In this document: positions 1-64,000 of the stretch, in pieces | Position numbering within the stretch: the stretch's first letter is position 1 | Layout of the letters: each line of letters starts with the position of its first letter | Assembly: GCF_900048895.1 (NCBI RefSeq) | Contig: NZ_LT160640.1 | Coordinates: 372,001 to 436,000 of the forward strand | Length of the DNA: 64,000 nucleotides | Direction of reading: 5' to 3' | Origin: Neglectibacter timonensis | GTDB taxonomy: Bacteria; Bacillota; Clostridia; Oscillospirales; Acutalibacteraceae | The notes under the pieces: generated by a model | What the model saw: only the letters and a program-made list of their open reading frames with translations | Databases searched by the model: none | Told to the model about the DNA's origin: nothing | Position numbers and translations under genes: made by a program

Positions 1-230
1 GTCAGTTCGCAGGCAGAGCAGACGCCGAACTCTTCAGGCATGCACATGGGCAGATTCAGCGCTGCGGCTTTCTGCATACGTGCAAACTCTTCCTTTCTGC
101 GTTCAAACAGAGCCGGAGGGGAGAGGCGCAATAAATGCTCGGTACCATCCGCCTCAGTCACATGGTATTTACGGTCTCCGGACCAGCCTTTCTCAATGAG
201 CTCTGCTGAAGAAAAAGATAGCGATTTCAA
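1..230 (-). CDS. Aminoglycoside phosphotransferase-like kinase, N-terminal part (truncated by window edge)
   Basis: The reverse strand encodes a protein start containing ELIEKGWSGDRKYHVT followed by LLRLSP and, further on, NLPMCMPEEFGVC. This is the N-terminal lobe pattern of APH-type small-molecule kinases common in Firmicutes: a helix, a glycine-containing nucleotide loop, then the strand with the ATP-contacting region. The catalytic lobe lies off the left edge, so substrate cannot be judged. I chose a TTG start at 230 because GGAAAGAGTGGAAG precedes it; an in-frame ATG at 269 lacks a ribosome site. It is divergent from ydcF. Confidence 0.6.
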   Translation of the reverse strand, partial: MKSLSFSSAELIEKGWSGDRKYHVTEADGTEHLLRLSPPALFERRKEEFARMQKAAALNLPMCMPEEFGVCSACEL

Positions 231-354
231 GGTTCTTCCACTCTTTCCTGTTGGATGGCTTCTATTCATTATAAAGCATGTGGACAGAAAGGGGAAGCCT
301 GCAGTTTTCCTGTCCTTTTTTCGGAAAAGGGTGTACCGGGTGGAGCAAATGTTG

Positions 355-360
355 TATAAT
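355..360 (+). promoter_or_regulatory. Likely -10 box for the ydcF-pyr cluster
   Basis: A perfect TATAAT lies 38 bases before the ydcF start. The matching -35 region about 17 bases upstream (TGTACC) is weak, so the assignment rests mainly on the -10 box and position. Confidence 0.45.
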
Positions 361-398
361 AACGGAAAACAGATCGCAAATGCGGGGAAAGGAGCTCT

Positions 399-1169
399 AT
401 GAAACGTCTCCGAAGTATTTTAAAGGGGATTGGAATGGGCCTTTGTGTCCTGGGATTTCTGTGGTTCTTAATGCCGTTGCTAAAAGGCGGAACCGGTATT
501 GGCATGATGCTCGGTGTAGCCGTTTGTGTGCTGGGCTTCTTGTTGTTGCTTGGTTACCGGTTGCTGAGCCGGAAGGGCAGCTGGCAGCGGATAGCGGTTC
601 GTGTGGTATCGGTCTGCTATGTGCTTGGACTTTGTTGGTGTGGCTATCTCACTATATTGATGAGTTCGGCGCAGAGCCGGGTACCTCCGCCCGGTACGAA
701 TGTAATGGTCCTGGGGTCACAGGTGTATGGCATCGAAAAGATGGGCGTCAGTCTTACCAAAAGAGTGGAACGTGCCAGGGAATACCTGGCGCAGAATCCA
801 GTGGCAAACTGTATTGTCACCGGCGGGCAGGGCAGCAACGAACCCTGTGCGGAGGCGGAGGCAGAGCGCCACGCGCTGATTCAGATGGGTGTTTCCGAAG
901 CACGCATTTTTGTGGAAGACAGGTCCAGCAATACCCGGGAAAATATGGTTTTTTCCAGGATTGTTGCGGAAGAAAATGGTCTTGGAACAGAAATTGTCAT
1001 CGTCACGCAAAGCTTCCACATGTATCGGGCGCTGATGCTGGCAGAAAATGCCGGGTTCAATCCTTACGCCTTGGTGGCGGATACCGATCCTGTGCTGTTC
1101 CCCCTGTATTACGGCAGGGAGCTGTTATCCCTTACAAAATGGAACTTGGAACAATTGTTTTTGGAATAG
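399..1169 (+). CDS. YdcF/SanA family membrane protein (DUF218)
   Basis: This 256-residue protein has three hydrophobic segments in its first ~90 residues and then a DUF218 domain: NVMVLGSQVYG, a TGGQGSNEPCAEAEA stretch, SSNTRENMVFS and IVIVTQSFHMYRA. These are the usual conserved blocks of the YdcF/SanA/ElyC family, which is linked to envelope integrity but whose reaction is not settled. AAAGGAG sits just before the ATG. It ends 15 bases before pyrC, so co-transcription with the pyrimidine genes is likely, though no functional tie is evident. Confidence 0.85.
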   Translation: MKRLRSILKGIGMGLCVLGFLWFLMPLLKGGTGIGMMLGVAVCVLGFLLLLGYRLLSRKGSWQRIAVRVVSVCYVLGLCWCGYLTILMSSAQSRVPPPGTNVMVLGSQVYGIEKMGVSLTKRVERAREYLAQNPVANCIVTGGQGSNEPCAEAEAERHALIQMGVSEARIFVEDRSSNTRENMVFSRIVAEENGLGTEIVIVTQSFHMYRALMLAENAGFNPYALVADTDPVLFPLYYGRELLSLTKWNLEQLFLE

Positions 1170-1184
1170 AAAGGAGCGCTGTCT

Positions 1185-2465
1185 TTGCGTAGTTTGATCA
1201 AACGAGCCCGAATTGTTGACCCCGCCTCGGAAAAGGACTTTCTAGGGGACCTCTATTTTTCAGAGGGAAAGCTTACGGCTATAGGGGAGGATCTGTTTCA
1301 CATGGCAGCACAGGCGGATGAAATATTCGACGCCAATGGTTTGATTGCGGCCCCAGGCCTGGTGGACATGCATGTACATCTGCGTGATCCGGGCTTTACT
1401 CAAAAGGAGGACGTCTTTACCGGCTGCCGCGCCGCCGCCGCCGGAGGAGTGACCAGCCTGCTTGCCATGCCCAACACCAGGCCTGCTATGGATACGCCGG
1501 AAACCGTGCGATATCTTCTGGAAAAGTCGGAAGGGGCAGATGCCCATGTGTACACGGCTGCCTGTATCACCAAAAATTTGGAAGGAACAGAGCTGACAGA
1601 GCTTGAAGCTCTGCGGGAGGCGGGGGCTATCGCCTTCAGCGACGACGGCAGGCCTGTTGTGGATACCCGCTGCCTGCTGGAGGCATTGAAACGCGCTCCG
1701 GAATTGGGAATGACTGTTACCGCTCACTGTGAAGACCTGTATCTGGCAGCTGGAGGCCTAATGAACGAAGGAATACTATCCCAGAAACTGGGGATACCTG
1801 GAATTCCTTCCGCTGCAGAGGATTGCGGGACAGCCCGGGAGATCGCGGCCGCCGCTTCTGTGGGGGCGCCTGTTCACATTTGCCACGTGAGCACCAAAGG
1901 CTCTGTAGCCTTGATCCGGGATGCCAAACGCAGAGGCGTCAAGGTAACGGCGGAAACCTGTCCGCATTACCTGTTGCTGACGGAGGAAAGCCTGGCGAAG
2001 CAGGATGCGGATTACCGCATGAATCCTCCCCTGCGGACAGAGGCGGACCGCCAGGCCCTTCTGGAGGGCTTGAAGGACGGCACCATAGATGCGATTTCCA
2101 CTGACCATGCCCCCCACACGCCGGAGGAGAAAGCTGACTTTGGAAAAGCGCCTAATGGTTCTATTGGGATGGAGACCTCTCTGGCAGCTTCGCTGACTGC
2201 TTTAGATGGAATTTTGACGCTCAGCCAGATTGTGGAGAAAATGAGTTGGAATCCAGCTAAGATACTGGGGATTCCTGCGGGCACGCTGAAGTTGGGTGCG
2301 GACGCGGACGTTGTGCTGTTCGATCCAACGCTGGAATGGGTGGTCAACGAGAATGCCCTGCACGGGAAGAGCAGGAACACCCCCTTCAAAGGGATGCATC
2401 TGAAGGGGAAGGTAATAGCCACGTTTTTACAGGGGCGTAAGGTCTTTGACGCCCGCCGGCAGTAA
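1185..2465 (+). CDS. pyrC: Dihydroorotase
   Basis: Dihydroorotase interconverts carbamoyl-aspartate and dihydroorotate in UMP synthesis. The 426-residue protein has the amidohydrolase metal site DMHVHLRDPG near residue 60, HCED and HVST ligands in the middle, and ISTDHAPHTPEEK near residue 305, all as in class I (PyrC/AllB-like) dihydroorotases of normal length. The start is TTG with AAGGAG eight bases upstream. Its place ahead of pyrF, pyrK and pyrD supports pyrimidine synthesis over allantoinase. No PyrR-type attenuator was seen upstream. Confidence 0.95.
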   Translation: MRSLIKRARIVDPASEKDFLGDLYFSEGKLTAIGEDLFHMAAQADEIFDANGLIAAPGLVDMHVHLRDPGFTQKEDVFTGCRAAAAGGVTSLLAMPNTRPAMDTPETVRYLLEKSEGADAHVYTAACITKNLEGTELTELEALREAGAIAFSDDGRPVVDTRCLLEALKRAPELGMTVTAHCEDLYLAAGGLMNEGILSQKLGIPGIPSAAEDCGTAREIAAAASVGAPVHICHVSTKGSVALIRDAKRRGVKVTAETCPHYLLLTEESLAKQDADYRMNPPLRTEADRQALLEGLKDGTIDAISTDHAPHTPEEKADFGKAPNGSIGMETSLAASLTALDGILTLSQIVEKMSWNPAKILGIPAGTLKLGADADVVLFDPTLEWVVNENALHGKSRNTPFKGMHLKGKVIATFLQGRKVFDARRQ

Positions 2466-2526
2466 GGTTGCAGAACGGACTGTATCTTGATAGAAGCGGC
2501 CAAAGGAAAGGAGACGAATTCTCCAG

Positions 2527-3057
2527 GTGAAATTTGTATTTCCAGGCGCGGCCTACGAGGAAAAGGCAAAAGAGTTTTTTCAGGAATTCCGGACTTCTGG
2601 TTCTTCACTTCACGGTGTGGGCGGTCTGGACCGTTTTCTGGAGACAGGCACTTATGGGCAGTGGCTGCAGAAGGTTTACCAGGATATGGATCTTGCTAAT
2701 ATCCCGGAGGGGAGAGTACCGGCTTATACCTGTTTTTATGTCCGTGAGAGGGATGGATGTCTGGTCGGAATGATCAGCATCCGGCTGGCGCTCAATGATT
2801 TCCTGCGAAAAGAGGGCGGGCACATTGGCTATTGTATCAGGCCTTCTGAGCGTGGGAAAGGGTATGGCACCCAGATGCTTCGAGAGGCTCTGAAATTCTG
2901 CAGGCCTATCGGTTTGAACAGGCTTCTTCTGGTTTGCGACAAATCAAACCTAGCTTCGGCAAAGGTCATACAAAGCTGTGGCGGAATTCTGGAAACGGAA
3001 TGCCGCAGTGAACTCTGCCAAGAGATATTACAGAGATATTGGATTGACAATAAATAG
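2527..3057 (+). CDS. GNAT family N-acetyltransferase
   Basis: This 176-residue protein ends in a GNAT fold. GYCIRPSERGKGYGTQML is the acetyl-CoA pyrophosphate loop, followed by a strand and CDKSNLASAKVIQSCGG, the typical last helix. It resembles RimJ/RimL-like and YjdJ-like acetyltransferases of unknown substrate. The start is GTG at 2527 behind a distant AAAGGAGA; no better start exists. It sits between pyrC and pyrF, 13 bases before pyrF, so it is probably in the same transcript although it has no obvious role in pyrimidine synthesis. Confidence 0.8.
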   Translation: MKFVFPGAAYEEKAKEFFQEFRTSGSSLHGVGGLDRFLETGTYGQWLQKVYQDMDLANIPEGRVPAYTCFYVRERDGCLVGMISIRLALNDFLRKEGGHIGYCIRPSERGKGYGTQMLREALKFCRPIGLNRLLLVCDKSNLASAKVIQSCGGILETECRSELCQEILQRYWIDNK

Positions 3058-3070
3058 AAGGGAATGGAAC

Positions 3071-4012
3071 ATGATGTCAATGGATCGGTTATTGGAAGGA
3101 ATTGCGGCAAAACAGAACCCTACGGTGGCAGGACTGGACCCAAAGCTTGCCTATATCCCGGAGTATATCCTGAAGGAGAGTTTTGAGAAGTACGGAGAGA
3201 CGTTGGAAGGGGCGGCAGACGCACTTCTGGTTTATAATAAGGGTCTGATCGATGCTCTGTGCGATATTGTACCCGCAGTGAAGCCCCAGGCCGCCTATTA
3301 TGAAATGTACGGCTGGCAGGGTGTGAAGGCTCTTGCGGAAACCATCGCCTATGCCCGGGCAAAGGGGATGTATGTGATCACGGACGGGAAGCGGAATGAT
3401 ATTGGCGCTACCATGCAGGCCTATGCATCTGCCCATTTGGGAGTTACTGAGGTGTGCGGGAAGAATCTTTCCGCCTTTGATGCGGACGCGCTGACGGTAA
3501 ACGGGTATCTGGGCTCTGACGGCATCGAACCGCTGCTCTCCGTCTGTGCGAAGGGGGACAAAGGGATTTTTGTGCTGGTAAAAACCAGCAATCCCTCCTC
3601 CGGTGAGCTGCAGGACAGGCAATTGGCTACGGGAGAAACTGTGTATCAGCTGATGGGTGGTAACTGTGAAACTTGGGGAGAAAAGCTGCCCGGTAAATAC
3701 GGCTACAGCGGTGTGGGCGCCGTGGTAGGGGCTACCTATCCCGCTCAATTGGATGAGCTGCGCAAGACTCTGCCCCACACCTTCTTCCTGGTACCTGGAT
3801 ATGGCGCTCAAGGAGGCGGTGCAGACGATGTTGCGCCTGCTTTCGATGACAACGGTTTGGGCGCTGTCGTCAATTCCTCCCGCGGTATTCTCTGTGCCTG
3901 GCAAAAGGAAAAATGCGACGGCGGCGAATATGCCGCGGCGGCGCGGCGGGAGGCCATCAGGATGAGGGATGAGATCGTAGCCCGCATCGGAGAGATTAAG
4001 CTTCCAAACTGA
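3071..4012 (+). CDS. pyrF: Orotidine 5'-phosphate decarboxylase (type 2)
   Basis: PyrF decarboxylates OMP to UMP, the last step of the pathway. The 313-residue length and motifs (VAGLDPKLAYIP, then VITDGKRNDIGATM with the catalytic Lys/Asp pair, and FLVPGYGAQGG at the phosphate-binding loop) match the longer type 2 enzymes. An open frame extends upstream to 2978 inside the GNAT gene, but GAAGGGA just before ATG 3071 and the family N-terminus (MDRLLEGIAAKQNPTVAGLDP) fix the start here. pyrK follows after 24 bases. Confidence 0.94.
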   Translation: MMSMDRLLEGIAAKQNPTVAGLDPKLAYIPEYILKESFEKYGETLEGAADALLVYNKGLIDALCDIVPAVKPQAAYYEMYGWQGVKALAETIAYARAKGMYVITDGKRNDIGATMQAYASAHLGVTEVCGKNLSAFDADALTVNGYLGSDGIEPLLSVCAKGDKGIFVLVKTSNPSSGELQDRQLATGETVYQLMGGNCETWGEKLPGKYGYSGVGAVVGATYPAQLDELRKTLPHTFFLVPGYGAQGGGADDVAPAFDDNGLGAVVNSSRGILCAWQKEKCDGGEYAAAARREAIRMRDEIVARIGEIKLPN

Positions 4013-4036
4013 AGGAATTGATTGGAGAGTGGGGAC

Positions 4037-4801
4037 ATGGGAAGATACGATTCTAAAATCTGCAAATTGAAAAAGACCGAAAAAATTGCATCGGGCATTT
4101 TTGATTTTCTGTTTGAAGCGCCGGATTTCGCCCGGCAGGCGCAGCCTGGTCAGTTCGCCAATATTCGCCTTCCGGGCAGGACGCTGCGCCGTCCCATCTC
4201 GATCTGCGGAATTGACAGGGAAGGCGGGACCCTTCGCTTTGTTTTCCAGATTCGGGGGGAGGGTACGGCGGAATTGGCAGAGTACAAGGCGGGAGACTGC
4301 CTGGAACTGTTGGCGCCCCTGGGAAAAGGCTTTCCCATGGAGCAAAACCGAAAAACGCTTTTGATTGGCGGCGGCATCGGCGTTCCCCCATTGCTGGGTG
4401 CTGCGGCTGAGCTTGGGACTGCGGCGGTGGCTGTATTGGGCTTCCGAAATCGGGAGGCTGTCATTTTGGAAGAGGATTTCAAAAAACTCGGCGCCAAAAC
4501 TTTGGTGGCGACAGATGACGGTTCTTACGGCTTCCACGGGCTGGTTACGGAACTTGCTGCCAAAGAAGAATTCGAAGCGGTCTTTGCCTGTGGGCCTGCG
4601 CCCATGTTGAAGGCGGTGCGGGCCTTGGCGGAGGAACGGCATGTTCCCTGCTTCCTCTCGCTGGAAGAGCGTATGGCCTGTGGGATCGGCGCTTGTCTGG
4701 GCTGCGCCACGCCGCTATTGGATGAAGAGGGAAACCGGTACTACGGCCATGTCTGCAAAGATGGACCGGTGTTTGATGCGTACAGAGTGATTTTGGAATG
4801 A
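4037..4801 (+). CDS. pyrK: Dihydroorotate dehydrogenase electron transfer subunit
   Basis: PyrK carries FAD and a 2Fe-2S cluster and passes electrons from PyrD to NAD+. The 254-residue protein shows the FAD-binding RPISICGID block near residue 55, the NAD-binding IGGGIGVPPLL, and a C-terminal cysteine set (MACGIGACLGC plus a final Cys in HVCKDGP) for the iron-sulfur cluster. ATG 4037 is preferred over an in-frame TTG at 4022 because the GGAGAGTGGGG run precedes it. It abuts pyrD, forming the NAD-linked type 1B enzyme. Confidence 0.93.
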   Translation: MGRYDSKICKLKKTEKIASGIFDFLFEAPDFARQAQPGQFANIRLPGRTLRRPISICGIDREGGTLRFVFQIRGEGTAELAEYKAGDCLELLAPLGKGFPMEQNRKTLLIGGGIGVPPLLGAAAELGTAAVAVLGFRNREAVILEEDFKKLGAKTLVATDDGSYGFHGLVTELAAKEEFEAVFACGPAPMLKAVRALAEERHVPCFLSLEERMACGIGACLGCATPLLDEEGNRYYGHVCKDGPVFDAYRVILE

Positions 4802-4815
4802 AGGGGGAAAACTGC

Positions 4816-5727
4816 ATGGCCAATTTGAAAGTGACTGTAGCGGGAGTGGAATTTGAGAACCCTTTGATTGCCGCTTCCGGAACCTTCGGGTTCGGAAAGG
4901 AATACAGTGAATTTTATCCGCTTTCTGCTCTGGGCGGTGTGTCCTGCAAGGGAATCACCATAAAAGAGCGCCCGGGAAATCCGCCGCCAAGAGTGACGGA
5001 GGCCCCAGGCGGAATGCTCAACGCCGTAGGGCTGCAGAATCCTGGGGTAGATCACTTTATCGAATATGATCTGCTGTGGCTTTCCCGGCAGGGGACGAAA
5101 ATTATCGCCAACGTGGCGGGCAATGCGCCGGAGGACTACTGTGCCACGGTAGAGAAGCTGAATGACACATGTGTGGATATGGTTGAATTGAATATCTCTT
5201 GTCCCAATGTCAAACAGGGTGGGGTACAGTTCGGTACCACTTGCGAGGGCGTATTCGGGATCACAAGCGAGGTGAGAAAGCACTGTGAAAAGCCTCTGAT
5301 GGTGAAGCTTTCCCCTAACGTGACGGATATTTCTGAAATGGCGGTGGCAGCGGAAAGCGCCGGAGCAGATGCTGTTTCCATGATCAATACCCTCACGGGC
5401 ATGCGCATTGATATTCATACGAAAAGGCCGATCCTCCACAACAATACGGGTGGATTTTCCGGTCCGGCGCTTCTGCCCATTGCCTTGCGTATGGTGTGGC
5501 AGACCGCGGGTAAAATTAAGATACCCATTGTGGGGCTGGGCGGCATTTCTACCTGGCAGGACGCGGTGGAAATGCTTTTGGCAGGGGCGTCTGCACTGCA
5601 GATCGGTACGGTGCTCTTTACCGACCCCTATGCCCCCATCAAAATTTGTGAGGGTCTCAGCGAGTATATGGATAAGAATGGTGTCGAAAGCCTGAAAGAG
5701 CTGACAGGGGGAATGCGGCCGTGGTGA
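4816..5727 (+). CDS. pyrD: Dihydroorotate dehydrogenase B, catalytic subunit
   Basis: This FMN enzyme oxidises dihydroorotate to orotate. Motifs include NPLIAASGTFGFG at the N-terminus, ELNISCPNVKQGG with the class 1 catalytic Cys, a lysine in MVKLSPNVTD, and phosphate-binding GLGGISTWQDA. Length (303 residues) is typical. ATG 4816 has AGGGGG upstream; an earlier ATG at 4798 overlaps the pyrK stop but would add an atypical six residues. Its last 7 bases overlap the next gene, consistent with translational coupling. Confidence 0.94.
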   Translation: MANLKVTVAGVEFENPLIAASGTFGFGKEYSEFYPLSALGGVSCKGITIKERPGNPPPRVTEAPGGMLNAVGLQNPGVDHFIEYDLLWLSRQGTKIIANVAGNAPEDYCATVEKLNDTCVDMVELNISCPNVKQGGVQFGTTCEGVFGITSEVRKHCEKPLMVKLSPNVTDISEMAVAAESAGADAVSMINTLTGMRIDIHTKRPILHNNTGGFSGPALLPIALRMVWQTAGKIKIPIVGLGGISTWQDAVEMLLAGASALQIGTVLFTDPYAPIKICEGLSEYMDKNGVESLKELTGGMRPW

Positions 5728-6386
5728 CCACAGTGATCATCGTACGGCATTGCCAGTCTATGGGAAATACCGAGGGCAGGTTTCAGGGCAGGTTTGACGC
5801 GGATGTCACTCCGGTAGGGGAACAGCAAATGGAGCTGCTCTCCCTGCGGTTTCGCAATGAGAAGCTGGATGCCCTCTACACCAGTCCCCTTCTGCGGGCC
5901 CGCAGGACTGCAGAGGCAGTGAACCGGTATCATCAGCTGCAGCTTCAGATCTGCGAGGGACTCTCTGAACTGGACGTGGGAAAGCTGGAAAACAGGAAGC
6001 TTTCGGAGATCGGAGAGCTTTTCCCGGAAACGGCAAAAAATTGGGATCAATCCCCGGATTTATGCGAGTTTCCGGGAGGAGAGACTATGAAGCAGGCATA
6101 CCGCAGAGTCAATCAGGCGCTGGATTGGATTTTGGAAGAAAACCGGGGAAAAACTGTTATGGCGGTTACTCACGGCGGGGTGATCCGGAATCTCTATGCC
6201 AGGGTATGTGCAGACTGCCCGGAGGGAATTCGCCAAAGTGCGGTTTTCGGCAATACAGGGGTGAGTGTTCTGGAAGCAGATGAGGCGGGCCGACTCTCCT
6301 GGACGCTTTTGAACGACCTTTCGCATCTCCCGGAGGAGCTGCGCCGCTCGCCGATAAAATATTCTTTTCACGGGGAGGCCGTATGA
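5721..6386 (+). CDS. Histidine phosphatase family protein
   Basis: The 221-residue protein begins with VIIVRHCQSMGNT, the RH phosphohistidine motif of the phosphoglycerate mutase-like superfamily, and carries YTSPLLRARRTAEAV and VTHGGVIRNL with the second catalytic His. It resembles CobC/PhoE-type phosphatases; the substrate is unknown. The GTG start overlaps the end of pyrD and GGGGGAA lies upstream. Its ATGA overlap with ruvX places it in the same operon. Confidence 0.85.
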   Translation: MVTTVIIVRHCQSMGNTEGRFQGRFDADVTPVGEQQMELLSLRFRNEKLDALYTSPLLRARRTAEAVNRYHQLQLQICEGLSELDVGKLENRKLSEIGELFPETAKNWDQSPDLCEFPGGETMKQAYRRVNQALDWILEENRGKTVMAVTHGGVIRNLYARVCADCPEGIRQSAVFGNTGVSVLEADEAGRLSWTLLNDLSHLPEELRRSPIKYSFHGEAV

Positions 6387-6808
6387 TTATTCTGGGAGTG
6401 GACTTGGGAAAGGTGCGCACTGGACTGGCTGTTTGTGACCGGGGAGAGATGCTGGCATCGCCGGCTGGCGTCATTGCGGAATGCAGCCGTGAACGGCTGG
6501 CCGACAAGATATCTGCTGTTGCAAAGGAGCGCGGCGCGGAGCTGTTGGTGCTTGGGCTGCCGCGAAACATGGATGGGAGCGAAGGAAAAAGCGCTCAAAA
6601 CGCTCGTGAGATGGGAAAGATTCTGGCTGAACGCTCCGGCCTTCCTGTAGAGTTCTGCGATGAGCGGGGTACCACAATAACGGCCCACGGCTTCCTGAAT
6701 GAGACGAATACCCGGGGGAAAAAGAGAAAGGACGTTGTTGACACGGTGGCAGCTACGGTGATCTTGCAAAATTATCTTGAGTATCGTCGCAACATTTCTC
6801 ACAAATGA
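6383..6808 (+). CDS. ruvX: Holliday junction resolvase-like / pre-16S rRNA nuclease YqgF
   Basis: RuvX/YqgF has an RNase H fold and takes part in 16S rRNA 5' end maturation in E. coli. The 141-residue protein starts MIILGVDLGKVRTGLAV with the first catalytic Asp, has LGLPRNMDGSEGKSAQ, then CDERGTTITA with an acidic site. It overlaps the phosphatase by four bases. In many Firmicutes this gene sits next to DUF1292, which is here found 5 kb away. Confidence 0.92.
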   Translation: MIILGVDLGKVRTGLAVCDRGEMLASPAGVIAECSRERLADKISAVAKERGAELLVLGLPRNMDGSEGKSAQNAREMGKILAERSGLPVEFCDERGTTITAHGFLNETNTRGKKRKDVVDTVAATVILQNYLEYRRNISHK

Positions 6809-6810
6809 GG

Positions 6811-6839
6811 TTTACACTTGGATTGTGAAATAGTATAAT
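6811..6839 (+). promoter_or_regulatory. Sigma-A type promoter for degV
   Basis: TTTACA at 6811-6816 and TATAAT at 6834-6839 are separated by 17 bases. The box lies just after the ruvX stop and about 40 bases before the degV start. Confidence 0.8.
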
Positions 6840-6881
6840 TAATACAAATGGCCGTTTCAGGCTGTAAGGAGGAAGCTGAAT

Positions 6882-7751
6882 ATGGGAAACTACAGGATCG
6901 TAACCGATTCCACAACGGATCTGACCAGGGAAATGACGGAAGAATTGGAATTGAAGGTCATTCCCCTATGTTATATTATGGATGGCAAAACCTACCGCAA
7001 TAGCCCTGACAGTGGTATGAAGGAACCGGCCTTTTACGGTAAGCTTAGGAATGGGATCATGTCCACTACCACTCAGGTGAATTCTGAGGAGTTCATTGCG
7101 GAATTTGCCCCTATCCTGGAACAGGGAGAGGATATCCTTTATATTGCATTTTCATCTGGACTCAGCGGCACCTGCCAGAGTGCATTTGTGGCAAAGCAGG
7201 AATTGGAGGAGCGGTTTCCGGGGCGCAGGGTAGAGGTGTTCGATTCTCTATGCGCTTCTATGGGTGAAGGCCTTCTCGTCCACTATGCGGCCACAATGAA
7301 AAAGTCGGGAGCATCCATCGATGAGGTGCTGAAATGGCTTCAGGAAAATGTGCTGAAGCTTTGCCACTGGTTTACTGTGGATGATCTGAATCATTTGAAG
7401 CGGGGCGGCCGTGTATCTACTGCTACTGCGTTTTTAGGTACAATGCTGGGGATCAAGCCGGTTCTTCATGTAGACAATGAGGGCCACCTGATTCCTGTAT
7501 CCAAGGTGAGGGGCAGAAAACAATCGTTGGATGCGCTGGTGAAAAAAATGGAGGAAAGTGCCATCGAGCCTGCCGGGCAGACCGTGTTTATCAGCCATGG
7601 GGATTGCCTGGAGGATGCCGAGTATGTGGCGGAGCAGGTTAAGGCAAAGTTGGGGGTTAAAAAGATTTCCATCAATTTTATTGGCCCGGTGATTGGAGCG
7701 CATTCCGGTCCGGGAACGGTAGCACTTTTCTTCCTCGGAAAGGTCAGATAG
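6882..7751 (+). CDS. DegV family fatty-acid-binding protein
   Basis: DegV (FakB-like) proteins bind a fatty acid and, with the FakA kinase, feed acyl-phosphate into phospholipid synthesis. The 289-residue protein shows the hallmark YRIVTDSTTDLT at the start, STTTQVNSEEF, YIAFSSGLSGT and GAHSGPGTVALFFLGK near the end. GGAGGAAG precedes the ATG. It has its own promoter and is followed by an inverted repeat at 7782, so it is probably monocistronic. Which lipid it binds cannot be told. Confidence 0.92.
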   Translation: MGNYRIVTDSTTDLTREMTEELELKVIPLCYIMDGKTYRNSPDSGMKEPAFYGKLRNGIMSTTTQVNSEEFIAEFAPILEQGEDILYIAFSSGLSGTCQSAFVAKQELEERFPGRRVEVFDSLCASMGEGLLVHYAATMKKSGASIDEVLKWLQENVLKLCHWFTVDDLNHLKRGGRVSTATAFLGTMLGIKPVLHVDNEGHLIPVSKVRGRKQSLDALVKKMEESAIEPAGQTVFISHGDCLEDAEYVAEQVKAKLGVKKISINFIGPVIGAHSGPGTVALFFLGKVR

Positions 7752-7781
7752 AAATATTGTATAGTATCTGGTGACAGTAGC

Positions 7782-7810
7782 GCAGCCGGCCGTGTTCAAC
7801 GGCCGGCTGC
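7782..7810 (+). terminator. Perfect 11-bp hairpin after degV, possible weak terminator
   Basis: GCAGCCGGCCG at 7782-7792 pairs with CGGCCGGCTGC at 7800-7810 over a 7-base loop. Only TTAATTT follows, so termination may be partial; the following GNAT gene starts 24 bases later. Confidence 0.5.
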
Positions 7811-7833
7811 TTAATTTGAAAGGGAAAAAAGTT

Positions 7834-8697
7834 ATGGCTCTTACACTGCAAAAGAAAATCAGAGAGGATACGATGCTGCGGACGGGTTTTTTCTCGTTGG
7901 CAGAGTCTGTTTTTGGGATTTCTTTCCGCGATTGGTACGCTGAAGGAAATTGGACAGACAGATATATTCCCTATGCTCTTGCTGAGAACGGCAGGGTGGT
8001 CTCCAATGTCTCTGTAAACCTGATGGATTTTTCTTTTCAGGGGATGCACAGGCGCTATGTACAGCTGGGCACTGTGATGACGGATCCTGGATACAGAGGT
8101 AGGGGGCTGAGCAGAATTCTGATGGAGGAAGCTATACGGGACTATCGGGAAAAGTGCGATGCGCTCTATCTCTTTGCCAATGAGACGGTTCTCGGCTTCT
8201 ATCCGAAATTCGGTTTCCGACAGGCAGAAGAATGCAGGCTTTCGGTACCGGTGACTCCGGAAAAAGCAAAGCGCAGGAGGTTGGATCTGTCAAAGGAGGC
8301 AGATCGTACGCTGTTTCTTTCCTGTTACCAGAGGTCAAATCCCTATTCTGATTTTGCGATGATTGAAAATCCGGGCTTGCTGCTGTTTCATTGCAGCTTC
8401 CTTCAAGACTGCGTCTTCTATTTTGACGATTGGGATGTGGCCGTTGTGACACAACAGGAGGGGGAAACTCTCACATGCTATGACATCTATGGGAGGGGAG
8501 AGCTTCCGCTGCAAAGGCTTCTGGCTATGTCTGCAGTGCCTGGCGTCCAGAGGGCGGTTCTGGGTTTTACACCGATAGAAACAGAAAATATGACACAAAT
8601 GCCACCGACCGAGGATGATAATCTTTTCCTGCTTGATGGAAAGGAAAATTTATTTTTGGAAAACCGGATGATGTTCCCGCTGCTGTCTCATGCATAG
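7834..8697 (+). CDS. GNAT family N-acetyltransferase (Eis-like long form)
   Basis: The 287-residue protein carries a GNAT domain in its first 160 residues (LGTVMTDPGYRGRGLSRILM is the acetyl-CoA loop, then LFANETVLGFYPKFGFRQAEE) and a C-terminal half seen in longer multi-domain GNATs. ATG 7834 is chosen because GAAAGGG lies upstream; the open frame extends to 7771 through the preceding hairpin. Substrate unknown. Confidence 0.8.
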   Translation: MALTLQKKIREDTMLRTGFFSLAESVFGISFRDWYAEGNWTDRYIPYALAENGRVVSNVSVNLMDFSFQGMHRRYVQLGTVMTDPGYRGRGLSRILMEEAIRDYREKCDALYLFANETVLGFYPKFGFRQAEECRLSVPVTPEKAKRRRLDLSKEADRTLFLSCYQRSNPYSDFAMIENPGLLLFHCSFLQDCVFYFDDWDVAVVTQQEGETLTCYDIYGRGELPLQRLLAMSAVPGVQRAVLGFTPIETENMTQMPPTEDDNLFLLDGKENLFLENRMMFPLLSHA

Positions 8698-8790
8698 AAA
8701 GGTTGGAAGAACGGTCTAATACTGGGAAAGGAACAGTCTAAATCCATAAAATTTGCCAGGAAGTTTTTATGACTTTACAGTTTCTTTTTC

Positions 8791-8819
8791 TTGACAAATG
8801 GTGGAGAAAAGGGTACTCT
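8791..8819 (+). promoter_or_regulatory. Promoter for the mgtE leader transcript
   Basis: TTGACA at 8791-8796 and TACTCT at 8814-8819 have a 17-base spacer. A start near 8826 would give an untranslated leader of about 305 nt before mgtE. Confidence 0.7.
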
Positions 8820-8825
8820 AGATAA

Positions 8826-9120
8826 GGCGGCTGGGGTGATAATCCAGCTGAAAACCAGAAAAAAAGAGGTGGGCAAAGTGAGCATACCGCGAAGTAGCGA
8901 CGGCATAAAACCCGGAGGGCGATGCACGGCCGGGAGAAGGTTATGCCTTTCGCATAACAGGCAGTTTGTGCCGCTTTACGCACTGTTCGGTTCCAAAATC
9001 GGGTAAGCTTCCGGTTACGGACGGGATAGGCGTGCGGTCTGCTGCGCTTGTTCTGGCCGTGCGAAAGCCGGTTTTGTGCTGTACTACTCCAATCCTTACA
9101 TAGGACACATAGTGATGGGA
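8826..9120 (+). promoter_or_regulatory. Long structured 5' leader of mgtE, unassigned riboswitch candidate
   Basis: The stretch between promoter and mgtE has no credible ORF but several good hairpins: GCTGG/CCAGC near 8830-8848, CCCGG/CCGGG around 8911-8933, and a perfect GTTATGC-CTTTC-GCATAAC at 8940-8958. CTGGC/GCCGG followed by TTTT near 9053-9074 could act as a terminator just ahead of the gene. Magnesium transporter genes are often controlled by M-box RNAs, but I do not find the M-box consensus here. It may be a diverged or different sensor. Confidence 0.5.
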
Positions 9121-9130
9121 GGTACACACA

Positions 9131-10465
9131 ATGAACGAGAAAATATTGGAACTTCTGGAAGCTAAAAAATATTCTGAAATCGGAGCGCTACTGAAAGATA
9201 TGAACCCCGCGGATGCGGCGGTAATGCTGGAGGAGCTTCCGGAACAGAAAATGCCGATTGTGTTCCGTCTGCTCTCAAAGGAACTTGCGGCCGATACCTT
9301 TGCTTATATGGATGGTGACGCCCAGGAAATTTTGGTGCGAGGCTTCAGCGATAAAGAGCTCGACGAAGTGATGGAGCAGCTGTTCCTGGACGATACCGTG
9401 GACATGTTGGAGGAAATGCCGGCCAATGTAGTCAAACGTGTGCTGCGCCATGTGGATGCGGATACCCGGAAAATGATCAATCAGGTGCTTAATTATCCCA
9501 AAGACAGCGCCGGTAGCATCATGACCATGGAGTATGTGGATCTGAAGCGCAGCATGACTGTGGAGCAGGCCTTCGAGCGGATCCGGGCCACAGGCGTGGA
9601 AAAAGAGACAATTTATACCTGTTATGTCACTGACAGCCGCAGAAAGCTGGAAGGCATTGTCACGGTAAAGGATTTGCTCCTTTCTCCCAAATCGGAAGTT
9701 ATTCGGAATATTATGGAAACGAACGTGAAGTTCGTCAGCACCCATACGGATCAGGAATTGGTGGCCAGAGAGCTGAGTAAATATGACTTTTTGGCGATTC
9801 CGGTGGTGGATGCCGAGGAACGTCTCGTTGGCATTGTCACTGTGGATGACGCCCTTGACGTCATTCAGGAAGAGGCGACGGAAGACATTGAAAAAATGGC
9901 TGCCATTACACCTACAGACAGACCCTATATGAAAACCAGCGTATTTGAAACCTGGAAAAAAAGGATTCCCTGGCTGTTGTTTCTGATGATTTCAGCCACT
10001 TTTACCAGCGGCATCATTTCCAGCTTTGAAGATGCCCTTGCTGCCAGCGTCATTTTGACCAGTTTTATTCCCATGCTGATGGATACGGGCGGAAATGCGG
10101 GCAGCCAGTCTTCTACAACTGTGATTCGCGGCCTGTCCCTGGGAGAAATCCGCTACGGGGATGTGTTGAAAATTGTTACGAAGGAGTCGTTTGTATCCCT
10201 GATGTGCGGAGCTACTCTTGCAGTGGCTAATTTTGCCAAACTGATGCTGATTGACAGGGTAAGCCTTCTGGTCGCTGCGGTGGTATGTCTGACCTTGGTT
10301 GTTGTTGTCTTGGTTTCCAATATTGTCGGATGTACGCTGCCCGTACTTGCCAAGCGGGTTGGGTTTGATCCGGCAGTGATGGCTAGTCCGCTGATCACCA
10401 CAATCGTGGATGCAGTGGCGCTGATTATCTATTTTAATATTGCTAAGCTGTTGCTAGGCATCTAG
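9131..10465 (+). CDS. mgtE: Magnesium transporter MgtE
   Basis: MgtE is a homodimeric Mg2+ channel gated by cytoplasmic Mg2+. The 444-residue protein has the MgtE_N superhelical domain (about 1-130, with PADAAVMLEELP), a CBS pair (about 135-255, KLEGIVTVKDLL and LVGIVTVDDALDV), the plug helix, and five membrane helices from about 285 with MLMDTGGNAGSQSSTTVIRGL lining the pore. GGAGG precedes the ATG. The long structured leader suggests control by metal level or another ligand. Confidence 0.95.
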   Translation: MNEKILELLEAKKYSEIGALLKDMNPADAAVMLEELPEQKMPIVFRLLSKELAADTFAYMDGDAQEILVRGFSDKELDEVMEQLFLDDTVDMLEEMPANVVKRVLRHVDADTRKMINQVLNYPKDSAGSIMTMEYVDLKRSMTVEQAFERIRATGVEKETIYTCYVTDSRRKLEGIVTVKDLLLSPKSEVIRNIMETNVKFVSTHTDQELVARELSKYDFLAIPVVDAEERLVGIVTVDDALDVIQEEATEDIEKMAAITPTDRPYMKTSVFETWKKRIPWLLFLMISATFTSGIISSFEDALAASVILTSFIPMLMDTGGNAGSQSSTTVIRGLSLGEIRYGDVLKIVTKESFVSLMCGATLAVANFAKLMLIDRVSLLVAAVVCLTLVVVVLVSNIVGCTLPVLAKRVGFDPAVMASPLITTIVDAVALIIYFNIAKLLLGI

Positions 10466-10474
10466 CTTACAGAT

Positions 10475-10490
10475 AAATTAAATTTAATTT
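10475..10490. promoter_or_regulatory. 16-bp perfect AT palindrome upstream of the oxidoreductase
   Basis: AAATTAAATTTAATTT is its own reverse complement and lies just upstream of the GGAGGAG ribosome site of the next gene. It could be an operator or simply AT-rich spacer. Confidence 0.3.
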
Positions 10491-10504
10491 GGAGGAGCAT
10501 ACAA

Positions 10505-11551
10505 ATGGGAAAGATCGTTAATGTAGCCGTAGTTGGTTACGGCGGAATGGGCGGCTGGCATACTCGCCTGCTGCAGGAAATTCCGGAAGTAAGGCTGGCT
10601 GGTGTCTATGACATTCTGCCTGAACGGAACAAGGCCGCCGAAGAGAAGGGAATTAAGGCCTATGAGAGCCTGGAAGCCCTGCTGGCAGATCCGGAAATTG
10701 ATGTGGTCACCGTAGCCATTCCCAACGATGCGCATAAAGAAGTGTGCATCAAGGTGATGGAGGCTGGAAAGGCTGCCATCAGTGAGAAGCCTGTCACCAT
10801 GTCTTCTGAGGTTTTGGAAGAGATGATTGAAGCTTCCAACCGTACTGGCCAGTTGTTTACTGTACACCAGAATCGCCGTTGGGACGAGGACTTCCGTGTG
10901 GCCGATCAGATTGTAAAATCCGGCGATTTGGGGAGAGTTTTCTCCATCCAGTCCAGAGTTCACGGTTCCAGAGGCATTCCCGGTGACTGGAGAAATACCA
11001 AAGAGCACGGCGGCGGCATGGTTCTCGACTGGGGCGTTCATCTGCTGGACCAGATGAATATGATGATGGGTAAAATGCCCAAGACGGTTTATGCCACTCT
11101 TTCCAATGTGACCAACGAAGAGGTGGACGATGGCTTTACTGCTATGTTTACCTTTGACGGAGGGGTTGTGTTTACTGTAGAGGTAGGAACCAGCAACTTT
11201 ATCAATCTGCCCAGATGGTACATACAGGGCCTGAACGGCACTGCAGAGATTACCGATTGGGATCTCAGCGGCAAGATCGTAATCGCCACTGCGGATGAAG
11301 AGCACGATGCTGTGCCGATTGTAACAGCCGCCGGCCTCACCAAGACCATGGCTCCCAGAACTCCTGAGACGATCAAAGAACTGCCGATTCCGCGTATTGA
11401 TACCGATATTAAGGATTATTACCGTAATATTGCTAAGGTGGTCAATGGGGAAGAGAAGCAGATTGTCACACATGACCAGCAGCGTGAGCTGATGCATCTG
11501 ATGGAGGCTATTTTTGAATCCGCAGAAGGCAATAAGGTCGTTACCCTGTAA
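10505..11551 (+). CDS. Gfo/Idh/MocA family oxidoreductase
   Basis: This 348-residue protein has an N-terminal Rossmann fold (VAVVGYGGMGGWHTRLL) and the family EKPVTMSS motif with its catalytic-region lysine near residue 97, then HQNRRWDEDF and a C-terminal alpha/beta domain with HGGGMVLDWGVHLLDQ. Such enzymes use NAD(P) to oxidise sugars or inositols. The substrate cannot be assigned from sequence. It is flanked by an intrinsic terminator, so it probably ends its own transcript. Confidence 0.88.
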   Translation: MGKIVNVAVVGYGGMGGWHTRLLQEIPEVRLAGVYDILPERNKAAEEKGIKAYESLEALLADPEIDVVTVAIPNDAHKEVCIKVMEAGKAAISEKPVTMSSEVLEEMIEASNRTGQLFTVHQNRRWDEDFRVADQIVKSGDLGRVFSIQSRVHGSRGIPGDWRNTKEHGGGMVLDWGVHLLDQMNMMMGKMPKTVYATLSNVTNEEVDDGFTAMFTFDGGVVFTVEVGTSNFINLPRWYIQGLNGTAEITDWDLSGKIVIATADEEHDAVPIVTAAGLTKTMAPRTPETIKELPIPRIDTDIKDYYRNIAKVVNGEEKQIVTHDQQRELMHLMEAIFESAEGNKVVTL

Positions 11552-11561
11552 AGCTTAACGG

Positions 11562-11600
11562 AAAGACCGGAGAATGGCGGAAAGCCTTCTCCGGTCTTTT
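11562..11600 (+). terminator. Intrinsic terminator of the oxidoreductase gene
   Basis: AAAGACCGGAGAA at 11562-11574 pairs with TTCTCCGGTCTTT at 11587-11599, followed by a short T run. Confidence 0.8.
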
Positions 11601-11624
11601 GATGTCTGAGAGAGAGATAAAAGA

Positions 11625-11655
11625 AAACGGACTGCGGAAAAACCGCAGTCCGTTT
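11625..11655 (-). terminator. Strong intrinsic terminator, main use on the minus strand
   Basis: AAACGGACTGCGG and CCGCAGTCCGTTT form a perfect 13-bp stem with a five-base loop. On the minus strand it is followed by TCTTTT; on the plus strand the tail is broken (GTTTG). It closes the 6S-like RNA region. Confidence 0.85.
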
Positions 11656-11868
11656 GTTTGCATAAGAGTGCCCGCACGACCGTAATGTGCTTCTCAATAA
11701 CCTGCTACATAGTAAGCAGGTGGGTGCCCTCCCTCATACTTCTCGCTCCCTTCATCCAACCACGGTCAAAGCCGGGCCGGGAGGTCTGCAGTCTGCAGGA
11801 GGAGTGAGGCTCCCGATTATTTGAGTGTAGGGTTATTTGTGCACAGTCCGCGCATCGCGCAGGCAAAA
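11625..11868 (-). ncRNA. ssrS: Candidate 6S-like RNA (SsrS)
   Basis: The 11661-11873 stretch has no ORF but folds as a long rod on the minus strand. GCCTGCGC at the 5' end (plus 11857-11864) pairs with GTGCGGGC near the 3' end (plus 11670-11677). A central part contains an ACCTGC-loop-GCAGGT hairpin, as in the 3' side of the 6S central bubble, and a strong terminator follows. 6S RNA mimics an open promoter and binds RNA polymerase. The shape and position fit; I could not test a covariance model. It lies just downstream of a DUF1292 gene and may be processed from read-through or have its own promoter. Confidence 0.5.
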
Positions 11869-11873
11869 ATTAC

Positions 11874-12173
11874 TTATTCCTCTGGCTCATCGTAATAAGC
11901 TTCGTTGAAACGGTTCTCAAAAATTTCGGCAAGCTTATCGAGAAGAGCATCATCCTCCACCTCTTGAAGCTGTTCCTCGCCGTCCTCTTCAATCACTTCA
12001 AAAATATAATAGGTTTCCGCATCAGAAGCCACTTCATCTGCGTCCTGCTGCGTGGGAACCAGGGCCATAAAATGGCCGTCATCATTTTCCAGCTCATCTA
12101 TGATCTCAAATTCATGCTCCTGTCCTTCGTCATCAACAAGGGTCAGAAGGTCGGCCTCATATTCATTATCCAT
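11874..12173 (-). CDS. DUF1292 domain protein (YrzB-like)
   Basis: This 99-residue, very acidic protein contains DLLTLVDDEGQEHEFEIIDE and a YYIFEVIEEDGEE strand, the DUF1292 pattern. Its function is unknown; in Bacilli and Clostridia it lies in the alaS-ruvX neighbourhood. The frame is open upstream to 12422, but ATG 12173 has AAGGGG upstream and matches the family N-terminus, and the promoter at 12223-12251 lies inside the longer frame, which rules the extension out. Confidence 0.9.
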   Translation of the reverse strand: MDNEYEADLLTLVDDEGQEHEFEIIDELENDDGHFMALVPTQQDADEVASDAETYYIFEVIEEDGEEQLQEVEDDALLDKLAEIFENRFNEAYYDEPEE

Positions 12174-12222
12174 CACTGCAACCCCTTTCTGAAGACACTG
12201 AGCCGTGTCCTCTTGCAAGGAT

Positions 12223-12251
12223 ATTGTACCTAAAATATGTGAGGAAGTCAA
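12223..12251 (-). promoter_or_regulatory. Promoter for the DUF1292 gene
   Basis: On the minus strand TTGACT (plus 12246-12251) and TACAAT (plus 12223-12228) are spaced by 17 bases. Confidence 0.8.
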
Positions 12252-12487
12252 GAGCAGGAAGAGTTGGCCCAAACAGAAACTTGGAACCGTTTTTTCATTA
12301 TATCCGAAGAGTGTTATTTTATCCTGAAACGCCGTATGACATTGGGTATCCATAAAATAGAAGGAGAAATTCGGCAGTACCAAAATTGGATTTCTATGGA
12401 ATTGGGTTGTTTCGGAAGACAAAAGAAAACTATGCTGGGGGTTTGTAAAAAATACCTATTAAATTTAAAAAAAGTTAAAAAAACCTA

Positions 12488-12516
12488 TTGACAAACAATG
12501 GTCTGGCCGCTATAAT
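12488..12516 (+). promoter_or_regulatory. Perfect consensus promoter driving the large RNA candidate
   Basis: TTGACA at 12488-12493 and TATAAT at 12511-12516 match consensus fully with a 17-base spacer. No coding start follows; transcription would begin near 12523. The 230 bases upstream, back to the DUF1292 promoter, hold nothing I recognise. Confidence 0.85.
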
Positions 12517-12522
12517 AAAGAC

Positions 12523-13405
12523 GAAGATAAGAGATGGAAGAAATCTTCAAAGGGTTCCCGCTAAAACCGGAAGTAAGGAAGAAGAGCCGTGGCAGAATTG
12601 AAAGACATTTTTGACGAGAAAGAAGATGTCTGAATGTGGAAGGTTCTTTTTGACAGAAAACGGTGAGGTGCTTTTTTGGAAGCTGCAGAAAGGGTGCTTT
12701 CAGTAAGTCAAAACGGAAGATTTTGATTGAATGGTCAATGTTTTTGGGTTTGTCTGATGAAAGGGTCCGGAGAGCAGAAACAGTAGTTGCTGGTAGTGAC
12801 GAAAGCTTTTCTGGCGGCTTGCAGCTGTGGAGAATGTAAGAGCGGGAAACAAAAAATTAGGTGTAGAAAGGCGGGTGAGTCCAATGGGCCAAGAACAACC
12901 TCAGCACTTTGCATCTGTGGGCTCACAAGCTCACAGATAAAAGGATAGTTTTTTGAGTATCTAAAAGGAGGACGTAGTGCCAACAAACAGATACAAAGAA
13001 AATTCGGTACGAGACTGTAGTAAAACCGCAATTTCTTGTAGCTTTTAAAAAGCTGGTTTCTATTGAACGAATAGAAAAGTGAAAGCGGAATATGACATAC
13101 GGTAATAAGTATCGGAAAGATAGGTAAATTCCAATGTACTAAGTTGTTTCGTCTTGATTTTTTCTCCCTTCTGAAAGAAAAAACAGCATGAACTATGTTG
13201 TTACAAACAGATTGGGAACGAATATAGGGCTATGACTTTTATCGGTTATGTCAAGAAGAGGCAAGGAAGTGTCAAAGTATAAAACCCTTACAAAATAATT
13301 CGTTGACATAGATTTTGCAATTCCTGATGATCGGTTCGAGTTGGAAACCATACCTATAAAAATTGGGGACTTCTGAAAGTGATTTCAGAAGTCCTTTTCT
13401 TTTTT
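12523..13405 (+). ncRNA. Candidate large structured noncoding RNA, about 0.88 kb, class unknown
   Basis: Between a consensus promoter and a strong terminator there is no ORF of credible length or codon pattern on either strand. The plus strand is purine-rich and full of hairpins. Examples are a 9-bp stem at 12604-12630, TCAAAA/TTTTGA at 12708-12726, an 11-bp stem at 12913-12938 and a three-way junction at 13026-13088 with two arms. There are also consecutive 8-bp stems at 13158-13183 and 13182-13202. I do not recognise tmRNA, RNase P, SRP, group I or II intron motifs. Known large Firmicutes RNAs (OLE, GOLLD, ROOL) are alternatives I cannot test. An HD-domain gene follows with its own promoter. 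Confidence 0.6.
13368..13405 (+). terminator. Strong intrinsic terminator ending the large RNA
   Basis: GGACTTCTGAAA and TTTCAGAAGTCC pair around a short GTGA loop and are followed by TTTTCTTTTTT. Confidence 0.9.
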
Positions 13406-13510
13406 CAAATCTATTTGTTTCATGGGAATGAATTGATCTAACAAAACATTGTCACTGTAATTTTTCTATAATCTGTCAATGAAAAAAAGATTATAATTCT
13501 TTCACTAACC

Positions 13511-13539
13511 TTGTTTTCCATATGTTCAAATGATATACT
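13511..13539 (+). promoter_or_regulatory. Promoter for the HD-domain gene
   Basis: TTGTTT at 13511-13516 and TATACT at 13534-13539 with a 17-base spacer. This rules out the longer reading frame starting at 13511. Confidence 0.65.
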
Positions 13540-13594
13540 AAACAAACAGCAGATATCTAGGTTGAGAAACAGTGATTTAGGAGCAGATTCATTT

Positions 13595-14155
13595 ATGAGA
13601 AAAAGCCGGAGGCAGCAGCTTTACAGGATAGACCGTTTCAGGGAATATTATAAAGAACTTTTTTCGCATTCTGGTCTTGGTCAAATCGCGAAATTTACGC
13701 AGCATGGTACAACTTCGCGCTTGCTGCATAGTGTGGCGGTAGCCTATTACAGCTATAGGCTTGCACTGTTTACTCGTCTTCAGTTTCACTTGGATGATTT
13801 AGTGCGGGGGGCATTACTCCATGATTATTTTCTCTACGATGCTGAAGATGGAGATCCTGCGCATAAGGGTCATTGGACCCGGCATCCGTCGATTGCTGCA
13901 GAAAATGCAGGCAGTGAAGTGCAACTGACCAGGATTGAAGAGGACATTATCAGGAAGCATATGTTCCCTTTGACGCTCCAGCCTCCCCGTTACCGGGAGG
14001 GGGTAGTGGTTTCAATGATTGATAAGGCATGCTCCGTGTATGAGTTTTTTAAGCGTCGGGAACCATACGGCCAGATTCGCCGGGAAGTCCTGCGGGAGGA
14101 ACTGGAAGGCAGTCTAAAAGCCTTTTATCTTAAACTGCCGGCAGGGGAGTCTTGA
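13595..14155 (+). CDS. HD-domain phosphohydrolase-like protein
   Basis: The 186-residue protein has His45 in SRLLHSVAVAYYSYR and the HD pair His76-Asp77 in GALLHDYFLYD, then a HWTRHPSIAAENA stretch and HMFPLT, consistent with a metal-binding HD hydrolase. Its size and sequence fit the small stand-alone HD proteins of Clostridia; substrate unknown. ATG 13595 follows AGGAG and lies downstream of a promoter. It is single, ended by a strong terminator, and sits directly after the large RNA candidate. Confidence 0.85.
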   Translation: MRKSRRQQLYRIDRFREYYKELFSHSGLGQIAKFTQHGTTSRLLHSVAVAYYSYRLALFTRLQFHLDDLVRGALLHDYFLYDAEDGDPAHKGHWTRHPSIAAENAGSEVQLTRIEEDIIRKHMFPLTLQPPRYREGVVVSMIDKACSVYEFFKRREPYGQIRREVLREELEGSLKAFYLKLPAGES

Positions 14156-14174
14156 TTTTATTTTGGTGTGATTC

Positions 14175-14207
14175 GGCCCTGGTTTTCAGGGCCTTTTTCT
14201 TTTTTTC
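14175..14207 (+). terminator. Intrinsic terminator after the HD gene
   Basis: GGCCCTG at 14175-14181 pairs with CAGGGCC at 14187-14193, followed by TTTTTCTTTTTTT. Confidence 0.9.
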
Positions 14208-14236
14208 TTGAACTCTAGCCGTTTCTGGGGTATACT
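14208..14236 (+). promoter_or_regulatory. Promoter for gtrA and the LCP genes
   Basis: TTGAAC at 14208-14213 and TATACT at 14231-14236 with a 17-base spacer, directly after the preceding terminator. Confidence 0.8.
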
Positions 14237-14306
14237 TAAATGTCTGGAAAATTCAGGCGGCAGGTTTGGACAAGCGCCTGCTACCCTGGAGGAGGTTATT
14301 TATTGT

Positions 14307-14741
14307 ATGGGAGTAAAATTACGGGCCTTGTTTTTTAAATATAAGGAGATTATCTTATATGTTTTTTTCGGCGGACTTACAACATTGGTGAATTGGGGCC
14401 TGTATTTTGTTTTGGCCGACATGATGGGAGCTCCTTATCTTTGGGCCACTGCAGCAGCACAGATCGCCGCCATTTTATTTGCCTATATCACAAACCGCAT
14501 TTGGGTATTTAAAAGCAAAGTTCGTGGCTTTTCCGGAATTATGATGGAAATGCTCCGTTTTTTCGGCTGCAGGGCAGTTTCTTTTTTTATGGATCTGGGC
14601 TGTATGTATGTCGGTGTGGATTTGCTGCATATTGATGATGTTTTGATGAAACTTCTTTCTAATGTCATCGTGGTCATTGTAAATTATATCTTTAGTAAAG
14701 TATTTATTTTTCGGGAACCTGCAAAAGGGACAGAAAAATAA
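14307..14741 (+). CDS. GtrA family membrane protein
   Basis: GtrA proteins are small four-helix membrane proteins implicated in moving lipid-linked sugars for surface polysaccharides. The 144-residue protein has four hydrophobic segments and the family signatures YVFFGGLTTLVNWGLYF and AYITNRIWVFKSK, with NYIFSKVFIF at the end. ATG 14307 follows GGAGGAGG. The open frame to 14208 overlaps the promoter and is not used. Two LCP genes follow in the same direction, suggesting one envelope glycopolymer unit. Confidence 0.9.
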   Translation: MGVKLRALFFKYKEIILYVFFGGLTTLVNWGLYFVLADMMGAPYLWATAAAQIAAILFAYITNRIWVFKSKVRGFSGIMMEMLRFFGCRAVSFFMDLGCMYVGVDLLHIDDVLMKLLSNVIVVIVNYIFSKVFIFREPAKGTEK

Positions 14742-14789
14742 GCAGGGAAAAGAACTAAAAAAAGTTTTAGGAATCAAGGAGGCCGGCAT

Positions 14790-15986
14790 ATGGCTCGCAG
14801 AATGAAGGAAGAAGAACGGCAGTTTGAGGATGTCTCCAGTTATTCTTCTTCAAAGGAGTATAAAAAGCGCAGAAAGAACCGTCAGGGAAGGACAGTGCTG
14901 AAAAGTATAGCAGGGTTTTTTTGCGTGCTGTTTATCGCTTTTGGCGGGATGCTGATATATGTGTCTACAGATTTGATAGCTGACTTGACCACCAATACGA
15001 TCACAAAAGACCCGGCAGCACTTGGAATAGATATCTCCAATATTGTTATGGACGACAGCATTAAAAATATTGCTCTATTCGGAGTGGATGCTCGGGACAA
15101 TGAGTTTACAGGTCAGTCAGATGCAATTATGATACTGACAGTGGACAACAAGCACCATAAACTAAAGCTCACTTCTGTACTGCGCGATTCCAAGGTACCG
15201 ATTGAAGGCGTCACATTGAGCGGTCAAGAAATCAACTGGGACACTAAGATCAATGCCGCTTATGCTGAAGGTGGCCCCGAGCTTGCTATCCGTACACTCA
15301 ACCAGAATTTCGGGCTTGACATTACAGATTATGTGACGATCAATTTTGCTAATATGGCCGCAGTCGTAGATGCTTTTGGGGGAACTCAGATTACGATTAC
15401 CACGGAAGAGGCGGAACAGATCAATAGGAACCTCTGGGCGCTGAATGAAGAGGTTAAAGACCAAATGGAAGCGGATCAAGAGGCAGGCACCTATTCTGAA
15501 CATAGTTACCCGCAGATCAAGCATGAGGATTTTTTTCAGGATCCACAGGGCGGAACATATGTCTTGAACGGGAACCAAGCGGTGGCCTATGGACGCATCC
15601 GTTATATTGACAGTGACAATGAAAGGGCTAAGCGCCAACAAAAGGTGCTCAGGGGATTGATTTCCAGGGTGACAGAAATCAAATACAGCGAGTATCCCAA
15701 TCTAATCAAAGAAATGATGCCGTTGTGCGAAACCTCTTTGGATTTGGGAGACATCGTTGGTCTGGCGCCGATTCTAACCAGCAGCTTTACTGTGGAGTCC
15801 ATCAATGTTCCTGATTTGGAATATGAAGCTCCCTGGGAAGGAACTGCGGAAGATGGCGTCTGGTATTACATTTATGATGTGGGAATTGCGGCGGAACGGA
15901 TCAGCAGCTTTATTTATGAGGAGGATTCTCCTTATTGGAGTGAGTACGGCGATACTTCTGTCAGCCGAACATCTAGCGGCAGTTAA
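14790..15986 (+). CDS. LCP family glycopolymer transferase (LytR-CpsA-Psr), copy 1
   Basis: LCP enzymes transfer lipid-linked teichoic acid or capsule polymers to peptidoglycan. The 398-residue protein has a charged N-terminus, one membrane helix near residues 37-60, then the LCP domain with NIALFGVDARD, LTSVLRDSKV (the catalytic-site Arg-Asp) and GRIRYIDSDNERAKRQQ (the second Arg set). A Ser/Thr tail ends the protein. GGAGG lies before the ATG. It is paired with a second LCP gene 81 bases on. Confidence 0.93.
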   Translation: MARRMKEEERQFEDVSSYSSSKEYKKRRKNRQGRTVLKSIAGFFCVLFIAFGGMLIYVSTDLIADLTTNTITKDPAALGIDISNIVMDDSIKNIALFGVDARDNEFTGQSDAIMILTVDNKHHKLKLTSVLRDSKVPIEGVTLSGQEINWDTKINAAYAEGGPELAIRTLNQNFGLDITDYVTINFANMAAVVDAFGGTQITITTEEAEQINRNLWALNEEVKDQMEADQEAGTYSEHSYPQIKHEDFFQDPQGGTYVLNGNQAVAYGRIRYIDSDNERAKRQQKVLRGLISRVTEIKYSEYPNLIKEMMPLCETSLDLGDIVGLAPILTSSFTVESINVPDLEYEAPWEGTAEDGVWYYIYDVGIAAERISSFIYEEDSPYWSEYGDTSVSRTSSGS

Positions 15987-16066
15987 GAATAATGTTTGTC
16001 AGGTTTCAGCGGCAGGAAGAAAGGCAAAATTCGTAACGGAAAAGTGAAGAATATTGGGAGGCTGAA

Positions 16067-17275
16067 ATGAGTCAAAAAGAAAAACGTGCGTCACATGGCA
16101 GGCCGTCCCAGGACCAGGGGCGGCCCAGGCGGGAACCACTGCACGATAATTATTACTATGAGGAACCTCCGCGCAGAGGCCGCGACCCTTCGGGATATGG
16201 AAGGGATTTTGAAGATATTTCCAGTACCTCGTCCAGCAGCAGGCGGCATAGTCCGCCGTCCCAACGGACCGGGAAAAGAAAGAAAAAAGGAAGACGAACC
16301 GGACTGGCGGTGTTTTGTGTTTTTCTGGTATTGGTTGGTTTTGGTGCGTGGTACATATTCGGTTATCTTTTGAACGGCTTGACTATCAAGGGAATTGACA
16401 AGGATAAACTGGGAATTTCGGGAGATGTCCTCTCCGACGGCAGCATTAAAAATATAGCGCTGTTTGGTTTGGATGCCCGCGAAAATACAGATGAGGGCCG
16501 TTCCGATGCGCTGATGATTCTTACGGTGGACAACAAACATAAAAAACTGAAGCTCACCTCCATTCTGCGAGATTCCGAGGTTTCTATTGAAGGATATGGG
16601 CAGGATAAGATTACCCATGCCTATGCGTATGGAGGCGCGGAACTCGCAATCAGGACCATCAATCAGAATTTTCATCTGGATATCGAAGATTATGTAACTG
16701 TCAACTTTATTCAAATGGCAGAGATCGTAGACGCATTCGGCGGCACCCGGGTGAATATCAGTTATGATGAGGCCATGGAGATCAATAAGAACCTGGATAT
16801 GTTGGCACAGGAATCCGCAGACGCCAATATCCAGGAAAGTGATTTTATCTATGACGAGGGGGATGTTCTCCTCAACGGCAATCAAGCCGTAGCCTATGCA
16901 AGGATCCGGTATCTGGATGGAGATGATGTGAGGGCTTCGCGGCAGCAGAATGTGTTGAAGGGATTGATCACCCAATTGAAGCAGCTCAATAAGCTGCAGT
17001 ATCCGGAACTGATCCGTAAGGTGGTGCCTATGTGTGAAACCTCTTTAGATTTTGGGGATATCATGGGGCTTGCTCCCGTCATGCTCAGTGATTTTACCAC
17101 GGAAACCCTTTCCATCCCCAGCGGCGAAGAAGCCCCTGAGGATGGATATACCGATGAGGGCGCTTGGGTCTATGTGTATGATCTTGAGGCAGCCTCTCAG
17201 CATATCAGCCGTTTCCTCTATGAGGAGGATTCCCCATATTATAGACAGCCAGAGGATTCCATTGGAGAAGAATAA
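16067..17275 (+). CDS. LCP family glycopolymer transferase, copy 2
   Basis: This 402-residue paralogue of the preceding gene has a longer, Arg/Ser-rich cytoplasmic tail of about 85 residues, a single membrane helix near 88-112, and the same LCP motifs: NIALFGLDARE, LTSILRDSEV and ARIRYLDGDDVRASRQQ. Tandem LCP copies with differing cytoplasmic tails are common in Clostridia; the two may differ in polymer or regulation. GGGAGG precedes the ATG. Confidence 0.93.
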   Translation: MSQKEKRASHGRPSQDQGRPRREPLHDNYYYEEPPRRGRDPSGYGRDFEDISSTSSSSRRHSPPSQRTGKRKKKGRRTGLAVFCVFLVLVGFGAWYIFGYLLNGLTIKGIDKDKLGISGDVLSDGSIKNIALFGLDARENTDEGRSDALMILTVDNKHKKLKLTSILRDSEVSIEGYGQDKITHAYAYGGAELAIRTINQNFHLDIEDYVTVNFIQMAEIVDAFGGTRVNISYDEAMEINKNLDMLAQESADANIQESDFIYDEGDVLLNGNQAVAYARIRYLDGDDVRASRQQNVLKGLITQLKQLNKLQYPELIRKVVPMCETSLDFGDIMGLAPVMLSDFTTETLSIPSGEEAPEDGYTDEGAWVYVYDLEAASQHISRFLYEEDSPYYRQPEDSIGEE

Positions 17276-17299
17276 GAAAGCAAGGAAGTGCGTTGGTTT

Positions 17300-18217
17300 A
17301 TGAAGGACCCCGTATTAGTAATTATGGCGGCAGGTATGGGAAGCCGTTATGGCGGCCTGAAACAAATTGATCCTGTTGGATTACATGGGGAGAAGATCAT
17401 TGATTTTTCCCTCTATGATGCCAGACTGGCTGGGTTTCGCAAAGCGGTCTTTATTATCAAGGAGGAACTTCTTTTTGAGTTCCAGGAACATGTGTTCCGG
17501 CAGGCAGAAAAATATATGGATATTGAGTATGTTTTTCAGAAAAGGGAAGATATTCCTGAAGGGTTTTCTGTGCCGGAAGGGCGGGAAAAGCCCTGGGGCA
17601 CGGGACATGCGGCTCTTTGTGCCGCACGCAGCATCGATGCGCCATATGCGGTGATCAATGCCGATGATTTTTATGGACGAGAGGCGTTTCAGAAAATTTA
17701 TCAATTCCTCAGCAATGTTGGTAACGAAGAGAAAATGAGCTTCGCAATGGTAGGCTATTCTCTCAAAAATACAGTCACGGAAAACGGTTCTGTCTCCCGC
17801 GGTGTTTGTAAAACAGCGCAGGGGATGCTGAAGGGGATTGATGAACGCACCCAAATCGAAAAGAGAAAATCGGGAATTGCCTACACGGAGGACAGCGGTG
17901 AAACCTGGATACAGCTCCCCGAGGATACGGTGGTTTCCATGAATTTTTGGGGATTTACTCCCCCGTTTACAAAGGAATTAGAGCGGGATTTCGTTCGATT
18001 TTTTCGAGAGGATGTTCCCCAAAATCCATTGAAAGCAGAGTTCTTTCTTCCTTTTGTAGTGAACGATTTGCTTCGTGATGGCAGGGCGGAGGTAACGGTG
18101 CTTTCTTCAGCCGACAAATGGTACGGTGTAACCTATCAGGAAGATAAGGACACCGTTGTAGAGGCAATCCGTGCAATGACGGAGCGTGGAGAATATCCCT
18201 CGCCGCTGTGGCCTTAA
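17300..18217 (+). CDS. Sugar-phosphate nucleotidyltransferase family protein
   Basis: The N-terminus VIMAAGMGSRYGGLKQIDP is the NTP-transferase signature loop; GTGHAALCA and VINADDFYG supply the nucleotide and metal-binding sites. The 305-residue protein is in the family of GalU/RfbA-like enzymes that make NDP-sugars. Which sugar and nucleotide are used is unclear. ATG 17300 is favoured by family alignment; a GTG at 17288 is possible. Its position after the LCP genes suggests an NDP-sugar for wall polymer, an inference. Confidence 0.82.
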   Translation: MKDPVLVIMAAGMGSRYGGLKQIDPVGLHGEKIIDFSLYDARLAGFRKAVFIIKEELLFEFQEHVFRQAEKYMDIEYVFQKREDIPEGFSVPEGREKPWGTGHAALCAARSIDAPYAVINADDFYGREAFQKIYQFLSNVGNEEKMSFAMVGYSLKNTVTENGSVSRGVCKTAQGMLKGIDERTQIEKRKSGIAYTEDSGETWIQLPEDTVVSMNFWGFTPPFTKELERDFVRFFREDVPQNPLKAEFFLPFVVNDLLRDGRAEVTVLSSADKWYGVTYQEDKDTVVEAIRAMTERGEYPSPLWP

Positions 18218-18268
18218 CCGGAACGGTCTGATTTTTCAGAAATGATTTTTTTTACCAGGCTGCATAAT

Positions 18269-18463
18269 AGGGGATAGAACGGACAAAATAGATAGTAAGC
18301 AGCACGGTAAGCGTTTGCGTGCCTGAATCGAGAGATACCGTCCAACAGGACTGGAGCCCGCAAGGCCTTCAAAAGTATCTGTTCGAATTGGGCTCCAGTG
18401 TTGCTCGCCCTTTGGCAGCTTCGGTCTTTTGACCTGGTTTATGCCAAAGGGCCAATTTTTTTA
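18269..18463 (+). ncRNA. Candidate orphan structured RNA, about 195 nt, ending in a terminator
   Basis: This gene-free stretch shows GGAC/GTCC closing an arm (18281-18284 with 18340-18343) that contains ATAGTA on one side and GAATCGAGAGA on the other, capped by GCACG/CGTGC at 18302-18322. A perfect 9-bp stem CTGGAGCCC/GGGCTCCAG follows (18351-18398), then a long terminator. The AGTA/GAA and GAGAGA pieces recall the loop-E and kink-turn of T-box stem I, but no T-box sequence is present and the next gene is a tRNA. Function unknown. Confidence 0.5.
18407..18462 (+). terminator. Strong terminator of the orphan RNA
   Basis: GCCCTTTGGCA at 18407-18417 pairs with TGCCAAAGGGC at 18442-18452; an inner GGTC-TTTT-GACC hairpin sits in its loop, and seven T follow at 18456-18462. 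Confidence 0.85.
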
Positions 18464-18609
18464 TCAGGCTTTTTAGAAAAGTTACATGCATGATAGGCTT
18501 TTTTCATGCTTTCCTGACTTTTTCTACAGTGTGGCATTGTCAGTGTTCAGATTGCGAAACAATACTCTTCTGGTTTTCTAGGAAAGAAACGTTTTTTAAA
18601 GCTGTCGGC

Positions 18610-18638
18610 TTGATTTTATTTGCCTATTATGTTAATAT
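18610..18638 (+). promoter_or_regulatory. Promoter for tRNA-Leu
   Basis: TTGATT at 18610-18615 and TAATAT at 18633-18638 with a 17-base spacer, about 13 bases before the tRNA. Confidence 0.55.
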
Positions 18639-18651
18639 GAATAACATATTG

Positions 18652-18738
18652 GCCGCTATGGCGGAACTGGCAGACGCAAGGGACTTAAAATCCCTCGGTG
18701 GCAACACCGTACCGGTTCGACCCCGGTTAGCGGCACCA
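18652..18738 (+). tRNA. tRNA-Leu (UAA anticodon), CCA encoded
   Basis: An 87-nt cloverleaf: acceptor GCCGCTA pairs with TAGCGGC, D-arm GCGGAACTGGCAGACGC, anticodon arm AGGGA-CTTAAAA-TCCCT giving UAA, a long class II variable arm CGGTGGCAACACCG, and the T arm with GGTTCGACC. A discriminator A and encoded CCA end the gene. The long variable arm and UAA anticodon fit leucine. Confidence 0.97.
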
Positions 18739-18776
18739 GAGCTGCGGTGCGTAAATTACGCACCGCAGCTCTTTTT
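18739..18776 (+). terminator. Terminator of tRNA-Leu
   Basis: GAGCTGCGGTGCGT pairs with ACGCACCGCAGCTC around AAATT, followed by five T. Confidence 0.9.
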
Positions 18777-19035
18777 GGTTTTGAAGCTTTTTGCCCGGGA
18801 TCCTGGCAGAAGCTTTTACCGGGGTTATGAATCGAAAAGGCCGGAACCAATCATTTAGTTTTGCTCTTTTCTTGTTCTGTAAGTACTACGTGAGAGTGCA
18901 TTTTAAAGAAATACTCTGGGAAGATTGAAAATTTTTTGAGGTTTAAAATAATTCTGTTGCCAGCCAGCCCGTGCTTTCTGACAATGAAATATTGGAATGG
19001 CACGGAAAAAAATAGGCAAAAATTCGTTGCAGGCG
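18777..19035. other. Gene-free spacer between tRNA-Leu and glucokinase
   Basis: I see no ORF, hairpin or repeat of note in this AT-rich spacer. Confidence 0.4.
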
Positions 19036-19065
19036 TTTACTTTTACCGTCAGGATATAGTATACT
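19036..19065 (+). promoter_or_regulatory. Probable promoter for glucokinase
   Basis: TTTACT at 19036-19041 and TATACT at 19060-19065, spacer 18 (or TTACTT with 17). Confidence 0.55.
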
Positions 19066-19118
19066 TAAACTGATTGGGGACACCCAGAAATCTATTTGTA
19101 TCGAAGGAGTTATCGCTT

Positions 19119-20078
19119 ATGTATTATCTTGGTATCGACCTTGGCGGCACTAACATTGCTGTTGGCGTCGTCGATGAGAACAACAAGATCATTGCCCGTG
19201 CGTCCACAAAGACAAAGATTGAGACGGCGGACCAGGTGGCAGACGGCATGGCCGAAACGGCCTATGCTGCTTTGAAAAACGCAAATCTTACCCTGGATGA
19301 TGTGCCGTGGGTCGGTATCGGTTCTCCTGGAGCAGCCAACCGCGAGACCGGAGTGATTGAATTTGCAAATAACTTGCCCTTCAAAAACACGCCTCTTCAA
19401 AAGATGCTTTCAGATCGTATGGAAGGAAAGAAAGTCCTGTTGGAGAATGACGCCAATGCCGCCGCTTATGGGGAATACATGGCAGGCGCTTTGAAGGGGG
19501 CGGACAATGCAATTGCCATCACGTTGGGCACGGGCCTGGGTGGCGGAATCATCATCAATCATAAGATCTATTCCGGCAGTAATTTCTCCGGAGGCGAGTT
19601 GGGACATACGGTTATTGTAGTGGACGGCCGTCCCTGCACCTGCGGACGCAGCGGCTGCTGGGAAACCTATGCTTCCGCCACAGGGCTTATCAAGACTACA
19701 AAGCTTCATATGGAGAAAGCCCCGAAGGATTCCCCGTTGTGGCAGCTGGTTGGAGGGGATATCAACCGTGTCAGCGGACGCACCGCGTTTGACGCCATGC
19801 GTCAGGGCGACCCCGTCGGCAAAGAAATTGTGGATGAGTACATCAAATATCTGAGCGTAGGCATTGTGGATATGATTAACATCTTCCAGCCAGATATTTT
19901 CTGCATCGGCGGCGGTATCTGCAATGAGGGAGAAACCCTGCTTAAGCCGGTTCGCGAGTTTGTTGAGAAAGAACAGTATGCGATGAACTCTTCGAAGAAG
20001 ACGGTGATCTGCCGTGCTGAGCTGGGTAATGACGCCGGCATCATCGGCGCTGCGCTTCTTGGAAAGCAGGAGGAGTAA
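19119..20078 (+). CDS. ROK family glucokinase
   Basis: ROK glucokinases phosphorylate glucose with ATP at entry into glycolysis. The 319-residue protein starts MYYLGIDLGGTNIAVGVV (phosphate 1 loop), has ENDANAAAYGEYMAGA, ITLGTGLGGGIIINHKIYSG, and the zinc-type ROK motif CTCGRSGCWETYASATGL with clustered Cys plus an upstream His (GELGHTVI). GAAGGAG precedes ATG 19119, which is better than an upstream in-frame start at 19074. It is adjacent to an aldose epimerase, consistent with hexose use. Confidence 0.92.
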   Translation: MYYLGIDLGGTNIAVGVVDENNKIIARASTKTKIETADQVADGMAETAYAALKNANLTLDDVPWVGIGSPGAANRETGVIEFANNLPFKNTPLQKMLSDRMEGKKVLLENDANAAAYGEYMAGALKGADNAIAITLGTGLGGGIIINHKIYSGSNFSGGELGHTVIVVDGRPCTCGRSGCWETYASATGLIKTTKLHMEKAPKDSPLWQLVGGDINRVSGRTAFDAMRQGDPVGKEIVDEYIKYLSVGIVDMINIFQPDIFCIGGGICNEGETLLKPVREFVEKEQYAMNSSKKTVICRAELGNDAGIIGAALLGKQEE

Positions 20079-20082
20079 TACG

Positions 20083-21129
20083 ATGTCCATTGAGAAAAAA
20101 AGTTTTGGAACTCTTTCCGACGGCAGGGAAGTGACACTCTATACGCTGGAAAACAAAAACGGGCTGACTTTGGAAACCATCCCCTATGGCTGCCGGATTG
20201 TCAGGCTGCTGACCAAGGACCGCAACGGCGTGAAGGGTGACGTGGTTTTGGGTCACAATACTTTGGAAGAGTATTTAGGTGGCAATTTCCAGGGAACTTT
20301 TGTCGGCCGTTATGCCAATCGTATTGGAAAAGCGACATTCACACTCAACGGGAAGTCTTATCAGCTTGCTAAAAATGATGGAGAGAATACGCTGCATGGC
20401 GGTCCCGGCGGTTACCACCAGGTGCTTTGGAATGTGGATCAGGTGCAGGATGGGGACGAGCCCTCTATTGTTTTCTCTTATGTGAGCCCAGATGGTGACG
20501 AAGGGTATCCGGGAAAGCTTGAAATGACCGTTACTTATACCCTGACGGCGGACGATGGCCTTGCTATGGAATACCGGGCGGTTTCCGATCAGGAGACGCC
20601 CTTCAACCCCACCAATCATTCCTTCTTTAATCTTTCCGGCGATCCGCAGAAGGATGTACTGGATACCTCTCTGACCATTCACGCATCGCATGTGACTGAG
20701 GTGACGGATGACCTGATTCCCACGGGAAAGCTACTCCCGGTTGCAGGCGGACCTTTGGATTTTACTTCGGGTAAAAAATTGGGCGCCGATATGTTTTCAG
20801 AGGATCATTTGATTGCGCTGTGCGGCGGCTTTGACCACAATTTTTGTGTGGATGGCACGGGCTTCCGCAAGTTTGCCGAAGCTTGGGAACCGGAGAGCGG
20901 ACGCGTAATGGAAGTGTTTTCCGATCTCCCCGGCGTGCAGCTCTATACGTTTAACCGTGCAGGCGGCCTGATGGGGAAAGACGGAAATCCGATGCGGCCG
21001 CATACTTCGTTCTGTCTGGAAACACAATTTTATCCTGACTCGGTCAATCATAAGGAATTTCCTTTCGCATTTTTAAAGCCTGGGGAGCAGTTTGTCTCAA
21101 AGACAGTGTATCGTTTCTCAGCAAAATAA
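20083..21129 (+). CDS. galM: Aldose 1-epimerase (galactose mutarotase)
   Basis: Aldose epimerases interconvert the alpha and beta anomers of hexoses. The 348-residue protein has TIPYGCRIVRL, YLGGNFQGTFVGRYANRIG, NTLHGGPGGYHQVLW, FNPTNHSFFNLSG with a catalytic His, and LETQFYPDSVNH with the catalytic Glu near the C-terminus. AGGAGG lies in the end of glucokinase and the spacing is four bases, so the two are translated together. Whether it prefers glucose or galactose is not visible. Confidence 0.93.
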   Translation: MSIEKKSFGTLSDGREVTLYTLENKNGLTLETIPYGCRIVRLLTKDRNGVKGDVVLGHNTLEEYLGGNFQGTFVGRYANRIGKATFTLNGKSYQLAKNDGENTLHGGPGGYHQVLWNVDQVQDGDEPSIVFSYVSPDGDEGYPGKLEMTVTYTLTADDGLAMEYRAVSDQETPFNPTNHSFFNLSGDPQKDVLDTSLTIHASHVTEVTDDLIPTGKLLPVAGGPLDFTSGKKLGADMFSEDHLIALCGGFDHNFCVDGTGFRKFAEAWEPESGRVMEVFSDLPGVQLYTFNRAGGLMGKDGNPMRPHTSFCLETQFYPDSVNHKEFPFAFLKPGEQFVSKTVYRFSAK

Positions 21130-21137
21130 GGTTTCGT

Positions 21138-21162
21138 GGGGGACTGCCCTATGCAGTCCCCC
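21138..21162 (+). repeat. GGGGGACTGC hairpin after galM
   Basis: GGGGGACTGC at 21138-21147 pairs perfectly with GCAGTCCCCC at 21153-21162 across CCTAT. The same GGGACTGC core recurs at about 21182 and at 21316, giving alternative pairing partners within 200 bases. Confidence 0.6.
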
Positions 21163-21198
21163 ATGTTAATTCCATAGTGAGGGACTGCGGGTTCTCAC

Positions 21199-21342
21199 GG
21201 TCTGTAAGAAAGCGAAGGAGGAAAGAGAACATCAGAATTCCTCCTTTGCATTTGTTCTAAAACCGTGGCTAGTCCGTCATCAGACTGATTTGGAATGTGC
21301 TGTTTGATAAGCTGGGGGACTGCCCTGTGCGGTCCCTTTTTT
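21199..21342 (+). promoter_or_regulatory. Possible attenuator-like leader ahead of the Nudix gene
   Basis: CACGGT (about 21199) closes with ACCGTG (about 21262). Inside lies a GCGAAGGAGGAA arm pairing with TTCCTCCTTTGC. Downstream, GGGACTGC/GCGGTCCC at 21316-21336 plus six T form a terminator just before the GTG start. The arrangement could be an attenuator or just the galM 3' end with two terminators. Confidence 0.4.
21314..21342 (+). terminator. Intrinsic terminator upstream of the Nudix gene
   Basis: GGGACTGC pairs with GCGGTCCC over a CCTGT loop and is followed by TTTTTT. Confidence 0.75.
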
Positions 21343-21371
21343 CATAGAGAAATAAGAGAGAAGGATCTGGC

Positions 21372-21779
21372 GTGAAAAAGGAAAAATCCTGTGGTGCAGT
21401 GGTCTATCGTGAGACCGGAGAACAGATAGAAATTTTGCTGATACGGCATAAAAACGGCGGGCATTGGGCGTTTCCGAAAGGACATGTAGAAAAAAAGGAA
21501 ACAGAGGAAGATACGGCTTTACGGGAAATTCGAGAGGAAACCGGGCTGGAAGTTTTGCTGGATACAGGTTTTCGCAGGGTGGTTACTTATTTGCCGAAGC
21601 CCAATGTGAAGAAGGATGTAGTCTATTTTGCGGCACGCTTTCAGTCAGGCAGCCCCGAAGCCCAGCCTGAAGAAGTGATGGATATCGTATGGGCTTCTCC
21701 AGATAAGGCCCTTCAGCTGGTCACTTACCAAAACGATGTGGAAACGCTGGAAGCGTTTTTGGATTACGAGAAAAACTAG
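21372..21779 (+). CDS. Nudix hydrolase (Ap4A hydrolase-like)
   Basis: The 135-residue protein contains a complete Nudix box, GHVEKKETEEDTALREIREE followed by TGLEV, with the catalytic glutamates. The N-terminal KSCGAVVYRE and HWAFPKGHVE pattern is that of bis(5'-nucleosyl)-tetraphosphatase-type members. The exact substrate is not certain. The start is GTG with AAGGA upstream. It is convergent with prfC and shares a bidirectional terminator. Confidence 0.9.
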   Translation: MKKEKSCGAVVYRETGEQIEILLIRHKNGGHWAFPKGHVEKKETEEDTALREIREETGLEVLLDTGFRRVVTYLPKPNVKKDVVYFAARFQSGSPEAQPEEVMDIVWASPDKALQLVTYQNDVETLEAFLDYEKN

Positions 21780-21795
21780 TTTGATCAAGAAAATT

Positions 21796-21846
21796 CAACA
21801 AAAAAGTCCTTCTGCAGAGACTCTCTGCAGAAGGACTTTTTTGTTG
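21796..21846. terminator. Bidirectional terminator between the Nudix gene and prfC
   Basis: A 24-bp perfect stem with a three-base loop, bounded by CAACAAAAAA and TTTTTTGTTG, so it has an A-rich 5' and T-rich 3' side in either direction. Confidence 0.92.
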
Positions 21847-21850
21847 AAGA

Positions 21851-23446
21851 TTATGACCGGCTGAATTCAGAGAGCAGCAAGCCCTCATTGTGCTCCAATG
21901 CCCAGTTGATACTCCATTGGTTGGAAAAGAGCAAAAGATATCTGCCTTTCGTATCCTGTACCTTTTTGGTATCGGAAGTCAAATTGAGTTTTTTTAACTC
22001 TATTTCCTCGTTGTCGATCCAGCGGATGAACTGGAAAGGAAGAGTCTGCATATAAATATCCACGTTATATTCGTTTTCCATGCGGTACTGGAATACGTCA
22101 AACTGCAGGGACCCCACTACGCCTACGATAATTTCCTCCATGCCGGAGTCGATCTCCTGGAAAATCTGAATTGCTCCTTCCTGAGCGATCTGTGTAGCGC
22201 CTTTGACGAATTGTTTTCGCTTCATGGTGTCCTTTTGGCGTACCAGACTGAACAGTTCCGGGGCAAAGGTTGGAATGCCCTCAAAACGGATCTTTTTTCC
22301 GGGAGAACATAGTGTGTCGCCTATTGAAAAGACTCCCGGGTCAAATACACCGATGATATCTCCGGCATAGGCCTCTTCAATGATTTCACGACTTTGAGCC
22401 ATCAGCTGCTGGGGCTGGGAGAGCTTCATTTTGCGTCCGCCCTGCACATGCTCCACTTCCATGCCCTTTTCGAATTTGCCGCTGCAGATTCGGAGGAAAG
22501 CAATTCTGTCCCGATGGGCTTTGTTCATATTGGCTTGAATTTTGAACACAAAAGCGGAAAAGGCATCATCCTGGGGATCCACCACGCCATGAGAAGTTTC
22601 CCGGGATAAAGGGGGAGTGGTAAGCTTCAGGAAACTTTCCAGAAACGGTTCCACACCGAAATTTGTCAGTGCTGAGCCGAAAAAGACCGGGGAGAGCTTG
22701 CCGTGACGTACTTTTTCCAAATCAAACTCATAACCAGCCCCGTCAAGAAGTTCAACATCATCGGCGAGCGTCGTGTATAGGGAATCGCCTATGGCTTGCT
22801 TAAGAGCGGCATCCTCCACGGAAAAATCCTGTTCTTTTACCTCTTTCCGTCCCGCGTTTTCCCCTTCCGGTTCAAACATCAGCACCTCGCCTTTTTCCCG
22901 ATCATATACGCCTTTAAAATCCACCCCCGAACCGATAGGCCAATTCATGGGATAAGTGCCAATACCAAGTTCTTTTTCGATATCGTCTAACAGATCGTAA
23001 GGGCTTAGAGAATCCCGGTCCATTTTATTGATAAAGGTGAAAATTGGAATATCCCGCATCACGCACACTTTGAAAAGCTTTCTTGTCTGAGCCTCCACGC
23101 CCTTGGAAGCATCAATAACCATTACAGCGGAGTCGGCGGCCATCAAAGTGCGGTAGGTATCCTCAGAGAAATCCTGATGTCCGGGGGTGTCCAAAATATT
23201 GATGCAGTAGCCGTCGTATTGAAACTGCATCACAGAGGAGGTCACAGAAATACCTCGCTGCTTTTCAATTTCCATCCAGTCCGAAACGGCATGGCGGGAA
23301 TTTCGCTTTCCTTTAACCATTCCGGCCAGAGTGATAGCACCGCCGTAGAGCAGAAATTTTTCGGTCAGTGTTGTCTTACCGGCATCCGGGTGCGAAATGA
23401 TCGCAAAGGTCCGCCGGCGTTCAATTTCTTTTTTGGTATCAGGCAA
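21851..23446 (-). CDS. prfC: Peptide chain release factor 3
   Basis: RF3 is a translational GTPase that recycles RF1/RF2 after termination. The 531-residue protein shows the G1 loop SHPDAGKTTLTEK, the switch region with RNSRHAVSDWMEIEKQRGIS, G3 DTPGHQDFSEDTYR, and G4 FINKMD, plus the C-terminal RF3 region with QVDVF-like and RWI segments. Length is typical. The gene is convergent with the Nudix gene. A consensus promoter at 23656-23684 implies a leader of about 200 nt. Confidence 0.97.
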   Translation of the reverse strand: MPDTKKEIERRRTFAIISHPDAGKTTLTEKFLLYGGAITLAGMVKGKRNSRHAVSDWMEIEKQRGISVTSSVMQFQYDGYCINILDTPGHQDFSEDTYRTLMAADSAVMVIDASKGVEAQTRKLFKVCVMRDIPIFTFINKMDRDSLSPYDLLDDIEKELGIGTYPMNWPIGSGVDFKGVYDREKGEVLMFEPEGENAGRKEVKEQDFSVEDAALKQAIGDSLYTTLADDVELLDGAGYEFDLEKVRHGKLSPVFFGSALTNFGVEPFLESFLKLTTPPLSRETSHGVVDPQDDAFSAFVFKIQANMNKAHRDRIAFLRICSGKFEKGMEVEHVQGGRKMKLSQPQQLMAQSREIIEEAYAGDIIGVFDPGVFSIGDTLCSPGKKIRFEGIPTFAPELFSLVRQKDTMKRKQFVKGATQIAQEGAIQIFQEIDSGMEEIIVGVVGSLQFDVFQYRMENEYNVDIYMQTLPFQFIRWIDNEEIELKKLNLTSDTKKVQDTKGRYLLLFSNQWSINWALEHNEGLLLSEFSRS

Positions 23447-23655
23447 TGGTAGCCTTCCTTTCTAAAAATCCAATTTATAGTTGAACTCAAAATGACATCG
23501 TCCGGTTACATGGGACTCTTCCTTTCTTTGGGGAGACCAGCAGTTGTAAGCAAAGCAGGGTAAGTTTGATAGGAAAGATGGGTCATTAAAACCAATTTTG
23601 CGGTTTGCCCTCTGTCCATGTCCCTACCGTGCTTATCCCCCATAAGAGACAATAA

Positions 23656-23684
23656 ATTATAGCATATGGCCTGGAGAAATTCAA
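23656..23684 (-). promoter_or_regulatory. Promoter for prfC
   Basis: On the minus strand TTGAAT (plus 23679-23684) and TATAAT (plus 23656-23661), spacer 17. The leader from about 23649 to 23447 holds no gene and no fold that I could name. Confidence 0.8.
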
Positions 23685-23767
23685 GAATCTCAGCCAGGCT
23701 TTGACAGATTTCTAAAGCCTTTCATGATAGGTTGGATGACATAGAAAATGAAAGGATGTGTATTGTA

Positions 23768-25834
23768 GTGAAGCAAACAGGAGGCAAACGGCGCCGCTGG
23801 AGAAAAGCTTGGTATGTGACAGTTTTAACCTTGGTTTTCCTGGTGTTCTCCTGTCAAAGCAATGTACAGGCTGTTGAGCTGGGGACTGTACAGTGCAGCA
23901 GAGAAGTAAAAAAAGTGGACAGTAAAGAACGACGCTATCATATGGAACTGAAGGTTTGGACAGAAATGTCTGACTACAAAAGCCATCAGCCACAGGATAT
24001 TATCCTTCTTCTGGAAAACTCCTATTCCATGTCCTGTCTGGCCCAAGCGCCGGATGAAGACGATACAGTTTACCAGAAAGGAATCCCAACCCTCCATAAG
24101 ATATCCGCCTCTCAGACTTTGTATACCGAGGTGGAAGGAGAATATTTACCTGTGGTTCTTAATGGAAACCAATGGCAGCTTCTCACTGGTAAGGCAAATG
24201 ATGGAACGGTTTATGGAGAAGTGGTTGGAACCAGAGATCCCTTGCAAGGCGATATATTTACCCAGGATGTATTTGAAAAGTCAGAGTGTCCTACCAGGAT
24301 GGAGCAGGCTAAAGAAGCGGCGAAACAGTTGATTCGTCAGACAGCGGAGTTTCTGCCTGGATCCAGGATAGGGCTGTTGTTTTTCGGGAAGTCTCTGTAC
24401 TCAGCAAACAGCAGGGAACTCACAGAATCAGGCGTACAGTCCCTTTTGAAAGAAATAAGTGACTTTGGGAATGAATTTGGAGAAGGGTACTGTTACGCGG
24501 AGGCTCTTTCCAAGGTACAGGAGATGATAGAGGAACTTCAGATTACTGGGCAGAATCCCTGCAGTCTGATTACAATCACTGCTGGAGAGGCAGGATCTGA
24601 AAAGAAGGAAGATCCTTCAGGAGTTACAGCGGCGGCAGCATCTATGCAAGTTCTGAGAGAACAGGGAGTAAAGAGTCATGTTCTTTTGATGGGCAGCGGC
24701 AAGAGCGCCGAAAGCGATTGGTCAGCCCTGTGTTCGGCGCCGTTGGAAAACCATTACCGGGAGTGCTTTCAGGGGCAGCTTTTGGAAGAGATGGATCGTC
24801 TGTTTCGTCATATTGCAGACAGTACGACGGTCAGCGTAGTACAGGCGCTGGATACCCGGTTTCAGCTGACAGAAAAAGAATATGCCCGCCTGAGTCAGGA
24901 AGAAGTGTCCGTTATAGAAAAAGAGAACGGAGAAACCCTGATTGCCTGGGAGGCAGAACTTCCTTACAACAGTGAAAATCCTTGGAAAACAGAGCTGGAG
25001 TTTGAAGCAAAGAAAGATTTTCCCGGAGGCAACGATGTGGGGATGGATGGAGAAGAAAGCGGGATATATTGGGGAGAAAAACAAATTTCAAAATGTCCGG
25101 ACATGGAAATAAACGTACCAATAAGAATCTCCCTGAAAGATATTGAGGACGATATCTTTCTAGGAGAAAAAGTAAAAACTACTCTGTTAAGACAAAATGT
25201 GGAAGAGAAGTTATTGGGGAATCTGATACCAAATTGGTATGGGAAAGGGGAGACTGGAACGATTTCTTATTCCTGGAAGAGAACGGATGGCAGTACGGTT
25301 GGTTCTCTCAAACAACTGGCTGAAATTCGTCCTGTCCGAGACCAGGAATTCTTGTTTGCAGTAACCTATACCCCCAAAAGCCAGGGAAACAATGCTGTCG
25401 GAGTTCCGGTACAGCAGACTTATAGCACGGGTAATTACACGGTTCACGTTGTTTCAGGTACAGTTTCGCTGGAAGTGCTGACGGACAGGCTTTCAGAAGA
25501 AGGCGGAATGCCTGTGTTTTCTCTGGAAAAGGATGATACTACGTTTTATCGTACAGCCCGTTTGAGCAGTCAAGAAAAGGAGGAATCCACGCTTTTCGTG
25601 GATTTTGCAGGATTGCCCTATGGAAAATACAGGTTGAAACAGATCAATCCCTTCTACAACAAAATCGATCAGGAATGCTGGCTGGGGATTTGCTCGAAAG
25701 ACGACACACTGGATTTGGGGCGAAATGTGTGTGATATGGAAATTAAACTGACTGCGACGCCGTCTGAGGCAGGTGAACTGAATTACAGTGTGGATACATA
25801 TGGTGAAGTGTTTCGGGTGGAATCCGGGAGGTGA
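23768..25834 (+). CDS. Secreted von Willebrand factor A-like domain protein
   Basis: The 688-residue protein has an Arg/Lys-rich start and a hydrophobic signal segment at about 15-35, then a vWA-like fold beginning DIILLLENSYSMS near residue 77. The usual MIDAS triplet is DxSxS; here the first Asp is Glu83, and the later TDG is TAG (SLITITAGEAG). Metal binding is therefore doubtful. C-terminal parts look like beta-rich adhesin domains, with no LPXTG anchor. GTG 23768 is chosen for the GAAAGGA upstream; ATG 23756 is an alternative. The gene overlaps the SipW-type peptidase gene. Confidence 0.72.
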   Translation: MKQTGGKRRRWRKAWYVTVLTLVFLVFSCQSNVQAVELGTVQCSREVKKVDSKERRYHMELKVWTEMSDYKSHQPQDIILLLENSYSMSCLAQAPDEDDTVYQKGIPTLHKISASQTLYTEVEGEYLPVVLNGNQWQLLTGKANDGTVYGEVVGTRDPLQGDIFTQDVFEKSECPTRMEQAKEAAKQLIRQTAEFLPGSRIGLLFFGKSLYSANSRELTESGVQSLLKEISDFGNEFGEGYCYAEALSKVQEMIEELQITGQNPCSLITITAGEAGSEKKEDPSGVTAAAASMQVLREQGVKSHVLLMGSGKSAESDWSALCSAPLENHYRECFQGQLLEEMDRLFRHIADSTTVSVVQALDTRFQLTEKEYARLSQEEVSVIEKENGETLIAWEAELPYNSENPWKTELEFEAKKDFPGGNDVGMDGEESGIYWGEKQISKCPDMEINVPIRISLKDIEDDIFLGEKVKTTLLRQNVEEKLLGNLIPNWYGKGETGTISYSWKRTDGSTVGSLKQLAEIRPVRDQEFLFAVTYTPKSQGNNAVGVPVQQTYSTGNYTVHVVSGTVSLEVLTDRLSEEGGMPVFSLEKDDTTFYRTARLSSQEKEESTLFVDFAGLPYGKYRLKQINPFYNKIDQECWLGICSKDDTLDLGRNVCDMEIKLTATPSEAGELNYSVDTYGEVFRVESGR

Positions 25835-26333
25835 AGAGAAGATAACCCATAAATTGGTTTCTACTTGCATGACAATACTGACAATACTGACAGTATTGAT
25901 TATAGGTGTGTTTTCAACACCCTATCTTTTTGGTTTTCGGGTTTTTGCCGTTGTCAGCGGGAGTATGGAGCCTGTATACCACGTTGGGGCTCTGATTTTT
26001 ACAGAGCAGGTGACGCCGGAGGAAATCCATACTGGAGACTGTATCACCTATACCTATGGCTCCAATACGGTTACGCACCGTGTGATACGTGTCGACAGGA
26101 AGCATGGGGATTTTATAACCCAGGGGGATGCCAACAGTACAGTTGACGATCCGGTTTCCTTCAGCAGACTGGTTGGTAAAACCATGGATTTTTCCATTCC
26201 TCTGCTGGGATATCTTGTCATATGGCTGAAACGGACAAATGATAAGCTAATTTTTTTCTTAGCTATGGTTGTAATCCTGTTGATTATAGTCAATGGGGTG
26301 TTATTTCATAAAAAGGAGAATCACAAAGAATAA
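25800..26333 (+). CDS. SipW-type (ER-type) signal peptidase I
   Basis: SipW-type peptidases process special signal peptides, such as those of TasA in Bacillus. The 177-residue protein has an N-terminal membrane helix, VVSGSMEP with nucleophile Ser55, VTHRVI with His93 replacing the usual bacterial Lys, TQGDANSTVDD, and a C-terminal membrane helix. The Ser-His pair marks the archaeal/ER subtype. The start is uncertain because the frame overlaps the vWA gene end; ATG 25800 lacks a good ribosome site and may be coupled. Its likely substrate is encoded next. Confidence 0.85.
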   Translation: MVKCFGWNPGGEEKITHKLVSTCMTILTILTVLIIGVFSTPYLFGFRVFAVVSGSMEPVYHVGALIFTEQVTPEEIHTGDCITYTYGSNTVTHRVIRVDRKHGDFITQGDANSTVDDPVSFSRLVGKTMDFSIPLLGYLVIWLKRTNDKLIFFLAMVVILLIIVNGVLFHKKENHKE

Positions 26334-26402
26334 AATGGCTGCTTCTGTCTTATTCCGCCGGTACGAAATTGATTTGATATGTGGAAAGGTGATGAGAAAA
26401 GT

Positions 26403-27014
26403 ATGAATTCAAAAATCAGGCTGCTTCTTTGCGTACTGCTTGCAGCGCTGCTTGTCTCACTGACCGGGCTGACGTTCTCTTCTGTACAGGAAAATTCTCT
26501 GTATGAAGCCGGCAAATTGGAAGCGTCAATAAGATGTAAGAAGATGGACGGAGATTCAGGGATTCCGGTCTTGGAGGCAAATTCGGTTTTAAAGCGGGAA
26601 ACCTGGATAGAAAATACGGGGGGAAATCCATGTTACATTCGGATAAAGGTTTGTATTCCACAGGCCGAAGGTGTTGACATCTTGGAACTTGGTACTCTTG
26701 TCAATGATTTCTTTCTTCCCCTGGATTTTTCGGAAAATACCGGACGGAACAAAACAGGGGAATATTGGACAAAAGAGGGTGAATACCTATACTACAGAAA
26801 CCGCAGCACGCAGAATATCCTAATGCCCCAAAAAGAAACGCCTCCGGTCTATTCGGCCATTCGGCTGAATCCGGATTTGACATCAGAATTTTTAGCGCAA
26901 TGGACAGATTGTGAAATTCCGATTTTCATACAGGCCATACAAACCGGCGTCTTTGAAACTGAAGATAGAGCTTGGGAAGCTTTTGATCACTTAGAGGGAA
27001 AAAACGACGCTTAA
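26403..27014 (+). CDS. Camelysin/TasA-like exported protein (SipW substrate candidate)
   Basis: The 203-residue protein has a signal sequence of the SipW-dependent kind (LLLCVLLAALLVSLTGLTF), then a beta-sandwich-like body with RETWIENTGGNPCYIRIKV and a conserved final AIQTGVFETEDRAWEAF. This resembles the camelysin/TasA superfamily and the alternate-signal exported proteins of Clostridia, which form surface fibres or are secreted. It follows the SipW-type peptidase by 69 bases. Function is inferred from context. Confidence 0.65.
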   Translation: MNSKIRLLLCVLLAALLVSLTGLTFSSVQENSLYEAGKLEASIRCKKMDGDSGIPVLEANSVLKRETWIENTGGNPCYIRIKVCIPQAEGVDILELGTLVNDFFLPLDFSENTGRNKTGEYWTKEGEYLYYRNRSTQNILMPQKETPPVYSAIRLNPDLTSEFLAQWTDCEIPIFIQAIQTGVFETEDRAWEAFDHLEGKNDA

Positions 27015-27090
27015 GCCTGGGCGGAAGCCGGATTTTGGCCTTATGAAAGCTCAGTGAGCCTGCACACATCCGGTGAAAGGAAGAGGATGC

Positions 27091-27180
27091 ATGTATCTTG
27101 CCTATATCGCGGTCTATGTTGTACTCGCAGTGGCGGGCTGTTGGTTGTTTGTCGTTGTCAAAAAGCGGATAGGCAAATAG
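27091..27180 (+). CDS. 29-residue putative membrane peptide
   Basis: A short frame MYLAYIAVYVVLAVAGCWLF continues to a KKRIGK tail. It is a single predicted membrane helix with a positive end. GGAAGAGG lies before the ATG. I do not recognise it; such tiny proteins are often missed by gene finders. It lies between the camelysin-like gene and the next small gene, in the same direction. Confidence 0.5.
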   Translation: MYLAYIAVYVVLAVAGCWLFVVVKKRIGK

Positions 27181-27230
27181 GAATAGGGAACACTAGAGTT
27201 ATGATTTGGTTGTAATCGAGGTGAGTAAGG

Positions 27231-27440
27231 ATGCGGGAACAAAAGACACAGCAAGATCATAATTTTTCCGAAGGCCCTGAGATTCCCATGGGATTAGGCA
27301 TGGCATTGGCGCAGAATTTGAATGCTATGAACAGATTTGCCTCTTTGCCAGAGGAGAAGCGGCGGGAGATTATCGCACATACCCATGAAATACAATCTAA
27401 AAAAGAGATGCGGGCTTATGTGGATTCCCTGTTCTCTTAA
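27231..27440 (+). CDS. Small hypothetical protein, 69 residues
   Basis: The protein contains PMGLGMALAQNLNAMNRFAS and LPEEKRREIIAHTHEI, a charged helix, and no membrane segment. Homologues of this type are found as uncharacterised small proteins in Clostridia. GAGGTGAG precedes the ATG. It is followed by a bidirectional terminator and convergent with the DUF212 gene. No function is proposed. Confidence 0.7.
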   Translation: MREQKTQQDHNFSEGPEIPMGLGMALAQNLNAMNRFASLPEEKRREIIAHTHEIQSKKEMRAYVDSLFS

Positions 27441-27443
27441 TAC

Positions 27444-27488
27444 GTTGAAGAAGGAGCGGAACCACATAGGTTCCGCTCCTTCTTCAAC
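27444..27488. terminator. Bidirectional terminator
   Basis: A 20-bp perfect stem (27444-27463 with 27469-27488) over ACATA, between convergent genes. Confidence 0.8.
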
Positions 27489-27497
27489 ATGAATCCT

Positions 27498-27971
27498 CTA
27501 TCTTAAAAAATGTGCGATCACAGCTATGGCAAAACCCAGCAGCGCACCACAGATTACCTCGATAACGCGGTGGCCCAGGGATTCATTCAGCCGGGGAATA
27601 AGCTCCTGCAGGGTTTGTTTCCCTTTCTCTTCATCGTCTTTTTCCAAATACTCCACAATCTGGTTGATGGCCTTGGCATGAAGACCTGCAGCCCAGCGAA
27701 CGCCGGTGGCGTCGTACATAACAATAAGGGCAAATACAAAAGATAAGGCAAAAATAGGAGAATTGAAACCATAGAGATAATAGGAGGTCAGCAAAACAGA
27801 ACAGGTTACAGCAGAATGGGAACTGGGCATTCCTCCCGCGCCAGCCAGACGATGTCTGTCGAACTGCTTATGCTTAATGAAATCCAGAAGTGTTTTGATC
27901 AGCTGTGCGCTGATCCATGCAATTACACTTACATTGATAAGATCATTGGAGAGGAGAAAGGAAAAATCCAT
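27498..27971 (-). CDS. DUF212 / divergent PAP2 family membrane protein
   Basis: The 157-residue membrane protein has GGMPSSHSAVTCSVL, the phosphatase-like PSxSAx motif found in DUF212 (YuiD), followed by YDATGVRWAAGLHAKAINQI and ESLGHRVIEVICGALLG. The family is related to PAP2 acid phosphatases, but its substrate is not known. GGCGGAAC lies before the start. It stands alone on the minus strand. Confidence 0.88.
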   Translation of the reverse strand: MDFSFLLSNDLINVSVIAWISAQLIKTLLDFIKHKQFDRHRLAGAGGMPSSHSAVTCSVLLTSYYLYGFNSPIFALSFVFALIVMYDATGVRWAAGLHAKAINQIVEYLEKDDEEKGKQTLQELIPRLNESLGHRVIEVICGALLGFAIAVIAHFLR

Positions 27972-28129
27972 AGATGTTCCGCCTTACCGAAAAGAATATG
28001 TTCTTTATTAGATTCTAGCTGTTCTGCATTCCTGTGTCAACTAAAATCGATGAAGCTTTGGATATAAGGGTTATTCTTTCTGTTTTGGCGGTATACAATG
28101 CAAAAACGGCAAAAAATTAATTCTCTCTC

Positions 28130-28158
28130 TTGCCAAATAGCCTATTTTATGGTATGAT
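28130..28158 (+). promoter_or_regulatory. Promoter for secG
   Basis: TTGCCA at 28130-28135 and TATGAT at 28153-28158, spacer 17. Confidence 0.7.
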
Positions 28159-28216
28159 GATACTCGCTGTTTAAGTGAGTTTTGAGAAGATTTGGTTCAG
28201 GAAGGAATGGAATAAA

Positions 28217-28468
28217 ATGAACGTTGTGGAGATCGTATTTGGAATTGTGTTGCTGCTGTTTGCCGTAGCCATCATCTTGGTAGTTCTGCTGCAAGAGGGA
28301 AGCCAGAAGAATGTGGGTGTCATCACCGGTGGTGCAGATACTTTCCTTTCGAAGAATAAGGCCCGTTCTGTAGATGCGTTTTTGGCCCGCTGGACCAAGT
28401 TCATTGCAGTTGGTTTTTTTGTCTTCGTCATCATTATGAACGCAATTATGTACTTCACTGGAAAGTAA
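28217..28468 (+). CDS. secG: Preprotein translocase subunit SecG
   Basis: SecG is the small auxiliary subunit of the SecYEG channel. The 83-residue protein has two membrane helices; after the first comes the conserved VVLLQEGSQKNVGVITGGADTF loop region, read here as LLQEGSQKNVG and GGADTFL. ATG 28217 has AGGAATGG upstream; the longer frame to 28175 adds no family sequence. A terminator follows directly, so it is a single gene rather than part of an rnr-smpB operon. Confidence 0.93.
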   Translation: MNVVEIVFGIVLLLFAVAIILVVLLQEGSQKNVGVITGGADTFLSKNKARSVDAFLARWTKFIAVGFFVFVIIMNAIMYFTGK

Positions 28469-28485
28469 TCGGATAGAAAACCGTG

Positions 28486-28513
28486 TGCCTCGCGAAGTGC
28501 GAGGCATTTTTTT
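28486..28513 (+). terminator. Intrinsic terminator of secG
   Basis: TGCCTCGC pairs with GCGAGGCA over GAAGT, then seven T. Confidence 0.92.
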
Positions 28514-28569
28514 CTCTGTCTTGAAAATTGGCTGGAATTCATCTTGCCCTTTGCAGAAAGGAAGTTGCT

Positions 28570-29304
28570 ATGATTGCGATGATCGAAGAGGAAAAACAGA
28601 AACAGCGCCTTTTGCAGGCTTGCGGCAAAACAGCGTTTGGCTGCAAAATAGCAGCGATTGCTTTGGCCTATGGTCTGGATAAGAGTTTTGCTTGTTTTTG
28701 GATGGATACGGAGACAGATGTAGTCTACTGTATGGTAGACGGTTTGATGATACTCTCCGGCACAGTGTTGAAGGAAAAAGAAAGCAGGGAATTTCTGCGG
28801 GCCGTTGGAGCACAGGCGGTTATGTGCGCAGTGCGGAATGCTGAAGCTCTCTCGCTTTCTGTCGGAAACTCTGGCGATGTTCTGAAGAAGGTCATCTCTT
28901 CAGAGGGGAAAGCAGCAGTTCTGAGTACGGAAGTCAATATTAGAGACATTTACGGTCTTTTGGAAGAAACCGGAATGGCTGATGAATTTGAACCCTTCTA
29001 TCTGGATCTCTCCCATAAGCTCAGGCATGAGGCGGCATTGGCAGCGACGGAATACCGAAACGGCGAGCTTTGCGGCTGCGCCCTGGTTTCGTCCATCGAC
29101 GGCCATGCGGCAATTCTGTCCTCTGTGGCGGTAAAGGAAGCGTACCGGCGGCAGGGAATCGGCTCTGAACTTGTCAAAAGGGTGGAATCTTACTTTCCGG
29201 GAAAGGTCATTTATGCCCTAAGGGAGAAGGATAAGAACAGGGAATTTTATCGCTCTCTGGACTATGCCAAGACGGATACCTGGGTATACGCAAAACTGCA
29301 TTGA
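28570..29304 (+). CDS. GNAT family N-acetyltransferase
   Basis: The 244-residue protein has a divergent N-terminal half and a C-terminal GNAT core with LSSVAVKEAYRRQGIGSELV as acetyl-CoA loop, then FYRSLDYAKTDTW. ATG 28570 has GAAAGGAAG upstream. The gene lies 26 bases before the methionine-gamma-lyase-like gene and is probably co-transcribed; substrate unknown. Confidence 0.82.
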   Translation: MIAMIEEEKQKQRLLQACGKTAFGCKIAAIALAYGLDKSFACFWMDTETDVVYCMVDGLMILSGTVLKEKESREFLRAVGAQAVMCAVRNAEALSLSVGNSGDVLKKVISSEGKAAVLSTEVNIRDIYGLLEETGMADEFEPFYLDLSHKLRHEAALAATEYRNGELCGCALVSSIDGHAAILSSVAVKEAYRRQGIGSELVKRVESYFPGKVIYALREKDKNREFYRSLDYAKTDTWVYAKLH

Positions 29305-29330
29305 TAGGATAAGCTGTTGGAGGTAGCAAG

Positions 29331-30596
29331 ATGTTTCCCTATTTTAATATAGATACAAAACTGCTGGAGGCTTCAGAGAAAGCAGAGACCAGAGCGCAGC
29401 CTTATTTTCAGAAAATCGAGGAAGTGCAGCGCTATAACCAGCAGAAAATGCTGGCGGCTTTTACACGGGCAGGCGTCAGCGAAAGTCATTTTGTAGGCAG
29501 TACAGGCTATGGCTACGGAGACCGTGGCCGGGACGTCTTAGATCAAGTGTATGCCTATGCATTTGAAGCTGAAGACGCTCTGGTGCGCCACAATTTTGTC
29601 AGCGGCACCCATACGCTTACTGTGGCCTTATTCGGAATGCTCCGCCCCGGCGACAAAATGCTCTGTGTTACAGGAACTCCTTATGACACCATTCAGGGAG
29701 TTATCGGCCTTCCAGGAAGGGAAGAGAGCGGTTCTTTAAAAGAATTTGGAATTTCCTATGAGCAAATTGATCTGCTGCCGGATGGAACCCCTGATTATGA
29801 AGAGATGGAACGCCGCATTTCGCCGGAATTCCGTATGATATATATCCAGCGTTCGCGGGGTTATAGCCTAAGGCCGTCTCTCTTTGTGCGAGAGATTGAA
29901 CGGATCGCCGAAATTGCAAAGCGGAAGGCGCCGGAGTGCATTGTCATGGTGGACAACTGCTACGGAGAATTTGTGGAGCGGGACGAGCCCCTGACTCACG
30001 GCGCAGATATTATGGCTGGATCACTGATCAAGAATCCGGGCGGAGGGATTGCCCCCACAGGCGGATATATAGCCGGAAGAAAAGATTTGGTGGAACTGTG
30101 CTCTTACCGCCTGACCACTCCGGGAACCGGCCGTGAGATCGGCTGCACACTGGGAAACAACAGGGAATTATTCCTGGGCGCGTTCCATGCTCCACATGTG
30201 ACTGGAGAAGCGCTCAAAACGGCGGTGTTTGCTTCCGCGCTGTTTTCTGAACTGGGTTTTGATGTCACACCTCGTTTTGACGAGCCCCGGGCAGATATCA
30301 TTCAGGTTGTGATGCTGCGGGAAAAGGCCGCTTTGGTTGCATTTTGCAAAGGTGTACAGAAAGGCGCTCCTGTAGACTCCTTCGTTGTTCCGGAGCCAAG
30401 TCCTATGCCTGGATACGACAGTGATGTCATCATGGCTGCGGGGGCGTTTACCTTAGGGGCGTCCATCGAACTTTCTGCAGACGCACCCTTGCGGGAGCCT
30501 TATGCCGCCTGGATGCAGGGAGGACTGAATTATCACAGCGGTCAGCTGGGCATGCTGCTTGCTGCTCAGGAGATGTTGGAGGAAAAGCTGGTTTGA
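29331..30596 (+). CDS. Methionine gamma-lyase family / aluminium resistance protein
   Basis: This PLP-dependent, fold type I protein of 421 residues belongs to the family long annotated as aluminium resistance (YnbB-like). Visible motifs are STGYGYGDRGRDVLDQVYA, RHNFVSGTHTLTVALFG, MVDNCYGEFVE with the cofactor-binding Asp, and SLIKNPGGGIAPTGGYIAG with the Schiff-base Lys. The physiological reaction is not established. GGAGG lies before the ATG and a terminator follows the gene. Confidence 0.9.
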   Translation: MFPYFNIDTKLLEASEKAETRAQPYFQKIEEVQRYNQQKMLAAFTRAGVSESHFVGSTGYGYGDRGRDVLDQVYAYAFEAEDALVRHNFVSGTHTLTVALFGMLRPGDKMLCVTGTPYDTIQGVIGLPGREESGSLKEFGISYEQIDLLPDGTPDYEEMERRISPEFRMIYIQRSRGYSLRPSLFVREIERIAEIAKRKAPECIVMVDNCYGEFVERDEPLTHGADIMAGSLIKNPGGGIAPTGGYIAGRKDLVELCSYRLTTPGTGREIGCTLGNNRELFLGAFHAPHVTGEALKTAVFASALFSELGFDVTPRFDEPRADIIQVVMLREKAALVAFCKGVQKGAPVDSFVVPEPSPMPGYDSDVIMAAGAFTLGASIELSADAPLREPYAAWMQGGLNYHSGQLGMLLAAQEMLEEKLV

Positions 30597-30603
30597 TAGT
30601 TAA

Positions 30604-30653
30604 AAGACCTCTGTCCGGCGGGAGAGAAACCCGCGGGCAGAGACCTTTTTTTG
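30604..30653 (+). terminator. Intrinsic terminator
   Basis: GACCTCTGTCCGGCGGG pairs imperfectly with CCCGCGGGCAGAGACC, followed by seven T. Confidence 0.8.
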
Positions 30654-30682
30654 CTGTCATCACCGTTAAATCAGGATAGATA

Positions 30683-30889
30683 TCAAGCCTGTCGAATGTT
30701 TTTATCTTGATTTTTATTCATTTGAGTATGACTATTTTTACTGTAGGCAGAGCAGCCCGAACAGCAAGAGCAGCTTCCTCCACAGCAGGATTTTCCGCTT
30801 TTTTTGTCCTTCCAAAGCTTGCGGACAGAGAAAAAAAGTGCGGCGGCCAGTAAAATACAGAGTAAAACGGTAGAAAAGACCTGCGGCAT
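30683..30889 (-). CDS. FeoB-associated Cys-rich membrane protein
   Basis: The 68-residue protein has one membrane helix (about residues 5-22) and then SCCGGSCSCCSGCS, a cysteine cluster typical of the small partner encoded after feoB in Firmicutes. It may bind iron or shape FeoB, but its role is unproven. AAAGGAGG lies before the ATG. It lies 12 bases downstream of feoB and is the last gene of the feo operon. Confidence 0.88.
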   Translation of the reverse strand: MPQVFSTVLLCILLAAALFFSVRKLWKDKKSGKSCCGGSCSCCSGCSAYSKNSHTQMNKNQDKNIRQA

Positions 30890-30901
30890 AATTGCCTCCT
30901 T

Positions 30902-33004
30902 TCAGACGATAAGCAGACCGATATGGTAGACAAGAAACGTGACAACCCAAGCCACGGCAATCTGGAACAGGGCTGTCAGTCCAGTCCAACCCCAGCTGCC
31001 GGTTTCTTTCTTGATGGTGGCCAGTGTGGCGGCACAGGGAATGTAGAGCAGGGAAAAGGTCATCAGGGCATAGGCGTTTAGTGCGCCGAAGCCAATGGAA
31101 CTCAAGGTTCCCATAAACGCAGACATGCCTGCGTTGGAAGTGATGTTGGAGATGCCGAAGAGCACCGCACAGCTGGAGACCACCACTTCCTTGGCGGAGA
31201 TACCGGCGATCAAAGCCACTACTATCTGCCAATATCCCAGACCAATAGGAGCAAAGAAGGGAACAATCCATTTTCCGAGCAGAGAACCGTAAGTCTGTGA
31301 CATATCCGCGGAATAGCCGGAGGGACCGAAATTCAACAGGAACCACATGAGTATGGAAGCGATAAAGATGACAGTGCCAGCTTTGGTCAGATAATCTTTT
31401 ACCTTTTCCCAAACATAAATGGCGATAGTCCTCGCGCTGGGAGCCTTGTATTCCGGCAGCTCTATCAGCAGGGAATTTTCACGGGTTTTCTTCCGATCGA
31501 GCAGATGCATAAAAAAGGCAGAAAGCACTGCCACTACCAGTCCCAGCAAATACATTGAGTATGCAACCAGCAGGGCTTTCTCCGGGAAGAACATTTCCGA
31601 AAAGAGAACGTAAATGGGAAGCCGGGCGCTGCAGGACATAAAAGGTGTAATCAGCATGGTCTTGTAGCGGTCCCGCTTATTTTCCAGTGCCCTGGATGCC
31701 ATAATAGCGGGTACGCTGCAGCCAAAACCTAAGATCATGGGGATGAAAGAACGGCCGGATAATCCCAGTTTCCCCATGATTCCGTCCATTACATAGGCTA
31801 CCCGGGACATATAGCCGCTGTCCTCCAGAAAGGCCAAAGCCAGAAACAGAATAAAAATATTGGGCAGAAAGGTGAGAATTCCCCCTACACCGGTGATAAT
31901 GCCGTCTACAATCAATGAAATAAGCATAGGGGCGGTATTGATTGCCTGAAGGGAGGAGAGTACGGCGCCGGAAAACAAATCCAGTCCCATTTCGAAGAAG
32001 CCCTTGAGCCAATCTCCCACCGTAAAGGTAAGGAAAAAGACCAGTGCCATGATACCAAGAAATATGGGAAGGCCCAGCCAGGTATTGGTCAGGACGTTGT
32101 CGATTTTATCAGTAAAGACTTCTTTCTTTTCTTTATTTACCAGCACTTCCTGGATGATCTCATCGATAAAATCGTATTTCTGATTGATAATCTCCTGTTC
32201 ATAGCTACGGTCCAGAATATCCGGACGGTCAATAGGACATTGTTTCAGAACTTCCTTGTCGGATTCCAGCAATTTGATGGCGTACCAACGGGGATTCCTG
32301 AGCGAGGGATACTTATCGCGGAGTACTTCGAGAAGCTGGTCGATCTTATTCTCGATTTCATCGCTGTACACCATTGTGTATTCCTGATGGTGATGATGGT
32401 GATGGTGATGATGGGAATGCCGGGTTTGTGCAGTTTGCGAGCGCCCGCGCTCCGGGATACCCGCAGACGAATGATGATGGTGAATCAGGGGCATATCCTC
32501 CCGGTGGTCCTTATGGTGCGAAGCTGCATGCATCAGAATATCAAGACCTGTTTTACGGCGCGCCGAAACTGGGATGACAGGAATGCCCAGCATCTCAGGC
32601 AGACGATGCGTGTCGATCTCCATGCCCCGTTTTTCTACAATATCCATCATATTTAAAGCCAAAATAACTGGCTTCCCCAATTCGATGAGCTGAAGGGTGA
32701 GGTAAAGATTTCGTTCCAGCGCGGAAGCGTCTGCCACATCGATGATGACGTCCACATCGTCGCTGAGTATGTACTGCCTGGAAACCTGCTCTTCCATGGT
32801 ATAAGAGGTGAGACTGTAAGTGCCGGGCAGGTCGACCAATTTGTATTCATGGTCGTGATATTGAAAACGGCCTTCTTTCTTTTCAACGGTAACGCCGGGC
32901 CAGTTGGCAACCTTCAGGTTGGCTCCGGTATAGGCATTAAAAAGCGTTGTCTTTCCGCAGTTTGGATTTCCCACGAATCCGATGGAAAGTTCATGCGCCA
33001 TCAT
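30902..33004 (-). CDS. feoB: Ferrous iron transporter FeoB
   Basis: FeoB imports Fe2+ using a GTPase-linked membrane domain. The 700-residue protein has GNPNCGKTTLFNAYTG (G1) near residue 12, VDLPGTYSLTSY (G3), LALNMMD (G4), then a helical linker, and the membrane part with Gate regions SGYMSRVAYVMDG and FSCSARLPIYVLF-like FMSCSARLPIYVL. An unusual His-rich insert (His175-178 and nine consecutive His at 198-206) lies between the G domain and the membrane part. It overlaps feoA by four bases. Confidence 0.95.
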   Translation of the reverse strand: MMAHELSIGFVGNPNCGKTTLFNAYTGANLKVANWPGVTVEKKEGRFQYHDHEYKLVDLPGTYSLTSYTMEEQVSRQYILSDDVDVIIDVADASALERNLYLTLQLIELGKPVILALNMMDIVEKRGMEIDTHRLPEMLGIPVIPVSARRKTGLDILMHAASHHKDHREDMPLIHHHHSSAGIPERGRSQTAQTRHSHHHHHHHHHQEYTMVYSDEIENKIDQLLEVLRDKYPSLRNPRWYAIKLLESDKEVLKQCPIDRPDILDRSYEQEIINQKYDFIDEIIQEVLVNKEKKEVFTDKIDNVLTNTWLGLPIFLGIMALVFFLTFTVGDWLKGFFEMGLDLFSGAVLSSLQAINTAPMLISLIVDGIITGVGGILTFLPNIFILFLALAFLEDSGYMSRVAYVMDGIMGKLGLSGRSFIPMILGFGCSVPAIMASRALENKRDRYKTMLITPFMSCSARLPIYVLFSEMFFPEKALLVAYSMYLLGLVVAVLSAFFMHLLDRKKTRENSLLIELPEYKAPSARTIAIYVWEKVKDYLTKAGTVIFIASILMWFLLNFGPSGYSADMSQTYGSLLGKWIVPFFAPIGLGYWQIVVALIAGISAKEVVVSSCAVLFGISNITSNAGMSAFMGTLSSIGFGALNAYALMTFSLLYIPCAATLATIKKETGSWGWTGLTALFQIAVAWVVTFLVYHIGLLIV

Positions 33005-33240
33005 ACATCACCCCTGACTTCGATATGGGATGAAATGCCGCTTCCGAGGGCGAAACGTGTGCCCCGAACTTTGATGATCATCGCGCCCTTCCGTTTTTTC
33101 CTCATGACAGAAACCTTGCTGCCGGTGATCAGCCCCAGAGCTTCCAGCCTGCGCTCCAGTTCGACCGGCAGTTCTGTTTTTTCCACAAGATATTGGGATC
33201 CTGAGGTCCCTTCCTGCAATGTCATAGACGCCCCTCGCAA
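33001..33240 (-). CDS. feoA: Ferrous iron transport protein FeoA
   Basis: FeoA is an SH3-like cytoplasmic protein that supports FeoB. The 79-residue protein has LERRLEALGLITGSKVSVMRK, the core of the domain, and ends in FALGSGISSHIEVRG. It is the first gene of the operon. GAGGGG lies before the start. The divergent adenosine deaminase gene begins 155 bases away, and an inverted repeat within that spacer may bind a metal regulator. Confidence 0.93.
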   Translation of the reverse strand: MRGASMTLQEGTSGSQYLVEKTELPVELERRLEALGLITGSKVSVMRKKRKGAMIIKVRGTRFALGSGISSHIEVRGDV

Positions 33241-33272
33241 TCAGATATTTCGAAAAAATATGATACTAAAAA

Positions 33273-33299
33273 GTTAGCACAAACTAACCATCTTGTCAA
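33273..33299 (-). promoter_or_regulatory. feo promoter with GTTAG-N6-CTAAC operator candidate
   Basis: On the minus strand TTGACA (plus 33294-33299) is followed by an inverted repeat, GTTAG at 33284-33288 and CTAAC at 33273-33277, in the spacer region; the -10 box is weak. DtxR/MntR-type repressors bind related TTAG/CTAA repeats, so metal-dependent control is plausible. Confidence 0.5.
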
Positions 33300-33345
33300 T
33301 GGTTTTTGCATTTTTTCTCATTTTTCATGCTTTTCTAATATTTTA

Positions 33346-33354
33346 TGTTATAAT
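33346..33354 (+). promoter_or_regulatory. Extended -10 promoter for adenosine deaminase
   Basis: TGTTATAAT is an extended -10 element; no good -35 is seen. Confidence 0.6.
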
Positions 33355-33395
33355 AGATGTGATTTTTCAATGAAATAGGAAATGGAGAGCTGTTC

Positions 33396-34382
33396 ATGGT
33401 AGAATTACATCTGCATCTGGATGGTTCGCTGTCGCCCCGGGTGGTTTGGAAGCTGGCCGAGCTTCAGGGGATTAGCCTTCCGGCAAACAATCTGCAGGAG
33501 TTGGCAAAAGCGTTGATTGCCCCGCCGGACTGCAGAAGCCTGAATGAGTATCTCCTCTGTTTCGAGCTGCCTAAATTGGTTCTGCAAAGCGCGGAAGCCC
33601 TACAGCTGGCTGTTGAGGAATTGATAGGTTCACTGGCGAGAGAAGGTATTCTCTATGCGGAGATCCGCTTTGCTCCGCAGTTGCATACTGTTCGGGGGCT
33701 GACCCAGGAGGATGCGGTGAGAGCAGCCTTGTGCGGACAGGAAGCCGGATTGAAGAAAAATGCAAAAATATCTTCACAGCTCATCTTATGCTGTATGCGG
33801 GGCGGGGGAGACGAAGAAAATGAGGAGACTCTGCGTATAACAGAAAAATATCTGGGGCATGGCGTCTGCGCGGCGGACCTGGCAGGGGCGGAGGCCCTGT
33901 ATCCTACGGTGAGATATCGAAAGCTTTTTGCCGGGGCCGCTGCCCAAGGAATCCCCTTTACTATCCATGCGGGCGAGGCCGGAGGGCCTCAGGAAATCCT
34001 GGAAGCGGTGTCCATCGGGGCAAAACGTATTGGCCATGGGGTGAGGGCAGCGGAAGATCCGGCAGTGATAGAACTGCTATTAGAACGAAAAATCCCTTTG
34101 GAACTCTGCTATAGCAGCAATCTGCAGACAAAGGCAGTCAGAACTCCTTCCGATTTCCCGCTGCGCGGGTATTTGCAGAAGGGGTTGTGCGTGACGGTGA
34201 ATTCGGATAATAGAACGGTTTCCGGAACCACGCTCAACCGTGAATACTCTCTGCTGAGAGAGTTGGGGCTGACAGCATCCGAAGAAAATCATCTTCTATT
34301 TTATGCGGCAGAGGCAGCTTTTCTGCCGGAACGGGAAAAAGCTGAGCTGATGCGAAGGATCCGGGAAAAATGTTTATCCTGA
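33396..34382 (+). CDS. add: Adenosine deaminase
   Basis: Adenosine deaminase converts adenosine to inosine in purine salvage. The 328-residue protein begins with the zinc ligand pair HLHLDGSLS at residues 4-12, has TIHAGEAGG with the third ligand and catalytic Glu, IGHGVRA, and VNSDNRTVSGTTL for the last metal ligand region. The latter variant is common in Firmicutes enzymes. The 5-prime end is close to an extended -10 promoter. It ends seven bases before a longer frame of the M23 gene. Confidence 0.92.
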   Translation: MVELHLHLDGSLSPRVVWKLAELQGISLPANNLQELAKALIAPPDCRSLNEYLLCFELPKLVLQSAEALQLAVEELIGSLAREGILYAEIRFAPQLHTVRGLTQEDAVRAALCGQEAGLKKNAKISSQLILCCMRGGGDEENEETLRITEKYLGHGVCAADLAGAEALYPTVRYRKLFAGAAAQGIPFTIHAGEAGGPQEILEAVSIGAKRIGHGVRAAEDPAVIELLLERKIPLELCYSSNLQTKAVRTPSDFPLRGYLQKGLCVTVNSDNRTVSGTTLNREYSLLRELGLTASEENHLLFYAAEAAFLPEREKAELMRRIREKCLS

Positions 34383-34433
34383 GAGAGTGTGCCGGAGCAT
34401 TCGGATTTCAGAGAGATGAGAGGAGAATTTAGC

Positions 34434-35654
34434 ATGCAACGAAAGAGAAAACGGTTTTTCCGGGTCATGACGGCGCTGCTGGCTTTATGGCTGGTCCTGC
34501 CCTCCGGAGCGATTGCGAAGACTATTGAGGAAGTGGAGGCAGCGCAAGAAAAGCTGCGGCAGGAAAAGGAAGAACTGGAAGAAAAAATTGAGATTCTGAA
34601 ATCAGATGAGGAAAAGCTTTTGGAATATCAAGAAGCTTTGGAAGAAAAAATTTCTTTAACTGAGCAGAAAATCGATACTTCTCGGGAATCCATTCAACTG
34701 ATGGACTCCCGCATTGGAGAGCTGGAGCAGCGCCTTGCGGAATCTAAAAAAGAGTATGAGGCCACACTGGCCTTGTTCGCGGAGCGGATTAAGGCGCTCT
34801 ATATGACCGGAGATGCCGGTACGCTGGAAATTTTGCTGAATTCCACCAGTATTGCCGATTTCTCCATGAAAATGGAAATGACTGCTGCAGTTGCCCGGCA
34901 CGATCAGGCTCTTTTAGACAAAATAGAGGAGTATTTGGAGAAGACCCGCCAAGACAGAGAGGACCTGGCAAAGATGCGGGAGTCGGAAACCAATGCAAAG
35001 CGGGAGCTGGAGGCTGCACAAAAAGAGCTGACGTCCCTTCATGAGGAAAATAATGTGGTAATTGCGGATTTGGAATCTCAACAGCTTGCAGCACAGGATG
35101 TCATTGCACAGAATGAGGAGGAGGACGCTGCGCTGGAAGAGGAGCTGCAGGCGCTCATTGAACAGCGCAATGAAGAGGAGCGCAAACGCAGAGAGGAAGC
35201 AGAGAAAAACACAGCGAATGGAGGCGGAGGAGATGTACCTCCGGTCACTCCGGGCATGAGTGATTCCTTTCAGCCTATCTGGCCGCTGCCCGGCATCAGC
35301 TACGGCAATATCACAGGCCATTTCGGTGATATGTACGATAATGGACCCCACAATGGTTTGGATATTGGCGCCGACTATGGAACTCCAATTGTGGCTGCGC
35401 AGGCGGGGCAGGTGATCAGCGCGGAATATCATTGGTCCTGGGGCAATAATGTGCTTATCTGGCATAATCAGGATTACTCTACACGGTACGCTCACTGCAG
35501 TTCATTAGCGGTAACACCGGGCCAGTATGTTGAGCAGGGACAGACGATCGGATATGTGGGGAATACAGGCTATTCATTTGGCTATCATCTCCATTTTGAG
35601 GTGTATTACGGCGGAAGCCGGGTGAATCCGGATCCTTATTTGGGAATTTATTGA
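34434..35654 (+). CDS. M23 family peptidase with coiled coil (EnvC-like)
   Basis: The 406-residue protein has a signal segment (about 8-28), a long coiled coil of Glu/Lys-rich heptads (about 30-250), a Gly/Pro linker and a C-terminal M23 domain. HNGLDIGADYG and YHLHFEVYY hold the zinc and catalytic residues, all present. It is likely a peptidoglycan endopeptidase or an activator of cell separation. ATG 34434 is chosen for GAGGAG upstream; an earlier frame from 34389 lacks one. Confidence 0.92.
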   Translation: MQRKRKRFFRVMTALLALWLVLPSGAIAKTIEEVEAAQEKLRQEKEELEEKIEILKSDEEKLLEYQEALEEKISLTEQKIDTSRESIQLMDSRIGELEQRLAESKKEYEATLALFAERIKALYMTGDAGTLEILLNSTSIADFSMKMEMTAAVARHDQALLDKIEEYLEKTRQDREDLAKMRESETNAKRELEAAQKELTSLHEENNVVIADLESQQLAAQDVIAQNEEEDAALEEELQALIEQRNEEERKRREEAEKNTANGGGGDVPPVTPGMSDSFQPIWPLPGISYGNITGHFGDMYDNGPHNGLDIGADYGTPIVAAQAGQVISAEYHWSWGNNVLIWHNQDYSTRYAHCSSLAVTPGQYVEQGQTIGYVGNTGYSFGYHLHFEVYYGGSRVNPDPYLGIY

Positions 35655-35658
35655 GATG

Positions 35659-35704
35659 AAAAGAGACGTGCCGCAGAATTCAGCTTCTGCGGCACGTCTC
35701 TTTT
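35659..35704. terminator. Bidirectional terminator
   Basis: A 20-bp perfect stem (35659-35678 with 35685-35704), AAAA on one side and TTTT on the other, between convergent genes. Confidence 0.9.
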
Positions 35705-35712
35705 GCGGTTTA

Positions 35713-36624
35713 TCAATCGAGAATCATCAATTCACGGATGTACTTAATGGTGTAGCGAAGGCCTTTGTCTCCTTTTTCCCCCTGCCAGGTCTGGGAATGC
35801 GGTTCAATGGCCAGATAACCGTCATATCCGTATTTATACAAAATGGCAAAAAAGGCTCTCCAATTGATCACATCAATACCCGCGGGCGGATTGTCATACC
35901 AGTTGTTTTTTTGGTGCATCATCTGCGCCAGAAATTCTTCTTTCAGTTCAGGATGCCTCTCCATGAAACTGTAATTTTTCCACATATCAGGTTCCTGTGA
36001 TTCGCCTCTCTGAATTACGCCTTTGATATGGCAATATTTGAAATGATCGCCCCACTCCAGGCCCTCTTCCAGATAGGCTCCCTTCTGGCCGCCGTGGACA
36101 AAGCTGTGAGAGGGATCATATTTGATTCCCAGCCCAGGTACCTCGCTGAGTACAAGCTTCCATTGCTCTGGGGTACGGATGTAATTTCCTCCCATCATAC
36201 AGTTGACAATGGCACATTCCATGCCCTTCTCTTTTGCATAGGCCACAATTTGATTGAGAACTTTAATGGCGGCGGTAATGTTCTGGTAATAGGAGAGTTC
36301 TTCCACATAGGCTACGCTGCAGAGATAATACTTGGCGCCAAGGTAAGCGCCGAAATCAATGACGCGCTTTACCGCTGTCCATTCTTCCTGAATTACGGCT
36401 CCTGTCCTGTCCAGAATACGGCTGGCCCAGCGCCCTACGGCGCCTACCTCCACACCGGTCCGCCTGCTTTCCTCCTTCAGCGTTTCCCTGCTGTTCCAAA
36501 GCTCTTCTACAGGCCGTCCAAAATATTCGACGGGATTGCAGTCGAATTCCACAAAGTCGAGCCCCAACTCCTTGGCGCGCTCAAAGCATCCGCTTTCCGG
36601 CTGCATGATAATGCCCAGTTTCAC
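35713..36624 (-). CDS. Sugar phosphate isomerase/epimerase family protein (TIM barrel)
   Basis: The 303-residue protein is an AP-endonuclease-2-like TIM barrel: GIIMQPESG at the start, VEFDCNPVEYFG, GIKYDPSHSFVHGG with a metal-site Asp and His, HFKYCHIKG, and LAIEPHSQTWQG near the end. Such enzymes act on sugars or inositol derivatives. The start is GTG with AAAGGAGG upstream. It is last in the uxuA-led operon, so an uronate or related sugar is its likely substrate. Confidence 0.85.
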   Translation of the reverse strand: MKLGIIMQPESGCFERAKELGLDFVEFDCNPVEYFGRPVEELWNSRETLKEESRRTGVEVGAVGRWASRILDRTGAVIQEEWTAVKRVIDFGAYLGAKYYLCSVAYVEELSYYQNITAAIKVLNQIVAYAKEKGMECAIVNCMMGGNYIRTPEQWKLVLSEVPGLGIKYDPSHSFVHGGQKGAYLEEGLEWGDHFKYCHIKGVIQRGESQEPDMWKNYSFMERHPELKEEFLAQMMHQKNNWYDNPPAGIDVINWRAFFAILYKYGYDGYLAIEPHSQTWQGEKGDKGLRYTIKYIRELMILD

Positions 36625-36641
36625 GAAAATTCCTCCTTTAG

Positions 36642-37847
36642 TTATTCCTTATTTTTATGATAGAGCCGTTCAGCATTGACGGTGAGAATCCTCTCACAGA
36701 GTTCTTTGGCACGTTCCAAAGAGAGAAGGCCGGTTTCAATCCGCTGTGAGAGCACCTCTGCCAGCACTTTGCGTACGGCCAGTAAAGCACCCAGACTGTC
36801 CTCGGACATCCAGGTGTCGCAGCCCCAGGAAATCCGATCGGCACCGCAGATATCCAAAACCTCTGAAAGCAGACGTTCCGCTGCTGCGGTAGAGATGATA
36901 GGAAGCCAGCAGAGATCAACATAGACGTTTCGGAAGGAAAAGGCCAGTCCGCACAGATCATCCAGCCAGGGATAGCTGCCATGGAACAGGACAAATTTTG
37001 TGTGCGGATTCCTGCGTATGGCTTCGGTCAGATACCGGCAGTTGCTCTTCTGCATCTTTCCCAAACCGGTGTGAACCTGCAAGGGTATGTCGAGCCCGGC
37101 GCAGATTCTGCAGATTTCCTGGAAGATATAGTTCTGGAAATGGAAGATATCCTGTTCTGTGGGATCGGCAGACGCAAAAGCTTTTTGAGCATCCTCTTTG
37201 GACGCAGCTTCAAAGTCCAGACCGCGGTCATAAGCGGAAGCGCATTTGAAGGCGACACAGCCGCTTTCTGCGGCCTCTTCCATTTTTCTCTGCACCTGTT
37301 CCACATAGCGATCAAAGTCTCCAAAAAATTTCCAGCCGTAATTTTGATAAGGATTGTTTCCATTGTGATCTGCGGCAGTGAGATTGTAGCCGTACAGGAA
37401 TTGGTTGATGCGGTAGGTGCGCTCAAAAACAGGTGAGTCGGTGCGTTTTTCGCCGGGGTTCCAATAGGCGTCCACAATCACATGTTGGTAACCGCAGTTC
37501 TGCTCCAGAATTCTGGTATGGTGCGACGGATCCTGATAAGCAGCCCGGACAGCCTGATCTGTTTTCTCCCAATTTTCGGGGCTCAGAGGGTCGGGAATTC
37601 CGTAGATTTCCGTGAGCGCCCGACTTATCCAGAGATAGAAGGAACGGTCACGGAAACGCCGGTAAAAGTCCTCTTTGCCGGGGACACCGCAGTCCTCCCA
37701 TTCTTCATTCAGGTAGGAGTGGGCTAGCAGATAGTCAAGCCCTACGTCAGTCAGCTGTTCTGCGGGCAGGTGGTGGGAATGGGTGTTATAGACAGGAATC
37801 CCTTTGAGATACTCTTCCAGGATTTGAAAAGTTTCTTCCTTTTTCAT
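36642..37847 (-). CDS. Amidohydrolase-family protein, uronate isomerase-like
   Basis: The 401-residue protein belongs to the amidohydrolase TIM-barrel fold: YNTHSHHLPAE near residue 20 resembles the HxH metal site, LQVHTGLGKM and VLFHGSYPW fit strand 5 and 6 ligands, and ISWGCDTWMSEDS fits the last Asp. It is shorter than classic UxaC (about 460) but its position after uxuA suggests a related role on hexuronates; a hydrolase on another substrate is possible. ATG 37847 follows AAGGAG and overlaps the GNAT stop by four bases. Confidence 0.72.
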   Translation of the reverse strand: MKKEETFQILEEYLKGIPVYNTHSHHLPAEQLTDVGLDYLLAHSYLNEEWEDCGVPGKEDFYRRFRDRSFYLWISRALTEIYGIPDPLSPENWEKTDQAVRAAYQDPSHHTRILEQNCGYQHVIVDAYWNPGEKRTDSPVFERTYRINQFLYGYNLTAADHNGNNPYQNYGWKFFGDFDRYVEQVQRKMEEAAESGCVAFKCASAYDRGLDFEAASKEDAQKAFASADPTEQDIFHFQNYIFQEICRICAGLDIPLQVHTGLGKMQKSNCRYLTEAIRRNPHTKFVLFHGSYPWLDDLCGLAFSFRNVYVDLCWLPIISTAAAERLLSEVLDICGADRISWGCDTWMSEDSLGALLAVRKVLAEVLSQRIETGLLSLERAKELCERILTVNAERLYHKNKE

Positions 37848-38335
37848 GTTGTTTCTCCTTCCAGCTTCATGTCCATCACGAAAGACCGCAGGGTCATTCC
37901 GCATTTTTCGTAAAATTTCCGGGCACTTTCATTAAAAGCCCACACCATCAGCTCCAGATGCTCTGCACCGAAACGCTTTGCCCTGCAAAGAGCTTCCTCG
38001 TACAAGGCTGTTCCCACACCTTTCCGGCGGAATTCTCCCAAGACAAGGATGTCATCGACGTGTGCGCTCTTTTGGGGCAGCAGTATGGGGTTTGGGGAGG
38101 ACTCACACAGCAGCAGGTCACACATACCCGCAGGTTTTCCCTTCCATTCTGCAAGGAACAGCTCCCGGTGGGAATCTTGTATCATCTGGGAGAACTCTGC
38201 TCTGGAACAGGGATGGGCAAGTTCGGCAAAGAGATCGGGCCGGGCCTGCTGGTGCATCCGGTGCAGGGCGCTCTCCATTACGTCGAACAGCGGGTAATCC
38301 TGAACTGTCATGGTTCTGATTGAGATTTCACACAT
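37844..38335 (-). CDS. GNAT family N-acetyltransferase in the uxuA operon
   Basis: The 163-residue protein has [20 protein letters not shown] as acetyl-CoA loop and [18 protein letters not shown] at the end. It overlaps uxuA by eight bases and the amidohydrolase by four, so it is tightly coupled. Why an acetyltransferase sits in a sugar operon is unclear; an acetylated sugar or protein control are possibilities without direct support. Confidence 0.82.
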
Positions 38336-39383
38336 GGTTTATTTCCTTCTTTGCGGCTTCAAACAAACCGTTGAGGTAGGCGGCTCCCAGAGCGCGGTCA
38401 TAGAGGCCGTAGCCTGCCCGGCCAGTTTCGCCCCAAATCATTCTGCCATGGTCTGGGCGGACAAATCCATCGAATCCATTTTCACACAGAGCCTTCACAA
38501 TAGCATACATGTCAAGAGAGCCGCAGCTGCTAAGATGAGCGCGCTCCTCGAAGCCGTTTTCAAGGATCTGTACGTTTCGCAGATGGACAAAGTGGATCCT
38601 GCCCATTCCAGCATACTTGGCCGCCAGCTTCGGCACATCGTTTTTGGGAGAGCAGCCCAGGGAGCCACAGCACAGGGTAAGCCCGTTGTGAGGATCATCT
38701 ACCAGCTTCAGGAACCGGTCCAGGTTTTGCTCTCCTGTCAAAATGCGGGGCAGGCCAAAGATGCTCCAGCAGGGATCATCCTGATGCACGGCCATATTGA
38801 TATTTGCTTCTGCGGCCACAGGGATTACCCGCTCCAGAAAATAACGGAGATTCTCCCAAAGATCCTCCTCGGTTATTTCCTGATATTGGGAGACAATTGC
38901 CCGTAACTCTTCTCGCGTATAGCTGGCGTCCCATCCCGGCAAAGTCAGATCGCTGTCGCTTTTCAGCGGATTCACCTGATCCACCTGTTCCGCATAATAG
39001 ACCAGAGATGTGGATCCATCGGGAAGCATATGATCCAGCTGCGTTCTGGTCCAGTCGAAGACAGGCATGAAGTTATAACAAACACATTGTACACCAGCTT
39101 CTCCTAAACGCCGAATATTTTCACAGTAATTTTCAATAAACCAGTCTCTTGAGGGCTTTCCGAGCTTGATATCCTCATGGACAGGCACGCTTTCAATGAC
39201 ATCGAAGGAAAGCCCGGCCTCTTCGGTCAGAGTTTTCAGCCGGGCAATACTGTCCCTGCTCCAGACCTCGCCTACTGGCACATCGTACACAGCGGTGACG
39301 ATGGACTGCATGCCCGGGATTTGTCGAATATTTCTCAGGGTTACCGGATCGTCTTCTCCATACCAGCGGAAAGATAATTTCAT
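38328..39383 (-). CDS. uxuA: Mannonate dehydratase
   Basis: UxuA dehydrates D-mannonate to 2-keto-3-deoxygluconate in glucuronate breakdown. The 351-residue protein starts [24 protein letters not shown] and has [29 protein letters not shown] and DHGRMIWGE, the family metal and substrate sites. GGGGAG precedes the ATG. It leads a four-gene operon with its own promoter. Confidence 0.94.
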
Positions 39384-39422
39384 TGTTTCAACGCTCCCCT
39401 AACAAAATTTATAGCCAAATTT

Positions 39423-39451
39423 ATCATACCATAGAATCAAGATTCCCGCAA
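39423..39451 (-). promoter_or_regulatory. uxuA promoter with GAATC-AA-GATTC repeat in the spacer
   Basis: On the minus strand TTGCGG (plus 39446-39451) and TATGAT (plus 39423-39428) with a 17-base spacer. A perfect inverted repeat (39434-39445) in the spacer may be an operator. Confidence 0.6.
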
Positions 39452-39603
39452 TGAGGCTGGATCAAAAGAGTTTATGGGGAGAAAATAGGTAGTGAAAAAA
39501 ATAATTAAATATTTCTAATGAAGAATAAAAAAAGTAAAAATGTGGAATATTATCTACTGCAAGGGATATCCCTGACATTATCAAAAGAAGGAGGACGTTG
39601 ACA

Positions 39604-39762
39604 ATGGATGTTTATGTCTGTGACATCTGCGGTTACCGCTATGACCCTGAGGTGGGGGATCCGGATAACGGAATTGCTCCCGGCACCAGATTTGAAGATA
39701 TTCCAGAGGACTGGGTTTGCCCGATCTGCGGTGTGGCAAAGGATCAGTTCTCCAAGGAATAA
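39604..39762 (+). CDS. Rubredoxin
   Basis: The 52-residue protein has [17 protein letters not shown] near the start and [13 protein letters not shown] near the end, the two CxxC pairs that bind a single iron. It is an electron carrier for anaerobes, often with superoxide reductase or rubrerythrin. AAGGAGG precedes the ATG at 39604. It stands alone, with a bidirectional terminator after it. Confidence 0.97.
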
Positions 39763-39782
39763 AGTTTTTTTAAAGAATGAAG

Positions 39783-39820
39783 AAAGTGCATTCCCGTTTT
39801 AGGAATGCACTTTTTTTCCG
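39783..39820. terminator. Bidirectional terminator between rubredoxin and coaW
   Basis: AAAGTGCATTCC at 39783-39794 pairs with GGAATGCACTTT at 39802-39813, then T run. It overlaps the end of the pantothenate kinase frame. Confidence 0.85.
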
Positions 39821-40650
39821 TCATCTTTTTCATGGAAAAATTGTATGACAGCACCAATCGCTGTGGCGTATTCGGCGTTTTCGGGTATCAGGAATGTCGT
39901 TCCGTGCAGGGATCCCACTTCTTCCAGAATCCGTTTTGCGGAAGGGAGTGTGGCGAGGGTTCCCACAGCGGCGATGGTTTTATTCTCCCAGTCGAGACAG
40001 GAAAAACAAGCCAGAACGCCGATCGTCTGGAAGACCAGATTGACCAATCCCGCTGCCAGATCAGCCTTTGCGGCATGGGAATGCAGTTTTCCAAAGTTTG
40101 CCGCAGTGACTTCGGGGGAGAGGCTGGCGACGGAACCGGCGCTGATGTCACCCACCAGCAGATCCACCTGGCTTAAATTTCCCCTTTCTGCCAGTTCAGC
40201 GGCAGCAGATACCTGGGTCTCATTCAATAGCTGGCGGGAAAGCCCTGCAAGAGTCCCACCGCCGACGCCGCTTCCGCCCAAATGCCGGTAGCCGCTGCGT
40301 TCTGCCCGGACAAAAGCAGTACCAGTTCCCATACTGACTACAGTGGCTTCTTTGAGACCACAGAGCGTAAGGCCTCCGCATCCAATAGCAGAGAACTCAT
40401 CCACCTTATAGGTGGGAATGCCGTAGATATCTTCCCGGATATGGGTAGAGCCTACTCCTGTGAGTACAATCTCTGAAATCTGTTCCAAGGGCAGGCTGTT
40501 TTCGTAGAGCAGTTTACCCACAGCACCATATAACGAAGTGATCTGATCCGGTGTTTCGACCTGAAGGGAAGCAAGCAGCTGCTTCCTGTCCAGAAGAGCT
40601 GCAATTTTTGTTGTAGAACCGCCGATGTCGATGCCCAGTGTTACCTCCAT
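39799..40650 (-). CDS. coaW: Type II pantothenate kinase
   Basis: Pantothenate kinase performs the first step of coenzyme A synthesis. The 283-residue protein shows the eukaryote-like type II pattern: GIDIGGSTTKIAALL, GVGSTHIRE, VSMGTGTAFVRA and GGSGVGGGTLAGLSRQLL. It is an ASKHA kinase, distinct from types I and III. It lies alone between rubredoxin and the transglutaminase gene. Confidence 0.88.
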   Translation of the reverse strand: MEVTLGIDIGGSTTKIAALLDRKQLLASLQVETPDQITSLYGAVGKLLYENSLPLEQISEIVLTGVGSTHIREDIYGIPTYKVDEFSAIGCGGLTLCGLKEATVVSMGTGTAFVRAERSGYRHLGGSGVGGGTLAGLSRQLLNETQVSAAAELAERGNLSQVDLLVGDISAGSVASLSPEVTAANFGKLHSHAAKADLAAGLVNLVFQTIGVLACFSCLDWENKTIAAVGTLATLPSAKRILEEVGSLHGTTFLIPENAEYATAIGAVIQFFHEKDDGKKVHS

Positions 40651-40706
40651 GTTTGACGGTCATCCTTTCTTTACAGCAATATGATACATTTGAAAGCGGA
40701 GTAAAG

Positions 40707-42071
40707 TCAGGGATTGCGCCGCATCTCCAGCAGCTCCCAACTGGCCTCCAGTTCGTTCCAGAGCAAACCGTGGCCGTCATATTCCGCCTCGCCCTTCTGA
40801 TTATCGTATGGATCGGAGCGAAGCTGCATTTTGGGAGGATCAAAAGCTTTTTGAAATTCAGAGTTGGCCACCATGCGGAAGGGATCCAGATTGCCGAAAT
40901 AGTGCTCCTGTTTTTCGAAGTTCCCTGACCGGTAACCGCTGCCGCCAAAGGAGGGGTCGGCAAAGAGCCAGCCGTAGGGCGCAATATAGAATTGGGCCCA
41001 GTCATGACAGCCCTGGGAATAGGGTGTAACAAAGAGTCCGGACTGCCAGCGTGCCGGGATTCCTGCGCAGCGGCAGAGTGTGATAAACAACAGCGCTTGT
41101 ACGCCGCAGTCCCCTTTTTGATTCAGCGCGGCATATTCAGGAATCTGAAGGATGGTAAAGTATTCCCTCATATAGGAGTAGGTGACGGCCTCTGTGCAAT
41201 ATTTGTAGAACTGCCGGGCCAAAAGAAGGGGATTGGTCTCTCCGCCGCTGAGTTCTGTACAAAGTTTCCGGATGGTGGGCGTAAAAACGATGTGCGGGGA
41301 TTGTTCTTCCGTACAGAAATTCGGCTGGGCTGAGGAGACCTGCGCAGCATCCGGCATGGTGTAAGTCACACAGGCGTCATATTCGTATTCCACAGTGAAG
41401 GGGATATTTTTATCTGGAGTGCATTCAAAATAGGCAGTGCGCTGCGGCGCATCAGGAGCGGAAATATGAAACGCTTCGGGAGAGCATGCCAGAAGCTTCA
41501 CGTTTCGCATATTTTCAGCTTCTTTTGGAAGCGGCAGATGGACCTTCAGCAACTCACCGGGCCGAAAGGCTTGGTCGTCGATCGCAAGAGAGGCCTTCAG
41601 GCGAATGTGCCAGGAATCAGAACCTTTTTCTTTCATCCATGCAAGCGTGTTTGACAACAGCTGCTTTTCAGAAACTGTATCCGCTTCCTTTATACCTGCC
41701 CTTCGGGAAATATCGGGATGGACTTTCAGCAGGGTCTCGTAAAATCTGCGGGATAGGTATGGTTTGCCTTCGCGGTAGATCCAATCCACAGCGCCGCTGT
41801 CCTCCAGGGAAAGGAGCTCATCTTCGGTGAAGTCAGGAATGTCTTTCCGGATCAGGCGCAAAGCCTCCGGTTCGCTGTAACAGTAATCCAGCGGCAGGCG
41901 CAGCAGGATTTCCTGCTCCAAAGCAAGCCGCTCTCTCAGAAAAGCCGGGGTCTTGGGATTCTGCAGGCGTTGGGCTATCAGCCGCCCGGCCCTTGCAAAA
42001 TCGCCGCACCATTTTGCCTTTTCAATATCTTCGGGCAGCTGCGTTTCCAGGCAGCAGATATCATCAAGCAT
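40707..42071 (-). CDS. Transglutaminase-like domain protein
   Basis: The 454-residue protein has a mostly uncharacterised N-terminal half and a transglutaminase-like core: QKGDCGVQALLFITLCRCAG holds the Cys, GCHDWAQFYIAPYGWLFADPS holds the His and Asp. No signal peptide is visible, so it is probably cytoplasmic. Members are peptidase-like or structural; activity is not known. AAGGAGGG precedes the ATG. Confidence 0.85.
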   Translation of the reverse strand: MLDDICCLETQLPEDIEKAKWCGDFARAGRLIAQRLQNPKTPAFLRERLALEQEILLRLPLDYCYSEPEALRLIRKDIPDFTEDELLSLEDSGAVDWIYREGKPYLSRRFYETLLKVHPDISRRAGIKEADTVSEKQLLSNTLAWMKEKGSDSWHIRLKASLAIDDQAFRPGELLKVHLPLPKEAENMRNVKLLACSPEAFHISAPDAPQRTAYFECTPDKNIPFTVEYEYDACVTYTMPDAAQVSSAQPNFCTEEQSPHIVFTPTIRKLCTELSGGETNPLLLARQFYKYCTEAVTYSYMREYFTILQIPEYAALNQKGDCGVQALLFITLCRCAGIPARWQSGLFVTPYSQGCHDWAQFYIAPYGWLFADPSFGGSGYRSGNFEKQEHYFGNLDPFRMVANSEFQKAFDPPKMQLRSDPYDNQKGEAEYDGHGLLWNELEASWELLEMRRNP

Positions 42072-42138
42072 TGTAAATTCCCTCCTTAATGTCTTTGCGT
42101 TTCATTATAGCCGGATAAGCCCGGAAAAGCAAGAAAAA

Positions 42139-42172
42139 GGGTGCTCTGCTGCATCTTGCAGCAGAGCACCCG
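42139..42172 (-). terminator. Intrinsic terminator of the V-ATPase operon
   Basis: GGGTGCTCTGCTGC and GCAGCAGAGCACCC form a stem; on the minus strand it is followed by TTTTTCTT. Confidence 0.88.
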
Positions 42173-42232
42173 GATCCGTAAAACACGGAGAGGCTCTCCG
42201 TGCTCAGCCGGAACTTGTCGAAATAACTTTGC

Positions 42233-42901
42233 CTATCCGTTGAGATAATCCTCATATCCATGCGCTTCCTTGAGCATCATATCCTTTACTTTCATCAGGC
42301 GGATCTGAGTGGAACGCTCGTTTTCATCCAGCTTCATGGTGATATATTTGATGTTTTCTTGCAGCTCCGGGATCATCACATGCTCCAGGGCATTGACCCT
42401 GCGGCGTGTCTTTTCGATCTCCGCGGCCATCAGCTGGCAGGCTTTTTCACATTCCGCAAGTTTAAGCATGTCGGGGAATATATCGGACAGAGATTTCACA
42501 GCTCCGTCCAGATCACTGGAAGTAAAAGCAAAGCCATAGGAATAGATATCATTTTCGTCAGGAGTACGTGTTTTAAAGGTGAACTTCGGGATATCCACGC
42601 TCATGACGTTTTCTGTTTCGCTTTCCAGCGTGACTTTCTGTTTCGGAGCAAGCAGCGCAGTATTGAGCACTTCGTCCTGCATGCCGGCCCTGGCCAGCAG
42701 AAAGTTCTTGTTGGCTGCCTGGATCCCGTTTTCCACACGTTCACGAAGGCGTTTGTTCTCTCTCACCTTATCCAGAAACTGCCGCATAAGCTCGTCGCGT
42801 TTATCTTTCAGGAGCTTATGACCCCGGGTTGCGGTGACAAGCTTTTTTTTCAGCCTCGTCAGCTCCATCCGGGTGGGATTTACCTGTGTGCGTCCGGCCA
42901 A
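42233..42901 (-). CDS. ntpD: V-type ATP synthase subunit D
   Basis: Subunit D forms the central rotor shaft. The 222-residue protein is helical with the family start RTQVNPTRMELTRLKKKL and C-terminal KDMMLKE. A TTG start at 42901 is used, with GGAAAGGTG overlapping the end of subunit B. It is the last gene of the nine-gene operon and is followed by a terminator. Confidence 0.95.
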   Translation of the reverse strand: MAGRTQVNPTRMELTRLKKKLVTATRGHKLLKDKRDELMRQFLDKVRENKRLRERVENGIQAANKNFLLARAGMQDEVLNTALLAPKQKVTLESETENVMSVDIPKFTFKTRTPDENDIYSYGFAFTSSDLDGAVKSLSDIFPDMLKLAECEKACQLMAAEIEKTRRRVNALEHVMIPELQENIKYITMKLDENERSTQIRLMKVKDMMLKEAHGYEDYLNG

Positions 42902-42907
42902 GGGTCA

Positions 42908-44281
42908 TCACACCTTTCCGTAGTACTGGTCGAGGAACTTATCATTGATCCGCTTCAGTTCGCTTCTGGGCAGAATTGAAAGAAGCTTCCAACCCAGATC
43001 CAACGTTTCCTCGATATCCCGGTTTGTGCTGTATCCCTGGGAGACGTATTCACTTTCAAAGGCGTCGGCAAATTTAGCGTACAGCTTGTCGATTTCCGTC
43101 AGTGCGGCTTCTCCCAATACCACCATCAATTCCTTTGCTTCTTTGCCTCGCGCATAGGCGGCAAACAGCTGGTTCATAGTGCTGGCATGGTCTGCCCGGG
43201 TTTTGCCGTCTCCTATTCCTTTATCCTTCAAACGGGACAGAGAGGGGAGAACGTCGATGGGCGGAGAGACATTTTTACGGTAAAGCTCACGGCTCAGAAT
43301 AATCTGACCTTCGGTGATATAGCCGGTCAGGTCGGGAATGGGGTGGGTTTTGTCATCCTCCGGCATGGAGAGGATGGGTATCAAAGTAATGGAACCGTTT
43401 TTCCCTTTCTGCCGTCCGGCCCGTTCGTACAGGGAAGCCAGGTCTGTATACATATATCCGGGATATCCGCGCCGTCCGGGAACTTCCTTCCGTGCTGCGG
43501 AAACCTCACGCAGGGCGTCGGCATAGTTGGTAATGTCGGTGAGAATAACCAGTACATGCATATTTTTTTCAAAGGCAAGATACTCCGCTGCGGTCAGAGC
43601 CATACGTGGAGTGGCAATACGTTCCACAGCAGGGTCGTTCGCAAGGTTTACAAACATCACCGTTCGGTCGATGGCCCCTGTTTCCTTGAAGCTCTGAATA
43701 AAATAGTCGGATTCCTCAAAGGTGATACCCATAGCGGCAAAGACAACGACAAAGGGATCGTTGGTACCGCGCACCTTGGCCTGGCGCGCAATCTGTGCGG
43801 CCAGCTGGGCATGGGGCAAACCGCTGGCGGAGAAGATAGGAAGCTTCTGTCCGCGCACCAGAGTGTTCAGGCCGTCAATGGCGGAGACGCCGGTCTGAAT
43901 GAATTCCTGAGGATAATTCCGGGCGGCGGGGTTCATGGGCAGGCCATTGATATCTGCGCGGCGGTCGGGCAGGATATCCGGGCCGCCGTCAATCGGGCGG
44001 CCCAGACCGTCAAAGACTCTTCCCAGCATATCTTCACTGACGCCCAGTTCCATACTGCGGCCTAAAAAACGAACCTTGCTGTTGGAAAGGTTGATACCGG
44101 TTGAATTTTCAAACAACTGTACCAGGGCGTTGCCCTCGTTGATTTCCAACACCTTGCAGCGGCGTTTTTCCCCACTGAAAAGCTCGATTTCAGCCAGCTC
44201 GTCATAGGTGACGCCTTCCACGTTCCGCACCAGCATCAGAGGACCGGCTACCTCCTGAATGGTTCTGTATTCCTTTGGCAT
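42908..44281 (-). CDS. ntpB: V-type ATP synthase subunit B
   Basis: Subunit B alternates with A in the catalytic hexamer but has no functional P-loop. The 457-residue protein carries [37 protein letters not shown] and [18 protein letters not shown], all normal for B. Its ATG shares a base with the subunit A stop. Confidence 0.97.
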
Positions 44282-46053
44282 CAGAAGTCCTCCTTTTTCT
44301 GCGAAGCGTCATAAATTTCCTGATCGATCTGGCTGGATACCTGCTCGAAGGTTTCCCGTACCTGATCGGGGTCAGTATATTTGAAGCGTCCGATCTGCTC
44401 CCGTACCGGCAGGGAAATCAGAGTCTCAATATCCATTCCGCCGGAGAGAGCGGCCTGCGCCTTCTCATAGTACTGGACGATCAAAAGCATCATGTCATGC
44501 TGTTTTTCCAGAGAGGTGTAGGTGTCCACCTCGTCAAAGGCATTCTGATGCAGAAAGTCTTCACGGATGGAGCGCGCCGCTTCCAGCTTCAGCCGGTCGG
44601 GCGAAGAAAGGGCATCCATACCTACGAGCTGTACAATTTCTTCCAGTTCTGCCTCATCCTGCAGCAGGCGCATAAGCTTTGTACGCAGCTCTACCCAGTC
44701 CGGGGCCACATTGGCATCGAACCATTTTTCCATGGTGTCGAGATAAAGGGAATAGCTGGTGAGCCAGTTGATGGCCGGAAAATGCCGCTTGTAGGCCAAT
44801 GAGGAATCCAGGCTCCAGAATACCTTGACAATGCGAAGCGTGGCCTGAGAGACAGGCTCGGAAATATCGCCGCCAGGAGGGGAGACGGCCCCAATTACAG
44901 AGAGTGCGCCTTCTCTTTCTCCGCTGCTCAGCGTGATGACCCGTCCTGCCCGCTCGTAGAATTGGGCCAGGCGGCTACCCAGATAGGCAGGGTACCCCTC
45001 TTCACCGGGCATCTCTTCCAGACGACCGGACATTTCACGGAGCGCTTCGGCCCAACGGGAGGTTGAGTCAGCCATCAGAGCGACAGAATACCCCATGTCC
45101 CGGAAATATTCCGCAATGGTAATTCCCGTGTAAATGGAGGCTTCACGGGCAGCCACGGGCATATCGGAGGTGTTGGCAATCAGCACGGTGCGTTTCATCA
45201 GAGAATACCCGGTTTTAGGGTCTACCAGTTCCGGGAATTCGTTTAGAACGTCCGTCATCTCATTGCCGCGCTCCCCGCAGCCGATGTAGACGACGATGTC
45301 TGCTTCCGCCCATTTGGCCAGCTGGTGCTGCACCACGGTTTTGCCGCTGCCGAAGGGACCGGGCACGGCTGCCACACCGCCTTTGGCAATGGGGAAGAGG
45401 GTATCGATGACCCTCTGGCCTGTGATCAGAGGCATATCGGGGGAAAGCTTACGAAGGTAAGGCCGTCCTCTGCGCACCGGCCATTTCTGCATCAGGCCAA
45501 TTTCCCTTTCTCCGCCGTCTGGCGTTTCCACGACGGCGACAGTTTCCGTGACGGTAAAATTACCGCCGCGGATTTCCTTTATGGTGCCGAGTACCCCTGG
45601 CGGAATCATGATTTTGTGAGAGACGATCTCCGTCTCCTGAACCGTACCGATGATATCTCCGGCGCTGACTGAATCTCCGACTTTTACAGCGGGCACAAAA
45701 TCCCAGGCCACATCCCGCTTCAGGGAAGGAACTTCCACGCCCCGCTGCAGGTTGTTTCCTGAAATTTTCATGATTGCGTCCAAAGGACGCTGAATTCCAT
45801 CATAAATACTGCTGATCAGGCCGGGCCCCAATTCCACGCTCATGGGTTCTCCCGTGGACTCCACAGGAGTGCCCGGTCCCAGTCCGGAGGTCTCCTCATA
45901 GACCTGAATGGAGGCCTCGTCGCCATGAATTTCTATGATTTCGCCGATCAACCGTCTGTCGCTGACACGCACAACGTCGAACATATTGGCGTCACGCATG
46001 CCTTTGGCGATGACCAGAGGACCGGCCACTTTTTTGATGGTGCCTTTGCTCAT
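44281..46053 (-). CDS. ntpA: V-type ATP synthase catalytic subunit A
   Basis: Subunit A hydrolyses or makes ATP. The 590-residue protein has the P-loop [30 protein letters not shown] with the catalytic Glu, [16 protein letters not shown], and the long nonhomologous insert typical of A. ATG 46053 is preferred over 46065 because both it and subunit C share the same upstream 21-base element at the same distance. Confidence 0.97.
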
Positions 46054-46059
46054 GTTTGT

Positions 46060-46080
46060 GACCATCTTCCTTTCTCCGGG
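46060..46080 (-). repeat. 21-base element before subunit A, matched before subunit C
   Basis: CCCGGAGAAAGGAAG followed by one variable base and TGGTC lies 6 bases before the subunit A ATG; the same sequence is found at 47461-47481 before subunit C, also 6 bases from its ATG. Confidence 0.7.
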
Positions 46081-46175
46081 CTGCGGCAGGTAAAACTCTG
46101 TCCCAATGGGCCGCCCGTTTCTTTCTGTTTTCCATTGAAACAGCAGCTGGCTTTCCCAATTTGGGAAACGCTGCC

Positions 46176-46496
46176 CTATTTTTCATTAAAGATGATATCG
46201 GAACCTACTGCCTGTTCTACGGATTTTTTAACCATCTGAATCCCCATGCCCGTGTTTCCGCGTACTCCCGGAATCAAAATGACGGCGGGCAAAAGGGTTT
46301 CCCGGTATCGCTCCAGTTCCTCTTCCAGCTCTGAAGCCAGGGTTTCAGTCAGGTAAATGACGGCATAATCCTGGTCTGCCAGCAGACGAAGCCGCTTTGC
46401 GGCCTCCTCACTGCTTTCTGCGGGAAAGGTTTCCAAACCCAGGGCGGCAAAGCCGTAGATACTGTCCCGGTCGCCCACAACAGCTATTCTATACAT
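46176..46496 (-). CDS. ntpG: V-type ATP synthase subunit F
   Basis: Subunit F caps the rotor shaft with D. The 106-residue protein starts [21 protein letters not shown], the expected Rossmann-like motif, and has DYAVIYLTE and [14 protein letters not shown]. It overlaps subunit C by eight bases and is followed by a 122-base gap before subunit A. Confidence 0.93.
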
Positions 46497-47454
46497 ACAA
46501 TTCCCTCAGTCTTTCCCGAACCACGCTGTCCGGCAGTTCATTGAGCTTTCCGGAGAGGATGATACGTACCATGTTGATTTCGTTCTGCCGGGCGATGATG
46601 TAGGCAAGGAGAGGACCGATTGTAAAGGGATTGGACTTTTGTTCTTTGATCAGGCCCATTACCCTGTCATCGCACCATTTTTCGAAGGCAGAGTTGGATT
46701 CCTTCAATCTGTTTGCAGCCTCCGCATATTCTGTGGCGGACAAATAGACAAATACCTCTTCTAGTTCCCTGCAGGCCGCGGCAGCCAGAGAATCCACGTC
46801 AAGAGTGCTGCAGGGAGCCAGGGCAGCGTCGAGAAAAGCCCTGCTCTTTTTGGTTTTGCAGGCCCGTACCGCAATTTTGATATCTGTAGTGGCGGTTATC
46901 AGCTCAGCATACCCGGCCAGAAGCTCACTCCCGCTCTCCCGTCCGCAGCGCAGAATACCCAGCAGGCAAGCCTTATCCAGGATGACGTCGCAGAGCTGCC
47001 CATCCCCCGTCTGGAGCAGAGTGTGGTAAGCGCTTTCCGCCGCCTGCGCCATGTCTTCCGGAAGAACGGAGAAATCATTTTCTCTCACCGCTTTTTGCAG
47101 AAGATCCGGATCCACAGTGCCGCCCTTCAGAAATACCTGGTGGGGGGCGGCTCCCGTTACCACAGTTTTGACTGCCGCCTTTATATTATTGTAATCGATG
47201 GGGTAGAGGAGCACATCAAAGGGAGTCAGATCATCCGTCAGCTCACGAATGAAAGCCCAGGTCTTTTCCTCTTCTTCGGCCAGCAGCTGCTCCGCTGAAA
47301 CTGAGACGCCATGCCCCCAGCCCTTATCCTGAAGTACCCTCAGGCACTCTTCAAAGCTTTTACAGGCCATGAGCTGATCGAGGTCCGGCCGGCTCAGGAG
47401 TGTAAGCTCTCTGGAACGAACGCGGGCCACCGCATAGATATAATCTTCACTCAT
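46489..47454 (-). CDS. ntpC: V-type ATP synthase subunit C
   Basis: Subunit C (d-type) links the rotor to the membrane ring. The 321-residue protein starts MSEDYIYAVARVRSREL and is almost all helical. A longer frame to 47544 has no ribosome site; ATG 47454 lies after the 21-base element also found before subunit A. Confidence 0.92.
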   Translation of the reverse strand: MSEDYIYAVARVRSRELTLLSRPDLDQLMACKSFEECLRVLQDKGWGHGVSVSAEQLLAEEEEKTWAFIRELTDDLTPFDVLLYPIDYNNIKAAVKTVVTGAAPHQVFLKGGTVDPDLLQKAVRENDFSVLPEDMAQAAESAYHTLLQTGDGQLCDVILDKACLLGILRCGRESGSELLAGYAELITATTDIKIAVRACKTKKSRAFLDAALAPCSTLDVDSLAAAACRELEEVFVYLSATEYAEAANRLKESNSAFEKWCDDRVMGLIKEQKSNPFTIGPLLAYIIARQNEINMVRIILSGKLNELPDSVVRERLRELYV

Positions 47455-47460
47455 GTATAG

Positions 47461-47481
47461 GACCAACTTCCTTTCTCCGGG
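47461..47481 (-). repeat. 21-base element before subunit C, matched before subunit A
   Basis: Same 21-base element as at 46060-46080, with a single base change. It contains the ribosome site AAAGGA. Confidence 0.7.
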
Positions 47482-47606
47482 ACACGATTTTTTCCTTTTG
47501 TAATGCACAGCTCCGGCAGCAATTTGCCGCCGGAAAACCAGCACGCTGCTAGAAAGTTATAGCCATTTTATGGATGGGGGAGAGCCGCAGGTTTACACTG
47601 CCGGTC

Positions 47607-48200
47607 TCAGGCATTCTGAAACAGAATGGTTCCCACCGCATCCCGCAGCTCATCGGCGGCATCCTCAAATATAGCTTGGAAAGTACAGTTAATATCAATT
47701 CCGCCGTATACCAGAAGACAGCCGCTTTCAATACTGCTGGGCTCCCCGGAAAGAGTGAGTTTGGATTCCGGCGCCGCCTGACTGAGCTGGGCGGTAAAGT
47801 CAGCAGGAAGACGGGCAAGATCTCGTCCATTCAAACGAAGTTCTCCCTCTCCCGGAAGGGCAAATTTTGAAATCAGCTTTAATAGAATCTGAAAATATTC
47901 CAGCTCCGGCGCATTTTCCAGTTTACTGCGGGTTTCATCAATCGCTTCCTGAATCAGCTGCTGTTTAAAGTTGAGCATCCGGTTGCGCCGGTCCAGCTGT
48001 GCAGCGGATTTTGCGCGTTCCCGGATTTCCTGAGCTTCCGATTCGCCTTCCTGGAGGATGATCTGAGCTTTTTTCGCACCTTCAGCCTTGGCCTCTGTCA
48101 GAATTGTGTCGGCCTTTTGGCGGGCCTGCTCCAGTTCCTCGGCGGCTGCGGTTTCAGCATCGCTGGTAATTGCATGGAGTATGGTTTCTAAACCGGTCAT
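47607..48200 (-). CDS. ntpE: V-type ATP synthase subunit E
   Basis: Subunit E forms the peripheral stalk with H. The 197-residue protein starts with a long coiled helix (EELEQARQKADTILTEAKAEG-like, Ala/Glu-rich) and a C-terminal globular part with GGIDINCTFQAIFE. GGAGG precedes the ATG. A 152-base gap separates it from subunit C. Confidence 0.92.
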   Translation of the reverse strand: MTGLETILHAITSDAETAAAEELEQARQKADTILTEAKAEGAKKAQIILQEGESEAQEIRERAKSAAQLDRRNRMLNFKQQLIQEAIDETRSKLENAPELEYFQILLKLISKFALPGEGELRLNGRDLARLPADFTAQLSQAAPESKLTLSGEPSSIESGCLLVYGGIDINCTFQAIFEDAADELRDAVGTILFQNA

Positions 48201-48240
48201 CAGCGCTCCTCCTTACCTGTGGTTACTTGTGCGGCGATCA

Positions 48241-48756
<516 letters not shown>

Positions 48757-50772
48757 TTATTTTTCCTCCGTAACTTTAAAATATTTTGTTTTCGCAGCAA
48801 AAGGCTCAAACTTGCGTCCTCCGCCCTCGTAAAACTTGCCGAAGAATTCCACATACTGCAGGCGGTTGGTATGCACGTAAGCGCCCAACAGGTTGATGGC
48901 CAGATTCATGGCGTGACCGATGATAAATACCAGGGTGAAGAAAACGGCGCCTACAACTCCTCCGCCCAACATACTGCCCATTTGGTTGAAGACGGTAGCG
49001 ATTACGCCTGTGGCCAGCCCCAGAGCCAACAATCGGGAATAGGAGAGGATATCGCTGAGATATCCTGAAACATTGTAGAGCCCATAAAGGCCTTTCAGCA
49101 GCCGCTTGACCGGACTTCTGGATTCTCTTCCCGAGGTGGCGATGATGCCGACAGCCCCGACCCCCGCAAACACCGCGGCAATGGTGCCCACAATGGAGGG
49201 GAATTGGAAGGATAGGCTCATCATGTTATGGAACATGTCTGTGGAGAGCAGGAAGATGATCAGCCCGCCCACCAGAAAATACCAGAAGACTACGTCATAG
49301 AGGGCGTCGGCAAATTTTCTTCTTTTGACGAGCTGGTAGAACTGTACGCCCAAACCGGTAAACAGATGGACAATTCCCAGCAGGAAGGAGAAGAGAAGCA
49401 GCTTCATAGGATTGTCCAAAGGCGTGAACCAAAGGGCGGGAATAGTGATTTCTGTGTTGAAGAAGGTTCGGGCGATCACCGGTATGGCATCGCCGAAATA
49501 GCTTCCAAACATCACACCCCAAAACATAGTGGAAATACCGCAGTACATGAACATGGTGAGGGATTTTCGCAGGCTCTCCTCAATATTCCGGAATTTGAGC
49601 AGAACCACGCCGCAGATTAGGAAGATTAGGAAACCGTAAGCCGCGTCGGAAAGCATCATGCCGAAAAGCACATAGTAGAAAATTGCCATTACAGAGGAAG
49701 GATCCACCTCATGCTTCGCCGGCAGGCTGTATCCCTCTACCACAGGTTCAACCGGAGCGGAAAACCTGTTGTTTTTTAGTTTGACTGGCACATCCTCGTC
49801 GGTCTCAGGGGTTTCCAGCTCCACAAAAGCCTGATAACGTTCTTCTAACTCCCGCTGAAGCGCCAGGCTGTCGGGTTCCGGCACATAACCTGTTACAACG
49901 AAGGTATGGGGACTTTGCCATAATTCGCCCAGTACCCTGTACTTATCTGCCCGCATAGCGTAGTAATCCGCCGTGTAAAGCAGAGCTTCCCGACTGTCCT
50001 TTAATTCAGCGATCTCTGCTTCTGCCCTTGCGCTGTTTTCTTTCGCTTTGGCAATTCTCTGCCTGAGTTCCTCTGCGCGCTCTGCGGGAGGACGTTTGGA
50101 GGGTGCTGCCGGATAGGTAAAGCCCATGGAGCGCAGAAGACTTTCTACCTGCATGCCGAATTTAGAATGACATACAAGGAAGACGCAGGTCTGCTGGGAC
50201 TGGCTGCTGATGATCTCCAATTCGATTCCGTCCGCTTCAGGCAGAGAAGAGGCGAGCTTGTTCTTGAGATCAGCCTCCGTCAATTCCTCCGGAAAAGAAC
50301 CGATGAAAACATTGGTACTGCCGGTCCCGAGAGTCCGCATGGAGATATCCAGCGAAAGCCAGGGGGTCAGTGCGTCCAGTTGGCTTTCCAACCGTAGAAT
50401 TTCGGCGGTTTCGTCGGAAATCCTTTTGTCCAAGGCCAAAATCCGTGAGGCGGTTTTGGCGTGAACCGGCGCTGCCTCTGCAGTCTTTTCATATTGCTCC
50501 AATGTGACTGGAGTGCGGCCAAGCAGCATTTTCGGAAGCCCCTTCTCAGGAGGAGAGACCCCGTCTAGAATGGAGACCGCGTTTACTGCCTGCTGCGCAT
50601 TCTTTTCAAATGTGAGCCTTGCAGAGGCGGTATCTGTTTTGGAAAACACGTCGTCCGCCTCTTTCGGAGAATCGATTTCCACGGCGCCCCTTCGCTGCAA
50701 GAGCTCGAGAATTTTTTTGCGGTTGCTTTTGAGCGCATAGATACTGATGCGCTTCATGGCAAGTACCGCCAT
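48757..50772 (-). CDS. ntpI: V-type ATP synthase subunit I
   Basis: Subunit I (a-type) holds the stator half-channel. The 671-residue protein has a long cytoplasmic N-terminal half (to about residue 350, with coiled coils) and seven or more membrane helices after it, including YYVLFGMMLSDAAYGFLIF, SYSRLLALGLATGVIATVF with the channel Arg, and FVHAMNLAI-like GHAMNLAINLLGAYVH. ATG 50772 with GAAGGAGG is preferred over 50805. Confidence 0.95.
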   Translation of the reverse strand: MAVLAMKRISIYALKSNRKKILELLQRRGAVEIDSPKEADDVFSKTDTASARLTFEKNAQQAVNAVSILDGVSPPEKGLPKMLLGRTPVTLEQYEKTAEAAPVHAKTASRILALDKRISDETAEILRLESQLDALTPWLSLDISMRTLGTGSTNVFIGSFPEELTEADLKNKLASSLPEADGIELEIISSQSQQTCVFLVCHSKFGMQVESLLRSMGFTYPAAPSKRPPAERAEELRQRIAKAKENSARAEAEIAELKDSREALLYTADYYAMRADKYRVLGELWQSPHTFVVTGYVPEPDSLALQRELEERYQAFVELETPETDEDVPVKLKNNRFSAPVEPVVEGYSLPAKHEVDPSSVMAIFYYVLFGMMLSDAAYGFLIFLICGVVLLKFRNIEESLRKSLTMFMYCGISTMFWGVMFGSYFGDAIPVIARTFFNTEITIPALWFTPLDNPMKLLLFSFLLGIVHLFTGLGVQFYQLVKRRKFADALYDVVFWYFLVGGLIIFLLSTDMFHNMMSLSFQFPSIVGTIAAVFAGVGAVGIIATSGRESRSPVKRLLKGLYGLYNVSGYLSDILSYSRLLALGLATGVIATVFNQMGSMLGGGVVGAVFFTLVFIIGHAMNLAINLLGAYVHTNRLQYVEFFGKFYEGGGRKFEPFAAKTKYFKVTEEK

Positions 50773-50785
50773 GGTATGACCTCCT

Positions 50786-51103
50786 TCAGGGTTGCCCCAG
50801 CACAATTTTCAAGATCGCCTGCGATGCTTCCAAGCGGCGGCTGTCAGCCCGCTCCCGGAGTGCGGCGGTCTCTTTTTCCGTATCTGCAACAGCTGCGGCG
50901 CGCAGTTTTTCCGCGTCAGCCCGTGCCACGCCCCGAAGAACATCCGCACGTTTTCGCGCTTCTTTTACCGCGTCTGCAATAAGCCGGCTGCTTTGTGAGG
51001 CAGCCTCTGAAATAATCTGCTCGCCGTTTTCCTTTGCAGTCCTCACAAGCTGCTGCGCCTGCTTTTCAGTTTCGCTGACAGCCTGCATGGTCTCTTTTGC
51101 CAA
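50786..51103 (-). CDS. V-type ATP synthase subunit H (stalk)
   Basis: The 105-residue, Ala/Glu/Lys-rich helical protein looks like the small peripheral-stalk subunit (AhaH/NtpF-like) that pairs with E. The start is TTG at 51103 with GGAGGTG ten bases upstream; the longer frame to 51262 is unlikely because the operon promoter lies inside it. It is the first gene of the operon. Confidence 0.8.
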   Translation of the reverse strand: MAKETMQAVSETEKQAQQLVRTAKENGEQIISEAASQSSRLIADAVKEARKRADVLRGVARADAEKLRAAAVADTEKETAALRERADSRRLEASQAILKIVLGQP

Positions 51104-51227
51104 AATACTTTCACCTCCAGATCTTTCCCTGCTATTTTGCCCCAAAAAAGCAATGGCAAGAAAAAATCGCATGGTATGGAAAAACAAAGCGGGAAACACA
51201 ATTTTTTCCAAGCCTGCAATATTTTTT

Positions 51228-51256
51228 ATTATAATCGCAGGAGCAGCAAATGTCAA
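51228..51256 (-). promoter_or_regulatory. Consensus promoter for the V-ATPase operon
   Basis: On the minus strand TTGACA (plus 51251-51256) and TATAAT (plus 51228-51233), spacer 17. It is the only clear promoter found for the nine genes. Confidence 0.88.
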
Positions 51257-51486
51257 AACCAAAACGTGTGTTTTGATGGTTTTTGTTTAAATTTCACGAG
51301 ATTTTAATATAAGAGATAGTGAAAGAGCATGGGCCTCCTTCAAAGCCGTGTATAAAAAGTTAAGAAGACCCTTTTATTTTATTTTATTTTTTAAAAAACA
51401 AAGCAGTGTCCAGAAAAGTAAAAATTTCCTCTTGAAGGAAGATGGTGTTTTAGGATCGGCTCATCTGAATTTTGCAGATTTCTCGC

Positions 51487-51515
51487 TTTACTATTCCGAC
51501 AAGATATAATATAAT
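51487..51515 (+). promoter_or_regulatory. Promoter for fhs
   Basis: TTTACT at 51487-51492 and TATAAT at 51510-51515, spacer 17; a second TATAAT overlaps at 51505. The spacer between the two divergent promoters (51257-51486) is T- and A-rich and holds no gene I can see. Confidence 0.65.
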
Positions 51516-51579
51516 TCATGAGGAAAGAAAACTTTTATTTGGCCGTGCCCCAGCATGGCCGGAAAGGCGTGAAAATCCT

Positions 51580-53256
51580 ATGCTGACTGATATTGAGATT
51601 GCCCAGAGCACTAAACTCAGGCCAATTGCCGATGTTGCAGGGGACTTGGGTATTCAGGAAGACGAATTGGAATTTTACGGGAAATATAAGGCCAAACTGA
51701 ATGAATCCGTCTTTGCCCGTTTGAAAGAGAGGCCGGACGGAAAGCTGATACTTGTGACAGCGATCAACCCTACACCTGCAGGAGAAGGGAAGACAACCAC
51801 GACGGCAGGTTTGGGACAGGCTATGGCCAAAATAGGAAAAAATGCCATTATAGCCCTGCGTGAGCCCTCCTTGGGTCCGGTATTTGGGATCAAGGGCGGC
51901 GCTGCGGGCGGCGGTTATGCACAGGTTCTGCCGATGGAAGATATCAATTTGCATTTCACCGGCGATATGCATGCCATCACTTCGGCTAACAATCTCTGCT
52001 GCGCTATGCTGGATAACCATATGCAGCAGGGAAATGCTCTGGGAATTGACCAGCGTAGGATTCTCATCAAACGCTGCCTGGATATGAACGACAGGGCCCT
52101 GCGCAACATTTTGGTGGGGCTGGGAGGCAAGGTAAACGGCGTGCCCAGAGAGGACGGCTTCATCATCACGGTGGCTTCCGAAGTGATGGCTATCCTTTGC
52201 CTGGCTGCCGACATGCAGGATTTGAAAGCCAGACTGGGGAATATCCTGATTGCCTATACCTATGACGGCAGGCCGGTCTACGCCAGGGATATCAAGGCGG
52301 AAGGAGCTATGGCCGCTCTGCTGAAGGATGCCATCAATCCCAATCTGGTACAGACTGTGGAGGGAACGCCCGCTGTCATGCACGGCGGACCGTTTGCGAA
52401 CATTGCTCATGGCTGCAATTCGGTTCGCGCAACGCGTTTGGCGCTGAAGCTGGCAGATTACTGCATTACGGAGGCGGGCTTCGGTTCAGATCTGGGCGCA
52501 GAAAAATTCTTGGACATCAAGTGCCGTATGGCGGGCCTCGCCCCATCCTGCGTAGCGGTGGTGGCGACGGTGCGCGCCTTAAAATATAACGGGGGCGTTC
52601 CTAAGGCGGAGCTGGCGGAGGAAAATGTAGAGGCGCTGAAAAAGGGAATTGTGAATTTAGAGGCCCATGTGGAAAATATGCGTAAGTATGGCGTGCCTGT
52701 TGTGGTGGCCATCAACCGGTTTCATACCGACACCGCGGCTGAGCTGCAGGTAATAGATGACTGCTGCCGGAAGCTTGGGGTAGACTACGCTCTGTCCGAG
52801 GTATTCGCAAAAGGCGGCGAAGGCGGGATGGAACTGGCCAAAACGATTTGCAGTGTCATTGACCGGGAAAAAGAAAATACCCATTTTGCGCCGATCTATC
52901 CGATCGATGCAGCGATCGAAGATAAGCTGAAGGCGATTGCAGGGGATATCTATGGTGCGGACGGCGTTGTGTTCACAAACCAGGCGTTGAAGTCCTTGAA
53001 GGAAATCAAGGCGCTGGGCGGCGATTCCCTGCCGGTCTGCATTGCGAAAACCCAGTATTCCCTTTCTGACGATCCCAAGCTTCTGGGCAGGCCCGCCGGA
53101 TTCCGGATCACCATACGTGATCTCAAGCTTTCCAGCGGGGCTGGTTTTGTAGTGGCCTATGCAGGTGACATTATGACGATGCCGGGCCTGCCTAAAGTGC
53201 CTTCGGCAGAGAAGATTGATGTGGATGAGAACAACGTCATCCACGGGTTGTTCTGA
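51580..53256 (+). CDS. fhs: Formate-tetrahydrofolate ligase
   Basis: This enzyme joins formate to tetrahydrofolate with ATP, feeding one-carbon units into purine synthesis or the Wood-Ljungdahl pathway. The 558-residue protein has [18 protein letters not shown] (P-loop), [20 protein letters not shown], and ends [18 protein letters not shown] 51580 is the family start. It overlaps tsaE by one base. folD lies further downstream, supporting folate one-carbon flux, but no complete acetogenesis genes are in the window. Confidence 0.97.
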
Positions 53257-53693
53257 TGGAACCTCAGGTATATTTTTCCCATTCGGCGGAAGAGACGGCC
53301 AGGCTTGCGGCCCGGCTGGCGGAAACCCTGCGCGGGGGTGAAGTGATCGCCTTTTTTGGAGGTATGGGTATGGGAAAGACCACCTTTACCCGAGGGCTTG
53401 TCAAAGCCCTGGGCGCAGGCGATGTGGTTTCCAGCCCGACCTTTGCTCTGGTTAACGAGTATGTGGGGCGTCTGACCGTCGAACATTTTGATATGTACCG
53501 CGTCGGCAGTTGGGATGATCTCTATTCTACCGGTTTTTTTGATTATCTGGATACAGACAGTGTTCTTGTCATCGAATGGAGCGAAAATATAGAAAATGCC
53601 CTGCCTGAAAATGTGATCCGTGTGGAATTCCAGAACGGTGGGCAGGATTGTGAACGAAAGATAGTGATTTCAGGATGGAAAGGGCGGCTTTGA
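53256..53693 (+). CDS. tsaE: tRNA threonylcarbamoyladenosine biosynthesis ATPase TsaE
   Basis: TsaE is the ATPase of the t6A37 tRNA modification complex. The 145-residue protein has the P-loop FFGGMGMGKTTFTRG, SSPTFALVNEY and HFDMYRV, all characteristic. It shares a base with the fhs stop and is followed closely by tsaB. Confidence 0.95.
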   Translation: MEPQVYFSHSAEETARLAARLAETLRGGEVIAFFGGMGMGKTTFTRGLVKALGAGDVVSSPTFALVNEYVGRLTVEHFDMYRVGSWDDLYSTGFFDYLDTDSVLVIEWSENIENALPENVIRVEFQNGGQDCERKIVISGWKGRL

Positions 53694-53697
53694 GCAG

Positions 53698-54408
53698 ATG
53701 CTGATATTGGCGCTGGAATCTTCGGCGGTTGCCGCTTCGGCGGCGGTTATGGAGGACGGAAGGCTTTTGGGAGAGTCGTATGTCAACACCAGGCTTACGC
53801 ATAGTAGAACCTTGATGCCCATGGTGAAAAATCTGCTTCTCTCTTTGGAAAAGACTGTAGAGGATTTCGGGCTGATGGCGATTTCTGCAGGACCCGGCTC
53901 TTTTACCGGAGTACGCATCGGCGTTTCCTGTGTAAAAGGTCTGGCGTTTCCCAATAATACGCCCTGCTGCGGCGTTTCCACTTTGGAAGCAATTGCCTGG
54001 GGGGCGGCTGCCTTGGAGGGCGCTAAGGTTTGCGCGGTGATGGATGCACGGTGCGGACAGGTCTATCAGGCGATGTTTTCTATAGAAGACGGCAGGCCGC
54101 GCCGGCTGTATGAGGACAGGGCGCTCTCCATAGAGGAATTGGCCACGGAATGTGAGCCTATTGGCCCCTCTTTGGTCCTGATGGGGGATGGAGCGCAGCT
54201 TTGCCAGGAGACTTTTCGGCGGTTTGGCGCCCGTCTGGCTCCGGAAGCTTTGCGATTCCAGCGTGCTTCTTCCGTTGCTCTTGCGGCTTTTGAGTTGGAG
54301 AAGCAGGGAAAGACCTGTACGCCTGACGCATTGTTGCCCAGTTATTTGCGGCTGCCGCAGGCGGAACGGGAATTGAAGAAAAAAGAAGAAAGGAAGAGGG
54401 AGCCTTGA
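53698..54408 (+). CDS. tsaB: tRNA threonylcarbamoyladenosine biosynthesis protein TsaB
   Basis: TsaB is the non-catalytic partner of TsaD. The 236-residue protein has LALESSAVAASAAVM, RTLMPMV and SAGPGSFTGVRIGVSCVKGL, the family blocks. It has a weak ribosome site and may rely on coupling from tsaE. A lysine-rich tail follows the conserved part. It overlaps rpiB by four bases. Confidence 0.95.
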   Translation: MLILALESSAVAASAAVMEDGRLLGESYVNTRLTHSRTLMPMVKNLLLSLEKTVEDFGLMAISAGPGSFTGVRIGVSCVKGLAFPNNTPCCGVSTLEAIAWGAAALEGAKVCAVMDARCGQVYQAMFSIEDGRPRRLYEDRALSIEELATECEPIGPSLVLMGDGAQLCQETFRRFGARLAPEALRFQRASSVALAAFELEKQGKTCTPDALLPSYLRLPQAERELKKKEERKREP

Positions 54409-54854
54409 AAATAGCGTTGGGCTGTGACCATGGTGGGTTTGAACTGAAGGAGGCTGTTCGGAAATACCTGGAAGACAGAGAAATTTCTTACGAGGATTTC
54501 GGCGCTTACAGCACCGATTCGGTAGATTATGCGCCCATTGCGGCAAAGGCTGCAGGCTGCGTGGCAAAAGGGGAAGCTGACTTTGGGATTTTGATTTGCT
54601 CCACTGGGATCGGTATTTCCATTGCGGCGAACAAAGTGAAGGGAATCAGAGCGGCGTTGTGTACCAATGAATTCTGTGCGGAAATGACCCGTCGGCACAA
54701 CAATGCCAATGTGCTGTGTATGGGCGGAAAAGTAGTAGACCGGGAGACTGGCTTGAAGCTGGTGAAAATTTTCCTGGAAACCGAATTTGAAGGCGGACGC
54801 CATCAGCGCCGGATCGATCAGATTGCTCAGATTGAAAATGAAACGCTGCAGTGA
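54405..54854 (+). CDS. rpiB: Ribose-5-phosphate isomerase B
   Basis: RpiB interconverts ribose-5-phosphate and ribulose-5-phosphate. The 149-residue protein starts MKIALGCDHGGFELKEAV and has CSTGIGISIAANKVKGIRAA with the catalytic Cys, and RHNNANVLCMGG. A TTG start overlaps the tsaB stop (TTGA), and AAGAGGGAGCC lies upstream. Next to upp it supplies pentose phosphate for PRPP, an inference. Confidence 0.95.
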   Translation: MKIALGCDHGGFELKEAVRKYLEDREISYEDFGAYSTDSVDYAPIAAKAAGCVAKGEADFGILICSTGIGISIAANKVKGIRAALCTNEFCAEMTRRHNNANVLCMGGKVVDRETGLKLVKIFLETEFEGGRHQRRIDQIAQIENETLQ

Positions 54855-54881
54855 GTAAAACAAATTGGGAGGAATGGACAA

Positions 54882-55520
54882 ATGCAGAGTTATAAGAACG
54901 TCTTCGTGATGGATCATCCGCTGATTCAGCATAAGCTGACATTTCTGCGGGATGCGTCTACGGGAACCAAGAATTTCAGGGAGCTTGTTAGCGAGATAGC
55001 CACCTTGATGTGCTATGAGGCCACTAGGGACCTCCCATTAATGGACGTGGAGACAGTCACTCCGATGCAGAAGACAACAACGAAGGTGATTGCTGGAAGA
55101 AAGTTGGCATTTGTACCGATTCTTCGGGCTGGCCTCGGGATGGTGGATGGTATGCTCAATTTGGTCCCTTCCGCCAAGGTGGGGCACATCGGACTATATC
55201 GCGACCATGAAACTCTGAAGCCGGTGGAATACTACAATAAGCTGCCCCAGGATATTGAGGAGCGGGATGTGATTGTGCTGGATCCCATGCTGGCGACCGG
55301 CGGTTCCGCCATCGATGCCATTACCATTGTGAAGCGCAGCCATCCGAAGAGCATCAAATTCCTTTGCGTCATTGCCGCGCCGGAGGGGCTGGAGGCACTG
55401 ACTGCAGTACATCCGGACGTGCAGGTTTACTGTGCCGCTGTGGATGAAAAGCTCAATGAGAACGGCTACATCCTGCCCGGCCTCGGAGATGCCGGGGATC
55501 GCATTTTCGGTACGATTTGA
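54882..55520 (+). CDS. upp: Uracil phosphoribosyltransferase
   Basis: Upp makes UMP from uracil and PRPP. The 212-residue protein has [26 protein letters not shown], and [14 protein letters not shown] (PRPP loop), plus [12 protein letters not shown] at the C-terminus. Length and motifs are typical. GGGAGG precedes the ATG. A terminator follows. Confidence 0.96.
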
Positions 55521-55534
55521 GAATCCGACCAGTG

Positions 55535-55577
55535 AGAAGAACCGCGTATTGCCGTCTGCAGTGCGCGGTTTTCTTCT
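55535..55577 (+). terminator. Probable terminator of upp
   Basis: AGAAGAACCGCG pairs imperfectly with CGCGGTTTTCTTCT over an inner ATTG/CAGT-type pairing. Confidence is limited by mismatches. Confidence 0.55.
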
Positions 55578-55613
55578 GAAATGTGAACGTATTTTAAAAA
55601 ACAGACGATTTTC

Positions 55614-55642
55614 TTTCAAAACAGTTCCAAATGTGGTATACT
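55614..55642 (+). promoter_or_regulatory. Promoter for the M16 peptidase pair
   Basis: TTTCAA at 55614-55619 and TATACT at 55637-55642, spacer 17. Confidence 0.6.
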
Positions 55643-55705
55643 AGTTATTCATAAGAATATTTATTCATTTTGCTGTATATCACATCGAAGAAGGTAGTAT
55701 ATTTT

Positions 55706-56968
55706 ATGAGCCAAATTAAAACTGTATCCATCACGGATGCTGTCAGATTAAGATGTTTTACGGATCCTCATTTTAAGACCATGAAAATCTCTGTGGATAT
55801 GCTTATTCCCATGTCGGCGCTGAAAGCGGCCCAATATGGTATTTTGCCTTCCTTGGTGAGCCGTGCTACCAGGGAATATCCCGACTATGCTTCGCTGAGC
55901 GGAAGGCTCTCGGAGCTTTACGGCGCCTCTCTTGATTCCAGCGTCAGAAAGTTGGGCGAATATCAGGTGTTGACTCTTTCTGCAGCCGGAATTTCCAGCC
56001 GGTATGCCCTGGAGGGGGAGGATATGTTCCAGGAGCTCTGCGGATTGCTGTTCAGCGTTTTGTTTGATCCTCTGCGGGATAAGGACGGTCTTTTTCCCCA
56101 GGAGGGCTTTGAACAGGAGAAGAGGCAGCTTCTGGAGTTGAAGGACGCAGAGTTCAATGATAAGATTGTCTATGCTCATCAGCGCTGCGAAGAAATCCTT
56201 TTTGAGGGGCAGCCGGCGGGGGTGAATCGTCACGGCTCCCGAGAGGAGATTGCGTCCCTGAACCGCGAGGAACTTTCCGGCGCTTGGCAGGAACTGCTTC
56301 AAAATTCCAGATTTGAGGTGTTCGTTTTGGGCGACTGCGAACCGAACCCGGAATTATTCCGGGAACATTTTTCGTCACTGGGGAAACCATTCCAGATTGA
56401 CTATCTGCCATTTGAGGCGCCTTCTGCCGTCAAGAGGGCGGCTGAAGAGATGCCGTTGGCACAATCCAAGCTGTCTATGGCATTCCGTGCGGATTTCCGG
56501 CCAGAGGAACGGCTTCTGTTTCAGCTGATGAGCGCTGTGTTTGGCGGTACGCCCAGTTCCAAGCTGTTCCAGAATGTCAGGGAAAAACAGAGCTTGTGTT
56601 ATTACTGTTCTGCTTCGTTGGATTCCGGCAGCCGCACGCTCTATGTGGAGAGCGGCGTGGAGACGGAGAATCTCAGAAGAACTGAGGAGGAAATCATGCG
56701 TCAGTGGGAGCTCCTCTGCTCCGGAGAGCTGACGGAGGACGAGCTGGAAGCTGCAAAGCTTGCACTGTGCAATTCCATGCGTTCCGTGGGAGATTCCCTG
56801 CAGGCAGTGGAAAACTGGTGTGTTTCCAGAGTCTTTGAGGAATCCTTGGAGACGCCGGAAGAGGCGGCTGAGCGCCTGATGCAGTATAGCAGGGAAGAGG
56901 TCGTGGCTGCTGCGAAACGGCTGGTACCCGCGGCAGTATTCTCTCTTGTAGGAAAGGGGCAACAGTGA
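55706..56968 (+). CDS. M16 family protein, catalytically inactive-type subunit (YmfF-like)
   Basis: The 420-residue protein has the pitrilysin/insulinase fold (FEQEKRQLLELKDAEFNDK and the GTPSSKLFQNVREKQSLCYY second half) but no HxxEH zinc motif, so it is likely the non-catalytic partner of the next gene. ATG 55706 has AAGGTAG upstream. Its last four bases overlap the following M16 gene. Pairing of an active and an inactive M16 protein is common in Firmicutes (YmfF/YmfH). Confidence 0.9.
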   Translation: MSQIKTVSITDAVRLRCFTDPHFKTMKISVDMLIPMSALKAAQYGILPSLVSRATREYPDYASLSGRLSELYGASLDSSVRKLGEYQVLTLSAAGISSRYALEGEDMFQELCGLLFSVLFDPLRDKDGLFPQEGFEQEKRQLLELKDAEFNDKIVYAHQRCEEILFEGQPAGVNRHGSREEIASLNREELSGAWQELLQNSRFEVFVLGDCEPNPELFREHFSSLGKPFQIDYLPFEAPSAVKRAAEEMPLAQSKLSMAFRADFRPEERLLFQLMSAVFGGTPSSKLFQNVREKQSLCYYCSASLDSGSRTLYVESGVETENLRRTEEEIMRQWELLCSGELTEDELEAAKLALCNSMRSVGDSLQAVENWCVSRVFEESLETPEEAAERLMQYSREEVVAAAKRLVPAAVFSLVGKGQQ

Positions 56969-58245
56969 TGCAGATAGAAAAAGTTACTGGAGAACGCGCC
57001 AGAGACAGTTATTATAAGATTCAGCATCCCTCCGGGCTGTCAATCTATCTGTATCCGAAGGAAAGCTGCAGCACCGCCTATGCTGTATTTGGCGCTAAAT
57101 ACGGCTCTATCGATACTTGCTTCCAGCGAAGCGACGAAACAAAACCGGAGACCGTGCCGGAGGGGATCGCCCATTATTTGGAGCATAAACTCTTTGAAAG
57201 CGAGGATGGGGACGCATTCGAGCGGTTTGCAAAAACGGGAGCAAGCGCCAATGCCTTTACGTCCTTTGAGTCAACCTGCTATCTTTTTTCCTGTACCGAC
57301 CAGCTTTATGAATCGCTGGAAATTCTTTTGGATTTTGTACAGTCTCCACATTTTACCGAAGAGAGTGTGGCCAAGGAACAGGGGATTATCGGGCAGGAGA
57401 TTAAAATGTATGACGACGACCCGCAGTGGAGGGTGATGTTCAACTATCTGCGGGCCATGTACCATACGCATCCGATCCGGCAGGATATTGCCGGAACCGT
57501 AGAGAGCATCGCTGAAATCACGCCGGAATATCTCTATCGCTGCTATCGCACCTTTTATAATCTTGGCAATATGGCCCTTTGTATAGCGGGGCGTCTGGAT
57601 GTGGAAAGAGTGTTGGAGGTGTGTGCCCGTAATCTGAAGACTTCAAAACCGGTCCAGGTGAAGCGGGTATTCGCACCGGAGCCGGAGACCGTTGTGACCG
57701 CAAAGGTGGAGCAGAGGCTGTCGGTATCTCTTCCGCTGTTTCAATTTGGCTTTAAGGAAGCTGTATCCGGAGAATGCCGTACGGAACGTGAAATTGCGGC
57801 TATGGAGATCCTTTTGGAAACTATGGCCTCTGACTCCTCTCCTCTTTTTCAGGATCTGCTGAACCGAGGCCTGATCAATGAGACGTCCTTCAGTTATGAA
57901 TATTTTGAGGGATCCGGCTACGCCACGGTGATGTTTGGCGGCGAATCCAGAGATCCCCAAGCTGTAGCGGAGGCTATTGTTGCAGAAACGGAACGCCTGA
58001 AGAGAACCGGAATTGATCCAGCGGCTTTTACCCGGGCTAAAAAAGCTATTTATGGAGAGAATATTGCGGCTTTGAACAGCACTTCCAATATAGCCAATGC
58101 ACTTGCAAGCTTCACCTTCAAAGGCAGGGAACTTTTTGCCTATTTGGATGCGTTGGCGGAGCTGCAGCTATCTGATATCCAGCAGATACTGGAGCGGGTT
58201 TTCGATGAAAGCAAGACGGTGCTGTCTGTAATTCTGCCTCTTTGA
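56965..58245 (+). CDS. M16 family metallopeptidase, active subunit (YmfH-like)
   Basis: The 426-residue protein has the inverted zinc motif in GIAHYLEHKLFE, with a downstream Glu in the expected EEIKMYDDDP-like EIKMYDDDPQW region. The second half has SSPLFQDLLNRGLINETSFSY. It is probably a cytoplasmic peptidase working with the preceding protein; substrate unknown. It overlaps the previous stop by four bases. Confidence 0.92.
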   Translation: MMQIEKVTGERARDSYYKIQHPSGLSIYLYPKESCSTAYAVFGAKYGSIDTCFQRSDETKPETVPEGIAHYLEHKLFESEDGDAFERFAKTGASANAFTSFESTCYLFSCTDQLYESLEILLDFVQSPHFTEESVAKEQGIIGQEIKMYDDDPQWRVMFNYLRAMYHTHPIRQDIAGTVESIAEITPEYLYRCYRTFYNLGNMALCIAGRLDVERVLEVCARNLKTSKPVQVKRVFAPEPETVVTAKVEQRLSVSLPLFQFGFKEAVSGECRTEREIAAMEILLETMASDSSPLFQDLLNRGLINETSFSYEYFEGSGYATVMFGGESRDPQAVAEAIVAETERLKRTGIDPAAFTRAKKAIYGENIAALNSTSNIANALASFTFKGRELFAYLDALAELQLSDIQQILERVFDESKTVLSVILPL

Positions 58246-58282
58246 CAGCGCTGATTTTATAGAGAGAAGGAAGGACTGTGCA

Positions 58283-59305
58283 ATGACACACCAAGTGGAA
58301 TTTCCAAAGTTGGGGCTTTCGTTTACCGTCAATGAGACGGCGTTTTCTATCGGCAGTTTTGAAGTGAAGTGGTACGGCATCATTATTGCCGTGGGTTTTT
58401 TGCTGGCGCTGATCTATGCGGCGCGCAGCTCTAAAAAGATGAATATCGACTTCGATAAGCTTTTCGACGCCGTCATTGTGGGGCTGATTGGCAGTGTTAT
58501 CTGTGCGCGCCTGTTTTATGTGGTTTTCTATCCGGGGGACAAATACTGGAAGAATCCCCTGGAAATCCTTAATATTCATTCCGGCGGGCTGGCTATCTAC
58601 GGCGGCATTATAGGCGCGTTGGTTTTCGGGGGCATCGTGGCGAAGATCAGAAAGCTGAATGTTCCAGCTGTGCTGGATCTGGCCTCCCTGGGATTTCTCA
58701 TTGGCCAGGGAATCGGCAGATGGGGGAATTTTGTCAACCAGGAGGCCTTTGGCACTGCTACGGATCTTCCCTGGGGCATGTACAGCGATAACACCGCCTT
58801 GGAGGTGGTGGGAAATGTGCACCCCTGCTTCCTTTATGAATCTATTTTATGTCTGTTGGGTTTTGTTTTGCTGCATTTCTTTACCAGAAAATACCGCCGC
58901 TATGATGGGCAGACCTTCCTGCTCTACATAGTGTGGTATGGTGTCTGCCGGTATTTCATCGAAGGTCTGCGTACAGACAGTCTTTTGATGCACTCAGCGG
59001 ATTTCCGCATCTCTCAGGTTCTCGCTGCGCTCAGTGCGGCTGTTGCAGTGATTTTGCTGATTGTTTTCCGCCGGAGGACAAGTCTCAGCGGCTGTGGGAG
59101 CAGGAAGGTTATGGAAGCAGTGGGGCTTGTTCAGCCGGAACCTGCGGAGGAAGACGACGGCGTCAGTACCATCTTTGGAGATCTGCCGCCGGAAGAGGAG
59201 CAGGCAGAGCAGGAGCAAGAAGAGGAAGAATCAGCCGGAAAACGGGAAGAAAATCCCGGCAGTGATAACGGCGGCGTTGAAAAAGAGAAGGAAGAAACCG
59301 AATAA
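58283..59305 (+). CDS. lgt: Prolipoprotein diacylglyceryl transferase
   Basis: Lgt attaches diacylglycerol to the lipobox Cys of prolipoproteins. The 340-residue protein has seven membrane helices and the signature GRWGNFVNQEAFG, with VKWYGIIIAVGF near the start and YFIEGLRTDSL near the end. A C-terminal tail of about 55 residues, mostly Glu, extends beyond the usual end. GAAGGA precedes the ATG. Confidence 0.95.
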   Translation: MTHQVEFPKLGLSFTVNETAFSIGSFEVKWYGIIIAVGFLLALIYAARSSKKMNIDFDKLFDAVIVGLIGSVICARLFYVVFYPGDKYWKNPLEILNIHSGGLAIYGGIIGALVFGGIVAKIRKLNVPAVLDLASLGFLIGQGIGRWGNFVNQEAFGTATDLPWGMYSDNTALEVVGNVHPCFLYESILCLLGFVLLHFFTRKYRRYDGQTFLLYIVWYGVCRYFIEGLRTDSLLMHSADFRISQVLAALSAAVAVILLIVFRRRTSLSGCGSRKVMEAVGLVQPEPAEEDDGVSTIFGDLPPEEEQAEQEQEEEESAGKREENPGSDNGGVEKEKEETE

Positions 59306-59320
59306 GAGGGGGCGTTTTGC

Positions 59321-60175
59321 ATGGCTAAACTGATCGATGGAAAAGCGGTGTCAGCCAAGGTAAAAGCGGAGGCTGCTGAAGAAGTGAAAGTGCTCAAAGC
59401 GGGAGGGATCACGCCGGGTCTCGCCGTAATCATTGTTGGCGACGACCCCGCTTCCCATATTTACGTGAACAACAAGAAGAAGGCGTGTGCAGCTACTGGG
59501 ATTCATTCCGAGGAGTATGCCCTGCCTGCGGATACCACGCAGGAAGAACTTCTCGCGCTGGTAAAGGAATTGAATGAAAAGGAAGATATCCATGGGATCC
59601 TGGTGCAGTCTCCATTGCCCGATGGACTGGATGAGTCTGCCGTTGTGGAAGCAATTGACCCCTTAAAGGATGTGGATGCTTTTCATGCCTATAATGTAGG
59701 ACGCATTATGATCGGGAATTATCGGTTTCTGCCCTGCACGCCTGCAGGGGTGATAGAGCTGATCCGTTCTACCGGTGTGGAGATTGCAGGGAAGAATTGT
59801 GTGGTGATCGGCCGGAGCAATATCGTGGGAAAACCCATGGCGATGCTTCTGCTTCACAACAATGGCACTGTGACTATTTGCCACAGCAGGACTAAAAATT
59901 TGAAGGAAATCTGCCGCAGTGCCGATATCCTGGTTTCTGCCGTAGGAAAGGCCCATTTTGTTACCGCTGATATGGTCAAGGAAGGCGCTGTTGTCATAGA
60001 CGTAGGGATGAACCGGGACGAAAACGGAAAATTGTGCGGCGATGTGGATTTTGACGCCGTAGAATCACTAGCTTCCCACATCACGCCTGTTCCTGGCGGA
60101 GTGGGGCCGATGACTATTGCCATGTTGATGAAAAATACAGTGACTGCCGCGAAGCTTCAAAACGGGATCGCTTGA
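59321..60175 (+). CDS. folD: Bifunctional methylenetetrahydrofolate dehydrogenase/cyclohydrolase
   Basis: FolD interconverts methylene-, methenyl- and formyl-THF with NADP. The 284-residue protein has [14 protein letters not shown] with the catalytic Lys, [11 protein letters not shown], and [14 protein letters not shown] in the NADP domain, plus [15 protein letters not shown] near the end. It serves the same pathway as fhs, 8 kb upstream. It lies 17 bases before dxs. Confidence 0.97.
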
Positions 60176-60191
60176 GTAAACAGAGGTCTTT

Positions 60192-62081
60192 ATGGGAAAT
60201 TTATTGGGGCAAATTCACACTCCCCAGGATGTCAGAAAACTAAACGATGCGGAGCTTAACGCTCTCTGCGAAGAGATTCGAAAAGCCGTAATCGAAACTG
60301 TTTCCGGCAATGGAGGTCATTTGGCATCCAACTTGGGCGTGGTGGAATTAACGGTGGCGCTGATGCTGGCCTTTGATCCGCCCAAGGACAGTATTGTCTG
60401 GGACGTCGGCCATCAGAGCTATCCCTATAAGCTTTTGACCGGAAGGTTCAACCGGTTTTCTACGATGCGGCAGGTGGGAGGGCTGGCAGGGTTTCCCTGC
60501 CGTGAGGAAAGCCCTTACGATGTGTTTACCAGCGGTCACAGCAGCACTTCTATTTCAGCTGCCCTGGGGCTTTCTGAGGCGAACAATCTTCAGGGAAAAG
60601 AAGGGTATGTCATCGCTGTGATCGGCGACGGCGCATTGTCCGGCGGACTTGCGTATGAAGGCCTCAACAATGCCGGTCGGCTGCATCGGAATTTAATTGT
60701 CATTCTGAATGATAACAATATGTCGATCTCACGAAACGTGGGTTCCATGGCGAGGTACCTTACCTATATCAGAACAAAGCCTGGCTATCTGAAAATCAAG
60801 AACAATCTGGAAAGCTCCTTACAGAAACTGCCTGTGGTGGGTAAGGGAATTTCTTCTGCGCTGCGCAGGATGAAGCGGGCGGTCAAAAAGGTCTTTTATA
60901 ATTCTACGATCTTTGAAGATTTTGGTTTCGCTTATTACGGACCCTTTGACGGTCATGACATCAGAGAGCTCAAAGAGACCTTTGAAAGTGCGAAACTGAT
61001 CAACAAGCCGGTGTTGCTGCATGTGCGCACCAACAAGGGAAAGGGCTACCAGTATGCGGAACAGGACCCCAGCATCTATCATGGCCTTTCCGGTTTTGAT
61101 GTGACTACCGGGGACACGGGAGAAAGATCTCAGAGTTTTTCTGACGTGTTTGGCAAGGAAATCTGTGACCTGGCTGAAGAGAACGGGAACATATGTGCCA
61201 TTACGGCTGCCATGCAGGGCGGGACGGGCCTGACGGCTTTTCGGGAAAAGTATCGGAACCGTTTTTTTGACGTGGGAATTTCAGAGGAGCATGCCGTAAC
61301 CTTTGCCGGCGGCCTGGCTGTCGGCGGGATGCTTCCCGTATTTGCCGTGTATTCCACTTTTTTGCAGCGCTCTTATGACGAACTGATTCATGACGTCTCC
61401 CTTCAGAACGTCAAGGTGATTCTCGCTGTCGACCGTGCCGGTGTGGTGGGAGAGGACGGCAAAACCCATCAGGGTGTATTTGACGCTGCTTACCTGCAGA
61501 CGATACCCAATACTACGGTGTATTCTCCCGCTTATTTTCAAGAGCTGCGGGAACAGCTGGCTTTTTTGGTCAGAGAGGGAAAAGGCCTCTGCGCAATTCG
61601 GTATCCGCGGGGGAAGGAACTGTATAAGCCGTCTTATTTTGAGAGCAGTCTGCTTCCCTTCACGGTCTATGGGCCGCAAACCGGCGAAATTGCTGTGGTG
61701 ACTTACGGCAGGATATTTTCCTTTGCCGCGGAGACTGCGGAACTGCTGGGAAATCTGGGTTATCCGGTCAAGCTGGTTAAGCTCAACCGCATCATCCCGA
61801 TGGATCAGGGAGCAGTACAGGCGGTGCTCGGTTGTAAATGGGTTTTCTTTTTTGAAGAAGGAGTGGAGCAAGGGGGGATAGGTGAGCACTATGCCAGCCT
61901 GCTTCAGAATAGCGGATTCTCCGGAAGGTTTTTTCTTCGGGGAATCAGGGATCCCTTTATCAAGCATGCTCCTATGTATCATTCTCTGGAGGAGCTCGGC
62001 CTCAATGCAGACGGAATGAAGGATTGTATTTTGCAGTCGGTCTGTGAGAAAGGATTTGATTACTCTGAAAAAACGGATTGA
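60192..62081 (+). CDS. dxs: 1-deoxy-D-xylulose-5-phosphate synthase
   Basis: DXS is the first enzyme of the MEP isoprenoid pathway. The 629-residue protein has HLASNLGVVELTVAL, GDGALSGGLAYEGLNNAG (thiamine diphosphate site), NDNNMSISRNVG and DRAGVVGEDGKTHQG. GAGGTC lies before the ATG. The frame overlaps tlyA by up to 38 bases, as in many Firmicutes where dxs and tlyA are adjacent. Confidence 0.97.
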   Translation: MGNLLGQIHTPQDVRKLNDAELNALCEEIRKAVIETVSGNGGHLASNLGVVELTVALMLAFDPPKDSIVWDVGHQSYPYKLLTGRFNRFSTMRQVGGLAGFPCREESPYDVFTSGHSSTSISAALGLSEANNLQGKEGYVIAVIGDGALSGGLAYEGLNNAGRLHRNLIVILNDNNMSISRNVGSMARYLTYIRTKPGYLKIKNNLESSLQKLPVVGKGISSALRRMKRAVKKVFYNSTIFEDFGFAYYGPFDGHDIRELKETFESAKLINKPVLLHVRTNKGKGYQYAEQDPSIYHGLSGFDVTTGDTGERSQSFSDVFGKEICDLAEENGNICAITAAMQGGTGLTAFREKYRNRFFDVGISEEHAVTFAGGLAVGGMLPVFAVYSTFLQRSYDELIHDVSLQNVKVILAVDRAGVVGEDGKTHQGVFDAAYLQTIPNTTVYSPAYFQELREQLAFLVREGKGLCAIRYPRGKELYKPSYFESSLLPFTVYGPQTGEIAVVTYGRIFSFAAETAELLGNLGYPVKLVKLNRIIPMDQGAVQAVLGCKWVFFFEEGVEQGGIGEHYASLLQNSGFSGRFFLRGIRDPFIKHAPMYHSLEELGLNADGMKDCILQSVCEKGFDYSEKTD

Positions 62082-62874
62082 TATCTTGGTCTGTGAAAAG
62101 GGCTTGGCTGAGAGCCGTGAAAAAGCAAAAGCGCTGATTATGGCAGGGCTCGTCTATGTGAACAATCAAAAATTTGATAAGCCGGGCGATACGGTCAATG
62201 AAGAGTCGGAAATTGAGGTTCGGGGCAAAGGCCTGCGTTACGTGAGCAGGGGTGGGCTGAAGCTGGAAAAGGCTGTGGAAAGCTTTCATCTTGTATTGCA
62301 GGATTTAATCTGTATGGATGTGGGCGCTTCCACCGGCGGTTTTACCGATTGCATGCTACAGAACGGGGCGGCTAAGGTCTATTCGGTGGATGTGGGGTAT
62401 GGACAGTTGGCCTGGAACCTCAGAACGGACGAACGCGTGATAAATCTGGAACGGACGAATGCCAGATATCTCACACAGGACCAGGTGCCGGACTCCATCG
62501 GTTTTTGTTCTGTGGATGTCTCTTTTATCTCTCTTTCTCTGATCTTGCCTAGTATCCGCCCTTTGATGGGAGAAAATGGATGTGCTGTTTGTCTGATCAA
62601 ACCTCAATTTGAAGCAGGCCGGGAAAAAGTTGGAAAAAAAGGTGTGGTGCGGGATCATAAGGTGCATGAAGAGGTGATCGAAAAAATACAGGATTTTGCT
62701 TTGAACAATGGCTTTTCCGTGCTCGGACTCACCTTTTCTCCGGTGAAGGGCCCGGAAGGAAATATAGAATACCTAATCTATCTGCAGAAATCCGACATGC
62801 CGGAACGTGTCGAAACGGTGCCGGCTGCCGCCGCTATTGTGGAAGAGTCCCACCTGCAGCTGGATAAAAGCTGA
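62044..62874 (+). CDS. TlyA family rRNA methyltransferase
   Basis: The protein has an N-terminal S4 domain (RIDILVCEKGLAESREKAKALI and GLVYVNN) and a FtsJ-like methyltransferase domain with VGASTGGFTDCML as SAM loop, VDVSFISLSLILP and LIKPQFEAG. TlyA acts on rRNA ribose; some members are haemolysins by name only. The start is uncertain: GTG 62044 lacks a ribosome site, TTG 62056 or CTG 62065 follow GAGAAAGGA and better fit the family N-terminus. Confidence 0.9.
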   Translation: MRKDLITLKKRIDILVCEKGLAESREKAKALIMAGLVYVNNQKFDKPGDTVNEESEIEVRGKGLRYVSRGGLKLEKAVESFHLVLQDLICMDVGASTGGFTDCMLQNGAAKVYSVDVGYGQLAWNLRTDERVINLERTNARYLTQDQVPDSIGFCSVDVSFISLSLILPSIRPLMGENGCAVCLIKPQFEAGREKVGKKGVVRDHKVHEEVIEKIQDFALNNGFSVLGLTFSPVKGPEGNIEYLIYLQKSDMPERVETVPAAAAIVEESHLQLDKS

Positions 62875-62899
62875 ATCCAGAGAAAGGCACAAGGATACC

Positions 62900-63739
62900 A
62901 TGAAAATTGCAGTAGTGCCAAATCTGAAAAAAGAGAAGGCTAAGGCTTGTACGGACGAGGTGCTGTCTATTTTGGCAAGCTGCGGCTGTGAGTTCTTTTT
63001 GAAGACTGACCTTTTTAATGAAGATGGCGTATACACGGAAGCAGTAGAGCCTGAACTCTGTGACTGCGATATGTTTATTGCAGTGGGGGGAGACGGCACC
63101 ATCATTCATGCGGCCAAAACCGCCGCTCGCTGTGGGAAGCCTATCTTGGGGGTAAACGCCGGAAAGCTGGGATTTACAGCGGGTGTGGAGAGAAACGATC
63201 TGTTCTTGCTTTCCAATCTGCCGAATGGCCGGTATACCACGGAAAGCCGTGCGATGCTGTCAGTGGAAATCTATTCCGGAAAGCAGAGAAAAATATGTCT
63301 GGCGCTGAATGACGCAGTGGTCTCCGGCGAGCTTTCCAAAATACTCGATTACAGGATGGCTCTGGGTGAACAACGCTGGTACCGCTATCGGGCGGATGGC
63401 TTTATTGTGGCTACGCCTACGGGGTCAACCGCCTATTCTCTGTCAGCAGGCGGGCCTGTGATTGAACCCGCAATGAATTGTATCGTCTATACGCCGATCT
63501 GCCCTCATTCTCTGTTTGACCGAAGCATCATTTTTTCCGAGAGGACAAAGCTCCAGGTAGAGCTGCCGGAGAATCCCGGAAGGCTGCTCCTTACAGTGGA
63601 CGGGGAGGAACCGGTTTCTCTGAGACCGGGTGACCGGCTGGTGTTTTCTCTGGCAGAGCGGACGGCACAATTTATCAAGCTGGGCCAAACCAGCTTCTAT
63701 GATATTCTGAACCAGAAGATGGTAGAAAACGGTCAATAA
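62900..63739 (+). CDS. nadK: NAD kinase
   Basis: NAD kinase makes NADP from NAD. The 279-residue protein has FIAVGGDGTIIHAAK with the GGDG motif, VNAGKLGFTA, LNDAVVS, and TPTGSTAYSLSAGGP. ATG 62900 follows AAGGATACC; the frame extends upstream but without family sequence. It lies 25 bases after tlyA and before argR, a common order (tlyA-nadK-argR-recN) in Firmicutes. Confidence 0.96.
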   Translation: MKIAVVPNLKKEKAKACTDEVLSILASCGCEFFLKTDLFNEDGVYTEAVEPELCDCDMFIAVGGDGTIIHAAKTAARCGKPILGVNAGKLGFTAGVERNDLFLLSNLPNGRYTTESRAMLSVEIYSGKQRKICLALNDAVVSGELSKILDYRMALGEQRWYRYRADGFIVATPTGSTAYSLSAGGPVIEPAMNCIVYTPICPHSLFDRSIIFSERTKLQVELPENPGRLLLTVDGEEPVSLRPGDRLVFSLAERTAQFIKLGQTSFYDILNQKMVENGQ

Positions 63740-63850
63740 GAGTAAGCTGCTGGCGGGAAAATTTCCGGCAGACAGCGGATATCTGCTAGGCGCAATGTTT
63801 GTCTGCACCGCTGCGTTTCATAACTGAAAGAAAGGAAGGTGGTCGTAAGC

Positions 63851-64000
63851 ATGAAAACACGACGTCATGCGAAAATTCTGGAGCTTATTAAAGAGTTTGA
63901 TATCGATACGCAGGATGAGCTTCTCCGTTATCTTCGGGAAAACGGCTTTGATGTGACACAGGCGACAGTATCCAGGGATATTAAAGAATTGCGGCTTGTC
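63851..64000 (+). CDS. argR: Arginine repressor ArgR, N-terminal part (truncated by window edge)
   Basis: The first 50 residues read [20 protein letters not shown], then [20 protein letters not shown] and RDIKELRLV, which is the winged helix-turn-helix DNA-binding domain of ArgR/AhrC. ArgR binds arginine and controls arginine genes. GGAAGG precedes the ATG. The hexamerisation domain lies beyond the right edge. Confidence 0.93.

Follow-up and report, generated by a model that had tools for sequence, protein, structure and literature searches.

6S RNA is a global regulator RNA which mimics a nucleic acid site, the promoter, while sponge RNAs of the CsrB/RsmZ type carry repeated GGA-containing motifs, and RNAIII, SgrS and VcdRP each combine a short ORF and a structured body in one RNA. 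Two-codon and AUG-stop frames are known mostly as toxic constructs or leader elements. Long bacterial RNAs with extensive structure and no protein product include OLE, ROOL and GOLLD, and GOLLD is reported to bind ribosomes in pull-downs (PMC12286853). Dual-function RNAs are a recognised kind (PMC8672173). In PMC8708949, two-codon ORFs of the axe-txe leader (a Shine-Dalgarno (SD) sequence, then AUG-NNN-stop) act in cis in gene leaders, and minigenes with strong SD sequences trap tRNA as peptidyl-tRNA. The candidates described in PMC8040213 span 27-219 base pairs only.

Here we describe the gene of a conserved structured RNA which has its own promoter and terminator and, in module A, a predicted translation-initiation region of great strength, and to which many relatives add initiation-like modules in the form of AUG-NNN-stop, sometimes AUG-stop, and AAA/AAG variants. 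The gene lies in a 64,000-nucleotide stretch of DNA (the window), from the first letter of which all positions are counted. The RNA class is new in sequence and architecture, and its mechanism is something we can only infer. No published account of the RNA was found, as judged by titles and the openings of abstracts.

Results

A terminated transcription unit with no gene-like frame

The initial annotation of positions 12488-13405, made from the letters alone, had proposed a large noncoding RNA gene, possibly of a new class, and most of what it described was borne out. The promoter is of sigma-70 type (TTGACA-17-TATAAT, 12488..12516, + strand), agrees with the consensus at 12 of 12 positions and, when 3 kb were scanned, scored highest of 10 promoter-like sites. 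The strong, clean terminator consists of a 14-bp stem at 13365-13396 followed by T-rich sequence (13365..13405 in all, +). Taking the start from the promoter and the end from the terminator, the transcript would run from 12524 to 13405 (+). About 0.88 kb had been described as free of credible ORFs, and the longest of the six-frame readings within the segment are indeed 98 aa (- strand) and 58 aa (+ strand), none of them gene-like. None of the five segment frames tested had a Pfam match at E 0.1, on which ground a decayed protein gene, an alternative named in the annotation, was rejected. The transcribed strand is purine-rich as claimed, at 59.9%, a value as high as which is found in 16 of 1264 window stretches. 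Folding of the 877-nt strand gave -242 kcal/mol, with a z of -4.75 against 20 dinucleotide shuffles. The 5' end of the RNA is a short stem whose sequence differs among many relatives, as read without a formal count, and a conserved element, GAAAACGGTGAGG (12656..12668, +), recurs by eye in most genus relatives, where it reads GAAAACGG(C/T)G(A/G)GGAG.

Outside the RNA, the divergent conserved neighbour is a DUF1292 gene (11874..12233, -; Pfam PF06949), and just past it lies a 6S RNA gene (11665-11868, -; Rfam RF00013, 57.1 bits), which was also found in five of the eight related loci scanned (L005, L007, L008, L056, L061). On the other side an HD-domain frame (13511-14155) follows the terminator. 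Further downstream there is an adjacent pair of LytR-CpsA-Psr-like genes, the one at 14790-15986 (+) recognised by Pfam and the one at 16067-17275 (+) by likeness; in several relatives, too, the RNA has a pair of such matches in its vicinity.

Distribution, synteny and size

Homologues were sought by blastn, as the annotation had advised; of 99 relatives, 10 have two short conserved blocks, and these 10 belong to the same genus. Within the limits of the fetched stretches, the gene order around the blocks is repeatedly DUF1292(-), RNA(+), HD, GtrA, LytR, and further genus genomes have a like promoter, the conserved blocks and a terminator, with RNA length varying. A covariance model of the core, R1, built from 23 sequences, gave matches at E 1e-5 in 22 of 29 genus genomes (records named Acutalibacter or Neglectibacter), and matches were present in 17 of the 20 genus genomes with at least 90% completeness and at most 5% contamination. 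Among 349 genomes of the family, 85 had R1 matches at E 0.001, many of these being weak, and 13 that are not of the genus had one below 1e-6; 18 loci from these family matches were read, three of which (L091, L092, L096) resemble ordinary coding DNA. A DUF1292 match lies on the same contig at a distance of at most 1 kb in 10 of the 13 extra-genus genomes, the remaining three being one outside the DUF1292 search (G401), one with its place unlisted (G158) and one with DUF1292 on another contig (G208).

A functional link to the HD-domain gene, which the annotation had suggested, found no support in this comparison. RNA and HD gene are on different contigs in three genomes (G010, G020, G026), where other sequence stands upstream of the HD gene (L045, L050, L053), so the HD gene is not a constant partner and was rejected as such. 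A 5' leader or riboswitch was likewise rejected, since the terminator stands before the HD frame, and L115 and L118, from two further genera of the family, read as having other genes downstream. The divergent DUF1292 gene is the partner of the RNA that is conserved more widely than the HD gene. In G005, G009, G018, G020 and G027 a second HD-domain paralogue was noticed, which is more distant, at 42-43% identity.

Regions upstream of DUF1292 from 40 family genomes (39 found by the DUF1292 search, G401 by R1) served as the discovery set, and module A was placed in 29 of them. Nine regions (eight without a recognised promoter, plus L133) were left out of the module counts, which were thus made on 31 RNAs. 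The shortest transcript in the family, that of L042, measures about 0.43 kb, and the longest, that of L138, 1.9 kb between a promoter at 298 and a terminator at 2196. In a held-out set of 39 more distant family genomes, 28 had a promoter-like site and 11 had module A by the strict pattern; this set is not fully independent of the discovery set, as the two share genera (e.g. L228/L139, L241/L129, L245/L132).

A pattern scan of named genomes returned 20 stretches, mostly from Acutalibacter, Neglectibacter/Neglecta or relatives, including two from rumen Ruminococcus (L055, L059), which have a different neighbourhood with no DUF1292 match found near the RNA, and one from Nakamurella (L066), probably a chance match. 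In L055 three SD-AUG modules are seen by eye, namely ORF1, MRS followed by a stop, and an 11-codon frame. Source labels of RNA-bearing records include chicken, rumen and gut MAGs. The pattern AAGGN{0,4}TGAGTCCAATGG was present in 32 of 394 genomes of the order (reversed control 0), in 7 of 391 of a class sample, three of these from the same order (control 1), and in 25 of 87 of f13, a second family of the order (control 0). Among 31 order and class loci with the module A pattern (L147-L177), 16 have an ORF of 16-30 codons and the rest have longer frames or 2-12 codons. Twelve of these loci were used for ORF1 lengths and 13 for site pairing (L149 has 9 codons); the others were left out as having starts like those of ordinary genes, having other frame lengths or being already represented. 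In the f13 loci that were read, a promoter is present together with module A and an ORF1 that shows the same complementarity, and most of them also have a conserved hairpin CCGAUGGGCAUACUGAUGAGUAUGG; modules B and C, described below, were not seen in them. Several f13 loci are divergent to what we take to be an iron alcohol dehydrogenase gene. Three genomes of this second family (G1106, G1110, G1113; L218, L219, L220) have two module A pattern matches each, on different contigs, and possibly carry two copies of the RNA.

Module A and ORF1

Module A is the extended SD-type sequence GAAAGGCGGGTGAGTCCA at 12866..12883 (+), for which a hybrid energy of -17.4 kcal/mol with the 16S 3' tail was calculated. 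The 16S 3' end of this genome reads GGCUGGAUCACCUCCUUUC in three copies, and module A (GAAAGG..GGUGAGUCC) approximates its complement. An energy of -17 kcal/mol was reached by 0.03% of 18,282 background windows, and over 65 module A sites the median was -20.0 kcal/mol; for comparison, among 69 mechanical ORFs of the window, each 200 aa or longer, the best starts had a median of -10.9 and a strongest value of -16.6 kcal/mol.

Behind this exceptionally strong site an ORF of 18 codons is predicted (ORF1, MGQEQPQHFASVGSQAHR and a stop, 12884..12940, +), a feature absent from the initial annotation. The word noncoding needs qualifying, since the conserved core of the RNA consists of a translation-initiation region and a short ORF. 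ORF1 has 16-24 codons at all 23 core sites, 16-32 at all 38 selected sites, and 18-22 at nine of the 11 held-out module A sites, the other two having 2 codons. The start is ATG, replaced by TTG in L002 and GTG in L003 (both loci found by blastn) and by GTG in L119. Core alignment A1 includes five loci (L055, L056, L059, L061, L062) found by a pattern which demanded an NTG start, and these are therefore no evidence on start codons.

Substitutions in ORF1 at codon positions 1/2/3 were 30/39/56 (19 related pairs, p 0.015, pairs not independent), a weak result on which a strongly conserved micropeptide was rejected. An N-terminal pattern, M-(G/D/E)-x-x-E-x-Q-(H/Q), is common to many of the peptides, and the C-terminal half shifts reading frame among relatives because the sequence there follows a hairpin. 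Given the codon-position signal and these frame shifts, the peptide appears to be constrained at most weakly, while the start, the approximate length and the hairpin are kept in the selected loci.

A hairpin in ORF1 which can pair with module A

The hairpin (12913..12938, +) lies inside ORF1 and carries an anti-SD sequence, GGGCUCAC (12919-12926), which can pair with GUGAGUCC of module A. Site and hairpin complements are GUGAG/CUCAC in the genus, GCGAG/CUCGC in L048, L049 and L051 (CUCGU in L052), and elsewhere CCAAUG/CAUUGG or UUGGGC, and CCGAU/AUCGG. When the core hairpin, the pseudoknot and a small stem were taken together, 86.1% of cells were paired, against at most 42% for slid versions, and nine pairs had double changes where shuffles gave 3.6 (none of 500 as high), a statistic which leans partly on a structure read from the same sequences. 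For the site pairing alone there were two double-change pairs against 1.2, and 123 of 500 shuffles were as high.

Pairing of module A with its own downstream sequence was better than in shuffles (p<=0.05) at 48 of 65 sites and missed that threshold at 17, with a mean of -18.9 against -13.1. With swapped partners the mean was -17.5; at 29 family sites the values were -17.2 for the own sequence, -17.3 for those of other groups and -15.6 for swaps within a group. At the held-out sites own-downstream pairing was significant in 4 of 11 cases and failed in 7.

Domain 2

A structured domain of 109 nt, domain 2, occupies 13006..13114 (+) and has an outer stem (GGUAC/GUAUC), inner helices and a central hairpin. 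RNAalifold analysis of alignment A2 (20 sequences) gave 13 consensus pairs, eight of which have compensatory double changes; the annotation had named covariation as a check on its proposal. In the outer stem, G-C is changed to A-U in six sequences and C-G to U-A in two and in four. Single-sequence folds of the domain have a similar shape.

Modules B and C

The window RNA has a second SD-like stretch, AAAAGGAGGA (12963..12972, +), possibly a diverged module B, with the 16-nt stretch from 12957 scoring -12.2 kcal/mol. Module C (13112..13142, +) is a weak SD-like stretch (-9.0 kcal/mol) followed by AUG-UAC-UAA at 13134-13142, a 2-codon ORF which is the sole minimal-ORF site in the window RNA. It is found at the same place in 18 of 20 other genus loci and, by eye, in L008; in L042 and L046, also genus loci, it was not found by eye. 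The frame is AUG-UAC-stop in the window and in seven relatives (L002-L007, L041), while by eye it reads AUG-UAU-UAG in L008, extends to 3-4 codons in L048, L049, L051, L052, L061 and L062, and is longer in L009, L010, L044 and L056.

A regular expression for module C (AUG preceded by GG..[UC]CC, module A excluded), written after the discovery set had been viewed, identified 43 AUGs of this type in 21 of the 31 RNAs. ORFs of at most 5 codons followed at 40 of these 43 sites; among the other AUGs the count was 117 of 423 (Fisher p 1.5e-17, for sites that are not independent). Examples are MY, MF, MR, MQ, MT and MW, each followed directly by a stop. A first held-out test which demanded the strict module A was underpowered (3 of 5 vs 29 of 119, p 0.11). 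With the regular expression unchanged and a region rule set after the held-out regions had been viewed, the 28 promoter-bearing regions gave ORFs of at most 5 codons at 22 of 40 sites against 116 of 429 other AUGs (p 4e-4); of the other sites, 14 had 15-26 codons, like ORF1, and four were of other kinds. The opposite strand of the held-out regions had no excess (2 of 7 vs 90 of 402, p 0.66). AUG-stop frames made up 5 of the 40 held-out sites and 25 of the 429 other AUGs. SD-like sites followed by AUG-UAA, a start and a stop, were noted in L230, L237, L246, L247 and L248, which are more distant family members.

Of the 31 RNAs, 19 contain modules B (GG..UGAGUCC-N-AAA/AAG), with 25 distinct sites in all, 16 of which have an in-frame stop within 5 codons. 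The AGUCCAA stretch is near-constant and is conserved beyond the need of 16S pairing. As read in L138 and L136, certain modules form small hairpins whose loop contains GGA. Repetition of an SD sequence, an AUG and a stop within a few codons, the marks of a minigene array, is thus found across the family, in ORFs that are predicted.

Comparison with known RNA families

At the gathering score Rfam gave no match for this RNA in the window or in 22 related loci, OLE, ROOL, GOLLD and raiA included; only 6S RNA was found. At a permissive E<=10 the segment had 12 Rfam matches, none of them to OLE, ROOL, GOLLD, raiA, tmRNA or 6S. That the window segment is a member of a conserved structured RNA family without an Rfam match is well supported, and the annotation's proposal of a large RNA gene of a new class stands on homologues, covariation and this absence of Rfam matches, with the qualification of noncoding given above.

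Several known kinds of element were considered and rejected. A tmRNA variant is not indicated, as the tmRNA of this genome lies elsewhere (G000:C13:426471-426846, 161.6 bits) and none was found in the segment. Phages and plasmids gave no blastn match to the RNA; in an uncontrolled count the short module A pattern occurred in 65 stretches of viral contigs, and on these stretches R1 had five weak matches, none above 18.7 bits, where the window scores 83, results which argue against a phage element carried in the manner of ROOL or GOLLD. A sponge for CsrA was set aside, as PF02599 had no match in this genome (G000, completeness 100) or in three RNA-bearing genomes (G011, G012, G021), while 16 of 40 genomes were positive. 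For a type I toxin mRNA, SD sequestration is predicted but the ORF1 peptides are mostly hydrophilic by eye.

Discussion

That a stand-alone RNA repeats ribosome sites ahead of useless frames points to engagement of the ribosome, and since conservation of the peptide is weak we infer that such engagement, rather than the peptide, is the function. Our tentative preference is for a decoy for ribosomes and initiator tRNA, or for a sensor of translation capacity, a reading which could well prove wrong. When free 30S subunits are plentiful, module A would be open, ORF1 would be translated and its hairpin melted; when they are scarce, the hairpin sequence would close module A. At the minimal ORFs further initiating ribosomes would be captured and let go, and peptidyl-tRNA would be loaded with no useful product, so that the RNA would be a loose translation counterpart of 6S RNA, itself encoded nearby. 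The more far-reaching proposal, that this is the first natural RNA class built as an array of translation-initiation sites whose frames are minimal or missing, a dedicated decoy or gauge for free ribosomes and initiator tRNA gated by a blocker-containing ORF, we regard as somewhat doubtful. Several observations count against a ribosome reading: the weak SD of module C in the window, the f13 loci without visible modules B or C, a 16-30-codon ORF at only 16 of the 31 order and class loci, own-downstream pairing that falls short at 17 of 65 sites and 7 of 11 held-out ones and that at the family sites is no better than with sequences of other groups, and a module C expression and region rule that were chosen with the data in view. 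In modules B the SD-like sequence is retained but AUG is replaced by AAA/AAG; the motif may therefore have a reader other than the initiating ribosome, and these modules, together with the near-constant AGUCCAA, leave room for a protein sponge or a purely structural role.

It is rather unlikely, although it deserves serious consideration, that the RNA is a dual-function regulator in which translation of ORF1 switches the fold and the RNA, like RNAIII, SgrS or VcdRP, then base-pairs with other mRNAs, with stability or timing set by the extra modules. A single short ORF behind a strong predicted start site at every selected locus, the long structured body (z -4.75) and the recognised standing of such RNAs (PMC8672173) would fit this, but the codon-position signal and the conservation of the peptide are weak, and the repeated minimal ORFs are left unexplained.

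An architectural RNA of the OLE, ROOL or GOLLD sort, forming an RNA or RNP particle in which the SD-like modules are sites for assembly or for binding of ribosomal components, seems improbable. Size and covarying structure agree with it, complementarity of loop and site could also act between molecules, and the reported pull-down of ribosomes with GOLLD (PMC12286853) offers a parallel; against this, there is no Rfam match to any of the three, the locus is chromosomal and syntenic without a phage or plasmid match, and length varies about fourfold among members.

Modules B without an AUG, the near-constant AGUCCAA and the hairpins with GGA loops (L138, L136) would also suit a sponge for an RNA-binding protein which reads GGUGAGUCCAA-type motifs, their likeness to SD sequences being incidental. 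Such a sponge is improbable too, and a little more so, as CsrA, the best-known protein of this kind, is unmatched in this genome and in G011, G012 and G021, and the short in-frame stops are left unexplained. That the RNA is in the main a micropeptide mRNA, ORF1 with a long structured 3' region, is very unlikely. The alternative GTG and TTG starts (L002, L003, L119), the shared N-terminal pattern and the third-position excess (p 0.015, from non-independent pairs) speak for it, but the C-terminal half changes frame among relatives, following the hairpin, and within 16-32 codons no domain was recognised. An intergenic relic or decayed gene arisen by chance, which might have been thought of from blastn matches in 10 of 99 relatives only, all in the genus, is refuted by conservation, namely the synteny, the covariation and the modules repeated across the family.

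If a ribosome decoy or translation-capacity sensor is the correct reading, some gut Clostridia would regulate translation capacity through an RNA made to look like start sites, much as 6S RNA resembles a promoter, and a direct test could be made of whether RNA buffers or senses free ribosomes. Mechanism aside, an undescribed long structured RNA is present in 22 of 29 genomes of an animal and human gut genus and would provide a natural case for the study of two-codon and AUG-stop frames.

Set beside the described systems, the RNA resembles OLE, ROOL and GOLLD in being long and highly structured, and differs from them in having no Rfam match, in its chromosomal location, its synteny with DUF1292 and its very variable length, as well as in its initiation-like modules and the short ORF with a site-complementary hairpin. 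Repeated GGA-type motifs are shared with CsrB/RsmZ, but here they resemble start sites and the genome has no CsrA match. With RNAIII, SgrS and VcdRP it has in common a short ORF and a structured body; unlike in those RNAs the peptide is poorly conserved, further minimal ORFs are present in many members and there are no known targets. The arrangement of an SD sequence and AUG-NNN-stop is that of the minigenes in PMC8708949, but it is repeated within a stand-alone, terminated RNA instead of standing in a gene leader. The segment has no match to 6S RNA, and the likeness to it would be one of site mimicry, with the ribosome rather than RNA polymerase as the proposed partner.
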